Below are positions 1-64,000 of a stretch of 64,000 bases of DNA, in pieces. This DNA comes from Marinomonas communis (GTDB lineage Bacteria; Pseudomonadota; Gammaproteobacteria; Pseudomonadales; Marinomonadaceae), in assembly GCF_004363305.1 (NCBI RefSeq), contig NZ_SNZA01000001.1:460902-524901 (forward strand), in the 5' to 3' direction. How positions within the stretch are numbered: position 1 is the stretch's first letter; each line of letters opens with the position of its first letter. Both the position numbers and the translations under genes were made by a program. Under the pieces are notes generated by a model that worked only from the letters and a program-made list of their open reading frames with translations, was not told the origin of the DNA and did no database searches.

Positions 1-372
1 TAATGCCGCGACGCTTGCTCCCGTTAATGCTTCCATCTCGACGCCCGTTTTTCCACTCAAAGCGCAGGTACATAGAATCTCAATTCGACAATCATCCAGC
101 ACATTAATCCCTACCGTTATTTTCGTCAGCATTAGCGGGTGACACAAAGGAATCAATTCTGGCGTTTTCTTGGCAGCTTGAATGCCGGCAATACGAACCG
201 TAGCCAACACATCACCTTTTGGTAGACCACCTTCAATCACCTTTTTAAGCGTCTCAGGCAACATTTTTACAACAGATCGAGCGGTTGCAGTACGCTTAGT
301 AACGTCTTTATCACTCACATCAATCATGTGTGCATTGCCATTACTGTCTAGGTGGGTCAAAGTTTCGCTCAT
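1..372 (-). CDS. moaC: Cyclic pyranopterin monophosphate synthase MoaC (3' end outside window)
   Basis: The gene reads leftward off the window edge, so only the first 124 residues are present. MoaC makes cyclic pyranopterin monophosphate in the cytosol, an early step of molybdenum cofactor synthesis. The visible protein carries the family blocks [32 protein letters not shown] and [19 protein letters not shown], in the same order and spacing as E. coli MoaC. The start at the ATG on 372-370 gives [20 protein letters not shown], matching the usual N-terminus. It is divergent from the J-domain gene, with 142 bases between the starts. A MOSC protein lies 6 kb away, but no other cofactor-synthesis gene is visible. 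Identity is near certain; the C-terminus cannot be checked. Confidence 0.95.
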
Positions 373-514
373 GGGCTTTCGCTCTTGCCTGTTATTCAAT
401 GAAAAACGTTTATAGTCGCAAAACTTCAGCACAAATCAAGGCTTAAGATGTCATTGGGTTTGTGCTTGGACGTTATTGAGGCATAATGATTTGAAATTGA
501 CGTAAGTTGACCCT

Positions 515-1825
515 ATGAGCCTGATCGACGATTTTAACCTTCTTGAATTACCGACTAATGCAACGGAGCAGGATGCTAAAGCCGCATACCGTCGTTTAGC
601 ACGTCGTTACCATCCAGATAAAAACCCTGACCAAGATACCACAGAACATTTTCAACGAATTCATGACGCCTACCAAAATGTCTTAACAGCGATTAAGCGC
701 AGTCAAGGTCAAGATTGGAAGCCCTATGCGTTTACCGAAAAGGCCAGTAGCCGCAACACCTCTGGGTTTGAGCGTTACGAGTTTGAAAGCGATGCCAAAC
801 AACGTGAATACGTAAAAGAGCAACAACGCGCTTACGAAGAAATGAAACGCGGCAATGCACAACAGGAGCGAGCTCGCGAAGAGGCGCTTCGTAATGCTCG
901 TAGCACTTTACACCAACGTCGCATGAATGCTTTATATGAGGAAATGCGCAAAGCTGAGTCAGGCCAGCCCAAAGCAGAATTTGATCAAGATACCTTTAAT
1001 CGTTATGCCGAGGACTATACTTCATCTGACGAAGCTTTTTATGCAGATTCTGACTCAAGTTTTGATCGTGAGCCAAATGCTAAAGCTTCGAGCATGCCAC
1101 CAAGAGTAAAGCCTTTTAGACGAAGCGCAGCGAAAGCCGCTTTTATTGCCAGTACATATTTAGCGACCTTTGCGATGGGGATCTATAGCGCCCATTATTG
1201 GAACAATCTGTTTACTCAAGAGCAAACCTTTGAGCAGTCTTATATCAGTGGACTCTACCCACAATTCCAATTGGGAGATCACTACACTCTAAAAGATACT
1301 CGGCTGTTTACAGAGCCAAGCGTCGCCTCACAAATCAAACAAACCATCTCTGCTTTACAAGATGTAGAAGTCGTTCAAGCACAAGGCGACTGGTACACAC
1401 TGAGTTATTCAGGTAATACTGGATGGTCAAAAGCGGAGAATTTTGGTTTTGGTCAATCTAGCTTTGCGCAGCAAACAGGCTGCCTCGGCCACCCAGGAGT
1501 AGCCCCAGTTCACGGGGAAGTGATTGGCAAGGCTAGCGGCTCCAGTCGATTGAGGATTCTGAACCAATTGCCTGAAGCCAGCATATTAAAATTTGAGTCC
1601 TTAGATGGTCTCCCCCCGTTTTCTGTGTACTTACACGCCAACCAACCTTTTGCGGCTAATTTCATACCGAAAGGAAACTACCGGTTGGTGTTAGAGACGG
1701 GTTCCCTGTATCATCAGGCTTGTCAGCGTTTCCTATTCAATGAGCAGCAACGTACCGTGCTCGAACAAGTTAGTTTCGCCAGCACCGAGCAAACGCTCAC
1801 CTTGAGAAACCTCAACACTCCGTAA
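515..1825 (+). CDS. Membrane-anchored J-domain protein with SH3-like C-terminal region
   Basis: This 436-residue protein begins with a J domain (about residues 5-65). The HPD tripeptide that stimulates Hsp70/DnaK ATPase is at residues 33-35, in RYHPDKNPDQ. A charged, Glu/Arg/Gln-rich stretch follows to about residue 190. One hydrophobic segment near residues 208-228 (AAFIASTYLATFAMGIY) would anchor the J domain on the cytoplasmic side. Beyond it, roughly residues 255-310, is a bacterial SH3-like pattern (LKDTRLFTEPSVASQIKQTI, then DWYTLSYSGNTGWSKAENFG), placed in the periplasm if the single-span reading is right. It is not DnaJ: the Gly/Phe and zinc-finger domains are absent. The substrate is unknown. 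It may recruit DnaK to the inner membrane, which is inference. Confidence 0.75.
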   Translation: MSLIDDFNLLELPTNATEQDAKAAYRRLARRYHPDKNPDQDTTEHFQRIHDAYQNVLTAIKRSQGQDWKPYAFTEKASSRNTSGFERYEFESDAKQREYVKEQQRAYEEMKRGNAQQERAREEALRNARSTLHQRRMNALYEEMRKAESGQPKAEFDQDTFNRYAEDYTSSDEAFYADSDSSFDREPNAKASSMPPRVKPFRRSAAKAAFIASTYLATFAMGIYSAHYWNNLFTQEQTFEQSYISGLYPQFQLGDHYTLKDTRLFTEPSVASQIKQTISALQDVEVVQAQGDWYTLSYSGNTGWSKAENFGFGQSSFAQQTGCLGHPGVAPVHGEVIGKASGSSRLRILNQLPEASILKFESLDGLPPFSVYLHANQPFAANFIPKGNYRLVLETGSLYHQACQRFLFNEQQRTVLEQVSFASTEQTLTLRNLNTP

Positions 1826-1853
1826 TCTGATAACGTAAACGAGTTACCATTTC

Positions 1854-2618
1854 ATGCTTAGCAATATTCGCATTGTACTGATCAATACCTTCCATCCTGG
1901 CAACATCGGCGCTATTGCACGCGCTATGAAAAACATGGGCTTAAGTAACCTGTATTTGGTTGATCCAAATGACTACCCATCAGAAGAAGCAACAAGCCGT
2001 GCGGCAGGTGCTGTGGATCTGTTAGAAAATGCGACCATTGTGAACACTCTTGAAGAAGCGATTTCTGACTGTAGCTTAGTGATTGGTACCAGTGCTCGTC
2101 ATCGTACCTTCCAGCTGCCTATCATGAATGCTCGTGAGTGTGCTGAAACCGTTATCCCAGAAGCAAAAGAACACAATATTGCGATCTTATTTGGCCGCGA
2201 AACGATGGGGCTTTTAAATGAAGAAATCGCCCAGTGCCATCGTCAGGTATACATCGATGCAAACGATGAATACCCTGTACTTAACATTTCCCAAGCGGTG
2301 CAGATCGTAGCCTATGAAATCTGGATGGCTCATCAGAATGAGCAAGTGCATGAGAAGACCGTTCCAGAATACCCACGTAAAAAAGAAATGGACTTGTTTT
2401 ACGAGCACCTTGAAGAAACTTTATATGGTATTAACTTCGTTGTTCGTAACCACCCTGGTAAGGTACTCGACAAACTTAAACGATTCTTCAACCGCTCGCG
2501 TCCAGAGAAACAAGAATTGGGGATTCTACGTGGTGTTCTAGCTGCGGTTGATCGTGAGGCTGGCCTGAATGAAGGCATGAGTCACGAAGCGAAGAAAACC
2601 AAAGAAGAACAGGAATAG
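1854..2618 (+). CDS. trmJ: tRNA (cytidine/uridine-2'-O-)-methyltransferase TrmJ
   Basis: This 254-residue SPOUT-class methyltransferase is of the TrmJ type, which 2'-O-methylates position 32 of several tRNAs using S-adenosylmethionine. The three SpoU motifs are in order: motif 1 NIGAIARAMKNMG near residue 18, motif 2 LFGRETMGLLNEE near 115, and motif 3 LNISQAVQIVAYEI near 145, which form the trefoil knot. The C-terminal roughly 90 residues are the helical extension expected of TrmJ. Length matches E. coli TrmJ (246). The gene starts 28 bases after the J-domain gene and may be cotranscribed. No iscR or suhB neighbour is visible, although those are common next to trmJ. Confidence 0.92.
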   Translation: MLSNIRIVLINTFHPGNIGAIARAMKNMGLSNLYLVDPNDYPSEEATSRAAGAVDLLENATIVNTLEEAISDCSLVIGTSARHRTFQLPIMNARECAETVIPEAKEHNIAILFGRETMGLLNEEIAQCHRQVYIDANDEYPVLNISQAVQIVAYEIWMAHQNEQVHEKTVPEYPRKKEMDLFYEHLEETLYGINFVVRNHPGKVLDKLKRFFNRSRPEKQELGILRGVLAAVDREAGLNEGMSHEAKKTKEEQE

Positions 2619-2629
2619 ACCGCACTCAA

Positions 2630-2704
2630 AGGGGTCAGATCCCTTCAACACAGAGTCTTTTGGAAATATTCAAATGATTTCGGTGTATAAGGGATCTGAC
2701 CCCT
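2630..2704. repeat. Inverted-repeat (REP/BIME-like) element, copy 1
   Basis: Two 16-base arms are perfect reverse complements: aggggtcagatccctt at 2630-2645 and aagggatctgacccct at 2689-2704, with 43 bases between. Each arm is itself partly palindromic. The element sits 11 bases past the trmJ stop and before the 3' end of the TerB-like gene, so it could act as a bidirectional transcript end, but it lacks a T-run. Closely related copies are at 6077-6145 and 8191-8258. Confidence 0.85.
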
Positions 2705-2734
2705 AAGATATTCATAAGTGTCAGCTCGTCCAAG

Positions 2735-3172
2735 TTATTTCATTTCTTCAAGCACTGCCAATTTAGCTTGTATAAACTCAGAGTGTTGCATAAACAAAAG
2801 CTCACTGATTTTGCGAATACGGTGATCTTCATGCGCATCCAAGTTTCCATCCGCATAAGCTACTCGCCATAAGCATTTCAAGAGTTCAAATTTCTGCTCT
2901 AGGCTTGCCTGCTCATTAATGACTTTAGTGAATTGATAAGCGTCGTTAGCATCATGAATGGTATTTTTAACGTCATCAAATAGGCGATCAATATCTTCAC
3001 CCAAGTCACTTACTGATTTTATTGCCTCTTTGGCTGATTGTTCTTCACTTGGGTGAATTTCATCATCAGCAATCACTACTTCAAGTAATAGAGCAGCAAC
3101 CGCTTTTTGATAGCTGATTGGATCTGCAACGGTGTCTGTAGAGCTAAATAGTTTTTTTAACGCATTGATCAT
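2735..3172 (-). CDS. TerB-like helical protein
   Basis: This 145-residue, all-helical, acidic protein resembles the TerB/COG4103 family. That family is named for tellurite resistance but is widespread and mostly uncharacterised. The two family signatures are visible: AALLLEVVIADDEIHPSEEQ near residue 27 and LLKCLWRVAYADGNLDAHED near residue 98, each an acidic A-D-G/D-E loop that in TerB binds metal. It is cytosolic, with no signal peptide. Its start overlaps the stop of the upstream unknown gene by four bases (ATGA), so the two are probably translationally coupled. There is no other ter gene nearby, so tellurite resistance should not be inferred. Confidence 0.75.
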   Translation of the reverse strand: MINALKKLFSSTDTVADPISYQKAVAALLLEVVIADDEIHPSEEQSAKEAIKSVSDLGEDIDRLFDDVKNTIHDANDAYQFTKVINEQASLEQKFELLKCLWRVAYADGNLDAHEDHRIRKISELLFMQHSEFIQAKLAVLEEMK

Positions 3173-3591
3173 GAAGAAACCTTAAGTCTTGTTTTTAACG
3201 CTTCAATAAGTACATTTGGGAATTGGCGGTAGTCCAAATACGGGCTCCATATATATGAGCCAGATAGATAAACAGCATGCTTTCTACATACGATTTGCTC
3301 TGCATCTTGCGGAATGGGCATCTGTTCGAGAAATGTTTTGCCCACAATAACTGTACATTCACCCTTCAAAGGCAGCTCATCGGCACTGAAGCAGAGCTTC
3401 GCCCTTTCCCATATATATTGATCTCTAACTATACGCCAATCTTCACCAGGTTCAGTAAGCAACTTTGCAATGATTGTGAGTATTTTACGCCAGTGATTGC
3501 CATTGAGTTCAATCAACTGTGTAGGAGCACAGTCTAAGTAACTATCACAGGTGTCTGGTAGGATCGGGGCGTTTGGTATTAAGAAAATCAT
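3169..3591 (-). CDS. Conserved-looking hypothetical protein coupled to TerB-like gene
   Basis: This 140-residue protein has no transmembrane segment or signal peptide. It has a mid-region GNHWRKILTIIAKLL and a C-terminal SPYLDYRQFPNVLIEAL. These blocks look like an uncharacterised gammaproteobacterial family (possibly the one called DUF6942), a match made from memory and not verified. It has 4 Cys, of which none forms a clear metal motif. The four-base overlap with the TerB-like gene suggests a two-gene operon transcribed leftward from about 3600. I cannot assign a function. Confidence 0.6.
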   Translation of the reverse strand: MIFLIPNAPILPDTCDSYLDCAPTQLIELNGNHWRKILTIIAKLLTEPGEDWRIVRDQYIWERAKLCFSADELPLKGECTVIVGKTFLEQMPIPQDAEQIVCRKHAVYLSGSYIWSPYLDYRQFPNVLIEALKTRLKVSS

Positions 3592-3720
3592 TAGTCGTAT
3601 AGGTGGTTTTGAGAGTTACAAAATTCTAACTTTTTGACCAATAAATTGCTTCATAAAAGCTAGTAAATGCCTTTATATTAGATTATTCTTATTTAAATGG
3701 TTTTATATGAGGTATTATTT

Positions 3721-4119
3721 ATGGAGTCCTTTTCACTCCCACTATTAGGTGGCTTGCTTATTGGTCTTACGACCGCCGCTTACCTTCTTCTAACAGGAAA
3801 GGTGGTGGGGATCAGTGGCATTCTGGCCCAAGCTTTATTTAGCAGAGATCGATTGCTTCCCTTTCTCTTTGTCATTGGCTTAATCCTAGGCGGAAGTGCT
3901 TACGGGATTTTTGTGGAACCATCGCAACCCTTCCCTGAAATGAGAAGCCCAATACTGCTGATCATATCAGGCCTTTTAGTGGGTTATGGAACACGTTTAG
4001 GTAGTGGCTGCACCAGTGGTCATGGTGTTTGTGGGATTTCACGACTTTCACCTCGATCATTGGTTGCGACGGCGATATTCATGACCACTGCGATAATAAC
4101 CGTTTTGCTAACCAAGTAG
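3721..4119 (+). CDS. YeeE/YedE (DUF395) half-transporter, first of a pair
   Basis: This is a 132-residue integral membrane protein with about four hydrophobic helices. It contains the family motif GTRLGSGCTSGHGVCGISRL, whose Cys residues correspond to those that conduct thiosulfate in TsuA/YeeE. An upstream in-frame ATG exists at 3697, but GAGG at 3709-3712 sits eight bases before the ATG at 3721, so I use 3721. The gene lies 13 bases before a second half-size DUF395 gene. Such pairs (PmpA/PmpB-like) act as split versions of the single-chain YeeE transporter. The cargo is probably thiosulfate or another small sulfur compound, which is inference. Confidence 0.82.
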   Translation: MESFSLPLLGGLLIGLTTAAYLLLTGKVVGISGILAQALFSRDRLLPFLFVIGLILGGSAYGIFVEPSQPFPEMRSPILLIISGLLVGYGTRLGSGCTSGHGVCGISRLSPRSLVATAIFMTTAIITVLLTK

Positions 4120-4132
4120 CTGGAGCTTTACT

Positions 4133-4552
4133 ATGTACGCAATCATTACATTCCTTACTGGCCTTCTATTTGGATTAGGATTGGCAGTATCTGAAATGAC
4201 GAACCCAGCTGTAGTCATTGGTTTCTTGGATATATTTGGAGAGTGGAACCCGTCTTTGATTTTTGTGATGGGTGGTGCGGTTTCTATTGGAATGATTGGC
4301 TATGTCATTCGAAATAGACGTTCAAAGCCTTGGCTTGCAGATAAGTGGTACGTCCCTACGCGACGTGATATCGATAAGAACTTGGTATTAGGGGCAGGAC
4401 TCTTTGGCATCGGTTGGGGGCTAAGCGGCTACTGCCCAGGCCCTGGTTTGACCGCATTAACCAATAACCCAATGGAAGGTGTGTATTTCGTTGGCGCATT
4501 AATCACAGGTTCTGCACTTTTTCACTTTCAAAACCATCGAAATAATAGTTAG
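4133..4552 (+). CDS. YeeE/YedE (DUF395) half-transporter, second of a pair
   Basis: This 139-residue membrane protein has four or five hydrophobic helices. The signature near its C-terminus is GIGWGLSGYCPGPGLTAL, the second conserved Cys motif of the YeeE/YedE fold. The start ATG follows GGAG at 4121-4124. It forms a two-gene operon with the preceding half-transporter, ended by the hairpin at 4566-4589. No sulfurtransferase (TusA or rhodanese) gene is adjacent, although these are frequent partners elsewhere. Confidence 0.82.
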   Translation: MYAIITFLTGLLFGLGLAVSEMTNPAVVIGFLDIFGEWNPSLIFVMGGAVSIGMIGYVIRNRRSKPWLADKWYVPTRRDIDKNLVLGAGLFGIGWGLSGYCPGPGLTALTNNPMEGVYFVGALITGSALFHFQNHRNNS

Positions 4553-4565
4553 AACTCTATACACT

Positions 4566-4589
4566 AAAGGCTCTTCGGGGCCTTTTTTT
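4566..4589 (+). terminator. Rho-independent terminator after the YeeE/YedE pair
   Basis: The stem aaaggctc / gggccttt closes a TTCG tetraloop and runs straight into seven T residues. It lies 14 bases after the stop of the second half-transporter. Confidence 0.85.
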
Positions 4590-4635
4590 CTACCTGAAAA
4601 AAAGATAAAAATTTACTTGACGTGAAATTCATTGC

Positions 4636-4709
4636 GCCTTAAATTTCGCCTCGCGTCGTTGCTGAACATATTCCGCACCGCTTCAACTGCTGCGCTAGTC
4701 GCTTAAGGC
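4636..4709 (+). promoter_or_regulatory. Structured leader or repeat before the decarboxylase gene
   Basis: The 216 bases between the terminator and the decarboxylase start hold a G+C-richer block bounded by the inverted pair gccttaa (4636-4642) and ttaaggc (4703-4709). Smaller internal complementarity is present (gttgctgaa... / ttcaactgc). It could be an RNA leader controlling a polyamine enzyme or a dispersed palindromic repeat; the sequence alone does not decide. No uORF with a good ribosome site was seen. Confidence 0.35.
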
Positions 4710-4805
4710 TTAAAATGCCGGATAAGTAACAGCTACAAGTAGGATGGGGGGAGGTAAAGGCGTATTTTTCGGATTATGTTTTCTCAAAATAAGGAGCAAT
4801 GCGCC

Positions 4806-5981
4806 ATGTCAATGATGCCTATTGATGTACATTCTTTTTACACACCTGAACAATTCAAACGCTTGAAGTCTTTGGCTGACACAAAGGAAACCCCTTTTGT
4901 TGTAATCGATACTAAAATGATCGACGAAGCGTATACTGAATTGGCAAAAGGCTTTCCTACTGCTGATATCTTTTACGCAATTAAAGCCAACCCAGCACCA
5001 GAAATTTTAACGCTTTTACGTGATCGCGGTTCAAACTTTGACGTTGCTTCACGCTACGAGCTAGACAAGTTACTTGCTATTGGTGGTGTAAAACCTGAGC
5101 AAGTTAGCTACGGCAACACAATCAAAAAAGCCCAAGACGTTCGTTACTTTTACGAGAAAGGCGTGCGTATGTTTGCAACAGACTCAGAAGCTGACCTTCG
5201 TAATATTGCGAAAGCTGCTCCTGGATCGCGTGTTTACGTTCGCATTCTAACAGAAGGCACTGTATCAGCTGACTGGCCGTTGTCCCGTAAATTCGGTTGC
5301 CGTCCGGACATGGCTATGGATCTATTGATTTTGGCTAAAGAGCTAGGTCTAGAACCATACGGTGTATCATTCCACGTTGGTTCTCAGCAACGAGATATCG
5401 GCGCATGGGATGCAGCGATCGCCAGCGTTAAAGTGATTTTTGAACGTCTAAAGAGTGAAGACAACATCACTCTAAAAATGATTAATATGGGTGGTGGTTT
5501 CCCTGCGAACTACATCAGCCGTACCAATGATCTTGCTACCTATGCTGAAGAAATCACTCGATTCTTGGAAGAAGATTTTGGTGATGATATGCCGCGAATT
5601 ATCCTAGAGCCAGGTCGCTCTTTGATTTCTAATGCGGGTATCTTGGTAAGTGAAGTGGTATTGATTTCTCGTAAGTCACACACTGCACTTAACCGTTGGA
5701 TCTTCACTGATGTTGGTAAGTTCTCAGGCTTGATTGAAACGTTGGATGAATCGATCAAATATCCTATTCACGTTGAGAAAACAGGTGAGCTTGAAGAGGT
5801 TATCATTGCAGGACCAACCTGTGACAGCGCCGATATCATGTACGAACACTACAAGTACGGTCTACCATTGAATCTTGCTATCGGTGATCGCTTGTACTGG
5901 TTATCTACAGGTGCGTACACCACCACTTACAGTGCAGTAGAGTTTAACGGCTTCCCTCCGCTAAAATCTTACTACATCTAA
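4806..5981 (+). CDS. PLP-dependent ornithine/lysine decarboxylase (fold type III)
   Basis: The 391-residue protein belongs to the eukaryotic-type ornithine decarboxylase / DapDC family, which makes putrescine or cadaverine. The PLP-binding lysine is K60 in YAIKANP. Other landmarks are FHVGSQ, the glycine-rich phosphate loop NMGGGFP, the EPGRSLI motif, and GPTCDSADIMYE, whose Cys-Asp pair completes the active site of the other subunit. An ATG at 4776 also opens the frame, but AAGGAG at 4791-4796 supports 4806. Length fits the short bacterial enzymes (about 390), such as Pseudomonas SpeC and the bifunctional Vibrio enzyme. Substrate preference (ornithine versus lysine) cannot be read here. It is monocistronic, with a strong hairpin after it. 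Confidence 0.88.
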   Translation: MSMMPIDVHSFYTPEQFKRLKSLADTKETPFVVIDTKMIDEAYTELAKGFPTADIFYAIKANPAPEILTLLRDRGSNFDVASRYELDKLLAIGGVKPEQVSYGNTIKKAQDVRYFYEKGVRMFATDSEADLRNIAKAAPGSRVYVRILTEGTVSADWPLSRKFGCRPDMAMDLLILAKELGLEPYGVSFHVGSQQRDIGAWDAAIASVKVIFERLKSEDNITLKMINMGGGFPANYISRTNDLATYAEEITRFLEEDFGDDMPRIILEPGRSLISNAGILVSEVVLISRKSHTALNRWIFTDVGKFSGLIETLDESIKYPIHVEKTGELEEVIIAGPTCDSADIMYEHYKYGLPLNLAIGDRLYWLSTGAYTTTYSAVEFNGFPPLKSYYI

Positions 5982-6009
5982 TACAATTACCTTGAATTAG
6001 GTAACAGAC

Positions 6010-6045
6010 CGGCCCCCTGTGATGTATCAACATCACAGGGGGCCG
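6010..6045 (+). terminator. Strong terminator hairpin after the decarboxylase
   Basis: A perfect 15-bp stem, cggccccctgtgatg / catcacagggggccg, closes a six-base loop and is followed by ctttgtttg. It starts 29 bases after the decarboxylase stop. The T-run is broken, but the stem is exceptionally stable. Confidence 0.8.
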
Positions 6046-6076
6046 CTTTGTTTGTGGGCTGCACGCATTTTTACAA

Positions 6077-6145
6077 AGGGTCAGATCCCTTTTCTAGAAT
6101 GATTGAAAACATTACATAAGCGCTCTTATAAGGGATCTGACCCCT
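6077..6145. repeat. Inverted-repeat (REP/BIME-like) element, copy 2
   Basis: Left arm agggtcagatccctt is at 6077-6091 and right arm aagggatctgacccct at 6130-6145, 38 bases apart. The right arm is identical to that of copies 1 and 3; the left arm differs by one base from copy 1. The spacer shows no similarity to the other spacers. It lies between the decarboxylase terminator and the MOSC gene. Confidence 0.85.
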
Positions 6146-6206
6146 AGACCTCTATCGGTCAATACCTTTAAGATAACTTAACGCTCATTTCATCTAAGGA
6201 TTATTC

Positions 6207-7040
6207 GTGTCTCTGCAAGTCTCTCAATTAGCCGTTTACCCTTTAAAATCTTGTAAAGTTATTCCATTGAACTCATCTAGGGTCACATTATCTGGATTAG
6301 AGTTTGATCGACGTTATATGTTAATTGATGAAAAAGGGCTATTTTTAACGGCGCGAGACTACCCAGCTCTAACACTTATCGAAGCAAGCATTTCTGGTAC
6401 TACGCTTTCCTTAAGCCACCCAGAACAGTCTGTCGGCATCTCGATCAATCCAGATCAATTTGATGATCACTACGTCAATACTGAGATCTGGGAAACGCCC
6501 GTTAGTGGGCAATTAACCAGCAGCCAATTTGATACTTGGTTTAGCGAATTACTCAATCTGCCCGTAAAGCTTGTCTATTTTGGTGATCAGTCCGAGCGCT
6601 TTACAAGTCGCAGACCGGATCTTCCTGTAGCTTTTGCTGACGGCTACCCTTTCCTATTGACCACTGAAGCATCGCTTAAAGACTTAAACAACAGCGGCCC
6701 TCAAGTAAATGAGATGGAACGTTTTCGACCAAATATCGTCATCACTGGCAATGAGCCCTTTGCCGAAGATACTTGGAAGAGAATTCGAATTGGCAATGTG
6801 GTTTTTGAAAATGTTAAGCCCTGTGAACGCTGTATCTTTACCACATTAGACCCAAATACTGCTGAAAGAAGCCGCAAGGGAGAGCCCCTTAAAACGCTTG
6901 CTAAATTTCGCTTAATTGCAAAAGAAGGTGTTACGTTTGGTGTAAACCTAGTTGCTGAAAATGAAGGCACTATCCATGTTGGTGATGAAGTAGAGATATT
7001 AGAGTTTCAGCAGGCATATCCTTACAAAGACAAACGTTAA
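6207..7040 (+). CDS. MOSC domain protein (YcbX-like, no ferredoxin domain)
   Basis: The 277-residue protein has an N-terminal MOSC beta-barrel domain (VSQLAVYPLKSCKVIPL, then GLEFDRRYMLIDEKG) and a C-terminal MOSC domain holding the conserved cysteine motif KPCERCIFTTLDP near residue 205. MOSC proteins bind molybdenum cofactor; the close relative YcbX reduces N-hydroxylated compounds. E. coli YcbX is about 370 residues and ends in a 2Fe-2S ferredoxin domain; that domain is missing here, so electrons must come from a separate protein if it is a reductase. The start is GTG, chosen because taagga lies six bases upstream. It appears to be transcribed alone. Confidence 0.85.
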   Translation: MSLQVSQLAVYPLKSCKVIPLNSSRVTLSGLEFDRRYMLIDEKGLFLTARDYPALTLIEASISGTTLSLSHPEQSVGISINPDQFDDHYVNTEIWETPVSGQLTSSQFDTWFSELLNLPVKLVYFGDQSERFTSRRPDLPVAFADGYPFLLTTEASLKDLNNSGPQVNEMERFRPNIVITGNEPFAEDTWKRIRIGNVVFENVKPCERCIFTTLDPNTAERSRKGEPLKTLAKFRLIAKEGVTFGVNLVAENEGTIHVGDEVEILEFQQAYPYKDKR

Positions 7041-7179
7041 GTCATTTTATTAACACTCTGAGTACATTCCTGCTCTCAAGTTGTAGCAAACGATTACGGT
7101 TTGCTACGAATCTCTATGCAAACTACATGGTTAAAGGCCTGTAACGGACATATGCTGTAAACAAAGGGAGGTGATTGTT

Positions 7180-7680
7180 ATGAATACAGTCAACACTAAA
7201 AACTGCCCTTACGATCTGACAGCAGATACGTTAAAGACAGGTTCTATATTTGGTGCACTCAGTGCTTCAGCGATCGATTACTTGGTTAATCGTGGAAAAA
7301 TGATTCATTTGGAGCAAGGTGAGCAACTATTTTCAGATGGCGATAAAGGCGACAGCTTTTTCATCATCATTGAAGGCACTTTGAGCTATTACCGAGAGAA
7401 GAACAATGCCTCTTCACTCATACGACAGGTGACATTTGGACAAGCGTTAGGTTATGTCACTATGGTTTCACTGTCTGCTCGTAATGGTTACGCGATAGCA
7501 GATACAGATGCCGTGTTACTTGAAATTGATTACTCGGCATTCGGCGAGTTCCATGATCGATTCGCCTTTGATTTTGGGATTTTGATACTGAATTTATCAA
7601 GAGATATGGCTCGCAACATCCAAATATTGAGCCATACTATTGCCGACGCTGGAATCAGCGTCGACCTTAGCAAACACTAA
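7180..7680 (+). CDS. Stand-alone cyclic-nucleotide-binding domain protein
   Basis: This 166-residue protein is little more than one Crp-type nucleotide-binding beta-roll (about residues 22-140). It shows GEQLFSDGDKGDSFFIIIEG and a later FGQALGYVTMVSLSARNG in place of the usual phosphate-binding cassette. There is no helix-turn-helix, so it is not a DNA-binding Crp/Fnr regulator. The cassette lacks the canonical GELAL...RAA, so cAMP binding is doubtful. A GTG at 7171 is in frame, but it is part of the near-perfect ribosome site agggaggtga (7165-7174), so the ATG at 7180 is the start. This strong site predicts efficient translation. Partner unknown. Confidence 0.78.
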   Translation: MNTVNTKNCPYDLTADTLKTGSIFGALSASAIDYLVNRGKMIHLEQGEQLFSDGDKGDSFFIIIEGTLSYYREKNNASSLIRQVTFGQALGYVTMVSLSARNGYAIADTDAVLLEIDYSAFGEFHDRFAFDFGILILNLSRDMARNIQILSHTIADAGISVDLSKH

Positions 7681-7688
7681 CTAAAAGG

Positions 7689-8042
7689 TTATTTCTCAGC
7701 AGCAACCACTGAGATCTCAACCAACAACTCTGCTCGCGCCAGGCGTGCTTCGACACAAGCACGTGCTGGTGCATGACCTTCTGGTACCCATGCATCCCAA
7801 ACAGCGTTCATGGCAGCGAAGTCTTTCATATCACGAAGGTAAACCGTCGCAGAAAGCATATGTTCACGGCTAGAACCAGCTTGCTCAAGCAGTGCATCCA
7901 CTTTATCTAGCATAGTTTGAGTTTGCTCAGAAATATCAGTATTTGCATCCGCAGCAACTTGGCCACACAAAAACACCATTCCGTTATGCTTAACAATACG
8001 GCTCATACGCTGACCAACTTCTTGACGCTCGATAGCTGCCAT
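7689..8042 (-). CDS. RidA/YjgF family protein (Rid deaminase-like)
   Basis: The 117-residue cytosolic protein has the RidA fold signature. This family hydrolyses reactive enamine/imine intermediates released by PLP enzymes. Visible landmarks are [14 protein letters not shown] near the N-terminus and [14 protein letters not shown], which contains the Arg equivalent to the catalytic Arg105 of RidA. The final strand reads [11 protein letters not shown]. The frame opens with GTG at 8048, but the ATG at 8042 has ggaga at the right distance and gives [14 protein letters not shown]. It resembles the RidA-like subgroup often annotated as YoaB-type more than RidA itself. It is convergent with the cyclic-nucleotide protein, with eight bases between stops. 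Confidence 0.85.
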
Positions 8043-8360
8043 GACCACTTCTCCAATAAGTTAAAAACGCTATGATACCAATCTAACTGCAGTTTATTTG
8101 ACTAAAATAATCAATCAGATCAGATTTTTATCCCTAATATTATGGATAAATCGAAATTACGACCTTATTTGAATTGGGGGGAATTAGCTTAAGGGGTCAG
8201 ACCCCTTTCCCTGAAGCAATTAGCATTGAAAGATAACCTTACAAGGGATCTGACCCCTAGGAGAGGATCGCTGACATGAGTCAGCTCGTACGACTCGGAT
8301 CCTTCCGGGGAAGCAAGGCTTTTATCGCTGGATGCAAACCGCTCACAACCAACGCAATCA
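8043..8360. other. 318-base intergenic region between ridA-like gene and cobO
   Basis: The region holds an A+T-rich stretch that should contain the ridA-like promoter (8045-8160), inverted-repeat copy 3 (8191-8258), and two small palindromes: gctgacatgagtcagc (8270-8285, 6-bp stem) and tcgtacga (8286-8293). I see no convincing ORF; an 86-codon frame crossing the repeat and the cobO end is a shadow. Confidence 0.6.
8191..8258. repeat. Inverted-repeat (REP/BIME-like) element, copy 3
   Basis: Left arm aaggggtcagacccctt (8191-8207) is a near-perfect palindrome around a central A. Right arm aagggatctgacccct (8243-8258) is identical to the right arms of the other two copies. Spacer is 35 bases and unrelated to the others. 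Confidence 0.85.
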
Positions 8361-8969
8361 CTAAAATTCCAGCCCTTTCTGGGCTTTAATGCCTCGCTTG
8401 AAAGCGTGTTTGATTTCTTTGATTTCACTAACGGTGTCGGCAAGTTCAATCAGCTCATCGCTTGCACCACGGCCTGTCACAACAAGGTGCTGCATTTCTG
8501 GTCGCTCCATAAGCGCTTTGAGGACTCTATCGGCTTCTAGATATTCATAATGAAGTAAGTAGGTGAGCTCATCTAACACAACAAGATTATAGCTTTCATC
8601 TTGAAGTAGTTGTTCTGCTTTCTCCCAGGTCAACTTAGAGCTTTCGATGTCTTTCTCACGGTTTTGGCTTTCCCAAGTAAAACCAGTTTCCATGATGTGC
8701 CAAGTAACATTTGGATGAGACTTAAAGAAATCAATCTCGCCAGTGTTCCATTCACCTTTTAGAAATTGCACGACACCGACTTTCATATCATGCCCCAATG
8801 CACGTGCAACCATGCCTAATGCAGAGCTAGACTTCCCTTTACCATTGCCTGTAAGCAGTACAAAGGTACCCTTTTCTTCTTGGGCTTTCGCAATTCGTTT
8901 GTCGACATGCTCTTTAATTTTCTTCATGCGTTCTGCATGTTTTTCAGGATCATGAATTGCTTTTGCCAT
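8361..8969 (-). CDS. cobO: Cob(I)alamin adenosyltransferase CobO/BtuR
   Basis: The 202-residue protein is a P-loop ATP:corrinoid adenosyltransferase of the CobA/CobO/BtuR type, making adenosylcobalamin or its precursors. The P-loop is LLTGNGKGKSSSALGM near residue 39. Other family blocks are VGVVQFLKGEWNTGE, the Walker-B-like LVVLDELTYLLHYEYL and VVTGRGASDELIELAD. The ATG at 8969 has gagagg nine bases upstream. It is downstream of metH and the SRPBCC gene on the same strand with only four bases between, so B12-dependent methionine synthase and a B12-processing enzyme are probably cotranscribed. Confidence 0.93.
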   Translation of the reverse strand: MAKAIHDPEKHAERMKKIKEHVDKRIAKAQEEKGTFVLLTGNGKGKSSSALGMVARALGHDMKVGVVQFLKGEWNTGEIDFFKSHPNVTWHIMETGFTWESQNREKDIESSKLTWEKAEQLLQDESYNLVVLDELTYLLHYEYLEADRVLKALMERPEMQHLVVTGRGASDELIELADTVSEIKEIKHAFKRGIKAQKGLEF

Positions 8970-8973
8970 AATG

Positions 8974-9429
8974 TTAAAACCTCTCAGACTGAAGCCTTAA
9001 ACTCTCCAGCCATAAATTAAGTATATTATTTACGATTAATTTCTTTTCATTCCAAATGCGCGATGCAAATGCGCCACTTAAAACAAAAGATATGGTCACC
9101 TCTGTCTGAGCCACACCAATGGATGAAAAATGAATTTGCCATTGCTCAGTATGTTTGGTCAAGCAATGACGGAAATGCCCTTCAAGTACGAGCAGCTGGC
9201 CAGGAATGGATTCAATGACTTCAAATTTTGCAGTAAATGGACCGCGAAGAGATTGAAAAGTGATGTTTTGCGTTGAGCCAGTTAAAAAGCCAAAATCCGA
9301 ATCAAACGATTGTATCGCATGATTCCAGTTTGTCTGATTTGGCTGAGTGAAAAGATCCCAAGCGGCTTGGCTTGGGATCTTAAGTTGAATGCCTGCCTTA
9401 AGGCTGAATGGCGAATTAGATTCGATCAT
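8974..9429 (-). CDS. SRPBCC (START-like) superfamily protein
   Basis: The 151-residue protein has the beta-helix-grip pattern of the polyketide cyclase/dehydrase (SRPBCC) superfamily: an opening strand with [20 protein letters not shown], a [20 protein letters not shown] segment, and a long C-terminal helix ([20 protein letters not shown]). Members bind hydrophobic ligands in a cavity; the ligand here is unknown. Its start lies 14 bases inside the 3' end of metH, and cobO follows after four bases, so it is likely in the metH-cobO transcript. A cobalamin-related role would be a guess from position only. Confidence 0.72.
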
Positions 9430-12400
9430 CCTCTGGGTCGTATCCTAAATTAGGGGCCAACCAACGCTCGGCGTCATCTTTCGTCATACCTTTACGCTCA
9501 GCATAGCTATCGACTTGGTCTGGACCAATTTTACCCACACCAAAGTAATTACTTTCTGCGTTACCAAAATACCAGCCACTTACCGCAGCAGTTGGCAGCA
9601 TCGCGTAGCTTTCAGTAATTTCCATACCCGTGTTTTTGGTCACATCCAGCAATTCCCAAAGCTTGTCTTTCTCAGTGTGATCAGGACATGCAGGATAGCC
9701 TGGCGCAGGACGAATCCCTTTGTAGCGCTCTTTGATAAGCTCTTCATTCGTTAGAGATTCATCTGGCGCGTAACCCCAAAGCTCTTTACGAACTTTCTCG
9801 TGTAGATATTCTGCTGTCGCTTCCGCTAAACGGTCAGCTACCGCTTTGATCATGATCGAATTGTAATCATCATGATCTGCTTCGTAACGTGCAACAATTG
9901 CATCGATACCAAAACCAGCCGCACAAGCAAAAGCCCCAATGTAATCGTTGCCCTGCTCTTTAGTCGCCACAAAGTCTGACAAACACTGGTTGTATTTACC
10001 TGGCGCATTTAGCTCATTCTGGTTACGCAAGAAGTTTAATGTCATCACCTCTTCCGTACGAGACTCATCTGTGTAAATGACAACATCGTCATGGTTTACT
10101 TGGTTCGCAGGAAATAGACCCACTACTGCTTTTGCGTCTAACCAACTCTCTTCGATAACGGTCGCAAGCATGGCTTTAGCATCTTCAAACAAGCGAGTCG
10201 CCTCTTCACCAACAACTTCATCCGTTAGGATTCGTGGGTAGGCACCGGCAAGCTCCCAAGTTTGGAAGAATGGCGTCCAGTCGATGTAGTTTTGCACTTC
10301 ATTGAAGTCGATATCTGTTGTATCAAATACTGTGATACCAAGCTTCTCAGGTGTTTTAATGCTAGTGAAGTCCACTGGCGTTTTATTGAGACGCGCCTTA
10401 TCAAGTGATACACGACGACCCGCTTTAGCACGATCTTTAAAGCGAATACGTGTTTTCTCATAGTCATCTTTGATTTCAGCAATGAACTTAGCATGACGCT
10501 CAGCATCTTTAGTCAGTAAATTACTGGCAACACTTACACTTCGCGAAGCATTGGTCACGTGGACGACTTGGTTGTTTTTGTAGTTCTGCTCGATCTTAAC
10601 CGCTGTGTGCGCTTTTGAAGTGGTTGCACCACCGATCATCACTGGAATATGAAAATCCTGACGCTGCATTTCTTTGGCAACATGTACCATTTCATCCAGT
10701 GATGGTGTGATCAAACCTGATAGACCAATGATGTCTGCGTTTTCTTCTTTCGCGGTACGCAAGATCTTTTCAGACGGCACCATCACGCCAAGGTCGATCA
10801 CTTCGAAGTTGTTACATTGCAGCACTACGCCAACGATGTTCTTACCGATATCGTGTACATCACCTTTAACGGTGGCCATGATCACTTTACCAGCGCTTGA
10901 AGAACCTTTCGTTTGGTTACGAGCTTTTTCCTCTTCAATGAATGGCATCAAGTAAGCCACGGCTTTCTTCATTACACGTGCTGACTTAACCACCTGAGGA
11001 AGGAACATTTTGCCGGAGCCAAATAGGTCACCCACGACGCCCATACCATCCATCAAAGGACCTTCGATTACTTCTAGAGGTCGATCAAACTGTTGACGTG
11101 CTTCTTCAGTGTCTTCGTCGATAAACTCTGTGATACCTTTCACCAAGGCGTGCGTTAGACGCTCACCTACTGGCAAACCACGCCACTCTTGTGTTTCTTT
11201 TTCTGCTACTTCACCCGTGCCAGCGAATTCACCCGCAATAGCCAACAGATTGTCTGTTGCATCAGGTGTGCGGTTAAGCACGGCGTCTTCTACCGCATCA
11301 CGTAGACGCTTTGGAATGTCCTCGTAAACCGCAAGTTGACCTGCGTTTACGATACCCATGGTCATGCCATTTTTGATCGCGTGGTATAGGAATACCGCGT
11401 GGATCGCTTCACGAACAGGATTATTACCACGGAATGAGAAGGATACGTTTGATACACCACCAGAGATTTTCGCGTAAGGAAGCTCTCGCTTGATATCACC
11501 GGTTGCTTCAATGAAGTCTAAGGCGTAACGGTTGTGCTCTTCGATGCCTGTTGCGATAGCAAAGATGTTCGGGTCAAAAATGATGTCTTCTGGGGGGAAG
11601 CCCACTTTGTTTACCAACACATCGTATGAACGGCGACAGATTTCGATTTTACGCTCTCGTGTATCCGCCTGACCGACTTCGTCAAACGCCATCACGATAA
11701 CCGCTGCACCGTATTTCATCAGCAGTTTAGCTTGTTCGATGAACTTTTCTTCACCTTCTTTCAAGCTGATCGAGTTAACAACACCCTTACCTTGAATGTT
11801 CTTAAGACCTGTTTCTAGAATTTCCCATTTGGACGAGTCCAGCATGATTGGCACACGAGAGATATCTGGCTCAGAGGCGATCAGTTTCAAGAAGCGCTCC
11901 ATAGCGGCTTCTGAGTCCAACATCCCCTCGTCCATGTTGATATCGATGATTTGCGCACCGTTTTCTACCTGTTGACGAGCAACATCTAGCGCTGTGTCAA
12001 AATCACCCTCTTTGATCAGGCGTTTAAACATCGCAGAACCCGTAACGTTAGTACGCTCACCTACGTTAACGAATAAACTTTCATCGCTGATATTAAACGG
12101 CTCAAGACCAGATAAACGACATTCTTTTGGAATTTCAGGAATAACGCGAGGCGTCGCTTCTAGGAACGCATCGGCAAAGGCTTTGATGTGGCTTGGTTCA
12201 GTGCCACAACAACCACCAATAATGTTCAAGAAACCGGCGTCCACCCAAGTTTGAATCTCTTCCAGCATTTCTTCTGGTGTTTCATCGTATTCACCAAACG
12301 CATTTGGCAGACCTGCGTTAGGGTGCGCAGAAACATGCGTATCAGCAATATTTGAAAGCTCTTCGATGTACTGACGTAGATCTTTTGGACCCAAGGCACA

Positions 12401-13144
12401 GTTCAAACCTACAGAAATTGGTCGAGCGTGAGAAATGGAGTTCCAAAAAGCTTCAGTGGTTTGTCCAGAAAGTGTACGACCTGACGCATCGGTAATCGTA
12501 CCGGAAATCATGATTGGATAACGAACACCATGATCTTCAAAGTATTGAAGCGCAGCAAAAATAGCGGCTTTAGCATTTAGGGTATCGAAAATGGTTTCGA
12601 TTAAAAGCAGGTCTGAACCGCCTTTAATCAAGCCATCAATGGAAACAGTATAGGCTTCCACTAATTCGTCAAATGACACATTACGAAAACCTGGATCGTT
12701 TACATCAGGCGAGATCGTACAAGTTCGGCTAGTAGGTCCTACCGCACCCGCAACAAAACGTGGCTTATTTGGGTTCTTAGCCGTAAATTCATCAGCCGCT
12801 TCACGAGCCAGTTTTGCAGACTCATAGTTAATCTCGTAGCTCAAAGACTCCATATGGTAGTCGAGCATCGAGATCGAGTTCGCATTGAAGGTGTTGGTCT
12901 CGATAATATCCGAGCCAGCTTCTAGATAAGCAGAATGGATAGCCTTAATAATTTTAGGTTGAGTTAATGACAGCAGGTCATTGTTGCCTTTAAGTTCACT
13001 GTGCCAGTCACTGAAACGCTCGCCTCGATAATCCTGTTCCTCAAGCTTGTAGCTTTGGATCATGGTACCCATACCACCATCCAAGATCAGAATATTATCT
13101 TTTAAACGATTCTCAATAACTTCATACGAATCAGACTGAACCAC
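9416..13144 (-). CDS. metH: Cobalamin-dependent methionine synthase MetH
   Basis: MetH transfers a methyl group from 5-methyltetrahydrofolate to homocysteine through methylcobalamin. All four modules are readable in order: homocysteine-binding ([19 protein letters not shown]; zinc cysteines include [14 protein letters not shown]), pterin-binding ([28 protein letters not shown]), cobalamin-binding with the His-on motif [17 protein letters not shown], and the AdoMet-dependent reactivation domain ([19 protein letters not shown]). The open frame starts with TTG at 13198. A GTG at 13144 preceded by gaggta at the right distance gives 1242 residues, close to the 1227 of E. coli, and is preferred. 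No cobalamin riboswitch was recognised upstream. Downstream overlap with the SRPBCC gene, then cobO. Confidence 0.97.
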
Positions 13145-13241
13145 TGCCACTACCTCTATATTTGAATGCGAGCTTAATATAACAAACTCATCACGCAAGT
13201 TGTTGAATTTTAGTAATGCTAAGATGAAGGATTGTGAAGTG

Positions 13242-13279
13242 ATGGCGCAATTGAGCAGATTTCAGCTAAATTGCACCAT
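13242..13279 (-). terminator. Possible hairpin between the lipoprotein gene and metH
   Basis: On the minus strand atggtgcaatt pairs with aattgcgccat (11 bp including one G-U) around a 16-base loop. It follows the lipoprotein stop by about 34 bases and precedes metH. There is no T-run, so it may be a weak terminator or an mRNA-end structure. Confidence 0.4.
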
Positions 13280-13313
13280 AATTGAATAGCTTAACAATGG
13301 TAATGCTTTGGTA

Positions 13314-15038
13314 TCAGCTTCGCTTGCCGACTTTTCCACCGACAAAACCAATTAACAAACCACCAAGGATAGCGGCCACCCAAAAACCGTATTTGCCCAG
13401 CCAATCGTTAGATATCAGCTCAACACTTTGAGTATCTCTGTACACCTTTCGCAGTATCATTTGTCCATCGTAATTAACGGCTTGCGTGACCGAGACATTC
13501 ATCGTGGCATTTGGTCGCTCATTCAAACCACTCAGACGCCAACGGAAATTCAGTTTGCCTTGATTGACCGTCGCCTCAGCTTCAGACGAACTCATCATGC
13601 TCAAGGCACTGTCAGTAAACAGTTCAGCAAAATAGGTTTGACCTTGCACCGGCTGATCAACCGTCGCTGAAAGCTGAATTTCAAAGGTATCGTGAAGGTT
13701 AGCGGAAGTTGGAAGCGTCCAACGAACATCTGACAACTCGCTTTTCAGCTGTTGTTGCAAAGACAGAACCGCTCCTTCAAAAGGAATCAAGTTATTGACT
13801 TGGTTCTCTAAACGAGCCTTTTCTTCCTGTTGCTGCTGTGACTCATTTTCCAATTGTTGCACGCGCTCATTGGATGCAGCATAGCGCTGCTTCAGTTCTG
13901 TTAATTGAGCTAAAACGGTATTTTTTTCTGCAGAAGTATCCTGGAGAGCTTGTTGAAGCTGCTGTGCATTTTTCTCACTAGCTTCTAGCATCTCCTGAAC
14001 AGCCTTAATTTCACGATTTAGCGTCGCATTTTGAGCCACTGCTTCGCGGTACTTCAACTCAACACTAGACAGCTGATTTCCTAAATCATCTTCCTGACGA
14101 ACAAGCGCTTGCTCTAATTTTTGAACATCACCTTGGTAGTTGGAAATCAAAGCATTTTGAGCATTCAATTCTGCTTTTAAGCGTGCTATTTGAGACTCTA
14201 ATTTAGAAACATCTGCCACACTGTTGCTATCTGGAGTTTCCGCAGCACTGATCAAAGAACCGCTACGGCTTAAATTGGCATTTTCTGATTGTAATGTGTC
14301 AATCACATTGCTCTGAACTCGAATCTTGTCCCATAGAACCTGGTGCTGCGCCCTTGCTTCAGATAAGGCACCGCCCAGTCTTAGATTGTCTTGTTTGACG
14401 GCATTAAACTCGGCTAACAAACGATCATTTTGAGACAGCAAAGATTCAAATTCACTTTTCAAATGCGCATGCTTGATGGATAAGTCACGATAATCTTTTG
14501 AAAGGGAAAAGTGAGCACTATCAAGGGTACGAAAGCTTTTGTTTAACTCAATAAAGTCCGTTTGTTGTTGCGCAAGCTGCAGCTCAGTCTTTTCAGCTTG
14601 GTTTTCAAGTTCGGCCACCCGTTGAGTTAGGCGATCATTTTCAAGCCTTAACTGGTTATACTTTCGCTCAAGGTCTTCTCTTTCGTTTTGAAGTCTTTCG
14701 ATTTCGATTAACTGGGAAGCATTTTTTTCAGTTGACATGAGGGTTGCAAGCTGACGATCTTTTTCATCAAGCTGCGCCGTCAATATCACCAACTTCTCAG
14801 AGTTTTGTGCTAATTGCTTACGAAGATCACGAATGATTCGTTCTCTTTCTAGAAGCTTTGTGTCATCTAGTTTCGAAGAATTAACACCAAAAATTGAAGT
14901 CTGATTAGATGAGTCGCCAGATGACATACTAGACTGAGTTAGCGTCGATGAATCTGTCTCACTCGTTTGAGTCGTACTGCAAGCACTTAACGCTATTCCC
15001 AGCGCAACCGGCACAACATAACGATATGGCTTTCTCAT
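13314..15038 (-). CDS. Coiled-coil lipoprotein with C-terminal transmembrane segment
   Basis: The 574-residue protein starts with a type II signal peptide ending in the lipobox LSAC (Cys20; residue +2 is Ser, not an inner-membrane retention Asp). After a Ser/Thr-rich linker, about residues 60-420 are nearly continuous heptad-like coiled coil rich in Gln, Glu, Leu and Ala. A beta-rich segment follows (about 425-540: QLSATVDQPVQGQTYFAELF and later FRWRLSGLNERPNATMNVSV). The last 25 residues contain a Gly-rich hydrophobic helix ending in a basic tail (FWVAAILGGLLIGFVGGKVG, then KRS). Such a protein could be lipid-anchored at one end and membrane-spanning at the other. I do not recognise the family. 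It is transcribed toward metH with about 170 bases between. Confidence 0.7.
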   Translation of the reverse strand: MRKPYRYVVPVALGIALSACSTTQTSETDSSTLTQSSMSSGDSSNQTSIFGVNSSKLDDTKLLERERIIRDLRKQLAQNSEKLVILTAQLDEKDRQLATLMSTEKNASQLIEIERLQNEREDLERKYNQLRLENDRLTQRVAELENQAEKTELQLAQQQTDFIELNKSFRTLDSAHFSLSKDYRDLSIKHAHLKSEFESLLSQNDRLLAEFNAVKQDNLRLGGALSEARAQHQVLWDKIRVQSNVIDTLQSENANLSRSGSLISAAETPDSNSVADVSKLESQIARLKAELNAQNALISNYQGDVQKLEQALVRQEDDLGNQLSSVELKYREAVAQNATLNREIKAVQEMLEASEKNAQQLQQALQDTSAEKNTVLAQLTELKQRYAASNERVQQLENESQQQQEEKARLENQVNNLIPFEGAVLSLQQQLKSELSDVRWTLPTSANLHDTFEIQLSATVDQPVQGQTYFAELFTDSALSMMSSSEAEATVNQGKLNFRWRLSGLNERPNATMNVSVTQAVNYDGQMILRKVYRDTQSVELISNDWLGKYGFWVAAILGGLLIGFVGGKVGKRS

Positions 15039-15122
15039 TATAATTCTCCCATCTCTGTTGAACAGATCTTCAAAATCAATCAGTTAATTGTAGATTGTAT
15101 TGTTGACGTTTACCTTACAAAA

Positions 15123-15149
15123 AAAAGCGCTGGTCTGACCAGCGCTTTT
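15123..15149 (-). terminator. Rho-independent terminator region downstream of pepN
   Basis: The palindrome agcgctggtctgaccagcgct (21 positions; stem of 8-10 bp) is followed on the minus strand by a run of eight T. It lies 8 bases after the pepN stop. On the plus strand four T follow, so it may also work in the other direction. Confidence 0.88.
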
Positions 15150-15156
15150 CTCTAAT

Positions 15157-17790
15157 TTAAGCCAGTGATTTTGAAACCACTTCGTAAACATCTTTTGAAA
15201 GATCTTCTCTCGCAATGCGCTCAAGCTCCCCTTTCATTTTTTCCGCTAGCGCCGGCACCATTCTCTGCCAACGAGTTAGAGGCGTACACAGACGAGATGC
15301 AATCTGAGGATTACGCTTATTTAACAAAATAATCTGATCCGCCAAAAATGCATAACCGCTGCCATCTAGATTATGGAATGCGTCAACGTTTTGACCTAAG
15401 CCACCAATAACTGAGCGCAGTTTATTAGGGTTCTTGATGTCAAAGCTTGGATGTTCCATCAAAGCCTTAACTTGCGCTAAACCATTTTCATGCTCACGAG
15501 CCGCGGACAGCATTAGCCATTTATTCACCACAAGCGCTTCATGCTTCCATTGTTCAAAGAATGCATTGAGCAATTCATCGGCTTCTGCCAAGTTGAAATG
15601 CACAACACAAGACAACGCAGCAAACTGATCCGTCATATTGTCTGCATTACGGTATTGACGAACCACAGCTGCTTTCGCTTCGTCACTACCAGATGCCACC
15701 CAGTAGCTTAGTGCGGCATTCTTAAGAGAACGTTTGGCAATTTGTTCTGCACTCGCTTGGTAAGCCTCATTAGAAGCATTGCTTTCATAGACATGCTTAA
15801 ACTCTACTTCAAGAGCTTTCGCAGCAATCCCACGAAGATGCTCTCGCGCAGCTTTGATAGCTTGCGGATCAATCTTATCAGCTAGTTCTGACATATAAGC
15901 CTGACTTGGCAAACCAAGGATCAATGCCACCATGGCAGGATCAAGGCTTTCATCTGCAAGCAATGCTTTAAAGCCTTCAACTAACGGTGTTTCCTCGCTG
16001 AATTGTGCGCCATTTTGGTATTGGGCAATCAGTTTATTCAGTTCATTAACAGCCAGCTGTTGTGATGCACTCCAACGGTTAAAGCCATCTGGATCGCCTG
16101 ACATCAATTGTAGCAATTGCTCTGTTGAGTAATCGTAGTCAAGTTTCACAGGAGCAGAGAAACCACGAAGCAATGACGGAACCGGCTTAGACATAACGTT
16201 TTCAAAAACAAACGTTTGTTCAACATCATTCACATGTAGCACAACTTCGTCTTGAGTTTGTCCATCAAAAGTAAAGCTTAACGCTTCATTGGACTGACCA
16301 ACCAATCCGACTTTCACTGGGATATGTAATGCTAATTTAGTCGGCTGATTAGGTGTGGGTGGAGTCATCTGCTGAATCGTCAGACTGTAAGTTTGAGCCT
16401 GTTCATCATAGCTATCTGTGACGGTCAGACGCGGCGTACCCGCTTGTGAGTACCAACGCTTGAATTGGCTCAAATCTACGCCATTAGCATCTTCCATAGC
16501 CTTTACAAAATCATCACAGGTCACCGCTTGACCATCATGACGCTCAAAGTAAAGATCAGAACCCTTACGGAAACCTTCTTCGCCTAATAACGTATGGATC
16601 ATGCGCACAACTTCTGAACCTTTCTCGTAAATTGTTAAGGTGTAAAAGTTGGAAATCTCGATAAATGAAGCAGGTCGAATCGGATGTGACATTGGGCCTG
16701 CATCCTCAGCGAATTGCGCTGTTTTAAGGAAAGACACATCCTCAACACGTTTCACAACATCTGAATGCGTATCAGCAGAGAAGGATTGATCACGGAACAC
16801 TGTGAAGCCTTCTTTTAAGCTCAACTGGAACCAATCACGACAGGTTACACGGTTACCCGACCAGTTATGGAAGTACTCGTGCGCGACAACCGCCTCAACA
16901 CGCAAGTACGCATCATCGGTCGTGGTTTCTGGGCTGGCCAGCAAGCAAGAAGAGTTAAAAATGTTTAGCCCTTTATTCTCCATCGCGCCCATGTTGAAGT
17001 CATCTACGGCAACGATCATAAAAATATCCAGATCGTATTCGCGGCCATACACTTCTTCGTCCCATTTCATCGAGCGCTTCAAAGAATCCATGGCAAAGTC
17101 GACTTTATCGATATTGTGCTTTTCGGTGAAAATCTGAAGCTTCACATCACGACCGCTCATGGTTGTGAAACTATCGTTTAAAACTTCAAGATCACCGGCT
17201 ACCAAAGCAAACAGGTATGCAGGCTTTTTAAACGGGTCGTGCCATGTGACGAAGGTTTTACCCTCTTCTGTTTTACCACGCTCAATTTCATTACCATTTG
17301 AAAGCATCACAGGGTAACGCGTTTCATCGCCAATAATGGTCGTTGTAAAAATCGACATGACATCGGGACGATCTAAGTAATACGTAATATGACGGAAACC
17401 CTCTGCTTCACATTGAGTGCAGAACATAGAAGATGAGCGGTACAGACCTTCAAGCTTGGTATTGTTCTGTGGCTCGATCATGGTTTCGCACGTCAGCACA
17501 AACTCATTGGGTGTGGCAGTTATAATGAGTTTGTCATCTTTGATCGTATATTCTTGCTCTGGCAAAGCATAATCATCAATTGCAACGCCAATCAATTTCA
17601 CATCTTCACCACCGTCTAATACCAGTGCAGAGGTTTGCACCTTGCTTTCTGGGTTTCGGCGTAGATGCAGGCGTGACGTCACAATGGTTTGTGTTTCGTC
17701 CAGATCGAAAGTCAGTTCCGTTTTATCGATCAGAAAGTTCGGGACTGTGTAATCTTTTAAATAAATTGCTGACGGCTTTTGCTCTGCCAT
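15157..17790 (-). CDS. pepN: Aminopeptidase N (M1 family zinc metallopeptidase)
   Basis: This 877-residue cytosolic aminopeptidase removes N-terminal residues from peptides. The M1 exopeptidase motif GAMEN is present (NMGAMENKGLNIFNS, near residue 262) and the zinc site is HEYFHNW followed 18 residues later by the third ligand Glu in LKEGFTVFRDQ. The C-terminal half has the alpha-solenoid typical of gammaproteobacterial PepN. E. coli PepN is 870 residues. The ATG at 17790 has ggag six bases upstream. The DUF2797 gene ends ten bases before the pepN start on the same strand, suggesting cotranscription with DUF1315-DUF2797. Confidence 0.96.
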   Translation of the reverse strand: MAEQKPSAIYLKDYTVPNFLIDKTELTFDLDETQTIVTSRLHLRRNPESKVQTSALVLDGGEDVKLIGVAIDDYALPEQEYTIKDDKLIITATPNEFVLTCETMIEPQNNTKLEGLYRSSSMFCTQCEAEGFRHITYYLDRPDVMSIFTTTIIGDETRYPVMLSNGNEIERGKTEEGKTFVTWHDPFKKPAYLFALVAGDLEVLNDSFTTMSGRDVKLQIFTEKHNIDKVDFAMDSLKRSMKWDEEVYGREYDLDIFMIVAVDDFNMGAMENKGLNIFNSSCLLASPETTTDDAYLRVEAVVAHEYFHNWSGNRVTCRDWFQLSLKEGFTVFRDQSFSADTHSDVVKRVEDVSFLKTAQFAEDAGPMSHPIRPASFIEISNFYTLTIYEKGSEVVRMIHTLLGEEGFRKGSDLYFERHDGQAVTCDDFVKAMEDANGVDLSQFKRWYSQAGTPRLTVTDSYDEQAQTYSLTIQQMTPPTPNQPTKLALHIPVKVGLVGQSNEALSFTFDGQTQDEVVLHVNDVEQTFVFENVMSKPVPSLLRGFSAPVKLDYDYSTEQLLQLMSGDPDGFNRWSASQQLAVNELNKLIAQYQNGAQFSEETPLVEGFKALLADESLDPAMVALILGLPSQAYMSELADKIDPQAIKAAREHLRGIAAKALEVEFKHVYESNASNEAYQASAEQIAKRSLKNAALSYWVASGSDEAKAAVVRQYRNADNMTDQFAALSCVVHFNLAEADELLNAFFEQWKHEALVVNKWLMLSAAREHENGLAQVKALMEHPSFDIKNPNKLRSVIGGLGQNVDAFHNLDGSGYAFLADQIILLNKRNPQIASRLCTPLTRWQRMVPALAEKMKGELERIAREDLSKDVYEVVSKSLA

Positions 17791-17799
17791 GATCGGCTC

Positions 17800-18624
17800 C
17801 TATAGCGTGAATTCCGCTTCATATCCTGTGTATTTGCGTAGGTTGATAACGCCCGTGTCCAAAATCCAGTACTGACCTTTGATACCCATTAACGTGCCTT
17901 CTACAAACGGCGTTTTTTCTGCATTAATGCTGGCTATTTTAGATGGGTATTCTAGTACAGGGTAGACAAATTCATGTGTGACGTTATCAGCAGATAATTC
18001 TTGAATGGATTGTAATCCGTATTCGTTTTGCAGTGCGTCCAGACCTTCCCATAAACGATTAATCAAACGCTCTTGCTCTGACTCAAGGTCTATCTCGACA
18101 TCTAACCCTTTTAGCATATTTCGCCAATTGGTTTTATCCGCCACTTCAGATTTAAATAATGTTTCAACTAAACCTGACATACGGCGATTTTCCACCAGAA
18201 ATATTGCGCGTGCCTGAGTCGCACCTTGATCGATCCAGCGCGTTGGTAATTGGTCACCACGGGTGATGCCGACTTTCAATGAGGTGGTATTCGATAAATA
18301 CACGTAATGACTTTGCATACAGTATTTTTCCGCCCACTCCGGCTCACGACAAGTACCTTCATAGTAATGGCACTTTTCCGGACTCATAATGCATGTGTCG
18401 CAAGCTGCCAGTTTCTTGAAGCACGGGTAACAGTAACCTTGGCTAAATGATTTTTTACTAGCACGCCCACAATGAATGCAGTTTATAGAACCAGTAAAAT
18501 TCAAAGAGACTTTTTGCCCAATTGCTTGCTCAAGTGGAAAAAGCTGATCGCCAAGTTTTAGCTCGTAACTAACTTTGCCATCTATAACTTTGGCTGGCAT
18601 TTTACGAATACTGCCTTGGATCAT
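17800..18624 (-). CDS. DUF2797 family zinc-ribbon / GIY-YIG-like protein
   Basis: The 274-residue protein has a cysteine-rich zinc-binding region, with CIHCGRASKKSFSQGYCYPC, then CDTCIMSPEKCHYYEGTC (about residues 48-115). A segment HYVYLSNTTSLKVGITRGDQ recalls the Y-Y/V-I core of GIY-YIG nucleases and may be a degenerate or divergent version of that fold. The family is widespread in gammaproteobacteria, often beside pepN and a DUF1315 gene as here, with no established biochemical role known to me. It overlaps the DUF1315 stop by four bases (18621-18624), implying translational coupling. Confidence 0.82.
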   Translation of the reverse strand: MIQGSIRKMPAKVIDGKVSYELKLGDQLFPLEQAIGQKVSLNFTGSINCIHCGRASKKSFSQGYCYPCFKKLAACDTCIMSPEKCHYYEGTCREPEWAEKYCMQSHYVYLSNTTSLKVGITRGDQLPTRWIDQGATQARAIFLVENRRMSGLVETLFKSEVADKTNWRNMLKGLDVEIDLESEQERLINRLWEGLDALQNEYGLQSIQELSADNVTHEFVYPVLEYPSKIASINAEKTPFVEGTLMGIKGQYWILDTGVINLRKYTGYEAEFTL

Positions 18625-18899
18625 TGCTTGCTATCCGGGTTAGTTACCCATTTCACTGTTTCATGCTCAAGAGTATCTTTTTTGCTGCTGCAACCAAGGT
18701 GTGCTTCACGATCAATAAAGCCAACACGCTCTTCTTCAGGTTTATTAGTGTAGTCATAAGTAATCACTGCCTGCATACACAACTCTGTTTGCTCTGGCGT
18801 GAGTTTCACACCATTAGGCCATTTGCCTAATTCAACAGCTTGTTTAAGGCGGCCGTAAACCTCGGGCGACATATTGTCGATCATATCTTTAAAATTCAT
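18621..18899 (-). CDS. DUF1315 (YeaC-like) small protein
   Basis: The 92-residue soluble protein matches the YeaC/DUF1315 family, with the N-terminal MIDNMSPEVYGRLKQAVELG, a central LTPEQTELCMQAVITYD and the C-terminal basic/cysteine stretch. Function is unknown. It is the first gene of a probable DUF1315-DUF2797-pepN transcript; its stop overlaps the next start by four bases. Confidence 0.85.
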   Translation of the reverse strand: MNFKDMIDNMSPEVYGRLKQAVELGKWPNGVKLTPEQTELCMQAVITYDYTNKPEEERVGFIDREAHLGCSSKKDTLEHETVKWVTNPDSKQ

Positions 18900-18926
18900 A
18901 ACTCACTCTACCGGAACACCGGTTAA

Positions 18927-19796
18927 TTAGCGTTGTTTGATTAGTTTCCAAAGCAGGCTGTAGACACCTGCAAAGACTAAACCTGAAACCAAGCCCATAA
19001 GATGCGCTTCATTGGCCATATTGCCAAGGCCGAGAGCAGAAAATACGTCGGTGTATCCTGCCATCAACCAAACCACAAAGAAAATCATCAGTGGTTTTGA
19101 AATAATTGGCGGCCACCCCTTGATTAAATAAGGCATTACCCAAGCAAAAGCGATTAAGCCATACACTAAGCCTGATAGCCCGCCAAACAAAGGATAGCCG
19201 TTAATTAAGTATTGTCCGATATTGCTCACGACTGACACAAATACCGCAAAAGCCAGCCATATTAGAGAGCCCATCAGACGCTCAAGCTTACGTCCGACTT
19301 CCCACACCCATAACGAATTGAAAATAAGATGCGCGATACCAAAGTGCAGGAATGCAGGTGTAAGCAAACGCCAGTATTCTCCTTTACTTAGCACTTCGGC
19401 TAATGGATTAAACTGAATACGATTGCCTATCACTTCAAACGAAGAAATCGTAAACCAACTGATAGTGTCTAAATATTCGCCTAGACCAGTAATTACTGCC
19501 ACCAAGCATGACAATACTATGAATGCCAACGCCATGGGAGATTTGTGCCATTGTTGAAAGACTGGACTGCTAGACTTCTGACGCTTTGGGGCTTCAGGTA
19601 GTTCTAAGTCCTCGTCAGGAGAGTGCTGCCATAACTGCAATATTTCCATTGCTTTATGCGTATCAGAGGGATCTAAAACCCACAATTGATCTCGATTGTT
19701 CGACTGGACGATACGATGACCGATACGCTGCTGCCAAAGAATCTTACTCAGTGGTTCTGGTGATTCATTAACAGCAAATTCGTAAAGTAAAACCAT
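18927..19796 (-). CDS. glpG: Rhomboid intramembrane serine protease GlpG
   Basis: The 289-residue protein has the GlpG layout: a small cytosolic domain (residues 1-60, with RIGHRIVQSNNRDQLWVLDP), a variable linker, then six predicted membrane helices. The catalytic Ser is in FGGLSGLVYGL (GxSG) and the catalytic His in NEAHLMGLVSGLVFA. The HFG...HLIFNSLWVWEVG region (about residues 151-167) carries the conserved His-Asn pair of rhomboids. It cleaves transmembrane substrates within the inner membrane; E. coli GlpG (276 residues) is the obvious homologue. It begins 15 bases after nadK and may be cotranscribed with it. The glycerol-3-phosphate genes that flank E. coli glpG are absent. Confidence 0.93.
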   Translation of the reverse strand: MVLLYEFAVNESPEPLSKILWQQRIGHRIVQSNNRDQLWVLDPSDTHKAMEILQLWQHSPDEDLELPEAPKRQKSSSPVFQQWHKSPMALAFIVLSCLVAVITGLGEYLDTISWFTISSFEVIGNRIQFNPLAEVLSKGEYWRLLTPAFLHFGIAHLIFNSLWVWEVGRKLERLMGSLIWLAFAVFVSVVSNIGQYLINGYPLFGGLSGLVYGLIAFAWVMPYLIKGWPPIISKPLMIFFVVWLMAGYTDVFSALGLGNMANEAHLMGLVSGLVFAGVYSLLWKLIKQR

Positions 19797-19811
19797 AGTA
19801 ATAGGTCTACC

Positions 19812-20693
19812 CTATTGGCGATAACCTGACTGCCATCCCAGCTTGGTGCGACACACATCGTAAAAATCATGATCTTTTGGATGGATCAAACGGATCCCAC
19901 CCTTACGACGAGTTATATGGATTTCGTCACCTGGAGCAGCGGTAATATTAAGTTGGCCATCACAACTCACGCTTGGGTACGTCAAATTCGATTCACAGAC
20001 AACGATTCGAATTTTAGCATCCGCGTCAATCACGATAGGACGATTACTTAATGTATGAGGGTGCATTGGCACTAATACAAGTGCATCAAGCTTTGGCAGC
20101 ATAATAGGACCGCCAGCAGACAATGCATAAGCGGTAGAGCCAGTCGGTGTGGCAACAATTAAACCGTCTGACTTTTGGTTCATAACGAACTGATCATCAA
20201 TAAATAGATCAAAGCGAATCATCCGAGCAGACTTGCCTGGGTGAAGAACCAAATCATTTAAGGCGATACCCTCACCGCTTGGTCGATTTTGACGCTTAAT
20301 TTTTGCTTCGATCATGAAGCGCTTCTCTTCAAGGTATTCTCCTCGAAGAATCGGCTCTAACTCATTTTCAAAATCCGTTGGAGATATGTCGGTTAAGAAA
20401 CCCAAGGTACCACGGTTCATTCCGAGAACTGGAATATCGTAATCAATGATTGCCCTAGCGGCTCCTAAAAAGCTGCCGTCTCCACCAACAACGATTACTA
20501 AGTCACAACGGTCGCCTAACTCTTTTAAAGGGGCGGATGAAAGTTTCGCCCCAGACATCATGGTAGCCAAATCCGCCTCTAGAACAGGGGTAACACCTTG
20601 CTCCAAAAGAAAATCTGTTAGTTTTTTAACCGTGTCTAGAATTTGTGGTTTATCAAGACGCGCAATAATACCGATTCGTCTAAAAAGACTCAT
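19812..20693 (-). CDS. nadK: NAD kinase
   Basis: NAD kinase phosphorylates NAD+ to NADP+ in the cytosol. The protein shows the GGDGSFLGAAR catalytic motif, NRGTLGFLTDISP, the conserved TPTGSTAYALSAGGPI, and HTLSNRPIVI. The frame opens at a GTG on 20714 with ATG codons at 20711 and 20693; the last gives MSLFRRIGIIARLDKPQ and 293 residues, nearly the same as E. coli NadK (292), so I prefer it, though no start has a strong ribosome site. recN, grpE or other common nadK neighbours are not seen. Confidence 0.95.
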   Translation of the reverse strand: MSLFRRIGIIARLDKPQILDTVKKLTDFLLEQGVTPVLEADLATMMSGAKLSSAPLKELGDRCDLVIVVGGDGSFLGAARAIIDYDIPVLGMNRGTLGFLTDISPTDFENELEPILRGEYLEEKRFMIEAKIKRQNRPSGEGIALNDLVLHPGKSARMIRFDLFIDDQFVMNQKSDGLIVATPTGSTAYALSAGGPIMLPKLDALVLVPMHPHTLSNRPIVIDADAKIRIVVCESNLTYPSVSCDGQLNITAAPGDEIHITRRKGGIRLIHPKDHDFYDVCRTKLGWQSGYRQ

Positions 20694-20861
20694 GTAATCA
20701 ATCTTTCCCATCACTGATTCGTATACGGCACGCTTGCCGTTACGAAATTAATTTTGCTGTGGTTTCAATCAATTAGCCAACAAGCTACCTATTCGTAGAA
20801 TGTAACACGAAGCAACGCTATAGGCTATGACACGACACTATTGAGCGTATTGAAAACACTC

Positions 20862-21815
20862 TCAATACACTTGTTTTTCTAAAGGAAGCCCTTGCCAGCC
20901 CTGTAATCCACCTGTGTGAACAAACAAAGTATGATCGTGCTGCCATTCCCCCTGTGCACACAGCTGATTCACTTTATAGACCATTTTAGAAGTATACAAT
21001 GGATCTAATGGTATATCGGGATTGAGTGTTTTAAGGGTTTTCAGGAAATCGAGCTGAGCTGTTGATACTTTACCGAACCCTCCGTGGAGCGCCTCATCAA
21101 ACCCTTTTATCGAGGTGTTGATTGACAAGCCAGCGTCTAGACATTGATTCTCAATGTTAGTTGTTAAGGAAACGACTCCCTTTAAAGCTGAAAATACTGT
21201 CATAGAGGAAAACCCTGACGCTGCAAACCCTGCCGCAGTGGTTCCTGTACCGCTTGCAATACAAAGGTGGAATGGTTTGCCACGGCAGAGTCTATAAATT
21301 TCATTGGCCCAATCTAAACAGCCACGGACACCTTCAGCGCCAGCGCCACCTTCTGGTATCCAATACACTTGATGATCATAATATTCATCTACGACTTTCT
21401 TTATATTGGCCCTTAGGCCAAGTTTGTAATCTACCCGCTCACTTGGAAATAAGAGCGCGCCGGAATCGACAGCCTGACGCAATGTCGGTGTTAACTTAGC
21501 CCATGTTTCACCGCGTACCACGATGAGTGGTGTTAACCCTTGATGCTTACATTGCGCTACAAAGGCTGCAATATGATTTGAATGAGGCCCGCCAAATGTG
21601 GCCAGTATTTTTTTGTTTTCTTTACTGGCTTGCTGTAGATGATACTTAAGCTTATGGCGCTTATTACCCGGCGCGACACTACACTCTAAATCACCTCGAT
21701 AGATGTAAAACTGACACCCGCAGGTTTGCTGGGTGGGCAAATATAAAGGTTCTATGATCATTTGATTGTCGTTTAACAGATTCTCAATAAAGGCACCGTT
21801 GCCAATGTCATGCAT
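20862..21815 (-). CDS. PLP-dependent ACC deaminase / D-cysteine desulfhydrase family protein
   Basis: The 317-residue protein is a fold-type II PLP enzyme related to 1-aminocyclopropane-1-carboxylate deaminase and D-cysteine desulfhydrase (DcyD). The Schiff-base lysine is in the conserved GNKRHKLKYHL near residue 51. The phosphate-binding stretch is IASGTGTTAAGFA and an early active-site block is FGGPHSNHIAAF. The N-terminus is somewhat short and begins with a Cys-containing CGCQFYIYRGDLE, where the family has a substrate-sensing YxKRED/YIKREDL-like motif. True ACC deaminase is unlikely without diagnostic residues; D-cysteine or another D-amino acid is more plausible. It is divergent from ydiJ. 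Confidence 0.8.
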   Translation of the reverse strand: MHDIGNGAFIENLLNDNQMIIEPLYLPTQQTCGCQFYIYRGDLECSVAPGNKRHKLKYHLQQASKENKKILATFGGPHSNHIAAFVAQCKHQGLTPLIVVRGETWAKLTPTLRQAVDSGALLFPSERVDYKLGLRANIKKVVDEYYDHQVYWIPEGGAGAEGVRGCLDWANEIYRLCRGKPFHLCIASGTGTTAAGFAASGFSSMTVFSALKGVVSLTTNIENQCLDAGLSINTSIKGFDEALHGGFGKVSTAQLDFLKTLKTLNPDIPLDPLYTSKMVYKVNQLCAQGEWQHDHTLFVHTGGLQGWQGLPLEKQVY

Positions 21816-21927
21816 GACAAAATACGTTTACTTAATGCGTAATTATTTATTAAGTCCACACTCATGTTAAGGCGTTTATTTGTTACAATGTAACAAGCAA
21901 TAGGCTACTAACATCGGAGAATAGTAC

Positions 21928-24900
21928 ATGATCCCTAAGCTGTCTGAAGTCTCACCAGTCCAAGCAAAGTACCTCGCTTTTATCGAACGCTTGAAGACTT
22001 CAGGATTCCAAGGAGATACCAACCCAGATTACGCTAACCGAGTTGTGTTAGCGACCGATAACTCCATTTATCAAGTACTACCACAGGGCGTCATTTATCC
22101 TAAGTCGGTAGAAGATATTCAGCTAATCACGCGCCTTTCAAACAACGACGCTTTTCAGGATATAGTTCTGAGTCCGCGTGGCGGCGGAACAGGAACGAAT
22201 GGCCAATCCCTTACAGACGGACTGGTAATCGACCTTTCTAAGTTTTTGAACAACATATTAGAAGTCAATGTCGAAGAAGGTTGGGCTCGAGTGCAAACTG
22301 GGGTGGTAAAAGACCAGCTAAATAAAGCAATCGAAGCACATGGGCTATTCTTTGCACCAGAGCTTTCCACCAGTAACCGAGCAACCATTGGCGGCATGAT
22401 CAACACCGATGCAAGTGGTCAAGGTTCCGTCATGTATGGCAAAACCCGCGATCATGTATTAGAGCTCAAAACCGTTTTGCTAGACGGCGAACTGCTGACC
22501 AGCCATGCCATTTCCGAAGATACCCTAGAGCAAATCAAGCAAGGCTCAGGCTATTCGGCTTATGCCCACAGAGTCGTTGATACCATTGCCACAACCAAAC
22601 AAAGAGAGATTTCAGAAACTTTCCCTGAGTTAAATCGTTGTTTAACAGGCTATGATCTCGCCCATATCCGTGGTGAAGATGGCTTGTTCAATATGAACAA
22701 TATCTTATGTGGATCCGAAGGGACGCTCGGTTTTATCGTCGAAGCGAAGGTCAACCTACTAAAAATCCCCAAATACGCTGCTCTGGTCAATATCCGCTAC
22801 AACAGTTTTGAAGCATCGTTACGCCATGCCAAGGATTTATTATCCGTTCAGCCAACCTCCATCGAAACCGTAGACTCTAAAGTTTTAGGGCTCGCTAAAG
22901 GCGATATTATCTGGGACTCTGTGTCAGAGTTCTTCCCTGAAAAAGCGGGTGAGAACACACAAGGAATAAACCTTGTGGAATACACCGGTGACAGTGAAGA
23001 AGAAATTACCGAGCGTATAAAAGTCCTAACAGATATCTTAGATAAATTAGCAAACACACCAAACAGTAGCGCTCTTGGCTACACCATTGCTAACGGTCAT
23101 GCCAATGTTAATAAGATTTGGGGCATGCGAAAGAAATCTGTTGGCTTATTAGGAAACGCAAAGGGTGAGCAGCGCCCCGTGCCGTTCGTAGAAGACACCG
23201 CCGTACCACCAGAAAACCTTGCTGACTTTATTATGGAATTTCGCACGGTCTTGGACTCTTATGGCGTTACTTATGGCATGTTTGGGCACGTCGATGCGGG
23301 GGTGTTACACGTTCGCCCTGCCCTAGATTTAAAAGATGATTCTCAAGTGCCTATGATCCGTGAAATCACAGATAAAGTCGTAGCACTGACACAAAAATAC
23401 GATGGTTTACTCTGGGGGGAACACGGTAAAGGCGTGCGTTCAGAGTATGCACCCGCGTTCTTTGGTGATCTATATCCAAGCATTCAGCAAATAAAAGGCG
23501 CATTCGATCCGCGTAACCAGTTAAATCCCGGAAAAATAGCAACACCTTATGAATTAGGTGCCGAACTCCTTAAAATAGATCAAGTGCCACTACGCGGCGA
23601 ATTAGACCGTCAAATTCCTTTGACCAATCGCGATCAATTCAAGGACGGTATGTATTGTAATGGCAATGGTGCCTGCTTTAATTTCGACCCTGATGACGCT
23701 ATGTGCCCTTCTTGGAAAGGCACACGTCAGCGCATCCACTCCCCAAAAGGTCGAGCATCCTTAATGCGCGAATGGCTTCGAGGCATGAGCAATCATGACA
23801 TTGATATCTCGAAAGAGCGTTACAAAGTCAGACACTCTAATCTTATAACCAGCTTCTTCCCTAGGCTCAAGAACACCTTAGGAAAACGCAAAGGCGAGTA
23901 TGATTTTTCACACCAAGTTCATGAGTCCATGATGGGGTGTTTAGCTTGCAAATCTTGTGTTGGTCAATGCCCGATTAAAGTCGATGTACCTGAGTTTAGA
24001 GCAAAGTTTCTGGAGCTGTATTACAGTCGATATTTACGACCAATAAAGGACTATTTTGTCGGCTCATTGGAATATATGACACCGACCTTGGCATTGTTCC
24101 CAAAACCCTACAATTGGCTTATCCGTAACAAGGTCACGAATCGTTTGATGAGTAAGGTGATCGGACTAGAGGACAGTCCAGCGTTGTCAGACCTTAACCT
24201 TAAGCGAGAGATGTCCCGACGCGGCATTCGATTAGCCACACCGTTGGCAATTGAATCCCTAAGCCCTAAAGACAGAAAACGTGCGGTTATTGTTATTCAG
24301 GATGCGTTCACCAGTTACTTTGAAACACAGCTGGTATTAGACATCATGGAGTTGTTGAGCCGCTTGGGCTTTCAAGCCTACTTAGCGCCGTATATGCCAA
24401 ATGGTAAACCTTTACATGTGCATGGTTTTCTAAAGCCTTTCGAAAAGGCCGCCAAGAAAAACCTCGATATGCTGCAAAACCTTGCATTTTATGGCATCCC
24501 GATGGTGGGTATCGACCCATCAATGACACTCACTTATCGATCTGAATACACAAAAACCTTTGGTACTAGTCGCCCTATTCCTAAAATTCAGTTAATCCAA
24601 GAGTGGCTCGCAGGCCAATCTGAACATTTACAAAAACAGGGAATCTCGGTCAAAGATGAAACATTTCATATGATGGCCCACTGCACCGAAAAGACCAATG
24701 CAGCACCATCGATAAAAGATTGGCAGCAAGTATTCGAATTGCTTGGCCTGAATCTGTCCATTGAAAATGTTGGCTGTTGCGGCATGGCAGGCACCTACGG
24801 CCATGAGTCCCGAAACAAAGCGACTTCTGTTGAAATTTATAATTTATCTTGGAAAGAAAAAGTCAACGACCCCAGACTTCAAAACAAGCTGGTCGCAACT

Positions 24901-24999
24901 GGCTACTCTTGCCGCTGCCAAGCTAAACGCCTTGATGCTACAGCGATAAAACATCCGGCTCAGGTATTGCTAGAACACATAAAAGCAGATTTTGCTTAG
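21928..24999 (+). CDS. ydiJ: FAD/Fe-S D-2-hydroxyacid dehydrogenase YdiJ
   Basis: This 1023-residue flavoprotein matches E. coli YdiJ (1018 residues), which oxidises D-2-hydroxyglutarate. The N-terminal FAD domain shows SPRGGGTGTNGQSLTDGL and SEGTLGFIVEAKV. The FAD-oxidase C-terminal domain has VTYGMFGHVDAGVLHVRP. The ferredoxin-like part has GCLACKSCVGQCPIKVDVP near residue 670. The C-terminal cysteine-rich domain has NVGCCGMAGTYGHE and ends near GYSCRCQA. Likely physiological role: removing D-2-hydroxyglutarate formed as a SerA by-product, or oxidising D-lactate-like acids into the electron transport chain. The gene ends in the terminator at 25028-25056. Confidence 0.92.
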   Translation: MIPKLSEVSPVQAKYLAFIERLKTSGFQGDTNPDYANRVVLATDNSIYQVLPQGVIYPKSVEDIQLITRLSNNDAFQDIVLSPRGGGTGTNGQSLTDGLVIDLSKFLNNILEVNVEEGWARVQTGVVKDQLNKAIEAHGLFFAPELSTSNRATIGGMINTDASGQGSVMYGKTRDHVLELKTVLLDGELLTSHAISEDTLEQIKQGSGYSAYAHRVVDTIATTKQREISETFPELNRCLTGYDLAHIRGEDGLFNMNNILCGSEGTLGFIVEAKVNLLKIPKYAALVNIRYNSFEASLRHAKDLLSVQPTSIETVDSKVLGLAKGDIIWDSVSEFFPEKAGENTQGINLVEYTGDSEEEITERIKVLTDILDKLANTPNSSALGYTIANGHANVNKIWGMRKKSVGLLGNAKGEQRPVPFVEDTAVPPENLADFIMEFRTVLDSYGVTYGMFGHVDAGVLHVRPALDLKDDSQVPMIREITDKVVALTQKYDGLLWGEHGKGVRSEYAPAFFGDLYPSIQQIKGAFDPRNQLNPGKIATPYELGAELLKIDQVPLRGELDRQIPLTNRDQFKDGMYCNGNGACFNFDPDDAMCPSWKGTRQRIHSPKGRASLMREWLRGMSNHDIDISKERYKVRHSNLITSFFPRLKNTLGKRKGEYDFSHQVHESMMGCLACKSCVGQCPIKVDVPEFRAKFLELYYSRYLRPIKDYFVGSLEYMTPTLALFPKPYNWLIRNKVTNRLMSKVIGLEDSPALSDLNLKREMSRRGIRLATPLAIESLSPKDRKRAVIVIQDAFTSYFETQLVLDIMELLSRLGFQAYLAPYMPNGKPLHVHGFLKPFEKAAKKNLDMLQNLAFYGIPMVGIDPSMTLTYRSEYTKTFGTSRPIPKIQLIQEWLAGQSEHLQKQGISVKDETFHMMAHCTEKTNAAPSIKDWQQVFELLGLNLSIENVGCCGMAGTYGHESRNKATSVEIYNLSWKEKVNDPRLQNKLVATGYSCRCQAKRLDATAIKHPAQVLLEHIKADFA

Positions 25000-25027
25000 C
25001 CCCAAAGTTCGTTATGATACAGCCAAC

Positions 25028-25056
25028 AAGGCCAGACAGTTGTCTGGCCTTTCTTT
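25028..25056 (+). terminator. Rho-independent terminator after ydiJ
   Basis: The stem aaggccagaca / tgtctggcctt is perfect (11 bp around a two-base gap, effectively a small loop) and is followed by tcttttat. It lies 29 bases past the ydiJ stop and before the ATG of the next gene, which is why that gene's upstream in-frame extension (24992) is rejected. Confidence 0.88.
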
Positions 25057-25072
25057 TATCACGAGAACAACC

Positions 25073-25807
25073 ATGTCACTAATCTTTGAAACTCAAGATG
25101 AGTTTGGTGTGATCAGCGTTTATGACGATGGCAAATACCGTATCTTATCTTTTGCAGAAGGCGACGAACAAAGTCGCGTTCAAATTAAAAGCCCTCACGT
25201 CCTTCAGCATGAATACACACAGGCTATGCTGTTAGCGCTGATGGACCGAACACCAAAACGAGCCTGCATTCTTGGCTTAGGTGGAGGTGCCTTAGTACAT
25301 GCTCTTGCTAAGGCGATCAGCGGCATACATATTACTGCTGTAGAACTAAGACCTGAAATCGTTGCCATCGCTGAAGAGTTTTTTAGACTACCAAAAAGCA
25401 AACGCATAGAAGTGATAACACAGGACGCCATTGAATTTGTTCACAGTAATAAATCTAAAAAATTCGATATTTTATTTACCGATCTATATCAGCATTTCGG
25501 AATGGATAATCGCGTTGCGACAGAGGCCTTCTTGGACGATGCCAGCAGGCAGATAAAGGAAAGCGGCATGTTAGTACTGAATTGTTGGGAAGAACATCAG
25601 TACCAACATGACTTGAAAGATTCATTAAAACAGAGATTTAACACTGTGACGGGACTCGATACTGGCTGCGGAAACTGGGTGGTTTTTGCGACCAACGCTC
25701 CACACGATCTCAACCTAAAACAACAAAGAGACGAGTGCGAAAAGCTGTCTCAACAGCTTGGCTTTCCGTTGAACAAATGGCTAAATCGCTTAGAAGACGT
25801 TGAATAA
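25073..25807 (+). CDS. Spermidine synthase-like SAM-dependent protein
   Basis: The 244-residue protein has the Rossmann fold of polyamine aminopropyltransferases: the SAM-binding loop ILGLGGGALVHAL near residue 68, the acidic strand end AVELRPEIVAIAEEFF, and FDILFTDLYQHFGMDNRV around the catalytic-Asp position. It lacks the complete N-terminal beta-hairpin domain of SpeE, and the usual catalytic D-S/A-[FY/TD] signature is altered to TDLYQH, so spermidine synthesis is not assured. The real start is the ATG at 25073 (MSLIFETQDEFGV), after the ydiJ terminator. It is convergent with pgm; the stop lies inside a hairpin. Confidence 0.75.
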   Translation: MSLIFETQDEFGVISVYDDGKYRILSFAEGDEQSRVQIKSPHVLQHEYTQAMLLALMDRTPKRACILGLGGGALVHALAKAISGIHITAVELRPEIVAIAEEFFRLPKSKRIEVITQDAIEFVHSNKSKKFDILFTDLYQHFGMDNRVATEAFLDDASRQIKESGMLVLNCWEEHQYQHDLKDSLKQRFNTVTGLDTGCGNWVVFATNAPHDLNLKQQRDECEKLSQQLGFPLNKWLNRLEDVE

Positions 25808-25819
25808 CGTCCTCTAAGC
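25788..25819. terminator. Bidirectional hairpin between convergent genes, covering a stop codon
   Basis: gcttagaagacgtt pairs with aacgtcctctaagc across gaat, with a single A-C mismatch. The TAA of the spermidine-synthase-like gene (25805-25807) is in the loop and stem. The pgm stop is 20 bases beyond. No T-run follows in either direction, so termination is a guess; mRNA 3'-end protection is an alternative. Confidence 0.5.
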
Positions 25820-25838
25820 TTCCCAGCTCAAGCAGAGA

Positions 25839-27473
25839 TTAGCTTAAAACTGTGTTAACCAAAGCCACAGCTTCCTTTTCAAGCAGTGCTAAATGCTCCT
25901 CAGAGACAAAACTTTCTAAATAGATCTTATAAACATTTTCTGTACCGGATGGACGCGCTGCAAACCAACCATTATCCGTCGACACTTTCAGCCCACCAAT
26001 GGCCGCGCCATTGCCTGGCGCGTGAGTGAGCTTGCTAACAATCGCGTCACCAGCAAGTGTGTCTGCTTCTACAGAACTTGCTTCTAACTTACCAAGTATG
26101 GCTTTTTGCTCTGGGGTAGCCGCTACATCGATACGCTTGTAATAAGGTTGTCCAAAACGCTGCGCTTGCTCTTGCGCAAGTTGCGCAGGATTTTTGCCAG
26201 TAACGGCCAGAATCTCAGCAGCGAGTAACGCCAAAATAAAACCATCTTTATCCGTTGACCAGACACCACCGTCACGACGTAGGAAGGAAGCACCAGCACT
26301 TTCTTCTCCACCGAACGCCATGCTCCCATCAAATAATCCGTCAACATACCACTTAAAGCCAACAGGCACTTCACAGAGCGTTTTATTAAGTGACGCAACA
26401 ACTCTATCAATCATGGCACTTGAAACCAGAGTTTTGCCATATTGAATGTCAGCAGGCCAGTCTCGATGGGTTGCTAAGTATTCAATCGCCACAGCAAGGT
26501 ACGCATTGGGATTCATTAAACCGAAACCAGGGCAAACGATGCCATGGCGGTCATAATCTGGGTCATTGCCTACCGCTACATCAAATTGGTCTTGGATCTT
26601 AAGCAAGTTATTCATTGCATAAGGCGAAGAGCAATCCATTCGGATACGTCCGTCTTTATCTAAGGGCATAAATGAGAAGGCGGGATCCACTCGATCATTC
26701 ACGACCTCAATATTCAGACCATATCGATCTGCAATCGGTTGCCAATAGGCAATACCAGAGCCACCCAATGGATCAACACCAATACGAACATTAGCATCGC
26801 GAATGGCATTCATATCGATCACATTTTCAAGATCCGCTACATAATGCTCAATGTAATCGAATTCTTCTACCAAGCTACTCGACATGGCTTGCGCAACCGA
26901 CACAGCATTTACACCATTGAGTTGATTGGCTAACAATTCATTCGCGCGGTTCGCCACCCAATCGGTTATGTCTTTGTCAGCTGGACCACCTTTAGGTGGG
27001 TTATATTTAATGCCTCCATCTTCTGGAGGGTTATGGGAAGGAGTGATGACAACACCATCAGCCATTTCTTCAGAAGATTGATTATGAGTCAGAATAGCGT
27101 GTGAAATAACAGGTGTCGGGGTATAACCATCCCCTTTCTGAATGCGTACCGTCACTTCGTTTGCGACAAATACCTGAAGTGCGGTTGTAAACGCGGCTTC
27201 CGATAAAGCATGAGTATCTTTACCTAGATAAAGAGGACCATTGATATTGTGCGACTTTCGGTATTCGCAGATGGCTTGGCAAACCACCAGAATATGATCT
27301 TCGTTGAAACTTGTATGTAATGCACTGCCTCGATGGCCTGATGTACCAAAACTTACTTTTTCATTAGGATTAGCTACATTCGGCTTTTGGGTGTAATAGG
27401 CACTCATAAGCTTTGGAATGTTAACTAAATTGTCCGTGGGAGCAAGCTGCCCTGCTAGCGGATGAATTGCCAT
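25839..27473 (-). CDS. pgm: Phosphoglucomutase (alpha-D-glucose phosphate-specific)
   Basis: The 544-residue enzyme interconverts glucose 1-phosphate and glucose 6-phosphate. The phosphoserine loop is [20 protein letters not shown]. The metal-binding loop is [11 protein letters not shown], the sugar-binding loop is [16 protein letters not shown], and the phosphate-binding loop near the C-terminus is [18 protein letters not shown]. Length agrees with E. coli Pgm (546). The ATG at 27473 has aagggg upstream. It is transcribed alone, toward the spermidine-synthase-like gene. Glucose 1-phosphate feeds UDP-glucose and cell-surface polysaccharide synthesis, but no such genes are nearby. Confidence 0.95.
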
Positions 27474-27578
27474 AAATAGCCCCTTTCTAAAATGCTGTTA
27501 TTATGTTCCTTAATAGTTTGTAAACTTTCAACACAATTAATCATTAAATCAAGTAATTACGAAGGTTTGATGACCTAA

Positions 27579-28763
27579 TCAATCTTCACTCACTAAAACA
27601 TCTACTAGTAACATTTCACCATTTCCCAAACGAACAACGATTGTCTTACAACTTTTACCCGAATGCAGGTCGTAATAAACATCGGATACGATGGCACGCC
27701 TTGCATTACTGGCTTTGCAAAAATAAGGGCGCCAAGACCAATTAACATTTTCCCAAGGCGTTCCTTCATCAACAAACTGCCCAGAAGAGTTCAGTGAGAA
27801 ATTAGGCGACAACTGATTACCTTCGTAATCCGTCATGTAGTAACGAATTAAGTGAGAAATAGCTTTTAATTCGGGCTCTATATCATTTCTGATAAAGCCT
27901 GCCACATGACTTCGCTCTTTGATTCGATTGATTGTTTGCACCAAATGCTTATTCCAACGGGTAGAATCCCGCAGCGTCTTTCTAGCCTCATTAAAGTAGA
28001 TTGTTCTTAGAGTTTCTATTTGATCTTTGAATGTATCCTTTGGCAGGAACTCAGCAACTGCTGGAGAAAAAAGATAGCCCTGCATGTAGTGAGCACCACA
28101 ACTTAAGCCAAAGAAGAATTCTTCTTCTGTTTCTACCCCCTCCATGACCACAAGAGCGCCACTTTTTTCGCAAAAATCGACAATAGATTTCACAGCAACT
28201 CTTGCGAAACGCCCACCAGATAAAGCCTTCTTCAATAAACGCATATCTAGCTTGATGATGTCTGGGGTTAATTCAATAACACGATCAAAATGCGAAAAAC
28301 CCGAACCAAAGTCGTCAACAGCAATGCGTAACCCTTGCTCTCGATATCGATGCACGAGCACCGCTAAGTCAGAGATAGCACCATCGGATTCCACCAGCTC
28401 GATAACGACTTTCTGAGGCGAAATATTTTCTGATTTCAGCATCATCGTCGTTCGGATAATAGGCATCCCATCCTGAAACTCTATCAACTCTGGGGAAATA
28501 TTAACTGTCAAGCGTGTGTTATCAGGCAAGCTCTGGATATTTCTAATGGCTTGCATGCGGACATGCTGATCGAGTTCTCGCTGAATATTTTTAGGCAGGT
28601 AATCATCATGGAACAAAAAAGCCGCAGAGCTTATTTCCCCATTTGGCTTGTGATAGCGAGCCAAAGTTTCAAAGGCAGTTATCATCCCAGTTGAAACCTC
28701 TACGATAGGCTGAAAAAAGGGAACCAGCCCTTCTTTTAGGCTATCTAAATCATGAGTATCCAT
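27579..28763 (-). CDS. EAL-domain c-di-GMP phosphodiesterase with C-terminal sensor-like domain
   Basis: The 394-residue protein has an EAL domain at about residues 10-250 with catalytic landmarks intact: ETLARY in the EAL position, NISPELI, VIELVESD, VDDFGSGFSH, IKLDMRLLK, MEGVETEEE and MQGYLFSPA. It should hydrolyse cyclic di-GMP. The C-terminal region (about 265-394) resembles a single Cache/PDC-type ligand-binding fold, including WRPYFCKASNARRAIVSDVY and GKSCKTIVVRLGNGE. There is no membrane span, so the sensor part would be cytosolic. A frame extension to 28805 exists, but ggag six bases before the ATG at 28763 supports this start. It follows the chemotaxis receptor by 31 bases and is probably in its operon. 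Confidence 0.86.
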   Translation of the reverse strand: MDTHDLDSLKEGLVPFFQPIVEVSTGMITAFETLARYHKPNGEISSAAFLFHDDYLPKNIQRELDQHVRMQAIRNIQSLPDNTRLTVNISPELIEFQDGMPIIRTTMMLKSENISPQKVVIELVESDGAISDLAVLVHRYREQGLRIAVDDFGSGFSHFDRVIELTPDIIKLDMRLLKKALSGGRFARVAVKSIVDFCEKSGALVVMEGVETEEEFFFGLSCGAHYMQGYLFSPAVAEFLPKDTFKDQIETLRTIYFNEARKTLRDSTRWNKHLVQTINRIKERSHVAGFIRNDIEPELKAISHLIRYYMTDYEGNQLSPNFSLNSSGQFVDEGTPWENVNWSWRPYFCKASNARRAIVSDVYYDLHSGKSCKTIVVRLGNGEMLLVDVLVSED

Positions 28764-28794
28764 TTCATGCTCCATGATGAATCTAGTAAGTAAC

Positions 28795-30939
28795 TTAAGC
28801 AGCACTAACTTTGAACAAGCTTACCAACCTTGAAAGCGAGCTTGCTTTAGCATTAACCTGCTCTGCATTAGCACTTACTAATTTTACACAGGCCCCCATC
28901 TGAAGTGAACTGGCTGCAACCTGATGTGCATGGTCACCGTTTGCCTGGCTGCTTTGAGATATTTGCTCAATGATTGAGAACATATCCTGTGCTATCAACG
29001 AAAGTTTATCACTGTCGTTCGAAGCCTCTTCGTTTCTCAGCAAACTCTTATTAACGTCTTGAACGCCTTTTTCCATGAATATAACAGCACGATCTGTCTC
29101 AAGCTTTATACCCTCAACCACTCGACCAATATCCGCTGCCGCCGTGGCAGTCCTGTTGGCAAGCGCTCTTACTTCATCAGCAACAACTGAAAAGCCTCGA
29201 CCAAACTCACCGGCCCTTGCGGCTTCAATAGCAGCGTTTAGCGCTAGGAGATTCGTTTGGCTGGTGATATCAGTTATTTCATCAACAAATTGACCAACGT
29301 TATCTGCTTGCTTACTCAATGAGTTAACCGAATCTGCTGATGTTTGCACCACATCGCGTATCGTTTCTGTACTTTGTCTAACCAATAAATATTGGTTTTG
29401 AGCACCTTGAACCGCCGCGTCCATGGATTCCTTCATATTTGATACAGTATCATTGGCTCTGGTTACATAACCTGCTTGTTGCTGCACGATACTTAGTGAA
29501 TCATTTGCGGCCTCTTGAACTGCTTCAGCCGCTTCAGCCGCTTCTCTATTAGATGAGTCCATTTGCTGAGAAAGAGTGGTTACTTGACGAGCGGAAACAA
29601 TTACCTCCCCGACAATTTGATCTAGATTGTCGATGAAGCTATTGATCCAGCGCCCCAGATTGCCCGCTTCGTTAGGAGGTAGACGCGTGAGATCCATTCG
29701 CTGAGTGAGATTTCCTTCTCCTTCGGCTAATCCGCGTATGACTTTTGTCATGCCGCCAAGCTGTCTTGACGTTTTAGCAGGGCCCTTTGCCGAGAAAAAA
29801 GCACCTATGATAAGAGCGGCTAAACACGATAAAGCTAGGTTCGCCCAAAGAGGTAGTCCACTGTAACTAAGCAGCAAAAATTGAATGAACAAAGCACTGA
29901 TTAATGAAACACTAAAAAGCTTCATGGTTGTAAAGTGAATAGATCGAGGACGGTACACTTCCTCAACGTCGCCTTCACACATCATCCCCCATCGATCATC
30001 TGAACCTTCTAACTGAAAGGTAACGCCCTTGCCTATCACCGGAATATGGCGGTAATCAGAATAACCTGGGTATTTAACAAATAGATTACTGCCTTTTTTG
30101 ATGGTTTCTCGTACACCTGGGTGTAACTCACCAGTTGATGGGTCGGTAAACATCACTTCAAGTTCAGTGTGCTCTTTGATCGAAACCACTCCAAATGGCG
30201 TTTTAACACCTTGCTTTAAATTCTCACCTAGAAAAAAAGTATCATCTTCGAAACGAGAACGACTGAGTGCGATACCTGGCTGAATAGCCGTATCAAAATT
30301 GGATTCCACCATGAACAAGTAATTGTCACCGGACTCATTAAAAATGTGGCCCGCTTCGCGCTGTATCAAGTCACTCATCACATCATTTGGTATTCGAGCG
30401 CATAACAATAAACACGTTGTTTCACACTGCACTGGCAGATAAAACATCATGGTCATTTGATCATGAAACTTTGAAGTGGTTGCTCCTAAAGATAACGTAA
30501 TCGGATCCTTATAAGGTCCATGCAGAAACTTACTTGCTCGAGCTCTTGTGGCTGCTTTAATTTGTGTGTGAGATTGCTGAGTATGCTTCACTTCAGTTGA
30601 CGCGATCACAATATTGTCTTGATCGAGGAGAAATAACTCTGAGGCTTCCGGAAGGGACTGCTTTAATAAACCTAATATAGCTTCATGCTGTGAATCAGAT
30701 ACATTTTGTAACGTAGGAGCAGCTTGCTCAAGCCTTTCCCAAACAGATCGAGTAAATTGTTTAAGTAATCGCACTCGAGTATTTGCGATCCCTTCAAATG
30801 TTGCTTCAATATCTTGGTAAGCAGAGCGATTAACATAACAGCTCCAGCCTAGGTTTAACTTTCCGTTCGCGCCAAACCATTTCAGCCAACGCTTTTCTTT
30901 ACTACTAAGCGACATCAAATCACTTGCCAATTGGGTCAT
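28795..30939 (-). CDS. Methyl-accepting chemotaxis protein with N-terminal cytosolic sensor region
   Basis: The 714-residue receptor has an N-terminal region of about 335 residues with no membrane segment, in which SLGATTSKFHDQMTMMFYLP and FPV-type strands suggest a Cache/PAS-like sensor. Two hydrophobic helices then follow back to back (about 336-358 and 360-382, split by SGLPLWAN), a HAMP-like segment (GEGNLTQRMDLTRLPPNEAG) and the MCP signalling domain, with the hairpin tip AIEAARAGEFGRGFSVVADE. This arrangement puts the sensor and signalling parts on the same, cytosolic, side of the membrane. There is no C-terminal CheR/CheB pentapeptide. The stop is 31 bases before the EAL gene start. 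Confidence 0.88.
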   Translation of the reverse strand: MTQLASDLMSLSSKEKRWLKWFGANGKLNLGWSCYVNRSAYQDIEATFEGIANTRVRLLKQFTRSVWERLEQAAPTLQNVSDSQHEAILGLLKQSLPEASELFLLDQDNIVIASTEVKHTQQSHTQIKAATRARASKFLHGPYKDPITLSLGATTSKFHDQMTMMFYLPVQCETTCLLLCARIPNDVMSDLIQREAGHIFNESGDNYLFMVESNFDTAIQPGIALSRSRFEDDTFFLGENLKQGVKTPFGVVSIKEHTELEVMFTDPSTGELHPGVRETIKKGSNLFVKYPGYSDYRHIPVIGKGVTFQLEGSDDRWGMMCEGDVEEVYRPRSIHFTTMKLFSVSLISALFIQFLLLSYSGLPLWANLALSCLAALIIGAFFSAKGPAKTSRQLGGMTKVIRGLAEGEGNLTQRMDLTRLPPNEAGNLGRWINSFIDNLDQIVGEVIVSARQVTTLSQQMDSSNREAAEAAEAVQEAANDSLSIVQQQAGYVTRANDTVSNMKESMDAAVQGAQNQYLLVRQSTETIRDVVQTSADSVNSLSKQADNVGQFVDEITDITSQTNLLALNAAIEAARAGEFGRGFSVVADEVRALANRTATAAADIGRVVEGIKLETDRAVIFMEKGVQDVNKSLLRNEEASNDSDKLSLIAQDMFSIIEQISQSSQANGDHAHQVAASSLQMGACVKLVSANAEQVNAKASSLSRLVSLFKVSAA

Positions 30940-31333
30940 GGGGGTCCCCTTCTATGGTAGGTGTGGCGAGCCATCATCATTGATGCTCAACCAATCTACA
31001 TAGCAATCGTCATACCAAAAACATTACCCCCATATAGATACATTCAATACCTAAGCAGGTAGAGAAGACGACACTTTGCTAAAATTTTACAACTGTAAAC
31101 TATAATAGTGACTTATATTGCATTTACACTCCGTTACAGAAGAATCTACATCTGCAACCAATTAAAATCTTTTGAAGTGTTAAAAACTATAATCTTAGAT
31201 TACATTTAGCTGTATAAATATCGTGCAAATGATACCGAAATCATGCACCAACTTGAGACGCGATTCACAATAAAGCACCATGTAAAATCATTTTTCAAAA
31301 TCACGGTGGTCTCAATGCTTTAAAGGAGTGCAA
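30940..31333. other. Divergent intergenic region between receptor and patatin genes (394 bases)
   Basis: A+T-rich, with no convincing ORF. It must hold two divergent promoters. It contains the short palindrome tttacaactgtaaa (31086-31099) immediately beside tataat (31101-31106) and a further tttaca at 31122-31127, which may mark an operator for the patatin gene. No sigma-28 flagellar/chemotaxis promoter was recognised. Confidence 0.45.
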
Positions 31334-32473
31334 ATGGCTAACAAAAAAGCACTACTCCTATCTGGCGGTGGCGCTAGAGGCGCATATCAAGTAGGCGTCT
31401 TGATTGCCTTATCGAGCATGTTGAATAAAAAGACGCCCATTCCATTTGATATTTTATGCGGGACCTCTGCTGGCGCTTTAAACGCAGCATTCCTTGCCAC
31501 TCAGGCTGATAGCTTTAGAAAAGGTGTTAAGCAACTTTCATATATTTGGCGCCATCTAACAACGGACCAAGTCTTTATGATGAGTCGCTGGCCTATCGCT
31601 TCGTCCATCACCAAAACGATTACCTCAGCATTCTTACAACAACAATCTGGCCACTCATTGTCTTTGTTAATGAATCAACCGCTTGAAGAGCTTTTAAATA
31701 GATTTTTGGATTTTAATAAAATATCCATTGCATTGAATCAAAGACATATTGAAACACTTGCCATAACAGCGATGAACTACAGTGACGGACACTCTACAAT
31801 GTTTTTTCAAACGTCAAACAATGAACTACCCAATTGGACTCATGGCAGAAAAGTAGGCATTAAAAGTGCTGTGACAATTGACCACCTATTAGCATCTAGC
31901 GCTATCCCCGGCGTTTTTCCACCAAGGAAGATAGGCACTCAGTTCTACGGCGATGGAGCTGTGCGGCTTGGTTCAGCCATTCAGCCAGCTATAAACCTTG
32001 GAGCAGATAAGCTACTGATGATTGGTGTCAGCGATAACCGACAAGCAAAAGATTGGACTCAATCACCAACAAGTATCAATCATGATGCACCCTCTATTGT
32101 TCAGGTTTTAGGGCAATTACTAAATAGCGCTTTCATCGACACCATTGATCAAGATATTGCGCACATAGATGAATGCAATCAATTGCTAGCACTGATTCCC
32201 GAAGAAAAAAGACCTTACAATTTAGCACATCGTCAGACGCTAGTTATATCACCCTCTATAGGGCTTAATGTGCTCGCGCAAGAACACCTAGAAAGCCTGC
32301 CATTGAAAATCAGAAAACTTCTAAGGACCGCTACTGGTGATAAATCTAAAGGAGCCGCTTCAGCAGCAAGTTACTTGATGTTTACGCCAAGTTACTGCCA
32401 AGCTCTTATTGAATTAGGTTATAAAGATGCAATGTGGCAAAGAGATAAAATAGAAGATTTTTTTGCAGATTAA
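31334..32473 (+). CDS. Patatin-like phospholipase
   Basis: The 379-residue protein has the patatin acyl-hydrolase fold. The oxyanion motif is LSGGGARGAYQVGVL at the N-terminus, the nucleophile elbow is CGTSAGALNA (Ser in GTSAG) near residue 48, and the catalytic Asp is in FYGDGAVRLG (a DGA motif) near residue 206. There is no signal peptide, so it is cytosolic or secreted by a non-classical route such as type VI. The start at 31334 is set by aaaggag at 31322-31328; a GTG at 31328 is part of this site. The lipid substrate is not predictable. It is transcribed alone, divergent from the chemotaxis receptor. Confidence 0.88.
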   Translation: MANKKALLLSGGGARGAYQVGVLIALSSMLNKKTPIPFDILCGTSAGALNAAFLATQADSFRKGVKQLSYIWRHLTTDQVFMMSRWPIASSITKTITSAFLQQQSGHSLSLLMNQPLEELLNRFLDFNKISIALNQRHIETLAITAMNYSDGHSTMFFQTSNNELPNWTHGRKVGIKSAVTIDHLLASSAIPGVFPPRKIGTQFYGDGAVRLGSAIQPAINLGADKLLMIGVSDNRQAKDWTQSPTSINHDAPSIVQVLGQLLNSAFIDTIDQDIAHIDECNQLLALIPEEKRPYNLAHRQTLVISPSIGLNVLAQEHLESLPLKIRKLLRTATGDKSKGAASAASYLMFTPSYCQALIELGYKDAMWQRDKIEDFFAD

Positions 32474-32575
32474 TTTCAATTATACGATCCGATTCTATCG
32501 GGAATGGAGAACATTGTAGGACCGCAATACGCGCAAGACTCCAGGGCGTGGTTCACCTTCAACACTAGCAAATAA

Positions 32576-32600
32576 AAAAGGCAGCCAATTGGCTGCCTTT
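32576..32600 (-). terminator. Terminator for the aceEF transcript
   Basis: The self-complementary aaaggcagccaattggctgcc (stem of 12 bp) is followed on the minus strand by a run of six T (32571-32580 on the plus strand reads aataaaaaag). It is 25 bases downstream of the aceF stop and could also stop the patatin transcript coming from the other side. Confidence 0.85.
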
Positions 32601-32624
32601 CGGTTCTGAATCAGAACAATTCGA

Positions 32625-34583
32625 TTACAGAGTCAAACGACGTACGTCGCTTAGCAATGCATTCAAGTAAGTCATAAAGCGACCTGCATCAGCGCCGTTT
32701 ACGGCACGGTGGTCGTAAGACAAGCACAATGGCAACATTGTACGAGGCTCGAACTCTTTACCGTTCCAACGAGGCTCGATGTCAGCTTTAGATACACCTA
32801 GGATACCCACTTCAGGAGTATTCACGATTGGAGTGAAGCCTGTACCACCCATAGCACCAAGGCTAGAGATAGTGAAACAGCCGCCTTGCATGTCAGCAGG
32901 TTTAAGCTGCTTAGCCAGCGCTTTCTTGATCAGTTCACCTGCTTCTGTAGCGATTTGAACAACAGACTTCTGGTCAACATCACGTAGAACAGGGACCACA
33001 AGGCCTACTGGTGAGTCTACTGCGATACCGATGTGAACGTATTTCTTCTGTACGACGCTTTCGCCGTCAGCATGCAGAGATACGTTGAATGCAGGATTCT
33101 TAACCAATGCTTGAGCAACAGCTTTGATCATGAATGGAAGCGGTGTTAGTTTCACACCTTGTTTTTCCATTTCAGGCTTCAAGCTCTTACGGAACTCTTC
33201 TAGGTCCGTAATATCAGCTTTGTCGAATTGCGTTACGTGAGGAACATTCAACCATGAACGCGTCATGTTAAATGACGTGATCTTCTGAATCTTGCTCATC
33301 TTAACAACTTCAACTTCACCAAATTGGCTGAAATCGATTTCCGGTACGCGTGGAATACCTGCACCTTCAGCAACTGGTGTAGCAGACTCTGCTGGAGCAG
33401 AAGCCGCTTTCTGAACCGCTGCTTTAACGTAGGCGTGTAGGTCTTCTTTCGTGATACGACCACGAGGACCTGTTGCACGCACTAGCGCAAGATCGACGCC
33501 TAGCTCACGAGCCAACAAACGCACTGCTGGGCCAGCATGCACTTTCTTGTTTGGAGCAGAAAGAACAGCACCTTGGTCTACAGCAGGTGCAGCTGCTTTT
33601 GGTGCTTCTTGCTTAGCAGGAGCGGCCGCTTTCGGTGCTTCTTGCTTAGCTGGAGCTGCTGCAGGTGCAGAACCTTCCACTTCAAGCTCAAGAATCAACG
33701 TACCTTCAGATACTTTATCGCCTTCTTTGATAGAAAGAGATTTAACCGTACCTGATTTAGGTGCTGGGATGTCCATAGAAGCTTTGTCAGTTTCAAGAAC
33801 GATGATCGAATCACCTTCTTCAACTTTATCGCCTACCGCAACAGACACCTCGATTACGTCAACATCTGTTGCGCCACCGATATCTGGAACATTCACCGCT
33901 TCAACACCACCTGCTACAGGTGCAGCTGCTGGAGCAGGAGCCGCCTCTTGTGCTGGCGCAGCTTCTTGAGCCTCAGCAACAGGTGCTGCAGCTTCCGCTG
34001 GAGCAGCGCCCTCAGCAAGGATAACAAGAATGTCATCGCCTTCAGAAACTGTGTCACCTTCCTTAATCAGAAGCTTAGAGACCTTACCAGTCACTGGAGA
34101 AGGAATGTCCATTGAAGCCTTATCAGTTTCCAGAACGATGATTGAATCACCTTCAGAAACCTCATCGCCTTCAGCGACACAAACTTCGATAACATCAACA
34201 CCTGTAGCACCACCGATATCTGGAACAGAAACAGTCTGTTCAGCAGATGCAGCAGGAGCTGCTGGCTTTTCAGCTGCAGGGGCTGGAGCAGGAGCAGCTT
34301 CGGTTTTAGGTTCTTCTTTAGCAGGCTCTTCAGTGGTTGCAGCACCCTCAACTTCAAGAGTCAGAATGTCGCTACCTTCAGAAACTGTATCGCCCTCTTT
34401 AACAGAGATCGCAGTAACTTTACCTGCTAACGGAGACGGAACGTCCATAGACGCTTTATCAGTCTCTAATACGATAATTGATTGGTCGACTTCAATAATG
34501 TCGCCAACTTGTACGCTAACTTCGATAACATCGACGTCAGACGCACCACCAATATCCGGTACTCGAATGATCTCAGTACTCAC
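32625..34583 (-). CDS. aceF: Pyruvate dehydrogenase E2, dihydrolipoyl acetyltransferase
   Basis: The 652-residue E2 core protein transfers acetyl groups to CoA. It has three N-terminal lipoyl domains, each with the lipoylated Lys in DKASMD (residue 43 and two equivalents about 118 and 233 residues later), separated by Ala/Pro linkers. A peripheral-subunit-binding domain follows (AGPAVRLLARELGVDLALVR, then GRITKEDLHAY). The catalytic domain ends with SYDHRAVNGADAGRF (His and Asp of the active site). Three lipoyl domains match the E. coli enzyme. The start codon is GTG with ggag seven bases upstream. It is downstream of aceE, with a hairpin between. Confidence 0.96.
   Translation of the reverse strand: MSTEIIRVPDIGGASDVDVIEVSVQVGDIIEVDQSIIVLETDKASMDVPSPLAGKVTAISVKEGDTVSEGSDILTLEVEGAATTEEPAKEEPKTEAAPAPAPAAEKPAAPAASAEQTVSVPDIGGATGVDVIEVCVAEGDEVSEGDSIIVLETDKASMDIPSPVTGKVSKLLIKEGDTVSEGDDILVILAEGAAPAEAAAPVAEAQEAAPAQEAAPAPAAAPVAGGVEAVNVPDIGGATDVDVIEVSVAVGDKVEEGDSIIVLETDKASMDIPAPKSGTVKSLSIKEGDKVSEGTLILELEVEGSAPAAAPAKQEAPKAAAPAKQEAPKAAAPAVDQGAVLSAPNKKVHAGPAVRLLARELGVDLALVRATGPRGRITKEDLHAYVKAAVQKAASAPAESATPVAEGAGIPRVPEIDFSQFGEVEVVKMSKIQKITSFNMTRSWLNVPHVTQFDKADITDLEEFRKSLKPEMEKQGVKLTPLPFMIKAVAQALVKNPAFNVSLHADGESVVQKKYVHIGIAVDSPVGLVVPVLRDVDQKSVVQIATEAGELIKKALAKQLKPADMQGGCFTISSLGAMGGTGFTPIVNTPEVGILGVSKADIEPRWNGKEFEPRTMLPLCLSYDHRAVNGADAGRFMTYLNALLSDVRRLTL
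33589..33654 (-). repeat. Tandem 33-bp repeat in the aceF linker
   Basis: Two adjacent 33-base units (33589-33621 and 33622-33654) encode the 11-residue PAKQEAPKAAA twice in the flexible linker after the third lipoyl domain. The two copies differ at a few positions. The linker length probably varies among strains. Confidence 0.8.
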
Positions 34584-34625
34584 GGAAATCTCCTTTGTCG
34601 TAAAGACGCATCAAACTTTTACAAA

Positions 34626-34654
34626 CTGGGCCGACTTTTGATTAGTCGGCCCAG
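34626..34654 (-). other. Perfect hairpin between aceE and aceF
   Basis: ctgggccgact (34626-34636) and agtcggcccag (34644-34654) form an 11-bp perfect stem with a seven-base loop. It starts 18 bases past the aceE stop and lies about 43 bases before the aceF start. On the transcript only tttg follows it, so it looks more like an intercistronic attenuator or a stability element than a full terminator. Confidence 0.7.
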
Positions 34655-34672
34655 TCCCGATTATTCTGCCAA

Positions 34673-37339
34673 TTAGCAGGTAACTGGGTTTGGCTTGTTT
34701 GGATCAAGGCCAAATTTGCTGATTGCTTCAGCAACGACGTCCGCTTTCACTTTGCCGTCTTTCGCTAGAGCGCTCAGTGCAGATACAACAACCCAGTAAC
34801 GGTTCACTTCGAAGAAGTGACGTAGCTTGGCACGAGTATCGCTTCGACCGAAGCCGTCAGTACCAAGAACATTGTAAGTACTGTTAACGAACGGACGAAT
34901 TTGATCTGCGTAAAGTTTAATGTGGTCAGTTGAAGCAATAACTGGACCTTTATCACCTAGGCACTGTTCTACGTAAGAAAGACGTTGCTCTTCTGTTGGG
35001 TGAAGCATGTTCCAACGCGCAGCATCTAGGCCTTCACGGCGCAGTTCGTTGAAAGAGGTTACACTCCAAACATCAGCATTAACGCCGAATTCTTCGCTTA
35101 GGATCTCTGCAGCCGCTTCTACTTCACGTAGAATTACACCTGCACCTAGAAGCTGAACAGATTGTTTGTTGCCTTTCTTCTCAACAGACTTGAACTTGTA
35201 CATACCTTTCAGGATGCCTTCTTCAACACCTTCAGGCATATCAGGGTGTTCATAGTTCTCGTTCATTACTGTCAAGTAGTAGAACACGCTCTCACGGTCT
35301 TGGTACATACGACGTAGACCGTCTTGTACGATTACCGCAACTTCGTAAGAGTATGTTGGATCGTAAGATACACAGTTCGGGATAGTGCCCGCAAGGATGT
35401 GCGAGTGACCATCTTCGTGCTGTAGACCTTCACCGTTAAGTGTTGTACGACCCGCTGTAGCACCTAGTAGGAAACCACGAGCTTGTGAATCACCTGCCGC
35501 CCAAGCCAAGTCACCAATACGTTGGAAACCAAACATTGAGTAGTAGATGTAAACAGGAATCATTGGGTAGTTGCTGTTACTGTAAGAAGTAGCAAGCGCT
35601 AACCAAGCAGACATCGCACCCGCTTCGTTAATACCTTCCTGTAGAATCTGACCTTTTTCAGACTCTTTGTAGAACATTACCTGCTGGTGGTCATGTGGCG
35701 TGTAACGCTGACCTTCAGACGAGTAAATACCTAGTTGACGGAACATGCCTTCCATACCGAAAGTACGTGCTTCGTCGGCAACAATTGGTACAACACGAGG
35801 ACCAATGCCTTTGTGTTTAACCATGTTGTTCAAACAGCGAACAAAAGCCATCGTCGAAGAAATCTCACGACCAGCTGTGCCTTTAATCTGCGCTTTGAAG
35901 TCTTCCAGTGTTGGAACATCTAGAGCTTCACAGTCTTTACGACGCACAGGGAAGTCACCGTGAAGCGCTTCACGACGTGAGCGTAAGTACTTCATCTCTG
36001 GGCTGTCTTCAGCTGGGCGGTAGTAAGGAAGATCTTTTAGCTCTTCATCACTGATAGGAATACCGAACTTGTCACGGAATTGAGCCAGAGACTCTTCATC
36101 CAACTTCTTAGTTTGGTGAGCAGTGTTTTGCGCTTCAGCTGCCTTGAACATACCGTAGCCTTTAACGGTTTGAGCAAGGATAACGGTTGGTTGACCTTTG
36201 TGAGAAGTCGCTGCTGCATAGGCTGCGTAAACTTTGTATGGGTCGTGGCCACCACGGTTAAGGTTCATGATGTCATCGTCAGACATATCCTTAACCATTT
36301 CTAGCAATTCTGGGTACTTGCCAAAGAAATGCTCACGAGTGTACGCGCCGCCGTTTGCTTTGTAGTTTTGCAACTCGCCGTCACATACTTCGTCCATACG
36401 TTTTTGAAGAAGACCTTTATCATCTTTTTCAAATAGCGGGTCCCAATGACGACCCCATAGACATTTAACAACGTTCCAACCTGCGCCGCGGAATACGCCT
36501 TCAAGCTCCTGAACGATTTTGCTGTTACCACGAACAGGGCCATCAAGACGCTGTAGGTTACAGTTGATAACAAAGATTAGGTTATCTAGCTTTTCACGGC
36601 CAGCCAATGCGATAGCACCTAGTGATTCTGGCTCATCACACTCACCGTCACCTAGGAACGCCCATACTTTACGGTCGCCTTGTTTAACAAGTTCACGGCT
36701 ATCTTGGTACTTCATAACGTGAGCTTGGTAAATTGCTTGTAGTGGACCAAGACCCATAGACACCGTTGGGAACTGCCAGTAATCAGGCATCAACCATGGG
36801 TGTGGGTATGAAGAAAGACCTTTGCCATCTACTTCGCGACGGAAGTTGTCCATTTGCTCTTCAGTCAAACGACCTTCGATGAATGAACGTGCGTAAATAC
36901 CTGGTGCGATGTGACCTTGGAAGAAGACCATATCGGCTTCTTGTGTTTCGCTAGCACCACGGAAGAAGTGGTTGAACGCGATATCATACAAAGTTGCTGC
37001 AGATGAGAAACTTGTAATGTGACCACCAAGTGTTGAGTCTTGGCGGTTCGCTTTCATAACCATCGCCAGTGCGTTCCAACGAATGATAGAGCGAATACGA
37101 CGCTCCATGAACAAGTCACCAGGAAGTGGCTTTTCATTCTGTGGTGCAATGGTATTGCGATATGGCGTAGTAATAGAAGCCGGCATTGGAGTGCCAGATT
37201 TAACAGCCTCTTTACTTAAGCGATCCAGAATATACTGGGCACGTTCAGGACCTTCTTCTCGAAGGACAGACTCGAGTGCATCGACCCACTCTTTAGTTTC
37301 AATTGGATCGATATCTTCGAGGATATGCTGCTCCGTCAT
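34673..37339 (-). CDS. aceE: Pyruvate dehydrogenase E1 component, homodimeric type
   Basis: The 888-residue thiamine diphosphate enzyme decarboxylates pyruvate and acetylates the E2 lipoyl group. E. coli AceE is 887. The ThDP-binding motif begins GDGECDEPESLGAIALAGRE and continues to NLIFVINCNLQRLDG. The N-terminal part ALESVLREEGPERAQYILDR and the DYWQFPTVSMGLGPLQAIYQ block agree with the homodimeric type. The start ATG is on 37339-37337 without a strong ribosome site. No lpd (E3) gene follows aceF here, so E3 must lie elsewhere. No PdhR-type regulator is adjacent. Confidence 0.97.
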   Translation of the reverse strand: MTEQHILEDIDPIETKEWVDALESVLREEGPERAQYILDRLSKEAVKSGTPMPASITTPYRNTIAPQNEKPLPGDLFMERRIRSIIRWNALAMVMKANRQDSTLGGHITSFSSAATLYDIAFNHFFRGASETQEADMVFFQGHIAPGIYARSFIEGRLTEEQMDNFRREVDGKGLSSYPHPWLMPDYWQFPTVSMGLGPLQAIYQAHVMKYQDSRELVKQGDRKVWAFLGDGECDEPESLGAIALAGREKLDNLIFVINCNLQRLDGPVRGNSKIVQELEGVFRGAGWNVVKCLWGRHWDPLFEKDDKGLLQKRMDEVCDGELQNYKANGGAYTREHFFGKYPELLEMVKDMSDDDIMNLNRGGHDPYKVYAAYAAATSHKGQPTVILAQTVKGYGMFKAAEAQNTAHQTKKLDEESLAQFRDKFGIPISDEELKDLPYYRPAEDSPEMKYLRSRREALHGDFPVRRKDCEALDVPTLEDFKAQIKGTAGREISSTMAFVRCLNNMVKHKGIGPRVVPIVADEARTFGMEGMFRQLGIYSSEGQRYTPHDHQQVMFYKESEKGQILQEGINEAGAMSAWLALATSYSNSNYPMIPVYIYYSMFGFQRIGDLAWAAGDSQARGFLLGATAGRTTLNGEGLQHEDGHSHILAGTIPNCVSYDPTYSYEVAVIVQDGLRRMYQDRESVFYYLTVMNENYEHPDMPEGVEEGILKGMYKFKSVEKKGNKQSVQLLGAGVILREVEAAAEILSEEFGVNADVWSVTSFNELRREGLDAARWNMLHPTEEQRLSYVEQCLGDKGPVIASTDHIKLYADQIRPFVNSTYNVLGTDGFGRSDTRAKLRHFFEVNRYWVVVSALSALAKDGKVKADVVAEAISKFGLDPNKPNPVTC

Positions 37340-38118
37340 AGTGTTTATAACCCCCGCTATTAGAACAGATCTTCAAACTTATAGAGGCGTTTGGTTGTTT
37401 TGCTCTCTATAAGCAGTTTAAACAGACATTGCGAATTCAATTTATGAATCCAGCCGATACCTACATACAGTAAAAGTGACCGAGTTATTGGCCTCTTATG
37501 TATGTAAGCTCGATCTTGAACATGCTTTTTATTCTAATTAGACGCTTGTCGCCATCGTTACCGACCACCCATCATCTTGGGTCAGTCTGTTTCCGTATTA
37601 AAAGTTTGATTCTCAAACTTTCTGCTTACTCAGAAATCTGCACACTGTTTTGCAGTGCAGTCGATCTAAGTAGGCGTTAACAGATGCCACATTTTTGCCT
37701 TAGTAAAACAGATGAAACTAAGGTTTTCTCGCTATCCATGGCTCGATTTATAAGCTTCCGCTTCAATCGATGTAGCTGTTAATCCCGTGAGTTGGTACAA
37801 AAAACGCGGCCTAGGTTACCATCTAAACTCACCAAGGAATAGATATAGGACCTAAGTTACTGCCTTAAAACCGAGCAAACAGCACCTAAAGTGATTGTTT
37901 TTCGTGCAATTTATCTCTTCAAGCACCGTAAAAACCTGATTACTAGGGCATAATAATAGCACCATTCCCCAAACTAATATCACCTATACATATAAATTAT
38001 ACCCAAGTTTAGGTGCTAGCAGCCTAACAAATGTTACAAAACCAATTTCTAAACTGACTAAAGGGATGATAATCGATACAATTGAGGAACATATCGAGCT
38101 AAATAATTGGATACATGA
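37340..38118. other. 779-base divergent intergenic region between aceE and nadC
   Basis: This is the longest gene-free stretch of the window. It must contain the promoters of the aceEF and nadC-ackA-pta operons, which share acetyl-CoA. I found no convincing PdhR-type operator, no tRNA, and no ORF with a good ribosome site (a 60-codon frame at 37498-37680 lacks one). A+T-rich patches with -10-like hexamers lie near 37950-38000. It might hold a small RNA, which the sequence alone cannot settle. Confidence 0.5.
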
Positions 38119-38973
38119 ATGGCCACTCTTTCCAACTCATTACAAGACCACATATCTAAGCATGTGCAAGCTTCTCTCGAAGAAGACATCGGTTCCGGCG
38201 ATATCACCGCCAAATTAATACCTACAGACAACACGTTAACAGCGTTAGTTATCTCAAGAGAGCCTGCTGTCCTTTGCGGCCGCGCTTGGGCAGACGAAGT
38301 GTTTGCTCAATTAGATCCTAGCGTTTCCTTAGAATGGCTAGCTGATGATGGTGATGAACTTACACCAAACGAGCCTTTCCTTAAATTAAGCGGTAACGCT
38401 CGAAGCATTCTTACTGGTGAACGTACTGCCTTAAACTACATTCAAATGTTGTCCTACACTGCGACCATTTCAAGACACTACGCCAATATGGTTCAAGATG
38501 CGTCTTTGACTATTTTAGATACTCGTAAAACCATCCCAAGCCTTCGTCTTGCGCAAAAGTACGCCATCAAAGTTGGCGGTGCATCAAACCATCGAGTTGG
38601 TCTATATGATGCCTTTTTGATTAAAGAAAATCACATCATGGCCGCTGGCTCGATTACGGCAGCAGTTACACAGGCTCAATCCATTGCTCCAGGGAAAACG
38701 ATTGAGGTAGAAACTGAAAACTTGGTAGAAGTTGAAGAAGCTGTAAATGCGGGTGCCGACATCATCATGCTCGACAATTTCTCATTAGAAGATATGCGTT
38801 TCGCGGTAAATAAGTATCAAGGCAAGGTTAAATTTGAAGCCTCAGGTAACATGACAGATGCCCACATTAAAGATGTGGCAAGTACTGGAGTTGACTTCAT
38901 TTCTGTTGGTGCGTTAACAAAACACGTTCAAGCAATCGATCTATCATTACGTGTTGTAAAAGAGGGTATTTAA
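38119..38973 (+). CDS. nadC: Quinolinate phosphoribosyltransferase (decarboxylating)
   Basis: The 284-residue enzyme makes nicotinate mononucleotide from quinolinate and PRPP in de novo NAD synthesis. Signatures are LEEDIGSGDITAKLIP, DTRKTIPSLRLAQKYAIKVG, NHRVGLYDAFLIKENHI, IEVETENLVEVEEAV, ADIIMLDNF and the closing VDFISVGALTKHV. Length equals the usual NadC (about 280-297). It starts 1 base before ackA's own start-context (stop taa, t, ATG), so nadC-ackA-pta is one transcript. Pairing NAD synthesis with acetate metabolism in one operon is unusual compared with the common nadC-ampD arrangement. Confidence 0.96.
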   Translation: MATLSNSLQDHISKHVQASLEEDIGSGDITAKLIPTDNTLTALVISREPAVLCGRAWADEVFAQLDPSVSLEWLADDGDELTPNEPFLKLSGNARSILTGERTALNYIQMLSYTATISRHYANMVQDASLTILDTRKTIPSLRLAQKYAIKVGGASNHRVGLYDAFLIKENHIMAAGSITAAVTQAQSIAPGKTIEVETENLVEVEEAVNAGADIIMLDNFSLEDMRFAVNKYQGKVKFEASGNMTDAHIKDVASTGVDFISVGALTKHVQAIDLSLRVVKEGI

Positions 38974-38974
38974 T

Positions 38975-40165
38975 ATGTCACAAGTACTGGTTGTTAATTG
39001 CGGCAGTTCCTCACTTAAGTTTGCTATTATGGATGGATCCGGTGCTGCACCATTGCTTGAAGGTATTGCGGACAGACTTGGCTCTGAACACAGCAATATC
39101 ACGTTTAAGTTTAACGGTCAGAAAGTGGAGCAGCCTCTTCATGAGCATGACCACAAAGGCGCTGTAACGGCCATTAAACAATGGATCGATGATCATAAAG
39201 ATCTGAATATCCAGCTAGTTGGTATCGGACATCGAGTGGTTCATGGTGGTGAAACATTTAGCCAATCTGTTTTAATCGATGAAGCAGTGCTTCAAGGTAT
39301 TGATGATTGTTCAAAGTTTGCCCCACTTCACAACCCAGCACATGTAAAAGGCATCAATGAAGCACAAGCTTTATTTGGCGACTTGCCACATGTCGCAGTG
39401 TTCGATACAGCATTCCACCAGACCATGGAAGCAGACCAATACCTGTACCCTATTCCAATGCGCCTATATCGTGAGCATCATTTTAGGAAGTATGGATTTC
39501 ATGGCACCAGCTACCGTTATATCTCGGCAAAACTAGCCTCGCTTAATGAGAACTTCGGCTCTCAGAATACGCTAATCGCTCACCTAGGTAACGGAGCAAG
39601 CGTTTGTGCTGTGCGTGCAGGAAAGTCTGTTGACACTAGTATGGGCATCACCCCTCTTGAAGGCTTAATGATGGGGACAAGAAGTGGCAGCCTAGACCCA
39701 AGTCTACTATCGTTCATTAGCGATGCAGAAGGCATCTCAATGAAACAAGCATTAGATATCTTGAATAAAGAGAGCGGCTTAAAAGGTGTTTCTGAGATCT
39801 CAAATGATTGTCGAACGATTGAAACAGCGCAAGCTGCAGGTGATGATCGCGCAGAGTTAGCGCTTAATATGTTTGCCTCTAAAGCAGCCAAGCATTTGGC
39901 CTCAGTTGCGACAAACCTTAATTCTGTAGATCATCTAGTCTTTACTGGAGGGATTGGAGAAAATTCCCCAGTATTAAGGGACAAAATCTGTGAGCGACTG
40001 AAAATGATGGGAGTTAGATTAGATCAAAACCTGAATCAGACTTGCCCTCGTGGTGAAATCAGCCAAATTTCTTCAGATACGTCTTCTGCCAATATTTGGG
40101 TGATCCCAACAAACGAAGAGCTTTTAATTGCTCAAGATACTTTGTCTCTAATTGATAAACATTAA
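38975..40165 (+). CDS. ackA: Acetate kinase
   Basis: The 396-residue enzyme interconverts acetyl phosphate + ADP and acetate + ATP. It has the N-terminal VVNCGSSSLKFAIMDG, the mid-protein GHRVVHGGETFS and HFRKYGFHGTSYRYIS, and the C-terminal FTGGIGENSPVLR of the acetokinase/Hsp70 fold. The ATG begins one base after nadC ends; agaggg at 38961-38966 within nadC serves as ribosome site. pta follows after 29 bases. The pair supplies or consumes acetyl phosphate, also a phospho-donor for response regulators. Confidence 0.97.
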   Translation: MSQVLVVNCGSSSLKFAIMDGSGAAPLLEGIADRLGSEHSNITFKFNGQKVEQPLHEHDHKGAVTAIKQWIDDHKDLNIQLVGIGHRVVHGGETFSQSVLIDEAVLQGIDDCSKFAPLHNPAHVKGINEAQALFGDLPHVAVFDTAFHQTMEADQYLYPIPMRLYREHHFRKYGFHGTSYRYISAKLASLNENFGSQNTLIAHLGNGASVCAVRAGKSVDTSMGITPLEGLMMGTRSGSLDPSLLSFISDAEGISMKQALDILNKESGLKGVSEISNDCRTIETAQAAGDDRAELALNMFASKAAKHLASVATNLNSVDHLVFTGGIGENSPVLRDKICERLKMMGVRLDQNLNQTCPRGEISQISSDTSSANIWVIPTNEELLIAQDTLSLIDKH

Positions 40166-40194
40166 TCAAACCCTGTTAACGGTATTTTATTTAT

Positions 40195-42291
40195 ATGTCT
40201 ACCAACGTTTTAATGACTGTCCCTACTGGCCCTGGTGTCGGACTAACTTCTGTGTCAGTCGGACTGGTTCGCGCATTGGAACAACAAGGTTTGAAAGCCA
40301 GTTTTTTCAAGCCAATCGCGCAACCGCATCCAGGTGATACGGGACCAGATCGATCAACCGCAATGGTTGCTCAAGGGTCAACCTTACGCCCTGCAGACCC
40401 GATCCCGCTTCACGAGGCAGAACGTTACTTATACAACGATTCTATTGATGAACTTATGGAAGAAGTCGTGGGGCGTTTTCAAGCCAGTATAGAACCTGAT
40501 TCCACCGTTATTGTTGAAGGGCTTGCGCAAATTCCTGGTCATCCCTATGCCACCCGTTTAAACAAAGCCATTGCTCGCACATTAGATGCTGGCATCGTAT
40601 TGGTAACAGCACCGAACAAGATGCGTGTAACTGAGCTGGAACATCACGTAGAGATTGCTGCTGGCTCATACGGTGGTATCAAGGCGGAAGATGTAATTGG
40701 TTGTATCTTAAATAAGACGCAGCCAGGCTCTTTAGGCATGAAGTCTTATGGAGACTCTTTCGCACAGCGCCCAATTTTCAAACGTAACTTTAGTCTTCTT
40801 GGTCAAATCCCAGCCTCTGAAGAATTGACTTACCCACGTGTTAAAGATGTGGCAGATTTCCTTGGCGCCAAAGTCATCAGTGCCGGCGAAATGGAGACTC
40901 GACGTATTCAGTCCTACACTCTATGTGCTCGTGGTGTAGAAAATATGCTTGAAGCATTGAAGCCAGGAGTATTGGTATTCACCCCTGGCGACCGGACTGA
41001 TGTCATCATGGCGACAGCGATTGCAGCGCTTAATGATACAAAAATCGCTGCTCTGGTGCTCACGGGTGGTTACCAACCTAGTGAAGCTCTTATGACGCTA
41101 TGTGGTAAGGCCATGGCGAAAGGGTTGCCGATTCTATCCGTAGACAGCAATAGCTGGGAAACAGCGATAAAAATGCAGTCTTTCAACCAAGAAATCCCGC
41201 TTGATGACAAAGAGCGAATTCTGACGGTCAAAGAACACATTGCCCGCTGTATTGATCATGACTGGATTAATACATTCGCACTGAATAATGAGGAGCGGAA
41301 ACTTTCTCCTCCAGCGTTCCGTTATCGATTGATTGAGCAAGCACGCTCATTGAACAAGCGAATCATCCTACCAGAGGGTGAAGAAATTCGTACGATCCAA
41401 GCGGCATCCATCTGTGCTGAACGTGGTATCGCACGCTGTACTCTTCTAGGCAACCCTGAAGAGATACAACGTATTGCTCAAAACAACGGCATCGACCTTA
41501 ACTATGGCGTCGAAATACTTGATCCGAAAACCATTCGTGATCAGTACGTCGGACCAATGGTAGAACTGCGCAAGCATCGCGGCCTTACAGACATCGTTGC
41601 CAGAGAACAGCTTGAAGACAATGTTGTTCTGGGTACCATGATGCTGCAACAAGATGACGTAGATGGTCTAGTATCTGGCGCAGTGCATACGACAGCCAAC
41701 ACTATCCGCCCTGCTCTACAGCTAATCAAAACCTCTCCGGATTCAAGCTTGGTCTCTTCGGTGTTCTTTATGTGTCTACCTGATCAAGTTCTGGTGTACG
41801 GTGATTGCGCCATTAATCCAGACCCAACGGCTGAGCAGCTGGCCGAGATTGCCATTGAAAGCGCCATGTCCGCACAGGCATTTGGCATCACACCTCGAGT
41901 AGCAATGATCAGTTACAGTACTGGCGGCTCAGGTTCTGGCAATGATGTTGATAAAGTTCGTGAAGCAACACGAATTGCTCAAGAGAGACGTCCAGATATT
42001 CTTATCGATGGCCCTCTTCAGTACGATGCAGCCATCATGGAGAAAGTTGCCAGCCAGAAAGCACCAAATAGTAAAGTAGCAGGTAAGGCAACTGTGTTTG
42101 TCTTCCCTGACCTTAATACAGGAAACACTACTTACAAAGCGGTGCAGCGAAGCGCTGAAGTGGTAAGCATTGGACCGATGTTGCAAGGCATTCGAAAGCC
42201 AGTAAATGATTTATCTCGCGGCGCCCTTGTCGACGATATTGTTTACACTATTGCGATCACAGCAATCCAAGCAGGACAGCTGATAAAGTAA
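40195..42291 (+). CDS. pta: Phosphate acetyltransferase, long form
   Basis: The 698-residue protein interconverts acetyl-CoA and acetyl phosphate. It is the long gammaproteobacterial form: an N-terminal P-loop-like domain (VLMTVPTGPGVGLTSVSVGL), a DRTGG-type middle domain (PGDRTDVIMATAIAALND), and the C-terminal catalytic PTA domain from about residue 370 (IILPEGEEIRTIQAASICAE, DGLVSGAVHTTANTIRPAL, then MISYSTGGSGSGNDVDKV). In the first P-loop the canonical Lys of GxGKT is replaced (GPGVGLTS), a feature also known in E. coli Pta, so ATP binding there is unlikely. The end of the operon has no clear terminator before the next gene. Confidence 0.96.
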   Translation: MSTNVLMTVPTGPGVGLTSVSVGLVRALEQQGLKASFFKPIAQPHPGDTGPDRSTAMVAQGSTLRPADPIPLHEAERYLYNDSIDELMEEVVGRFQASIEPDSTVIVEGLAQIPGHPYATRLNKAIARTLDAGIVLVTAPNKMRVTELEHHVEIAAGSYGGIKAEDVIGCILNKTQPGSLGMKSYGDSFAQRPIFKRNFSLLGQIPASEELTYPRVKDVADFLGAKVISAGEMETRRIQSYTLCARGVENMLEALKPGVLVFTPGDRTDVIMATAIAALNDTKIAALVLTGGYQPSEALMTLCGKAMAKGLPILSVDSNSWETAIKMQSFNQEIPLDDKERILTVKEHIARCIDHDWINTFALNNEERKLSPPAFRYRLIEQARSLNKRIILPEGEEIRTIQAASICAERGIARCTLLGNPEEIQRIAQNNGIDLNYGVEILDPKTIRDQYVGPMVELRKHRGLTDIVAREQLEDNVVLGTMMLQQDDVDGLVSGAVHTTANTIRPALQLIKTSPDSSLVSSVFFMCLPDQVLVYGDCAINPDPTAEQLAEIAIESAMSAQAFGITPRVAMISYSTGGSGSGNDVDKVREATRIAQERRPDILIDGPLQYDAAIMEKVASQKAPNSKVAGKATVFVFPDLNTGNTTYKAVQRSAEVVSIGPMLQGIRKPVNDLSRGALVDDIVYTIAITAIQAGQLIK

Positions 42292-42373
42292 ACATCTATT
42301 GATCAATATCTAGACAAAAAACGGTTATTTGATTACATTTAAAAAGTTAATGTTAATTGAATGGCCGTTTTTT

Positions 42374-43114
42374 ATGTCTGGTAGTGTTTCTCTTTCAATT
42401 GAAGCGCAACGCTTAGTTAATGAGCGCACCTCTAATGCCGCTTCAGACAAAAGCAGTTCAATTCAGCCAGAACAGCCATCAAGCTCAGCTATTCAAAGCC
42501 GTTCCAGCTCTGATTATACAGTCACCCTTTCCGAAGATTCCCAAAGCCTTTTAAATGATGAACGTCAATCAGAGGCTCAAGATGCCGACATAACGAATGA
42601 TGAAGTGGATAGAAGTTCATCAGCTCAAGATTCTGAGGATGTATCTGCTAACGAGTTGACTGAAGAAGAACAGCAAGAAGTAGAGGAACTTGAAGCTCGC
42701 GATGAGGAAGTACGAGTTCATGAACAAGCTCATGCTTCGGTGGGTGGCCAGTACGCAGGAAGCCCATCATACAGTTATGAGCAAGGCCCTGACGGCAAAC
42801 GTTATATTACTGATGGCGAAGTTCAAATCGATGTCAGCCCTATAGCCAACGACCCACAAGCCACGATTGAGAAAATGAAACAAGTTTATCGTGCTGCACT
42901 AGCTCCTGCCGAACCTTCTGCAGCCGACCGATCTGTCGCCAGCGAAGCCCAACAACAAATTGCTGAAGCGACAGCAGAATTGGCTCAACCTAGTCAGAGC
43001 AATGAAACAAACGAAACATATCAATCAAGCAGCAATCGCTCTACATTAGAAATTAATAGCTTTTATTCTCAAACCAACAGCACCAGAGGAGCCCAAATAA
43101 ATTTAACTGCTTAA
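42374..43114 (+). CDS. SprA-like putative metalloprotease (CJM1_0395 family)
   Basis: The 246-residue protein has a long low-complexity, Ser/Glu/Gln-rich N-terminal half and a conserved core: RDEEVRVHEQAHASVGGQYA and SYSYEQGPDGKRYITDGEVQ, followed by IDVSPIANDPQATIEKMKQV. HEQAH looks like a zinc-dependent HExxH-type variant (His-Glu-x-x-His), which is why the family is called a putative metalloprotease; activity has not been shown to my knowledge. There is no signal peptide. The frame opens earlier (TTG 42329, ATG 42350); I use the ATG at 42374, but no candidate has a clear ribosome site. It lies 82 bases after pta and 63 before pilA. Confidence 0.72.
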   Translation: MSGSVSLSIEAQRLVNERTSNAASDKSSSIQPEQPSSSAIQSRSSSDYTVTLSEDSQSLLNDERQSEAQDADITNDEVDRSSSAQDSEDVSANELTEEEQQEVEELEARDEEVRVHEQAHASVGGQYAGSPSYSYEQGPDGKRYITDGEVQIDVSPIANDPQATIEKMKQVYRAALAPAEPSAADRSVASEAQQQIAEATAELAQPSQSNETNETYQSSSNRSTLEINSFYSQTNSTRGAQINLTA

Positions 43115-43177
43115 CACTTTCACAAGACGTGATTTTACACTCATACATTACAGATTATTTCATGGAGGAAATAGGTA

Positions 43178-43612
43178 ATGAAGAACCAGAGAAACTTTGG
43201 GTTTACCCTTATCGAACTAATGGTAGTAATTGCCATCATTTCAATCTTGGCAACAGTAAGCGCCCCCACCTTTGAAAAACACATCGCCAAGGCAAATTTA
43301 GTAGATGTTCAACTCTACGGTAATGAGCTCACTAGTGCAGTCGATGAATTTGTCTTAACCCATTCAGCGTTTCCAAGCGATACAGACTTTTCCAATTTCA
43401 AACCAGATCATAGCAATATAGATCTCATAAAAGCAGTAAGCCTATCTAAGCTCGACACGCTGCAGGGCTCTCTTTCGTTGAGTTTTGTTAAGGGCATTGG
43501 CATCAATGAAAACCAATTCATCAAGTACTCTAGAACGTCCAGCGGGACTTGGGTTTGCGAAACGTCATTAAGCAGCCAACTCATTCCCGAAAAATGTACG
43601 CCGGCAGAGTGA
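43178..43612 (+). CDS. Type IV major pilin-like protein (PilA)
   Basis: The 144-residue prepilin has a short basic leader (MKNQRNFG) cleaved before Phe, giving FTLIELMVVIAIISIL with the needed Glu at mature position 5. A C-terminal Cys pair about 15 residues apart (WVCET... and EKCTP) forms the usual D-region loop. The ribosome site ggagg at 43164-43168 is strong. It is the first gene of a cluster with ATPase, platform protein and prepilin peptidase, so it is the likely major pilin. It could instead be a pseudopilin of a competence-type machine. Confidence 0.87.
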   Translation: MKNQRNFGFTLIELMVVIAIISILATVSAPTFEKHIAKANLVDVQLYGNELTSAVDEFVLTHSAFPSDTDFSNFKPDHSNIDLIKAVSLSKLDTLQGSLSLSFVKGIGINENQFIKYSRTSSGTWVCETSLSSQLIPEKCTPAE

Positions 43613-43620
43613 GTGCAGAT

Positions 43621-44550
43621 ATGACTTTGGATCAATTAATGATTAGCACGATCGAGCGACAAGCCACAGACCTCCATATTCTCGTTCAACCCACACATGC
43701 TTGCGTTAAGTGGAGGTGTCATGGAAGACTTTCAGAGGAGCAGCTTCTTCCTAATGGCGAAATCCTTGTTAATCGAATAAAGATTTTATCCGAACTTAAC
43801 ATTGCCGAAACTCGCCGTGTTCAAGAAGGGATGTTTGACTATGAACACCTCAATCAACGCTACTCTATCCGCGTAAGTATTGTTCGGTCTGACAAAGGTG
43901 AAAAATTAGCTCTTCGAGTACTGCATTCATCGATTAGTGTTTTGATCGATGAACTAGGCCTAGGCAACCTTGCTTTGAGCGCTTTAAAAGAAAGCATTCA
44001 CTTGTCAAATGGACTTATTCTTGTTTGTGGCGCTACTGGCAGCGGAAAAACCACTACCTTATATTCATGCCTACAAGAGATAAATGATGGCTCTCGGTCA
44101 ATTTTCACCATCGAGGACCCAGTTGAAATGCCTACTGACGGGATTTATCAATTCGAACCAAATCCTGCACTCGACATTTCGACTCACGACCTACTAAAAG
44201 CATTCATGAGACAAGACCCTGATGTCATCATGGTGGGGGAAATTCGTGATGCTAAAACAGCTGATTTAGCCATATCAGCTGCGCTAACAGGACACCTAGT
44301 CCTTGCAACATTACATACCAACAACCCATTAAATGTTGTTCAACGATGCAAGAATTGGCAGGTGGATTATTTTGCTTTAGCAAGCTCTTTGAGATTAATT
44401 ATTCACCAGTCTATGCAGTACATAAACGAGAACCCACGACCGAAATTTACTACTATTCGACCAAACTGGGATAAAAAACTGCCATCTGATTATAACGACC
44501 TCATTGAGCAGCCCTCTCTATGGACATATCTTGATGAGGAGCCAGTATGA
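43621..44550 (+). CDS. Short PilB/GspE-type pilus ATPase
   Basis: The 309-residue ATPase has a truncated N-terminal domain (ATDLHILVQPTHACVKWRCH), then Walker A GATGSGKTTTLYSC near residue 150, Asp box FTIEDPVE, Walker B DVIMVGEIRDAKTADLAISA and His box TGHLVLATLHTNNP. It is about half the size of canonical PilB (around 565) because the N-terminal MshEN region is absent. The C-terminal tetracysteine zinc motif is also missing. The frame extends back to 43549 within pilA, but the pilin stop ends at 43612 and the first sensible start is the ATG at 43621. Size resembles PilT, but context (between pilA and pilC) argues for the extension ATPase. Confidence 0.82.
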   Translation: MTLDQLMISTIERQATDLHILVQPTHACVKWRCHGRLSEEQLLPNGEILVNRIKILSELNIAETRRVQEGMFDYEHLNQRYSIRVSIVRSDKGEKLALRVLHSSISVLIDELGLGNLALSALKESIHLSNGLILVCGATGSGKTTTLYSCLQEINDGSRSIFTIEDPVEMPTDGIYQFEPNPALDISTHDLLKAFMRQDPDVIMVGEIRDAKTADLAISAALTGHLVLATLHTNNPLNVVQRCKNWQVDYFALASSLRLIIHQSMQYINENPRPKFTTIRPNWDKKLPSDYNDLIEQPSLWTYLDEEPV

Positions 44551-45587
44551 GTTGGTACTACTTCAATGATCGGCTTATTTTAGAATTCTCTAGCCATCAC
44601 TTAGCTTGTCAGTATGCTTGTCTACATGGCTTCCCTCTAACATCAATAAAAAGTGTGCAAATTAAGCCTTTTGAACCTAAACAGGGGTTACACTATTGCA
44701 ATCAAATCTTATCACTTTGCGAGAACGGCCACTCCTTACAGAGCGCCTTGCTAAACCTTCAAGCAAACCATTTCCAGAAAAAAGACCAATTTGCAGTGAT
44801 TGCCATTCAGAGTCAATTAGCACAAGGTCAAAGCATCGCAGAAAGCTTAACCAGGTTCTTACCAAGTAACCTTGCATCACTAGGTCACAGCATTCGACAA
44901 GATGGCACTGAAGAAAATAAGCTATCTAGCATTAAAGTTTTACGCGAAGCCTTATATGAGCAAGTTACGCTTTCTGGTCAACTTGTTAAGTGCTTAACTT
45001 ACCCTTATTTAATTATTCAAAGCTCATTTTTACTTGGCTTAATTTCTAATCTTCTAAATAACTCGAATAGCCTTCCACTTATGGTATATTGGCTGATTGT
45101 TAGTCTTATGCAATACCTGCTATTTTGTTATATCAACAAGGGCCATTTGTACACAATGTTGTGCAGCATATTACATAGTTTTCAAGTGCGCCGAACCCTA
45201 ATGCTCCTTAGCGCATTGTTGAAAAGTGGTCAGACATTACAAAATTCAATACACATTCTGATGCATACAACTTCTAAGAAGAGCAGACTACAGCTGATAG
45301 AAATTCACCTCAAATTATTAAGCGGCAAAAAAGTATGTGAGTGTTTACCGCTTCAGTGGCTTAGCGCAAACAGCCAAGCTTCTTTCAAGGAGTTAGATAA
45401 GACTGGCGATTTAATCACACCACTAGAGCAGTCTATAGACTATTGGCGAACATACAACGACACTCGCTTACGATGGCTATCAAAAGCGTTCCCAATAGTT
45501 GGTATTCTTGTTGCTTCGTTATTTGTTACAAAAACAATGATTGCACTTTATGCACCATTTTTGGAATCAAATTATTTTGGATCTTAA
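44547..45587 (+). CDS. Divergent PilC/GspF-type inner membrane platform protein
   Basis: The 346-residue protein has the GspF/PilC layout of two helical cytosolic domains and three membrane helices (about residues 153-175, 180-200 and near 317-335), with GQLVKCLTYPYLIIQSSFLL and a repeat-like SALLKSGQTLQNSIHILM. It is shorter than PilC (about 405) and diverged, so similarity is by pattern and position. It starts with an ATGA overlap on the ATPase stop, so the two are co-translated. It would anchor the ATPase at the base of the pilus. Confidence 0.75.
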   Translation: MSWYYFNDRLILEFSSHHLACQYACLHGFPLTSIKSVQIKPFEPKQGLHYCNQILSLCENGHSLQSALLNLQANHFQKKDQFAVIAIQSQLAQGQSIAESLTRFLPSNLASLGHSIRQDGTEENKLSSIKVLREALYEQVTLSGQLVKCLTYPYLIIQSSFLLGLISNLLNNSNSLPLMVYWLIVSLMQYLLFCYINKGHLYTMLCSILHSFQVRRTLMLLSALLKSGQTLQNSIHILMHTTSKKSRLQLIEIHLKLLSGKKVCECLPLQWLSANSQASFKELDKTGDLITPLEQSIDYWRTYNDTRLRWLSKAFPIVGILVASLFVTKTMIALYAPFLESNYFGS

Positions 45588-46371
45588 CCTATTAATCTAC
45601 ATTGTCGCCTTGCTCTGCCTTGGCAGTAGCTTATCTTCATTCACCTATCGTTGGCATCAACGTGCAGAGTACGAATGGAAATCAGAAGCCCATGATTTTT
45701 TAGAGCTTCCCTTCTATGCTCCAAAGCCCTTAAGCTTTGTCCTTGGTCGCTCTTGCTGCCCCAAGTGTCATCACAAGCTTTCCGCATTGGATCTTATACC
45801 TTTACTTAGTTACGTATTTAGCAAAGGTCGCTGCCGTTATTGCACCAAGGAGATACCCTTACGCTATCCCATCATAGAGCTAATAACCGTTTTATTCTTA
45901 GTACCACTTTATTTCTTACCAATCAGTTCACTGGAATGGTTTATTTTATCCATCATTATCATGGCACTTATCTGTGCCATGATAATAGATGCTGAACACT
46001 ATTGGCTGCCTGACGAATGTGCTTTCATTGTTGTTGGTTTCGCTACTTATTATTTCTATATTAATGGCCATCAAGCATTACTACCCAATATCGCTGTCGC
46101 AATACTCTCTTATCTTAGCATCTATTGTCTAAGGGCCTTTTTTTTGCGCTTTAGGAGTATCGAAGCAATAGGTCTGGGGGACGCTAAGCTACTTGCCGCT
46201 CTGACTTATTGGTTAGGTTCAGCTTCCTACAGTAACATCCTTCTAATCGCCTCTTTTGCAGGTTTAATCTGGGCTATCCTTACAAGAAAAACGAAAGGCG
46301 AGAAAATTCCATTTGGACCTTTTTTAATCGCAGGCGCAGTTCTGTATTTTTACGTTGAGCAATTTAGATGA
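45550..46371 (+). CDS. pilD: Type IV prepilin peptidase PilD
   Basis: The bifunctional peptidase/N-methyltransferase cleaves prepilin leaders. It has the zinc-binding CCPKCHHKL ... GRCRYCTKEIP, the catalytic Asp pair in AMIIDAEHYWLPDECA and GLGDAKLLAALTYW, and about seven membrane helices. The first helix is after a short N-terminus; FAGLIWAI and IPFGPFLIAGAVLYF near the end fit the family. An in-frame TTG at 45541 opens the ORF, but the ATG at 45550 is more likely; both lie inside the 3' end of pilC (38-base overlap). The next gene, coaE, overlaps by four bases. This pilD-coaE order is the standard one in pseudomonads. Confidence 0.93.
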   Translation: MHHFWNQIILDLNLLIYIVALLCLGSSLSSFTYRWHQRAEYEWKSEAHDFLELPFYAPKPLSFVLGRSCCPKCHHKLSALDLIPLLSYVFSKGRCRYCTKEIPLRYPIIELITVLFLVPLYFLPISSLEWFILSIIIMALICAMIIDAEHYWLPDECAFIVVGFATYYFYINGHQALLPNIAVAILSYLSIYCLRAFFLRFRSIEAIGLGDAKLLAALTYWLGSASYSNILLIASFAGLIWAILTRKTKGEKIPFGPFLIAGAVLYFYVEQFR

Positions 46372-46988
46372 GTAAGACAATTAATTCCCCCATCATCATT
46401 GGGCTAACTGGAGGTATTGGCTCTGGTAAAACGACCGTCGCAAAGCTTTTCAACAAGCTTGGAGTGGAATCAGTAGACGTTGACGATATAGCTCGGGAGG
46501 TCGTTGCCCCTGGTGAAAACTGCCTTCAGGAAATCGTTCAAGCATTTGGAAGAGATATTCTTACTGAGGATGGCAGCCTTGATAGAGCCGGTTTAAGACA
46601 AATTGTATTTGCTGATACTGCTCTTCGCAAGAAATTAGAAAGCATCACTCACCCAGCAATTAAAGCGCGTCTAAAACAAAAAATAGCGTCCTGTGAAAGC
46701 AAAATTGTGCTACTTGTGCACCCTCTTCTTTTTGAAACTGGCCAAAATAGTGAATGCAAATTCACTATTGCTATTAGCGTCTCCAAGCAGATTCAGATTG
46801 AGCGAGTCATGCGTAGAGATAACAACAGCGAACAACAAGTTAATCGAATTATGGACACTCAGCTCACAAACCAAGAGCGCATCGAAAGAGCGGATTTTAT
46901 CTTGGAAAACACTAGCAACAACGCAGATTTGAGTGTTAAAGTCTTTCAATTACACAATAAATTACAAAGCCTACTATCATTAGAATAA
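46368..46988 (+). CDS. coaE: Dephospho-CoA kinase
   Basis: The 206-residue enzyme performs the last step of CoA synthesis. The P-loop IIGLTGGIGSGKTTVAKLFN is at the N-terminus; the DVDDIAREVVAPG block binds dephospho-CoA, and the conserved lid region is RVMRRDNNSEQQVNRIMDTQ. Its start overlaps the pilD stop by four bases and yacG starts on its last base, so the three are translationally coupled. Confidence 0.96.
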   Translation: MSKTINSPIIIGLTGGIGSGKTTVAKLFNKLGVESVDVDDIAREVVAPGENCLQEIVQAFGRDILTEDGSLDRAGLRQIVFADTALRKKLESITHPAIKARLKQKIASCESKIVLLVHPLLFETGQNSECKFTIAISVSKQIQIERVMRRDNNSEQQVNRIMDTQLTNQERIERADFILENTSNNADLSVKVFQLHNKLQSLLSLE

Positions 46989-47206
46989 TGGAAAACAAAA
47001 CACTGATCGCATGCCCTACCTGTGGAACTAAATCACCTTGGTCCCAAGATAATAAAGACCGCCCATTCTGTAGTGCACGGTGCAAACTAATAGACTTAGG
47101 AGAGTGGGCAAACGAGAGCTACTCTATTCCTCAGCAGACTTCTGATGAGGATGAGGTTTTCTCAGAAGATCTTGTTGCTAATCCAAATAAGTCATTCCTA
47201 GAGTAA
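46988..47206 (+). CDS. yacG: DNA gyrase inhibitor YacG
   Basis: The 72-residue zinc protein has the CPTCGTKSPWSQDNKDRPFC spacing with a second pair (FCSARCKLIDLGEWAN), giving the C-X2-C-X(n)-C-X3-C site, and an acidic C-terminal tail typical of YacG. In E. coli YacG binds gyrase and blocks DNA binding. The position right after coaE is the usual one. Its ATG shares one base with the coaE stop codon. Confidence 0.92.
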   Translation: MENKTLIACPTCGTKSPWSQDNKDRPFCSARCKLIDLGEWANESYSIPQQTSDEDEVFSEDLVANPNKSFLE

Positions 47207-47224
47207 CAGAGAGATTGAAGCTGG

Positions 47225-48433
47225 ATGAATAAGCCTAACTTTTCAGATAAAAAAGCATTACTGATAGAAGACATGGCTGAAGCACGAATCATGCAGAAAA
47301 AAATGCTGAATGATTTTGGCTTTAAATCGATTGAAATCGCCATGAAGGCAGAAAGTGCGATTGAGTTGCTACGCTCTAATTCTTACGATGTCATCCTATC
47401 CGATTACAATCTTGGCAATGGTAAAGATGGCCAACAACTACTGGAAGAAGTTCGCCATTCACACCTTATTCCAAACACATCAACGTATTTAATGGTAACC
47501 GCTGAAACATCAACGGAAATGGTGATGGGTGCCATCGAGTACGTTCCAGATGGCTATATAACAAAACCGTTCTCGCAAGCCGTGTTAGAACGCCGACTAC
47601 TAAAGTTGATTAAAAATAAAGAACAACTATTGGAAGTCAACAAAGCTCTTGATGCTAACGATTATGAAAAAGCGGTATCTGAAGCACGCAAAGTAGCTGA
47701 TTCTAAACCCGCTTTAGCTGGCCGTTGTCATCGCATCATCGGCGATGCATTAATGAATCTAGAGAAATACCAAGAAGCTTTAGAGTTATTTAAAACTTGT
47801 CGAAAAGAGTCTCGAATGCCTTGGGCTGCATTCGGAGAGGCAAAGTGTCACTATTATTTAAACAATATAGACAAAGCTGAATCTAAGTTTCGTCAGCTCA
47901 CCTTAGATAACAAATTCTTTGTAAGCGCATACGACTGGCTTGCCAAAACCCTTGTAAAAAAGGGAGAGCTTGAGGAGGCTCAGGCCGTTCTTGTAGATGC
48001 AGTTGGACGCTCCCCTAAAAATTTGAAGCGCCAGATCGAATTAGGCAAGCTAAGCTTAGACGTCCAAGACAACCTCATGGCTGAGATGTCTTTTCGCCGC
48101 GCAGTGTTTCTTGCCAAACACTCCTGCTTTAATGAGGCAGAGGTTTACTTGCAACATATGACTGCAATCGTCGCTCTGGCACGCGAAGGCGATATCCCCT
48201 CAAGGCAAATTGATAACTTTCAGACTACTTTAAGTAAAGTGCATCAAAACTTTTTTGACTCACCTAAGGTTAGAAGTGAAGCTTATCTTCTTGAAATGGA
48301 GCTTTACAGTGCTCTGGGTGATAAAAAAACAATGAATCAAATAGAAGAAGTGTGGAACCATGATATCGAGTCTGGTAATGCCGAGCCTACTAGCGACTCT
48401 ATTCAGAAAAGAATTACTCAACTAAAGGCGTAG
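47225..48433 (+). CDS. REC-TPR response regulator (module A)
   Basis: The 402-residue protein has an N-terminal receiver domain (about residues 9-128) with acidic pair E15/D16, phospho-accepting Asp60 (SDYNLG), Thr/Ser in VTAET and Lys114 (ITKPFSQAVLERRL). The remainder is helical repeats of TPR type, including CHRIIGDALMNLEKYQEALE and LAKTLVKKGELEEAQAVLVD. There is no DNA-binding or enzymatic output, so it should act by protein contact. It is followed after eight bases by a small histidine kinase-like gene. A paralogous pair lies on the opposite strand just beyond. It begins 18 bases after yacG and may share the pilin/coaE transcript. Confidence 0.85.
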   Translation: MNKPNFSDKKALLIEDMAEARIMQKKMLNDFGFKSIEIAMKAESAIELLRSNSYDVILSDYNLGNGKDGQQLLEEVRHSHLIPNTSTYLMVTAETSTEMVMGAIEYVPDGYITKPFSQAVLERRLLKLIKNKEQLLEVNKALDANDYEKAVSEARKVADSKPALAGRCHRIIGDALMNLEKYQEALELFKTCRKESRMPWAAFGEAKCHYYLNNIDKAESKFRQLTLDNKFFVSAYDWLAKTLVKKGELEEAQAVLVDAVGRSPKNLKRQIELGKLSLDVQDNLMAEMSFRRAVFLAKHSCFNEAEVYLQHMTAIVALAREGDIPSRQIDNFQTTLSKVHQNFFDSPKVRSEAYLLEMELYSALGDKKTMNQIEEVWNHDIESGNAEPTSDSIQKRITQLKA

Positions 48434-48441
48434 TTCAGATT

Positions 48442-49101
48442 ATGCAAAAGATTGACATAAGCACCATTCTTGCAAGCGCCATTCATGAAAGTAAAAACCA
48501 CTTAGGCACCCTGCTTTATCAACTTGAAGCGCTTAAACGATTAAACTTACCTTCAGAAGGCAGTACTGCACTAAGAAAAGTTGAAGAAGGCATGAAGCAA
48601 CTCAATGATGAGTGGGTTGAATACTTGTACTTATATCGCTTGGCGTCAGATGGATACCAAGTTCATTATGAGTGCCATGCACTGGACGAGTTTCTAGATG
48701 ATCAAGTTTTTGCGCTTACTCCATCAGCGTCAGCAAAAAATCTTTCTCTATCCTACGATGTAGATGAATCTTTAACAGGAATATTTGATGAGCGCCTTAT
48801 GACAGCAGTGGTAGGTACAGCTGTTTATAACGCCCTGAGATTTGCAAAGAATAAAATTGAGATTAACGCTGACATCGTAGATGAATATTTAATTATCAAC
48901 ATCGAAGATGACGGTAAAGGATTCGAAGAAACAGCAAGTGAGGAAGATGAAATGCTGTTTCAAACCAATACTGGTCTTGGCCTTTACTTTGCCGAGTTGT
49001 CAGCAAACGCACACAAGGTTGACCATAAATCGGGGTTTATTCAGAAGCAAAGCTCCAGCAAACTTGGTGGAGCTAAGTTGACCATTCATTTACCACAATA
49101 A
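48442..49101 (+). CDS. Small soluble histidine kinase-like protein (module A)
   Basis: The 219-residue protein has a helical N-terminal part with an H-box-like ASAIHESKNHLGTLLYQLEA (His15) and a C-terminal HATPase domain: N-box VYNALRFAKNKIEINA, G1 box EDDGKGF, G2 box NTGLGLYFAEL. There is no transmembrane, PAS or other sensor domain. It is thus a minimal kinase or phosphatase/CheA-like piece, probably acting on the REC-TPR protein encoded just upstream. It ends ten bases before the stop of the convergent, paralogous module B gene. Confidence 0.8.
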   Translation: MQKIDISTILASAIHESKNHLGTLLYQLEALKRLNLPSEGSTALRKVEEGMKQLNDEWVEYLYLYRLASDGYQVHYECHALDEFLDDQVFALTPSASAKNLSLSYDVDESLTGIFDERLMTAVVGTAVYNALRFAKNKIEINADIVDEYLIINIEDDGKGFEETASEEDEMLFQTNTGLGLYFAELSANAHKVDHKSGFIQKQSSSKLGGAKLTIHLPQ

Positions 49102-49111
49102 CTGGATGAAC

Positions 49112-49792
49112 TTACGGTATAAGCATATCTATTCGACCACCACCAGTTGTGTCATCATTTTTCAAGGTAGTGCGGCCAAAACGCCCCTGATTGGTATGAA
49201 GTCTCACTACCTTATCGCAATATAGCCAGCCGGTATTTTGACTGGTCACATTGTCAACAGAGCTACCCGACACCAATGCATCATAAGCCTCTAATATAAA
49301 TTCTGGATAACCTCTCCCATTATCAATAACGGATAATAAAAGACCATCACTCGTTGCTTGAAACTGAATATCGATCTTATTGTTAGTGTATCTTAATGCA
49401 TTCAGGAGAGCGATTTGCAAAACTGTTTCCATCAGCTGCGAATCCAGATACCAACTAATATCCTCACCTTGCACAGTTACCTCAATTCCCTTCTGCTGTA
49501 GCAAAGCATCTAAACCTGCTAAGGTGTCTTCCACCAACTCTAGAACAAACGTTTCTGAAGCACTTACTACTAATTTATCATCATTCACCAAATACAAACC
49601 GTACATCTGGCTAATAACGTTTTGCATGCGAACAATTTCATATTGAGCCTCGGCAAACATATTTCTGTCCACACCATCAGTATTAGCAATAGCACTGTCG
49701 AGCTTAAATAAAACCTGACTCAATGAATTGCGCATATCTTTGATAGAAGCCTCAATAACCTCTTGAAAAGGTAATTGCGGTTGAAATGACAT
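49112..49792 (-). CDS. Degenerate kinase-like protein (module B)
   Basis: The 226-residue protein is a paralogue-like counterpart of the module A kinase. In the equivalent helix EASIKDMRNSLSQVLFKLDS a Lys (K18) occupies the position of the phospho-acceptor His, and the following HES is lost. The N-box (LNALRYTNNKIDIQ) and G1 (IDNGRGY) remain, but the G2 glycines are changed (NTGWLYCDKVV instead of TGLGL). It may bind ATP yet not phosphorylate. It follows the module B REC-TPR gene by 11 bases. Alternatives are a phosphatase or a scaffold. Confidence 0.75.
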   Translation of the reverse strand: MSFQPQLPFQEVIEASIKDMRNSLSQVLFKLDSAIANTDGVDRNMFAEAQYEIVRMQNVISQMYGLYLVNDDKLVVSASETFVLELVEDTLAGLDALLQQKGIEVTVQGEDISWYLDSQLMETVLQIALLNALRYTNNKIDIQFQATSDGLLLSVIDNGRGYPEFILEAYDALVSGSSVDNVTSQNTGWLYCDKVVRLHTNQGRFGRTTLKNDDTTGGGRIDMLIP

Positions 49793-49803
49793 GTAGCAGC
49801 CTC

Positions 49804-51474
49804 CTAAAACATGACCTTATAATGCTTTACTAAATACTCTTTTAAAGCATTCAATCTTTTATATTGTTTGTGTGCTGGAGTCACATGTCTTAGCCGTTGA
49901 ATTGATTCAACACACTCTGCAACCATATGTGACTCGCTACCTTGTGCTTCCATCAATTTAAGACAAGTTTGCACATAATTTAAATTCAAGCCTGGATGAC
50001 GGGGAGACAGCTCTAAAGCTGTTTTAAATTCATGGATTGCATCTTGATAAGCTTTATTTGAGTAGTGGTTTAGGCCCTGCTTGTTCAGTGATTTAGCTTG
50101 AGCTTTTGCTCCAAGACTGATTGGCTCGTCTAAGAAATCTGATGCTTGCTGCTTTAAGGCATCGCTTGTTGCCTGATCATTTACCAATGAAGCTAAAATA
50201 GTCTCTGCTTGCTCTTTCTCGCCAGCACTGTAGAGTGTCTTACCATATTCAACGACCAGATCTTGAGGCAAACCACCTTCTAACTCAGAGGCAATTTGCT
50301 TTGCGACTTGAAGTGACTGTTGTGCTTCGCGCATTTGACCTTGTGATGCATGAAAACGACTCTCAGCGAGAGACTTTCTTAACTTTACTGAATCATCATT
50401 GCCAAAGCGTTTTGTAACAACGGATAGAGCCTGACCAGCCTCAGCTAACAGCCTCTTTTTATCTGTGCTGTTTTCCACATTCGCAGCGGATTCAGCCACA
50501 ATGTCCACCAACTGAATATAATCATCAGGGCTTTCATGAACTGAGTTAATCCCCAACCGAACGGTTTGTTGACTGGCCTTCAAAGCCGTTTGGGGATCAC
50601 CATTTGCTAGGCTCACTGCAGCCATATGTTTTTGTCGTTTATGAATTCTTGGAGAGATTTTGATTGCATCATTTAAGATTTCTTGAGCCTCCTCTAACCT
50701 CCCCATTGCTTCATAAGCTTGTGCAAGTAGATCGTAAGCACTGATGGTCTGCGGGAATTGCTGAATAGTTTTCTGTAAAACCGATACAGCCTTAGGAAAC
50801 TGTTCTTGCGCCATCGCTAACCGAGCTAACCCAAGTAGAGCCCAATCTACTTCTCTTTGCTTAATCTCAGTTTTACAAAGATGCTCTAATTCTTGGCTAG
50901 CACCAGCATTCAAGTAAGCATCGACAAGATTACGCTTACACCAAGTCGCATAGCGGCCATTTTCTTCTATATGTTTAACGCAAAGAGGAATAAGCTGATC
51001 AAACTTCTCTTTTGCTATCAAAGTTTTCATTGTCGAAAGCGCTTTGGTTTGCACAAATTGACGCTCTAAACGGCGCGCAAGTACTGCTTGGGTAAAAGGC
51101 TTAGACAGGTACTCGTCAGGTTGAGATTCCATAATACCCATTACAACATCTCTACCCGTTTCAGCGGATACAATAATAAAGATATTAGTCGGCTTTAAGA
51201 GCTGTAGCGTTCTCAGCTCTTCTAGCACCTGTTGTCCATTCTTACCGCCGGTCAAGCGAAAATCACAAAGGACAATGTCGTATTTACGTGCTCTACAGGC
51301 ATCAACAACCCCTTTACCACTTGAGGTCTGATCAACATGCTGTATACCAAGCCCTTGCAGCATCTGACGAATTGATACACGAGAATTTTCAAATTCATCC
51401 GCGACAAGTGCTTGAAGCCCCGCATACACAGAGGAGTTTTGAGCAGCTTTAGCCTGAAATAAAGATTTATCCAC
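49804..51474 (-). CDS. REC-TPR response regulator (module B)
   Basis: The 556-residue protein starts with a receiver domain (about residues 17-140): acidic pair D26/E27, phospho-accepting Asp71 (LCDFRLTGGKNG), VSAET, and the SKPFTQAVLARRLERQ block, which is nearly the same as in module A. The C-terminal 400 residues are TPR-type helices (for example AYDLLAQAYEAMGRLEEAQE). It is longer than module A by about 150 residues of repeats. All REC catalytic residues look intact. It is divergent in direction from module A and convergent with it at 49.1 kb. There is no output domain. Confidence 0.85.
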   Translation of the reverse strand: MDKSLFQAKAAQNSSVYAGLQALVADEFENSRVSIRQMLQGLGIQHVDQTSSGKGVVDACRARKYDIVLCDFRLTGGKNGQQVLEELRTLQLLKPTNIFIIVSAETGRDVVMGIMESQPDEYLSKPFTQAVLARRLERQFVQTKALSTMKTLIAKEKFDQLIPLCVKHIEENGRYATWCKRNLVDAYLNAGASQELEHLCKTEIKQREVDWALLGLARLAMAQEQFPKAVSVLQKTIQQFPQTISAYDLLAQAYEAMGRLEEAQEILNDAIKISPRIHKRQKHMAAVSLANGDPQTALKASQQTVRLGINSVHESPDDYIQLVDIVAESAANVENSTDKKRLLAEAGQALSVVTKRFGNDDSVKLRKSLAESRFHASQGQMREAQQSLQVAKQIASELEGGLPQDLVVEYGKTLYSAGEKEQAETILASLVNDQATSDALKQQASDFLDEPISLGAKAQAKSLNKQGLNHYSNKAYQDAIHEFKTALELSPRHPGLNLNYVQTCLKLMEAQGSESHMVAECVESIQRLRHVTPAHKQYKRLNALKEYLVKHYKVMF

Positions 51475-51490
51475 CAGTTAAACCCAAAAG

Positions 51491-52114
51491 CTAGTTTTCA
51501 TTTTTAAGGTAATCAACAAGCATTCGACCCGCAACTTCAATATGTCCTTTCAAATAGCGCAGTGCTTGGTCTTTTTGGTCGCTCTCAATCAACGAAATCA
51601 ACTTTTCATGCTCGTTCTGACTCGTGTCACGATAGTTAAGAGGGCCATATTGGAACCCCATGTAACGTCTCACTTGTTCATTGAGTATAGCGACTACATT
51701 AAATAAAGTAGGCCTATTTGCTACTTCATAGAGTGTCGCATGCAAATCCCAATTTAGCTGACCACGCTCAAGTAAGGTTAAACAAGGGTTATTAAGTTGT
51801 AAATTAATATCTTTAGCACGACCAAGCACTTCGTGCGTTAAGTTAGGCAGAGCATGTCCCAATAACTGAACTTCGAGAGCCATACGCATTTGATACAAAT
51901 CCTCGGCCTCACGCCAATTTAGCTCTGGCACCATGACACCCGCTTTACCATGAGTCACCAACCAACCTTGGTTTTTAAGCTGTGCAATTGCATCGCGAAC
52001 GGGAATGCGACTTACATTGTATCTAACTGACAATTCTTGCTGTCTAAGTGGACAACCTCGAGGCAATGCACCATTCAGGATATCAGCTTTTAGCTGCTCA
52101 ATAAGCTCCAACAT
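51491..52114 (-). CDS. GntR family regulator, FCD subfamily
   Basis: The 207-residue protein has a winged helix N-terminus (PLRQQELSVRYNVSRIPVRD, then AIAQLKNQGWLVTHGKAGVM) and an FCD ligand-binding domain with metal-ligand-like residues (DLHATLYEVANR and ENEHEKLISLI... H). It starts four bases after the BenE-type gene stop, so they are in one operon. The palindrome at 53319-53352 upstream of that operon has the GTATAC core found in many FCD-type operators, so autoregulation is plausible. The inducer is unknown. It precedes the module B REC-TPR gene by 16 bases, which could be read through. Confidence 0.87.
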   Translation of the reverse strand: MLELIEQLKADILNGALPRGCPLRQQELSVRYNVSRIPVRDAIAQLKNQGWLVTHGKAGVMVPELNWREAEDLYQMRMALEVQLLGHALPNLTHEVLGRAKDINLQLNNPCLTLLERGQLNWDLHATLYEVANRPTLFNVVAILNEQVRRYMGFQYGPLNYRDTSQNEHEKLISLIESDQKDQALRYLKGHIEVAGRMLVDYLKNEN

Positions 52115-52118
52115 GACG

Positions 52119-53285
52119 TTATGATTTTTTAAGATTTTGAATAAGAAGCACCGTTAAACCAAAACAGATTCCCCAGAAAGCTGAGGCCACACCAAAAAAT
52201 GATACGCCTGAAACGGTAGTTAAGAACGTAATGAGTGCTGGTTCGCGATAGCGCTCTTCATCAAAAGCCGCTTTCAGATTTGCTGAAATGGTCCCCAACA
52301 AAGCAATGCCTGCAAGCGCAGCGATCATCGTCTTAGGAAAAACAGCAAATAAACCAACCACTGTTGCCCCAGCCAACCCTGCCAATGCATAAAACACCCC
52401 TGCAGATAACCCAGCAATATAGCGTTTTGAAGGATCCTTATGGCACTCCTCACCACTACAGATAGCCGCAGTAATAGCGGCTAAATTGAACGCAAACCCA
52501 CCAAATGGTGCTAACAGTACGGTCGTTACCCCCGTCCAAGAGATAATATTTGATACGGGGGTTTCATATTTACTGGCTCTCATCACAGCAACACCAGGAA
52601 TGTTTTGGGACGTCAGCGTCACTATGAAAAGGGGCACACCCACACCTAAAATCAACGAAGTGTTCCACTCAGGTGCCACAAAACTCATACTGCCAATTGA
52701 TAAGGGAATACCACTAAAAGCGGCATGCGGCTGCAATAAAACCATGACAACGCCCGCTATCAATACCATGATGACAGCATAACGCGGCAGCACCACTTTA
52801 CAGGCTAAGTAAGCCACAATCATCACTGCAACAATAAGTGGATCAGTTTCTAGTGATGTGAAAATCGCCACACCAAAATTAAACAACACACCGACTAACA
52901 TAGCGCAAGCGACAGGCAATGGAATCCATCGCATTAAACGGTCAAACAAGCCGGATATACCCAACAAAAGCATCAGTCCACCGGCAAATATAAACAAACC
53001 AATGGCTTCAGCATAGCTTGCCCCAGTCAAGCTAGTTGCCAACAACGCGGCTCCAGGGGTTGACCATGCAGTGATAACAGGAGACTTATACCACATTGAT
53101 AAGAAAAAGCAGGTTGCCCCCATGCCTAAGCCTAGGGCCATGATCCATGATACTTTCAGAGCTTCACTAGCACCGGCCATATCCGCTGCCTGAAATACAA
53201 TCGCCACCGAGCTGGCAAAGCCGATTAATACCGCTACAAATCCTGCAGCAACAGCACTCAAGCTAATATCTTTTAAAACATTCAT
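52119..53285 (-). CDS. BenE-type benzoate/H+ symporter family transporter
   Basis: The 388-residue membrane protein has about 12 hydrophobic helices and matches the BenE/YdcO family: AWSTPGAALLATSLTGASYA in the N-terminal half, QNIPGVAVMRASKYETPVSN and LAPFGGFAFNLAAITAAICS later on. BenE imports benzoate with protons in Acinetobacter, but most members have unknown cargo. No benzoate degradation gene is present, so the true substrate may differ. The ATG at 53285 has ggag upstream; the operator palindrome lies 34-67 bases upstream. Confidence 0.85.
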   Translation of the reverse strand: MNVLKDISLSAVAAGFVAVLIGFASSVAIVFQAADMAGASEALKVSWIMALGLGMGATCFFLSMWYKSPVITAWSTPGAALLATSLTGASYAEAIGLFIFAGGLMLLLGISGLFDRLMRWIPLPVACAMLVGVLFNFGVAIFTSLETDPLIVAVMIVAYLACKVVLPRYAVIMVLIAGVVMVLLQPHAAFSGIPLSIGSMSFVAPEWNTSLILGVGVPLFIVTLTSQNIPGVAVMRASKYETPVSNIISWTGVTTVLLAPFGGFAFNLAAITAAICSGEECHKDPSKRYIAGLSAGVFYALAGLAGATVVGLFAVFPKTMIAALAGIALLGTISANLKAAFDEERYREPALITFLTTVSGVSFFGVASAFWGICFGLTVLLIQNLKKS

Positions 53286-53318
53286 TGATTAGTTCTCCTT
53301 ACTTGTGGAGAACATAGC

Positions 53319-53352
53319 ACAAATATAAAAATGTATACATTTTTATATTTGT
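53319..53352. promoter_or_regulatory. Perfect 34-bp palindrome, probable GntR operator
   Basis: The 17-base half acaaatataaaaatgta is followed directly by its exact reverse complement. The centre is atgtatacat, which agrees with the T-GTATAC-A type core of FCD-family GntR operators. It lies upstream of the BenE-type transporter-regulator operon and just past the ZIP gene stop. Confidence 0.8.
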
Positions 53353-53359
53353 ATCGATT

Positions 53360-54073
53360 TTAATGCTGCATCATAAAACCCACTAATCCCAATACAAACC
53401 CAAGTACTGCACCAAATGGCGGAGCCCAATGTTTCTCAAGCTTAACTTGAGGAGCAATATCCTGAAAAACTGCATACATAATACCGCCTGCTGCCACCAA
53501 CATAATGCCGGCAACAAGCTCCTCAAACCTCGCCAACCAAAAATATGCGATTAAAGCTGAAACAGGCCCCATCAAAGCCAATAGCAAAAACAGCCACAAA
53601 ATACGTTTATCAGACAAACGTCCAGATTCCCTTAACTCACGGAACGCATTAAAACCTTCTGGTAAGTTTTGCATGGCAATGAGGGTCGCCAATAAAAATG
53701 AGGAGCCTTTTCCAAGGGCTAATGAAGCACCAAGGGCGATTGATTCAGGTATAAAGTCCGATAGCATAGCAATGAGCTGGCCTGCCGCACTTTTGTGTTG
53801 ATATAGATAGCGGTCAATACACATGAAAAGCAATCCACCCGCTAAAAACAAACCAGCACTGACCGCAACAGAAAATGGCACAATACCTTCTGGCACTAAC
53901 ACCAAAGCAATCGCTGAAAGCAGAGCGCCACCACCAAAAGCCGTTACACTGTGTCTTAACTCTTCATTTAGCCAATTCGGTCTTATCGCATCTATTGTGG
54001 CCAGACAGCCTCCTAATGGCATAGCCAAACCAGCACCAAGTGTAAGCAGCAAGATATAGATCCATTCCGGCAC
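53360..54073 (-). CDS. ZIP family metal transporter
   Basis: The 237-residue inner membrane protein has the ZIP fold with eight predicted helices, the helix IV/V metal site LSDFIPESIALGASLALGKG and MQNLPEGFNAFRELRE (His is replaced by Gln-Asn-Leu-Pro-Glu, Asn-Glu retained). ZIP proteins import zinc or other divalent metals into the cytosol. A longer frame begins with ATG at 54106, but that ATG sits in the loop of the terminator hairpin at 54096-54117. A GTG at 54073 with aagga upstream is better, giving MPEWIYILLLTLGAGLAMP. No zinc-uptake regulator site was recognised. Confidence 0.8.
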   Translation of the reverse strand: MPEWIYILLLTLGAGLAMPLGGCLATIDAIRPNWLNEELRHSVTAFGGGALLSAIALVLVPEGIVPFSVAVSAGLFLAGGLLFMCIDRYLYQHKSAAGQLIAMLSDFIPESIALGASLALGKGSSFLLATLIAMQNLPEGFNAFRELRESGRLSDKRILWLFLLLALMGPVSALIAYFWLARFEELVAGIMLVAAGGIMYAVFQDIAPQVKLEKHWAPPFGAVLGFVLGLVGFMMQH

Positions 54074-54095
54074 ATTGAATTCCTTGTAAAACGAG

Positions 54096-54117
54096 AACAC
54101 CGCCATTTGGCGGTGTT
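54096..54117 (-). terminator. Terminator hairpin after ehuA
   Basis: aacaccgcca and tggcggtgtt form a perfect 10-bp stem with a two-base gap. On the minus strand it is followed by ctcgtttt. It lies about 30 bases beyond the ehuA stop and upstream of the ZIP gene start, so it should end the ehu transcript. Confidence 0.7.
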
Positions 54118-54147
54118 AGGGTTAATATTCAGCTTAATAATAACTTT

Positions 54148-54921
54148 CTATTGACTCATGTAGGCATTCAGAAATGCCTGTGTTCTTGTCTCTTTAGGCG
54201 CCGTAAAAATTTGTTCAGGTTCACCCTCTTCTACAATAGCACCCTGATCAAAAAAGCACACTCTGTCGCTTATTTCACGAGCAAAGTACATTTCATGGGT
54301 CACGAGAAGCATTGTAAAACTATGCTTCTTCGCTAGATTGCGAATCACATCAAGCACTTCATCGACTAATTCTGGATCAAGAGCCGACGTAATTTCATCC
54401 AAAAGCAAGATCGATGGCTGCATTGCCAAAGCTCTCGCGATACCTACCCGTTGCTTCTGACCACCAGACAATTCATTAGGATACATGTCCGCTTTATCGC
54501 TCATTCCAACTAATTCTAATAGTTCATCAGCAATCGCTTCCGCTTCCGCTTTTGTTTTACCCTGTACTCGCATCGGCGCTTCTGTAATATTGCGCTTGAC
54601 ACTCATATGCGGAAATAAATTAAAGTGCTGGAACACCATACCTAAATGGTGGCGCATTCTATGAAGGTGCTTGTTGTCAGCTGGCACCAGGCCATTGGCC
54701 GTACGTTTATGCCAAAGAGGTTCACCCGCGACATTGACCACACCACCCTCTATTCCTTCTAAAGTCATCAGAATTCGCAACAAGGTGCTTTTGCCTGAGC
54801 CGCTCGGACCTATGATGGACACAATCTCTCCATCTTCTACCGAAAAATTAAAATCTTTAAAAATGACTGTATCACCAAAACGTTTTTCAACGCCCTGAAA
54901 CTCTATTAAAGGCTGACTCAT
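54148..54921 (-). CDS. ehuA: Ectoine/hydroxyectoine-type ABC transporter ATPase EhuA
   Basis: The 257-residue ATPase belongs to the polar amino acid ABC family. Walker A is GPSGSGKSTLLRIL, the signature is LSGGQKQRVGIARAL, Walker B is LLLDEITSALDPELV. The HHLGMVFQHFNLFPHMSVKR Q-loop region is normal. It has four overlapping bases with the preceding permease stop (54918-54921), so the ATG at 54921 is preferred over the in-frame start at 54963. It is the last gene of ehuBCDA; the terminator is at 54096-54117. Confidence 0.87.
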   Translation of the reverse strand: MSQPLIEFQGVEKRFGDTVIFKDFNFSVEDGEIVSIIGPSGSGKSTLLRILMTLEGIEGGVVNVAGEPLWHKRTANGLVPADNKHLHRMRHHLGMVFQHFNLFPHMSVKRNITEAPMRVQGKTKAEAEAIADELLELVGMSDKADMYPNELSGGQKQRVGIARALAMQPSILLLDEITSALDPELVDEVLDVIRNLAKKHSFTMLLVTHEMYFAREISDRVCFFDQGAIVEEGEPEQIFTAPKETRTQAFLNAYMSQ

Positions 54922-55595
54922 TTTAGCGTTATTCCTTCTTTCGGAAAGCGTCTTTCGACACAATGGATACCGTATGCGGCTATCAGACTAAACAATAAAT
55001 ACAACACGCCAACTAACGTGAAAGGCTCAAGATATCTAAAGTTTTCAGAGCCAATAATTTTTGCAACTTGAAGCATTTCTAGCAAAGTGATGGCTGAAAG
55101 CTGGGGAGTTTCCTTAAACATTGCAATGATATAATTGCCAGTTGCAGGAATCATTGGCCTTAAAGCTTGAGGTAAAACGATATCCTTATAGGTATCGAAT
55201 ACACTTAAGTTTAATGCCCTAGAAGCTTCCCACTGCCCTTTTTCAACGCCATCAATGCCACTTCGGAAGACTTCTGACAGATAAGCGCCATAATGAAGCC
55301 CAAGCGCCAAAACTCCCGTTAAAAGTGGAGACATGCTGATTCCAAACTCTGGCATCACGTAGTACAGGAAGAAAATCTGCACCAGAAGCGGTGTGCTTCG
55401 AACAAACTCAACAATCCAGTATGTTATAGAACGAACCAAAAAGAATCCGCTTCGACGCAATAAAGCGAATGACAACCCCACGACTATGGCTAGACAACTG
55501 CCCAACAAAGTAGCCAAAAGTGTTACTTTAGCAGCCTCTAAAATCGTCGGCATAACCTCAAACGTGAATTGCCAATCCCAATCAAATCCATTCAT
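54918..55595 (-). CDS. ehuD: Ectoine-type ABC transporter permease EhuD
   Basis: The 225-residue permease has five membrane helices and the His/Glu/Gln-permease loop with EAS-like ERGQWEASRALNLSVFDTYK (here EKGQWEASRALNLSV) and an inner-membrane QALRPMIPATGNYIIAMFKE. It is the second permease of the pair, starting on a four-base overlap with ehuC and ending with a four-base overlap with ehuA. Confidence 0.85.
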   Translation of the reverse strand: MNGFDWDWQFTFEVMPTILEAAKVTLLATLLGSCLAIVVGLSFALLRRSGFFLVRSITYWIVEFVRSTPLLVQIFFLYYVMPEFGISMSPLLTGVLALGLHYGAYLSEVFRSGIDGVEKGQWEASRALNLSVFDTYKDIVLPQALRPMIPATGNYIIAMFKETPQLSAITLLEMLQVAKIIGSENFRYLEPFTLVGVLYLLFSLIAAYGIHCVERRFPKEGITLK

Positions 55596-56254
55596 TGGCC
55601 CAACCCTCCACGACCTAAACCTCGGCTCAGTTTTTTCTCCAACACTCTAAACCCAATTGCTAAAACTTGAGCAAATAGGAAATAAAGAACCAAGACAACA
55701 GCAAAAATTTCTGTCACTTGAAGTGTCATATCCGCTAAAGCTTTTGCTCGATAAGTTAGGTCTGCGATGGTAATCAACGAAACTAACGACGTTGCTTTCA
55801 CAAGTTCAATCGCTAAGTTGCCAAACGGGGGAATCATATTGACTAATGCTTGAGGCATTAAAATTCGCCACAATCGTTGGGTTGAACTGAAATTTAGCGC
55901 GACGGCCGCTTCATACTGACCTTTCGGCACGGATGCCATGGCACCACGAACAACCTCTGTACCATAGGCGCCAATATTTAGACCTAAAGCGACCACACCT
56001 GCGGTCATTGCATCAAATGAAAAGCCAAAGAACGGCAATACAAAATAGATCCAGTACAGCTGGATCAAGGCAGATGTGCCTCGAAAGAACTCTATGTAGA
56101 TAATTGCAAGATATTTAATCGGCTTGGGGGCATAAAGCCTTAACATACCAAAACCAAACGCCATCACTGCAGCTAAGGGTAAAGCTAAGGCCACAATTTT
56201 AAGTGTGACCAAGGCCCCCTCGAGCAGGATAGAGATAATTTCGCCAAACGGCAT
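55592..56254 (-). CDS. ehuC: Ectoine-type ABC transporter permease EhuC
   Basis: The 220-residue permease has five membrane helices and the loop PKGQYEAAVALNFSSTQRLW and PQALVNMIPPFGNLAIELVK. Together with EhuD it forms the channel. It starts 19 bases downstream of the binding protein, with aggag just before the ATG at 56254. Confidence 0.85.
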   Translation of the reverse strand: MPFGEIISILLEGALVTLKIVALALPLAAVMAFGFGMLRLYAPKPIKYLAIIYIEFFRGTSALIQLYWIYFVLPFFGFSFDAMTAGVVALGLNIGAYGTEVVRGAMASVPKGQYEAAVALNFSSTQRLWRILMPQALVNMIPPFGNLAIELVKATSLVSLITIADLTYRAKALADMTLQVTEIFAVVLVLYFLFAQVLAIGFRVLEKKLSRGLGRGGLGQ

Positions 56255-56273
56255 TTCTCTCTCCTACTCTATT

Positions 56274-57119
56274 TTATTGCTGGCACAATGTTTCAGCGGT
56301 TGCCGAGCCCGGCAGGGTATGTTCACCAAAACCGTACTCTTTTACCATCGCAATATGCTCAGGTGTTGCAATAAAGCTTTTTAGCTCTTTATTGAATGCA
56401 TCTCTTAGGGACTCATCACCGGGCCTAAAACCAAATGCTCCGTAACCTTTGATAGCTTTTCCATCAATCACTAAATCTTCAAAGGGTTGCGCTAGAGTCA
56501 CTCGATCATCTTTTTGGGCGAGTGTTGCCATTGTAAGAGCCGTGCCCGCTAATGCATCGATGCGTCCAGCCTTTAGTGCTGCAACACCAGATGGATAATC
56601 TGGCAAAGTGACAATCTTACTCATTTCAATGCCGTAATCTTTGGCATAACCGTATTCAACAGCCCCCGACATCACGCCCATTTTTACATCCTGCTGATGT
56701 ACATCTTCGTAACCATGAAGATTTTTTGGATTACCATTTTTAACCAAAAAACCCTCACCAATGCTGTAAGTTGGGTTCGAGAACAATACTTGCTGACAAC
56801 GTTTTGGGGTGATGTACATACCTGCGGCGATGACATCAAAACGACCAGCTTTCAAACCTGGAATGAGTGCGCCAAACTCAGTTACCACAACATTGACGTC
56901 TTTAACACCCAAAGACTCTAAAACGTGAACAGCTATACTTGGTGACTCACCAGCAGGATCCCCAGCTGGGGTCGTGTAGCCATAAGGCACTTCATTAGCA
57001 ACACCTATTGTCACTTCCCCACTCTCTTGAATATCTTCAAGTGTGCCTGCGTTAACACTTAAACTCGCTGCACAGACTGCAAGTGCGACCATACTACGAT
57101 TTAATTTAGTCATGCTCAT
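56274..57119 (-). CDS. ehuB: Ectoine/hydroxyectoine-type periplasmic binding protein EhuB
   Basis: The 281-residue protein has a Sec signal peptide (cleavage after SVNA) and an SBP family-3 fold. Blocks such as GVANEVPYGYTTPAGDPAGE, TEFGALIPGLKAGRFDVIAA and GMYITPKRCQQVLFSNPTYS closely follow the EhuB proteins of rhizobia that bind ectoine and hydroxyectoine. The identification rests on remembered EhuB sequences and would need a search to be certain. The ATG has aggag five bases upstream. No ectoine degradation genes (doeA, doeB) are here, so the compound could be used as an osmoprotectant. Confidence 0.85.
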   Translation of the reverse strand: MSMTKLNRSMVALAVCAASLSVNAGTLEDIQESGEVTIGVANEVPYGYTTPAGDPAGESPSIAVHVLESLGVKDVNVVVTEFGALIPGLKAGRFDVIAAGMYITPKRCQQVLFSNPTYSIGEGFLVKNGNPKNLHGYEDVHQQDVKMGVMSGAVEYGYAKDYGIEMSKIVTLPDYPSGVAALKAGRIDALAGTALTMATLAQKDDRVTLAQPFEDLVIDGKAIKGYGAFGFRPGDESLRDAFNKELKSFIATPEHIAMVKEYGFGEHTLPGSATAETLCQQ

Positions 57120-57491
57120 TGCTTCTCCTAATGATTAGAGTTCAAAATTGTGTCCTAAACCATCGTAAAGAATTGCTAAAAAACATTCAAACAAATTACA
57201 TGTCTAAATATTTTAAATCTAAGTATTTGATCATTCTGAATTTAAAGACATTTAATATTATATTATATATTTCAATATCTTATTGTGTTCTATTTAGATG
57301 TTGGAATATTTTATAACTAATCTTACCTTTCAATTATGAATCTGCATTCACCTCAATTGATAAACGCCTCTAAGCACTTTTAAGCTACCAAAGTTTGCAA
57401 GTTTAGAATGGTAAAAATGACTCAAAAATCGCTTTGAATTTGACAACATTAGCCTTATTATCGCGCGATCTTTATTATTGAGCGCTAACAC
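57120..57491. other. 372-base divergent region between ehuB and the ATP-grasp gene
   Basis: Strongly A+T-rich with no ribosome-site-supported ORF (a 65-codon frame from 57119 is a shadow). It must carry the ehu promoter and the ATP-grasp promoter. ttgaca at 57440-57445 is a possible -35 for the ATP-grasp gene, but no well-spaced -10 was found. Confidence 0.5.
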
Positions 57492-58286
57492 GTGAAAATT
57501 GTTTCTTTTGATGCTTTAAGATCCCTTCATCTACCCAATGTGCAATACATTAAACCCGAAAACATGTACGCGCATTTAGACGATATTCGTGCAGCAGATT
57601 GGGTGATTTTTCCTGAGTATTGGCAGCTTAACGCACTTGTACACGGGCTAAAGAAACGTATTTTTCCAAGTTTAGCATCGTATATGGTGGGCCATGATAA
57701 GGTCGAAATGACACGTACATTTATGACCATTATCCCTATGAATCATCCATATACGGAGATTGTTGCCAACACCCCATACGAAGCTGATCGGATATGGGAC
57801 ATTATGCCAACACCATTTGTCGCTAAGATCCCACGTAGCAGCATGGGCAATGGGGTGTTTCTGATAGATAACCCAATCCAATGGCGTGAATATTTAGAGA
57901 AAAGTTCTGTTATCTACGCTCAAGAATATCTCCCTATAGACAGAGATCTTCGCGTTGTATGGGTGGGAGGAAAAGTCGTGAGTGGTTATTGGCGACTACA
58001 GGCCGACAAGGGGTTTTACAATAACATCAGTCAAGGTGGGAAAGTTGAAGTTGCTCTAATTCCAAAAGAAGCACTGGATTTAGTTCATTTTGTCTCGACT
58101 TCATTAGGTATTGACCATGGTGGTTTCGATATTGCGATGGTTGGCTCAGTTCCATACTTAATCGAATTCAATCGTATCTTCGGTAACCAAGGCGTTAAAG
58201 ACCTGCAACAGAGTGTTGATGCGAACATTATCGAGTATTTAGAAAATGAACTTCCTACTGACAACATAGTTGACATGATCGGATAA
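57492..58286 (+). CDS. Small RimK-type ATP-grasp protein
   Basis: The 264-residue protein shows an ATP-grasp pattern: PTPFVAKIPRSSMGNGVFLI (ATP-binding Lys and glycine-rich loop), VIYAQEYLPIDRDLRVVWVG, and C-terminal metal-binding FDIAMVGSVPYLIEFNRIFG (Asp, Glu, Asn). It resembles RimK/YheC-type ligases that join a carboxylate to an amine. There is no fused domain, and the substrate is unknown. The start is GTG without a visible ribosome site, so translation could be leaderless or weak. It is followed by a terminator. Confidence 0.7.
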   Translation: MKIVSFDALRSLHLPNVQYIKPENMYAHLDDIRAADWVIFPEYWQLNALVHGLKKRIFPSLASYMVGHDKVEMTRTFMTIIPMNHPYTEIVANTPYEADRIWDIMPTPFVAKIPRSSMGNGVFLIDNPIQWREYLEKSSVIYAQEYLPIDRDLRVVWVGGKVVSGYWRLQADKGFYNNISQGGKVEVALIPKEALDLVHFVSTSLGIDHGGFDIAMVGSVPYLIEFNRIFGNQGVKDLQQSVDANIIEYLENELPTDNIVDMIG

Positions 58287-58312
58287 AAAAGGAGTGAATA
58301 TCACTCCTTTTT
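58285..58312 (+). terminator. Terminator after the ATP-grasp gene
   Basis: aaaaaggagtga pairs with tcactccttttt (12 bp, three-base loop), with T-run integral to the stem. It begins at the stop codon and may also end the convergent short ORF transcript on the minus strand (six T). Confidence 0.85.
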
Positions 58313-58328
58313 CGATCATTGCATTTGC

Positions 58329-58427
58329 CTATTTGTATTCAACCCAAGCTTCGCCACCCAATACAACATCTTCGATATCTTGATTGCCCGCAAAGTGCTT
58401 GGTGATTTTCTCTATAAAAGCTGCCAT
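58329..58427 (-). CDS. Short ORF, 32 residues, with strong ribosome site
   Basis: The frame starts ATG at 58427 and stops TAG at 58329. It reads MAAFIEKITKHFAGNQDIED followed by VVLGGEAWVEYK. The ribosome site aggagagagg lies 5-14 bases upstream. Between cysB (start at 59497, stop at 58523) and the ATP-grasp gene it is in the cysB direction, so it could be on the cysB transcript. A hydrophilic helix-forming protein with no signal or membrane segment. No family recognised. Confidence 0.6.
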   Translation of the reverse strand: MAAFIEKITKHFAGNQDIEDVVLGGEAWVEYK

Positions 58428-58522
58428 AAACCTCTCTCCTACGTAGTCAATAGAGACATAATACGTTTGAAAGATGACAATCAGAATTTGGTTTAAGCTA
58501 ACAGTTTCATAAAGATTTGCTA

Positions 58523-59559
<1,037 letters not shown>

Positions 59560-59609
59560 GTAAAAAAGATCTATGGTTGCCAACATTAATCTAGTAAAGA
59601 TGCGAAACA

Positions 59610-60371
59610 ATGGATTTTATTTGGTACATCATGGCAGGCCTTGGCGTGGGCTTAGCGGTAGGTATTACAGGCGTTGGAGGTGGCTCACTAATGACACCAC
59701 TCCTTTTAATGTTTGGCTTTCCACCCCACATTGCGATAGGCACAGACCTACTTTATGCAGGCATAGCTAAAAGCACAGGCGTGGTTATGCATGCAAAACG
59801 AGGCAATGTGAATTGGCGAATTATGGGGGCCATGGCCGCAGGCAGTCTACCTGCATCTTTTGTCACTGTTTGGGCATTATCACAGTTTGAGCATCCAGAG
59901 CACTATCAGCATTTGTTGACTGGTACGCTGGGGTTAATGCTCATTATCACTGCCGTTGTAATAGTATTTAGAAAGCATTTACATGGCTTTCTAAAGCTCA
60001 ACATCAATGAACAGCAAGGCTCAACTGCAATATTCTTGTGTGGACTTGTGCTTGGCGTATTCGTTACGCTCACTTCGGTAGGAGCAGGAGCGCTAGGAAC
60101 CGCTATGATGATGTTATTATTCCCGGCTATGCAAGCACGCAACGTCGTTGGTACAGACCTTGCCCATGCTGTACCTCTTACTCTTGTTGCTGGTATTGGG
60201 CATGTATTCCTAGGAAATATTGACTACAACTTATTAGCAGGACTTTTGATCGGCTCCATCCCAGCTATTTATGTTGGAACAAAAGTAGCCTCATTTGTTC
60301 CGAATAAAGTTCTTCAACCAGTACTAGCAACGGCGCTGGCCAGCTTTGGCGTAAAGTATCTTTTTTTCTAA
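59610..60371 (+). CDS. TauE/SafE family (TSUP) sulfite/sulfur-anion exporter
   Basis: The 253-residue inner membrane protein has about eight helices and the twin TSUP motifs: GVGLAVGITGVGGGSLMTPL at the N-terminus and VTLTSVGAGALGTAMMMLLF in the middle, each followed by a D-L-x-(Y/H)A motif (GTDLLYAG and GTDLAHAV). TSUP members export sulfite or import sulfate-like anions. The divergent position from cysB, near cysI, suggests sulfur metabolism. Start ATG at 59610 lacks a strong ribosome site; a shadow frame begins upstream. Confidence 0.87.
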   Translation: MDFIWYIMAGLGVGLAVGITGVGGGSLMTPLLLMFGFPPHIAIGTDLLYAGIAKSTGVVMHAKRGNVNWRIMGAMAAGSLPASFVTVWALSQFEHPEHYQHLLTGTLGLMLIITAVVIVFRKHLHGFLKLNINEQQGSTAIFLCGLVLGVFVTLTSVGAGALGTAMMMLLFPAMQARNVVGTDLAHAVPLTLVAGIGHVFLGNIDYNLLAGLLIGSIPAIYVGTKVASFVPNKVLQPVLATALASFGVKYLFF

Positions 60372-60395
60372 TCCCCGCCAAACAAGCTAATTGAG

Positions 60396-60423
60396 AAAGG
60401 CACTCATTTGAGTGCCTTTTTTT
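60396..60423 (+). terminator. Terminator after the TauE/SafE gene
   Basis: aaaggcactca / tgagtgccttt with a two-base gap, followed by a run of T to 60423; it begins 24 bases past the stop. Confidence 0.88.
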
Positions 60424-60555
60424 ATTTCAAACACATTTTTTAGCATTTTTATTTATAAAGCCCCTTCATTCTTACTTTGAAAACCTGTAATGTACCTAAC
60501 ACATAAAAAAACAAGCAATTAAATTGCACAAAAAGTTATATTAGGAATCTTAGAG

Positions 60556-61632
60556 ATGAGTGATTCGCGTTTAGAGGACTTAAATATCGCCTCTTTCAGT
60601 TCTTTAGTTACCCCACAAGCTCTTAAGCAAGAGCTTCCATTAAGCAACTCAATCCGTGAGCAAATTGCTCAATCACGTGATGTGATTAAGAACATTATGG
60701 ATGGCACTGATCACCGTCTTGCTATTGTGATTGGCCCATGTTCTATCCATGACCCTGAGGCGGCGTTAGATTACGCGCGTCGCTTAAAAGCACTATCAGA
60801 AAAAGTGAGCGATTCACTTTACATTGTTATGCGAGCTTACTTTGAAAAGCCGCGCACCACTGTTGGCTGGAAAGGCTTAATCAACGATCCAAATCTAGAT
60901 GGAACATTTGATATCAATAAAGGTATGCGTGTCGCTCGCAAACTTTTGGTCGACCTTTCAGAATTGGGTCTTCCTCTTGCTACAGAAGCGCTGGATCCGA
61001 TTTCACCTCAATACTACCAAGACCTAATCAGCTGGTCTGCAATCGGTGCACGTACTACTGAGTCGCAAACTCACCGTGAAATGGCATCTGGCCTTTCTGG
61101 TCCAGTTGGTTTCAAAAACGGTACAGACGGATCAATGACAGTTGCCGTTAACGCGATGCAATCCGTATCCCACCCACACTCTTTCCTTGGTATCAACGAA
61201 GGTGGCCAAGTAACCATCGTGAATACAAAAGGTAATGAGTACGGACATCTTGTACTACGTGGTGGTAACGGCTTACCAAACTACAGTGCAGAACACATCG
61301 CAGCAAGTGAAGCGGAACTTACAAAAGCAGGTCTTAAGCACAACATTATGGTGGACTGCTCACATGAGAATTCAGCTAAAAAGCCTGAGCGTCAACCTGA
61401 AGTGGCATTGGACGCAACTCGTCAAATCATTGAAGGTAACAATTCAATCATGGGCTTGATGATCGAAAGTAATATTGGCTGGGGCAATCAAAAAGTGCCA
61501 GCGAACATTGCCGAGCTTGAGTACGGTGTATCGATTACTGATGCATGCATTGATTGGGCGACCACAGAAAAAACTCTGTTGGAAATGGCTGAAGTACTAA
61601 AAGACGTTCTGCCAAAACGCCCTCGTTCATAA
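60556..61632 (+). CDS. 3-deoxy-7-phosphoheptulonate (DAHP) synthase, class I
   Basis: The 358-residue enzyme joins PEP and erythrose 4-phosphate, the first step of aromatic amino acid synthesis. It is the AroF/AroG/AroH type: VIGPCSIHDPEAALDYARRL (active-site Cys), MRAYFEKPRTTVGWKGLIND, SDLISWSAIGARTTESQTHR-like (here QDLISWSAIGARTTESQTHR), KNGTDGSMTVAVNAM, and MVDCSHENSAKKP. The feedback amino acid (Phe, Tyr or Trp) cannot be told from the sequence by eye. Start ATG 60556; taggaa at 60542-60547 is upstream. It is transcribed alone. Confidence 0.92.
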   Translation: MSDSRLEDLNIASFSSLVTPQALKQELPLSNSIREQIAQSRDVIKNIMDGTDHRLAIVIGPCSIHDPEAALDYARRLKALSEKVSDSLYIVMRAYFEKPRTTVGWKGLINDPNLDGTFDINKGMRVARKLLVDLSELGLPLATEALDPISPQYYQDLISWSAIGARTTESQTHREMASGLSGPVGFKNGTDGSMTVAVNAMQSVSHPHSFLGINEGGQVTIVNTKGNEYGHLVLRGGNGLPNYSAEHIAASEAELTKAGLKHNIMVDCSHENSAKKPERQPEVALDATRQIIEGNNSIMGLMIESNIGWGNQKVPANIAELEYGVSITDACIDWATTEKTLLEMAEVLKDVLPKRPRS

Positions 61633-61652
61633 AGGGTTATCGCTTTAAAATA

Positions 61653-61679
61653 AAAATGGAGCCGTTGGCTCCATTTTTT
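61653..61679 (+). terminator. Terminator after the DAHP synthase gene
   Basis: aaaatggagcc / ggctccatttt with a three-base loop (gtt) and continuing T-run; it begins 21 bases past the stop. It may also act on nfuA from the minus strand (a run of A precedes the stem, giving T on that strand). Confidence 0.88.
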
Positions 61680-61705
61680 ATGTCTTCAATTTGACTAAGC
61701 AAATC

Positions 61706-62287
61706 TTACATAAAGGCGTTATCTGTTACTGTGTGGTCAGTCGCATCTTTAACAGCCGTTAGCCCCGGTACTTTTTCAACCAACGTTTTTTCAACGCCTT
61801 CTTTAAGTGTTAGATCAACTGCACTACAGCCTTGGCAACCACCACCAAATTGTAGAACAGCAACGCCACCCTCAATCACTTCTACCAACTTCACTTCACC
61901 ACCGTGTGCAGCAAGACCTGGATTGATTTCAGAATACAAGACGTAATTAATTTGATCTTCAATTGGGCTATCAGCGGTTACTTTTGGCATCTTAGCGTTA
62001 GGTGCCTTGATCGTTAATTGGCCACCCATTTTCTCAGTTGCGTAATCAACAAATGCTTCGTCAAGGAATGGCACTGAGTTAGCTTCCATGTAAACACGAA
62101 GCTTTGGTAGGTCTAACACTTCATCTGTTTCGACTACTTCTTCAGGACGACAATAAGCCAAACAAGTTTCAGCGTATGGTGTTCCCGGCTGCTGAATAAA
62201 AATACGCACAGCCATACCTTCTACACCTTGCTTATCTAGCAAACCGCCTAGGTATTCTTGCGCGCTGTCTGTAATCGTGATGTTCAT
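61706..62287 (-). CDS. nfuA: Fe-S cluster carrier NfuA
   Basis: The 193-residue protein has an N-terminal degenerate A-type domain ([20 protein letters not shown]) and the C-terminal Nfu domain with the cluster-binding CxxC in [20 protein letters not shown]. It carries [4Fe-4S] clusters to targets under stress. E. coli NfuA (191 residues) is the homologue. A GTG at 62293 opens the frame, but the ATG at 62287 has aaggg at better spacing. It is divergent from cysI, whose product needs a [4Fe-4S] cluster. Confidence 0.95.
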
Positions 62288-62521
62288 ACTCACCCTTATA
62301 AAATCGTGTGATCATTCAATAGCGCCAATGTTACCCCACTATGATTACAAAACAAAAGACCCACTAAAGAAGTAAAGTATTTTTTCCATTTAGGAAGAAT
62401 CAAGACACTCTTCTTTAGTCGATTTTTTTTTAAAGATATAGATAAATATTCATTTTAGGAATAAAGGATTTTTGGTAAATTTACCCTACCTAAAATTTAT
62501 ACAACAACGGTTCAGTCTTTT
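62288..62521. other. Divergent region between nfuA and cysI
   Basis: 234 A+T-rich bases. They hold two promoters; no clear CysB or IscR operator was recognised by eye. There is no ribosome-site-supported ORF. Confidence 0.5.
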
Positions 62522-64000
62522 ATGTATCAATACGACGCAATTGACCAGCAGCTAGTGGAAGAGCGTGTGGCACAATTTCGCGACCAAACTCGCCGCTACC
62601 TGAATAAAGAGCTAAAAGAAGAAGAGTTTCTTCCTTTACGCTTACAAAATGGCCTATACGTTCAGCGCTATGCTCCTATGCTACGTATTGCCATTCCTTA
62701 CGGAATGGTTTCCAGTACGCAACTACGACTTCTAGCGGACATCACTCGTCGCTACGATCGTGGCTATGGTCATTTTAGTACTCGCCAAAACCTGCAATTG
62801 AACTGGCCTAAGCTTGAAGATGTGCCAGATATTCTTGCTGAATTAGCAACAGTTCAAATGCATGCAGTACAAACCAGCGGTAACTGTATCCGTAATACGA
62901 CAACAGACCAATATGCAGGTGTTATCTCTGACGAGGTAGCAGACCCTCGCCCATATTGTGAACTGATTCGCCAGTGGTCTACATTCCACCCAGAATTCGC
63001 GTTCTTACCACGTAAATTCAAAATTGCTGTCTGTGCAACAGATTCTGCCGACCGAGCAGCGACTCAAGTACATGATATCGGTCTTCATATTAAGAAAAAT
63101 GATGCCGGTGAGATTGGCTTTAAAGTCATCGTTGGTGGTGGTCTAGGCCGTACACCAATGGTCGGTGAAACCATTTCTGAATTCATTCCTCGTAGTGACC
63201 TTTTGACGTACCTTGACGCGATCATTCGTGTTTACAACCAACAAGGCCGTCGTGACAACAAGTACAAAGCACGTATTAAGATCCTAGTGAAAGCATTAGG
63301 TATTGAAGAATTCCGTAAGCGTGTAGACGCTGAGTGGGAACACCTTCGTGGTACTGAAAGCACTGTTCCAATGAGTGAGTTCGATCGTTTAGCAAGCTTC
63401 TTCACTGAGCCAGCTTATGAAGCACTTGAAGATCAGCCTGCTGAACTAGCTGCAAAAATCGCTGAAAGCAACGGTTTTGCACGCTGGTACGAGCGCAACA
63501 CATTCGAACACAAAAAACCAGGCTATCGCATCGTAACGCTTTCATTGAAGAAGCCAGGTATCGCACCAGGTGATGCAACAGCTGATCAAATGGAAAAAGC
63601 AGCGAACCTTGCGGATCAATACAGCTTCGGTGAATTGCGTGTTAGCCATGAACAAAACCTTGTACTGGCTGATGTTCGTCAAGATCAGTTGATCGAGCTT
63701 TGGGAAGCCGCGAAAGAAAACGGTTTTGCAACACCTACCCTAGGCCTATTAACAGATATGATCTGTTGCCCAGGTGGTGACTACTGTGGTCTAGCAAATG
63801 CGAAATCGATCCCGATTGCAGAGCAAATCCAAGAGACTTTCGACAACCTAGATTACTTATTCGATATCGGTGAAGTTGACCTTAACATCTCTGGCTGTAT
63901 GAATGCCTGTGGTCACCACCACGTGGGTAACATCGGTATCCTTGGTGTAGATAAGAAAGGCGAAGAGTTCTACCAAGTATCTCTAGGTGGTGCTTCTGGT
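62522..64000 (+). CDS. cysI: Sulfite reductase hemoprotein CysI (3' end outside window)
   Basis: The frame starts at ATG 62522 and stays open through the window end (493 residues visible). It matches the Pseudomonas-type nitrite/sulfite reductase: RFRDQTRRYLxxEL-like start (QFRDQTRRYLNKELKEEEFL), RRYDRGYGHFSTRQNLQLNW, QTSGNCIRNTTTDQYAGV, FLPRKFKIAVCATDS, the first cluster Cys in DMICCPGGDYCGLANAKSIP and the second pair SGCMNACGHHHVGN. The siroheme and [4Fe-4S] ligands (four Cys) are therefore present. It reduces sulfite to sulfide in cysteine synthesis; partner cysH/other genes lie outside. Confidence 0.94.
   Translation, partial: MYQYDAIDQQLVEERVAQFRDQTRRYLNKELKEEEFLPLRLQNGLYVQRYAPMLRIAIPYGMVSSTQLRLLADITRRYDRGYGHFSTRQNLQLNWPKLEDVPDILAELATVQMHAVQTSGNCIRNTTTDQYAGVISDEVADPRPYCELIRQWSTFHPEFAFLPRKFKIAVCATDSADRAATQVHDIGLHIKKNDAGEIGFKVIVGGGLGRTPMVGETISEFIPRSDLLTYLDAIIRVYNQQGRRDNKYKARIKILVKALGIEEFRKRVDAEWEHLRGTESTVPMSEFDRLASFFTEPAYEALEDQPAELAAKIAESNGFARWYERNTFEHKKPGYRIVTLSLKKPGIAPGDATADQMEKAANLADQYSFGELRVSHEQNLVLADVRQDQLIELWEAAKENGFATPTLGLLTDMICCPGGDYCGLANAKSIPIAEQIQETFDNLDYLFDIGEVDLNISGCMNACGHHHVGNIGILGVDKKGEEFYQVSLGGASG

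Follow-up and report, generated by a model that had tools for sequence, protein, structure and literature searches.

A single histidine kinase (HK) normally combines kinase and phosphatase functions. The HisKA kinases HK853, CrdS and EnvZ have a DHp-CA architecture and an H-(E/D)-x-x-(T/N) motif in common. With CrdS, the half-life of the phosphorylated response regulator is reported as 53.5 min alone, 0.7 min with the wild type, 2.6 min with H371A and 47.6 min with N375A, loss of the His sparing most of the phosphatase activity and loss of the Asn at +4 abolishing it (PMC3510030). PleC H610A is reported to have lost its phosphatase activity too (PMC3510030), that of HK853 H260A is described as diminished (PMC5727384), and the His is described as a participant in the phosphatase reaction of HK853 (PMC7005713). 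The acidic residue at +1 is reported as necessary for kinase, not phosphatase, activity.

Natural histidine pseudokinases are few in the literature searched, these being mainly DivL and also RocA. DivL, a HisKA pseudokinase of Caulobacter, is described as having a Tyr at the His site and PAS domains and as reading DivK~P for CckA; the same account gives it no kinase or phosphatase activity, weak binding of an ATP analogue, and binding of DivK~P through the response regulator docking face (PMC4211667). In Corynebacterium, a ChrS pseudokinase resulting from a laboratory frameshift appears to promote phosphotransfer from the paralogue HrrS (PMC9491836). Among REC-TPR proteins, the auxiliary protein VieB of Vibrio cholerae is reported to inhibit the hybrid kinase VieS (PMC4352251). 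In the literature searched, REC-TPR pairs are represented by one inventory from P. syringae (PMC2222644); no description was found of a two-gene module of a REC-TPR protein and a sensor-less DHp-CA kinase, nor any paper on a REC-TPR protein of Marinomonas. The PpoS/PpoR system of Marinomonas was considered and rejected, being described as BarA/UvrY-like (PMC8523701).

Layout and distribution of the two modules

The window analysed here, a stretch of 64,000 nucleotides of Marinomonas communis, contains two convergent modules, A and B, each with a REC-TPR gene and a gene for a small kinase-like protein (Table 1). The initial annotation had the four open reading frames with the correct coordinates and strands. 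Its REC-TPR proteins with intact phospho-Asp were confirmed by Pfam domains Response_reg and TPR in both long proteins, and its small ATPases without a sensor domain by a Pfam profile search, in which HATPase_c alone was above the cut-off in HK_A and in HK_B. The four-gene mirror it described holds for the convergent arrangement, although the halves are not equal, the two REC-TPR proteins differing in length.

Table 1. Features of the two modules and of their neighbours in the window.
Feature	Position	Strand	Description
coaE	46368..46988	+	Last of pil-coaE run; context only
REC-TPR A	47225..48433	+	402 aa; phospho-acceptor Asp60 at 47402-47404
HK_A	48442..49101	+	219 aa, sensor-less DHp-CA histidine kinase; His15 at 48484-48486
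HK_A, motif residues			His15, Glu16, Asn19; N box, G1, G2 all present
HK_B	49112..49792	-	226 aa, histidine pseudokinase by sequence; Lys18 at 49739-49741 replaces His
HK_B, retained residues			Asp19, Asn22 (49727-49729)
HK_B, clade-specific residues			Leu68, Ile127 (49412-49414), Gln185, Trp189 (49226-49228)
REC-TPR B	49804..51474	-	556 aa, GTG start; phospho-acceptor Asp71 at 51262-51264; REC, then long helical TPR part
GntR/FCD-family regulator	51491..52114	-	16 bp upstream of REC-TPR B
BenE-family transporter	52119..53285	-	Likely leads benE-gntR-REC_B-HK_B run

Like VieB, the REC-TPR proteins possess REC with a phospho-Asp, TPR and no DNA-binding domain, a likeness of architecture; unlike VieB, each has its own small kinase-like protein adjacent. 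The phospho-Asp, acidic pair, Thr/Ser and Lys of REC are present in 32 A, 11 B and nine out-of-genus rows, and in the alignment REC_B retains its catalytic residues.

Module A was found in all 35 genomes of the genus, with a match to HK_A in each, and module B in 11. Module A therefore does not depend on B, which is missing from the other 24 genomes. In every B locus read, B adjoins A in convergent orientation; the active-looking and the dead kinase thus form a conserved pair as had been proposed, and the modules were not found as separate units without conserved pairing. In all 32 mapped genus loci, the window among them, REC-TPR A comes after coaE, the end of the pil-coaE run, with a gap of 236 bp in the window. 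Module B sits immediately behind benE-gntR, a placement missed in the initial annotation; 10-35 bp separate gntR from module B wherever the two can be read in a B locus, which makes benE-gntR a likelier link than the pilus genes for module B; from this spacing and context, benE, gntR, REC_B and HK_B likely belong to the same operon. A sequence scan gave six promoter-like sites against 14.0 in shuffles and 10 terminator-like sites against 6.1, neither figure being informative.

In the order, 131 of 390 genomes have an HK profile match at E <= 1e-20, the weaker matches including other HKs, and the REC-TPR protein with a sensor-less DHp-CA kinase is thereby brought to notice as a widespread two-gene module. 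The nine mapped out-of-genus loci have no match to pil, coaE, gntR or benE genes. The neighbourhoods of the relatives are clade-specific, with no common function seen; from sequence reading, we take their neighbour genes to be glyQS, lpxL, fumarase, pabB-like, NUDIX and LysR-type genes.

Residues lost and retained in HK_B

Alignment bears out the earlier description of HK_A as carrying His15 with N, G1 and G2 boxes, and these features, with a motif reading HESKN in the aligned A rows, mark it as a predicted active HisKA kinase. In HK_B, as also described, Lys18 stands at the His site and the G2 box is lost, its glycines being gone; Lys18 aligns with His15 of HK_A, in the column of the His of HELRT in HK853. 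A conserved Lys18 had been predicted and was rejected, since only the absence of His is conserved: the site holds Lys in six, Asn in six and Gln in three of the 15 distinct B kinases, and none of the relatives' module B kinases keeps a His. The same site is His in 205 of 207 other sequences, the exceptions being one Tyr and one truncated sequence. Outside the genus, it is His in 68 of 69 rows in one set of loci (the remaining row is truncated before the site) and in 77 of 78 in a further set (the remaining row has Tyr). A tree of 219 rows, for which the His column was blanked, has two changes of the His state, one in Marinomonas B and one in L251, an independent case with Tyr.

The N box of HK_B is incomplete: Ile127 occupies its first site, where all 205 His-bearing rows have a polar residue (N 117, T 68, D 9, S 6, H 4, E 1); HK_A has Thr126 there, in common with the 68. 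Leu68 replaces the basic residue at the end of DHp helix 2 (175 of the 179 non-A rows with His have R/K there), while Gln185 and Trp189 take the place of the usual Thr and Leu at the G2 box. Each of the four stands unchanged in all 28 B rows (15 distinct sequences) and in none of the 178-179 non-A rows that bear His. The G1 box is retained, and so is the acidic +1 residue in all 15 distinct B kinases. The +4 position of HisKA phosphatases is Asn in 13 of these (window included) and Gln in two; the 13 have all of the HK853/CrdS/EnvZ motif but the His and, going by sequence, the Thr/Asn of a candidate HisKA phosphatase. With the His, the polar residue of the N box, the basic DHp residue and G2 lost and the +1 acid, the +4 Asn and G1 kept, HK_B is by its sequence a dedicated histidine pseudokinase, differing from HK853, CrdS and EnvZ in these losses and, like HK_A, in having no sensor domain seen. 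HPt-like phosphotransferases such as Spo0B and ChpT are marked by a phospho-accepting His, and such a role was rejected for HK_B as this residue is missing from the 15 distinct B sequences.

The AlphaFold2 models of HK_B and REC-TPR B have a mean pLDDT of 89 and 90.4, respectively. The best VIA match of the predicted HK_B structure is DivL (4q20_A, Z 22.5, 2.4 Å over 205 residues), and with Foldseek DivL gave the highest TM-scores among the 50 matches listed (0.82/0.80), whereas HK853 complexes come above DivL by E-value. Complexes of HK853 with RR468 also rank among the best structural matches of the model, and the profile matches of the HK proteins include HK853 chains. For REC-TPR B, the fold search returned generic TPR superhelices. 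As in DivL, the catalytic His of HK_B is replaced, the DHp-CA fold is kept in the model and docking of a receiver is to be expected. HK_B differs from DivL in having Lys, Asn or Gln at the His site, no other domain (PAS domains did not appear above the Pfam cut-off), a retained +1 acid and its own REC-TPR partner adjacent. As with ChrS, a dead HK lies beside a live paralogous system, the HK_B case being natural, clade-wide and conserved.

Ancestry and constraint of the modules

Modules A and B are of the same type and form two separate, old lineages in the Marinomonas/Maribrevibacterium group. In the HK tree, which carries long-branch warnings and a bootstrap that had not settled, one branch (99/96) parts B and seven His-bearing out-of-genus rows from A and two others, and a recent A/B duplication was rejected on this basis. 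A REC-TPR tree made with a quick method matches it except for O_L073, which falls on the A side. The trees of A and B have 10 of 11 splits in common over 14 taxa. The DHp helices of A and B are 19% (alpha1) and 12% (alpha2) identical, and the REC alpha1 docking helices 30%, where B reaches 48% in the latter helix with five out-of-genus rows that bear His; the partner exchange suggested in the initial annotation is left unsupported. Its near-identical REC block, KPF(T/S)QAVLxRRL in the beta5-alpha5 stretch, is no mark of A-B kinship, since A or B and out-of-genus rows are about as alike there (52-55%) as A and B (53%); KPFTQAVL was likewise rejected as a sign of A-B exchange.

HK_B is the faster-diverging kinase, with 65% identity between the window and L061 where HK_A has 81%. 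Eight pairs were used for dN/dS, low dS occurring in one only and six being saturated for HK_B. The values for HK_B are 0.054 at dS 0.69 (HK_A 0.032, same pair) and 0.051 at dS 2.81 (HK_A 0.047, same pair), and HK_B looks to be under constraint from the one informative pair.

Possible roles of HK_B

HK_B lost the parts needed for phosphorylation long ago, has apparently been kept by selection, and is therefore probably an off-switch or a reader for its partner, not a kinase. That module B is instead a decaying gene set leaving the genus would agree with its absence from most genomes and its faster divergence; we consider this quite improbable, given that all B loci read have open frames, that dN/dS is about 0.05 in both computable pairs, that the new residues are invariant clade-wide, that the partner receiver has its catalytic residues and that the layout is constant throughout. 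Our preferred reading, still tentative and somewhat short of probable, is that HK_B, as a dedicated histidine pseudokinase, works on REC-TPR B in its phosphorylated form, most likely removing the phosphate. The two would bind at the usual DHp/receiver face, and the phosphate would then have to come from another source, which may be HK_A, another kinase or acetyl phosphate. Module A has retained a complete kinase. The amount of this off-switch would probably track the benE-gntR operon, module B lying directly behind it, and the TPR part, judging from its family, may pass the signal on through protein contact.

A DivL-like reader, binding phosphorylated REC-TPR B without dephosphorylation and relaying its state by contact, with HK_A or BenE/GntR functions as conceivable targets, is a possibility we regard as rather doubtful. 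The structural match to DivL, the binding properties of DivL and the invariant Gln185 and Trp189 at the G2 box, as if newly employed, all point this way; a common fold, however, says nothing of function, the Foldseek E-values favour HK853, the PAS sensor domains described for DivL are not seen in HK_B, and HK_B retains the +1 acid and, in most cases, the +4 Asn. A phosphatase role appears more likely than that of a reader. Direct modulation of module A by HK_B, either through pairing with HK_A in a heterodimer or through sequestering REC_A as a decoy, would fit the position of B beside A, the ChrS case, in which a dead HK aids its paralogue's signalling (PMC9491836), and the report that EnvZ 'phosphatase' variants are indistinguishable in cells from response regulator sequestration (PMC8971529). 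The low DHp identity, the differing REC helices and the genomes with A alone make it improbable. The original proposal, two REC-TPR proteins swapping partners by way of one active and one inactive kinase and thereby controlling the upstream pili, seems highly improbable: the position of REC-TPR A after the pil-coaE run stands, but the 236-bp gap, the out-of-genus loci without pil or coaE, the place of module B behind benE-gntR and the unlike docking helices argue against it.

Several observations count against HK_B as a phosphatase. Its best VIA match, DivL, is described as a non-phosphatase that stabilises DivK~P (PMC4211667), the His-mutant effects in PleC and HK853 point the same way, the +4 residue is Gln in two of the 15 B kinases, the +1 acid kept in all 15 would be superfluous in a pure phosphatase, and the B H-box is 47% identical to its out-of-genus relatives, which are 80% identical among themselves.

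It is conceivable, though on the unlikely side, that Marinomonas has turned a histidine kinase into a dedicated receiver phosphatase, with the kinase residues shed and the phosphatase one kept, and with kinase and phosphatase functions split between two convergent modules. If true, a phosphatase has been placed behind a transporter/GntR operon and kept opposite its live sister module. HK_B represents another natural pseudokinase clade, small and without a sensor domain, with clear His-bearing relatives and a fixed partner, and these properties make a pure-phosphatase versus a pure-reader fate of a HisKA kinase directly testable. The preferred phosphatase reading is favoured by the CrdS results, by the structural matches to HK853-RR468, by the intact catalytic residues of REC_B and by the likeness of its alpha1 helix to those of the five His-bearing out-of-genus rows.

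Arrangement of the two modules

The four ORFs described for this island by the initial annotation were borne out on reading the genes of the window. Both long proteins consist of a receiver (REC) domain plus TPR (Pfam), and in both short ones HATPase_c is the sole Pfam domain above cut-off. By gene coordinates, 10 bp separate the end of HK_A from that of HK_B. The gap between HK_B and REC-TPR B is 11 bp, that between REC-TPR B and the GntR/FCD-family regulator gene (gntR) is 16 bp and that between gntR and the BenE-family transporter gene (benE) is 4 bp, while coaE, which ends the pil-coaE run, lies 236 bp from REC-TPR A. Within the window, the PilB-like ATPase adjoining pilA is short, as in the orthologues of loci L061-L070 (about 300-340 aa); the PilC-like protein matches those loci poorly, at 20-44% identity.

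Genes of modules A and B and the pilA-adjacent ATPase in the window
Feature	Coordinates	Strand	Product
PilB-like ATPase	43549-44550		T2SSE domain
REC-TPR A (module A)	47225-48433	plus	402 aa
HK_A (module A)	48442-49101	plus	219-aa DHp-CA protein
HK_B (module B)	49112-49792	minus	226-aa DHp-CA protein
REC-TPR B (module B)	49804-51474	minus	556 aa

Loss of the catalytic histidine in HK_B

Among 222 distinct histidine kinase (HK) sequences from fetched loci, a subset of all profile and pattern matches, 205 carry the phospho-accepting His. Fifteen non-His sequences are all Marinomonas-group B kinases (Lys 6, Asn 6, Gln 3), and of the remaining two one has Tyr and one, truncated, ends before the site. 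Asn at +4 from the His site occurs in 203 of the 205, the exceptions (Ser, Thr; L132, L273) being unrelated longer kinases caught by the profile. Outside the genus, His is found in 68 of 69 rows of one locus set (the other truncated) and 77 of 78 of a second (the other Tyr); the 69-row set came from two search patterns, one built on non-His residues, so that pattern did not favour His. On a 219-row tree with the His column blanked (FastTree; long branches present), the His state changes twice, in the Marinomonas B clade and in L251. The latter kinase (L251:2982-3716, G236, a draft genome 88% complete) is an independent dead-looking family member with Tyr for His, Gly at +1, GG in the N box, G2 lost and +4 Asn kept, and its REC-TPR neighbour keeps the phospho-Asp.

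Judged by its residues, HK_B has lost its kinase features; its partner receiver REC_B keeps the catalytic residues, and the HK_B/REC-TPR B pair is conserved. Asp at +1 is kept in all 15 distinct B kinases and Asn at +4 in 13 (Gln in the other two), and in 11/11 the N box retains its second Asn and G1 still reads DNGxGYP. A scan of 28 B rows (15 distinct) against 178-179 His-bearing non-A rows identified four residues invariant in the former and absent from the latter, namely Leu68 (elsewhere Arg 102, Lys 73, Asn 3), Ile127 (mostly Asn, Thr, Asp), Gln185 (Thr 169, Ser 8, Phe 1) and Trp189 (mostly Leu, Phe, Ile). HK_B was saturated in six of eight pairs compared for dN/dS; values were 0.054 for HK_B and 0.032 for HK_A in one low-dS pair, and 0.051 and 0.047 in a pair near saturation.

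Histidine pseudokinases (DivL) and REC-TPR proteins are already known, and ChrS is a laboratory histidine pseudokinase according to the available part of its report (PMC9491836). The literature searched yielded no natural clade combining absence of the His, of G2 and of the polar N-box residue, retention of the +1 and mostly the +4 residue, and a position next to both a REC-TPR partner and a live sister module.

Putative roles of HK_B and the REC-TPR proteins

HK_B may act as a phosphatase of its receiver, a tentative reading with somewhat less than an even chance, which we prefer to that of a DivL-like reader, a rather unlikely role. In the available portions of the cited papers, most phosphatase activity of CrdS survives without the His and the +4 Asn is essential (PMC3510030), the His counts for more in PleC (PMC3510030) and HK853 (PMC5727384, PMC7005713), and DivL, with Tyr at this site, is given no phosphatase activity and stabilises DivK~P (PMC4211667). 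The AlphaFold2 model of HK_B (mean pLDDT 89) has DivL as its top VIA match (Z 22.5, 2.4 A, 205 residues), followed by ThkA CA domains (20.4, 19.7) and HK853-RR468 complexes (19.6); Foldseek places HK853 complexes first and DivL 21st by E-value, and DivL highest by TM-score among the matches listed.

The preferred phosphatase would act on REC_B, whose pairing with HK_B is suggested by the gene pairing and by its alpha1 helix, 48% identical to five out-of-genus rows and 30% to A. In the model of REC-TPR B (mean pLDDT 90.4), REC is joined to an extended helical portion. Proteins with TPR repeats act through contact. VieB, which shares the REC-TPR architecture of REC-TPR A and B, inhibits its kinase, as stated in the accessible part of PMC4352251.

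Lineages, distribution and neighbourhood

A single branch of the HK tree (99/96; long-branch warnings) groups B and seven His-bearing out-of-genus rows against A and two. The REC-TPR tree (quick method, long-branch warnings) matches this, except that the REC-TPR of out-of-genus row O_L073 falls on the A side, and genome G055 holds both kinds, each with His, on separate contigs. A and B therefore appear to be separate lineages of long standing within a single module type.

HK_A has a match in 35/35 genomes of the window's genus and HK_B in 11 (E <= 1.6e-39), with three more genus genomes with B (G222, G242, G262) coming from an order-wide search; by named records the group falls within Marinomonas and Maribrevibacterium. 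Among the loci read, A-B adjacency is seen in this group only, and B is convergent with A in all B loci. Over 14 taxa, the A and B trees agree in 10 of 11 splits and conflict where node support is weak (69/73 and 84/87). This distribution and the near-congruent trees fit one arrival of B, vertical inheritance and several losses.

Loci were mapped in 21 of the 24 A-only genus genomes; gntR directly follows HK_A in convergent orientation in 17, lies approximately 3.2 kb away in one and was not seen in three. Since it follows directly in most of these loci, B sits at the junction between A and benE-gntR. Wherever both genes were readable, 10-35 bp separate the gntR end from REC-TPR B. Control of the upstream pili, as initially proposed, is a weak link; the candidate link between B and benE-gntR is the stronger one, as gap and gene order are constant.

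In the order, 22 loci (including L074, L079 and L254-L265) have A-like modules, mostly of the HEIKN type, sharing one neighbour gene, which we take to be glyQ; by adjoining it they seem to keep a conserved chromosomal position. Across L112-L180 (69 rows), the small kinase is preceded by a REC-TPR gene in 35 and followed by one in 25, several of these betaproteobacterial records; in nine, none was found beside it. Eight Motilimonas and Idiomarina/Idiomarinaceae loci (L123, L127, L131, L133, L140, L164, L165, L171) have a His-bearing small kinase with no REC-TPR profile match beside it (E 1e-20), in a conserved neighbourhood of presumably fumarase, pabB-like, NUDIX and LysR-type genes. The REC-TPR gene at L078:5637-7258 (G044) is read as a pair of ORFs that overlap (239 and 357 aa), reflecting either a frameshift or a sequencing error.
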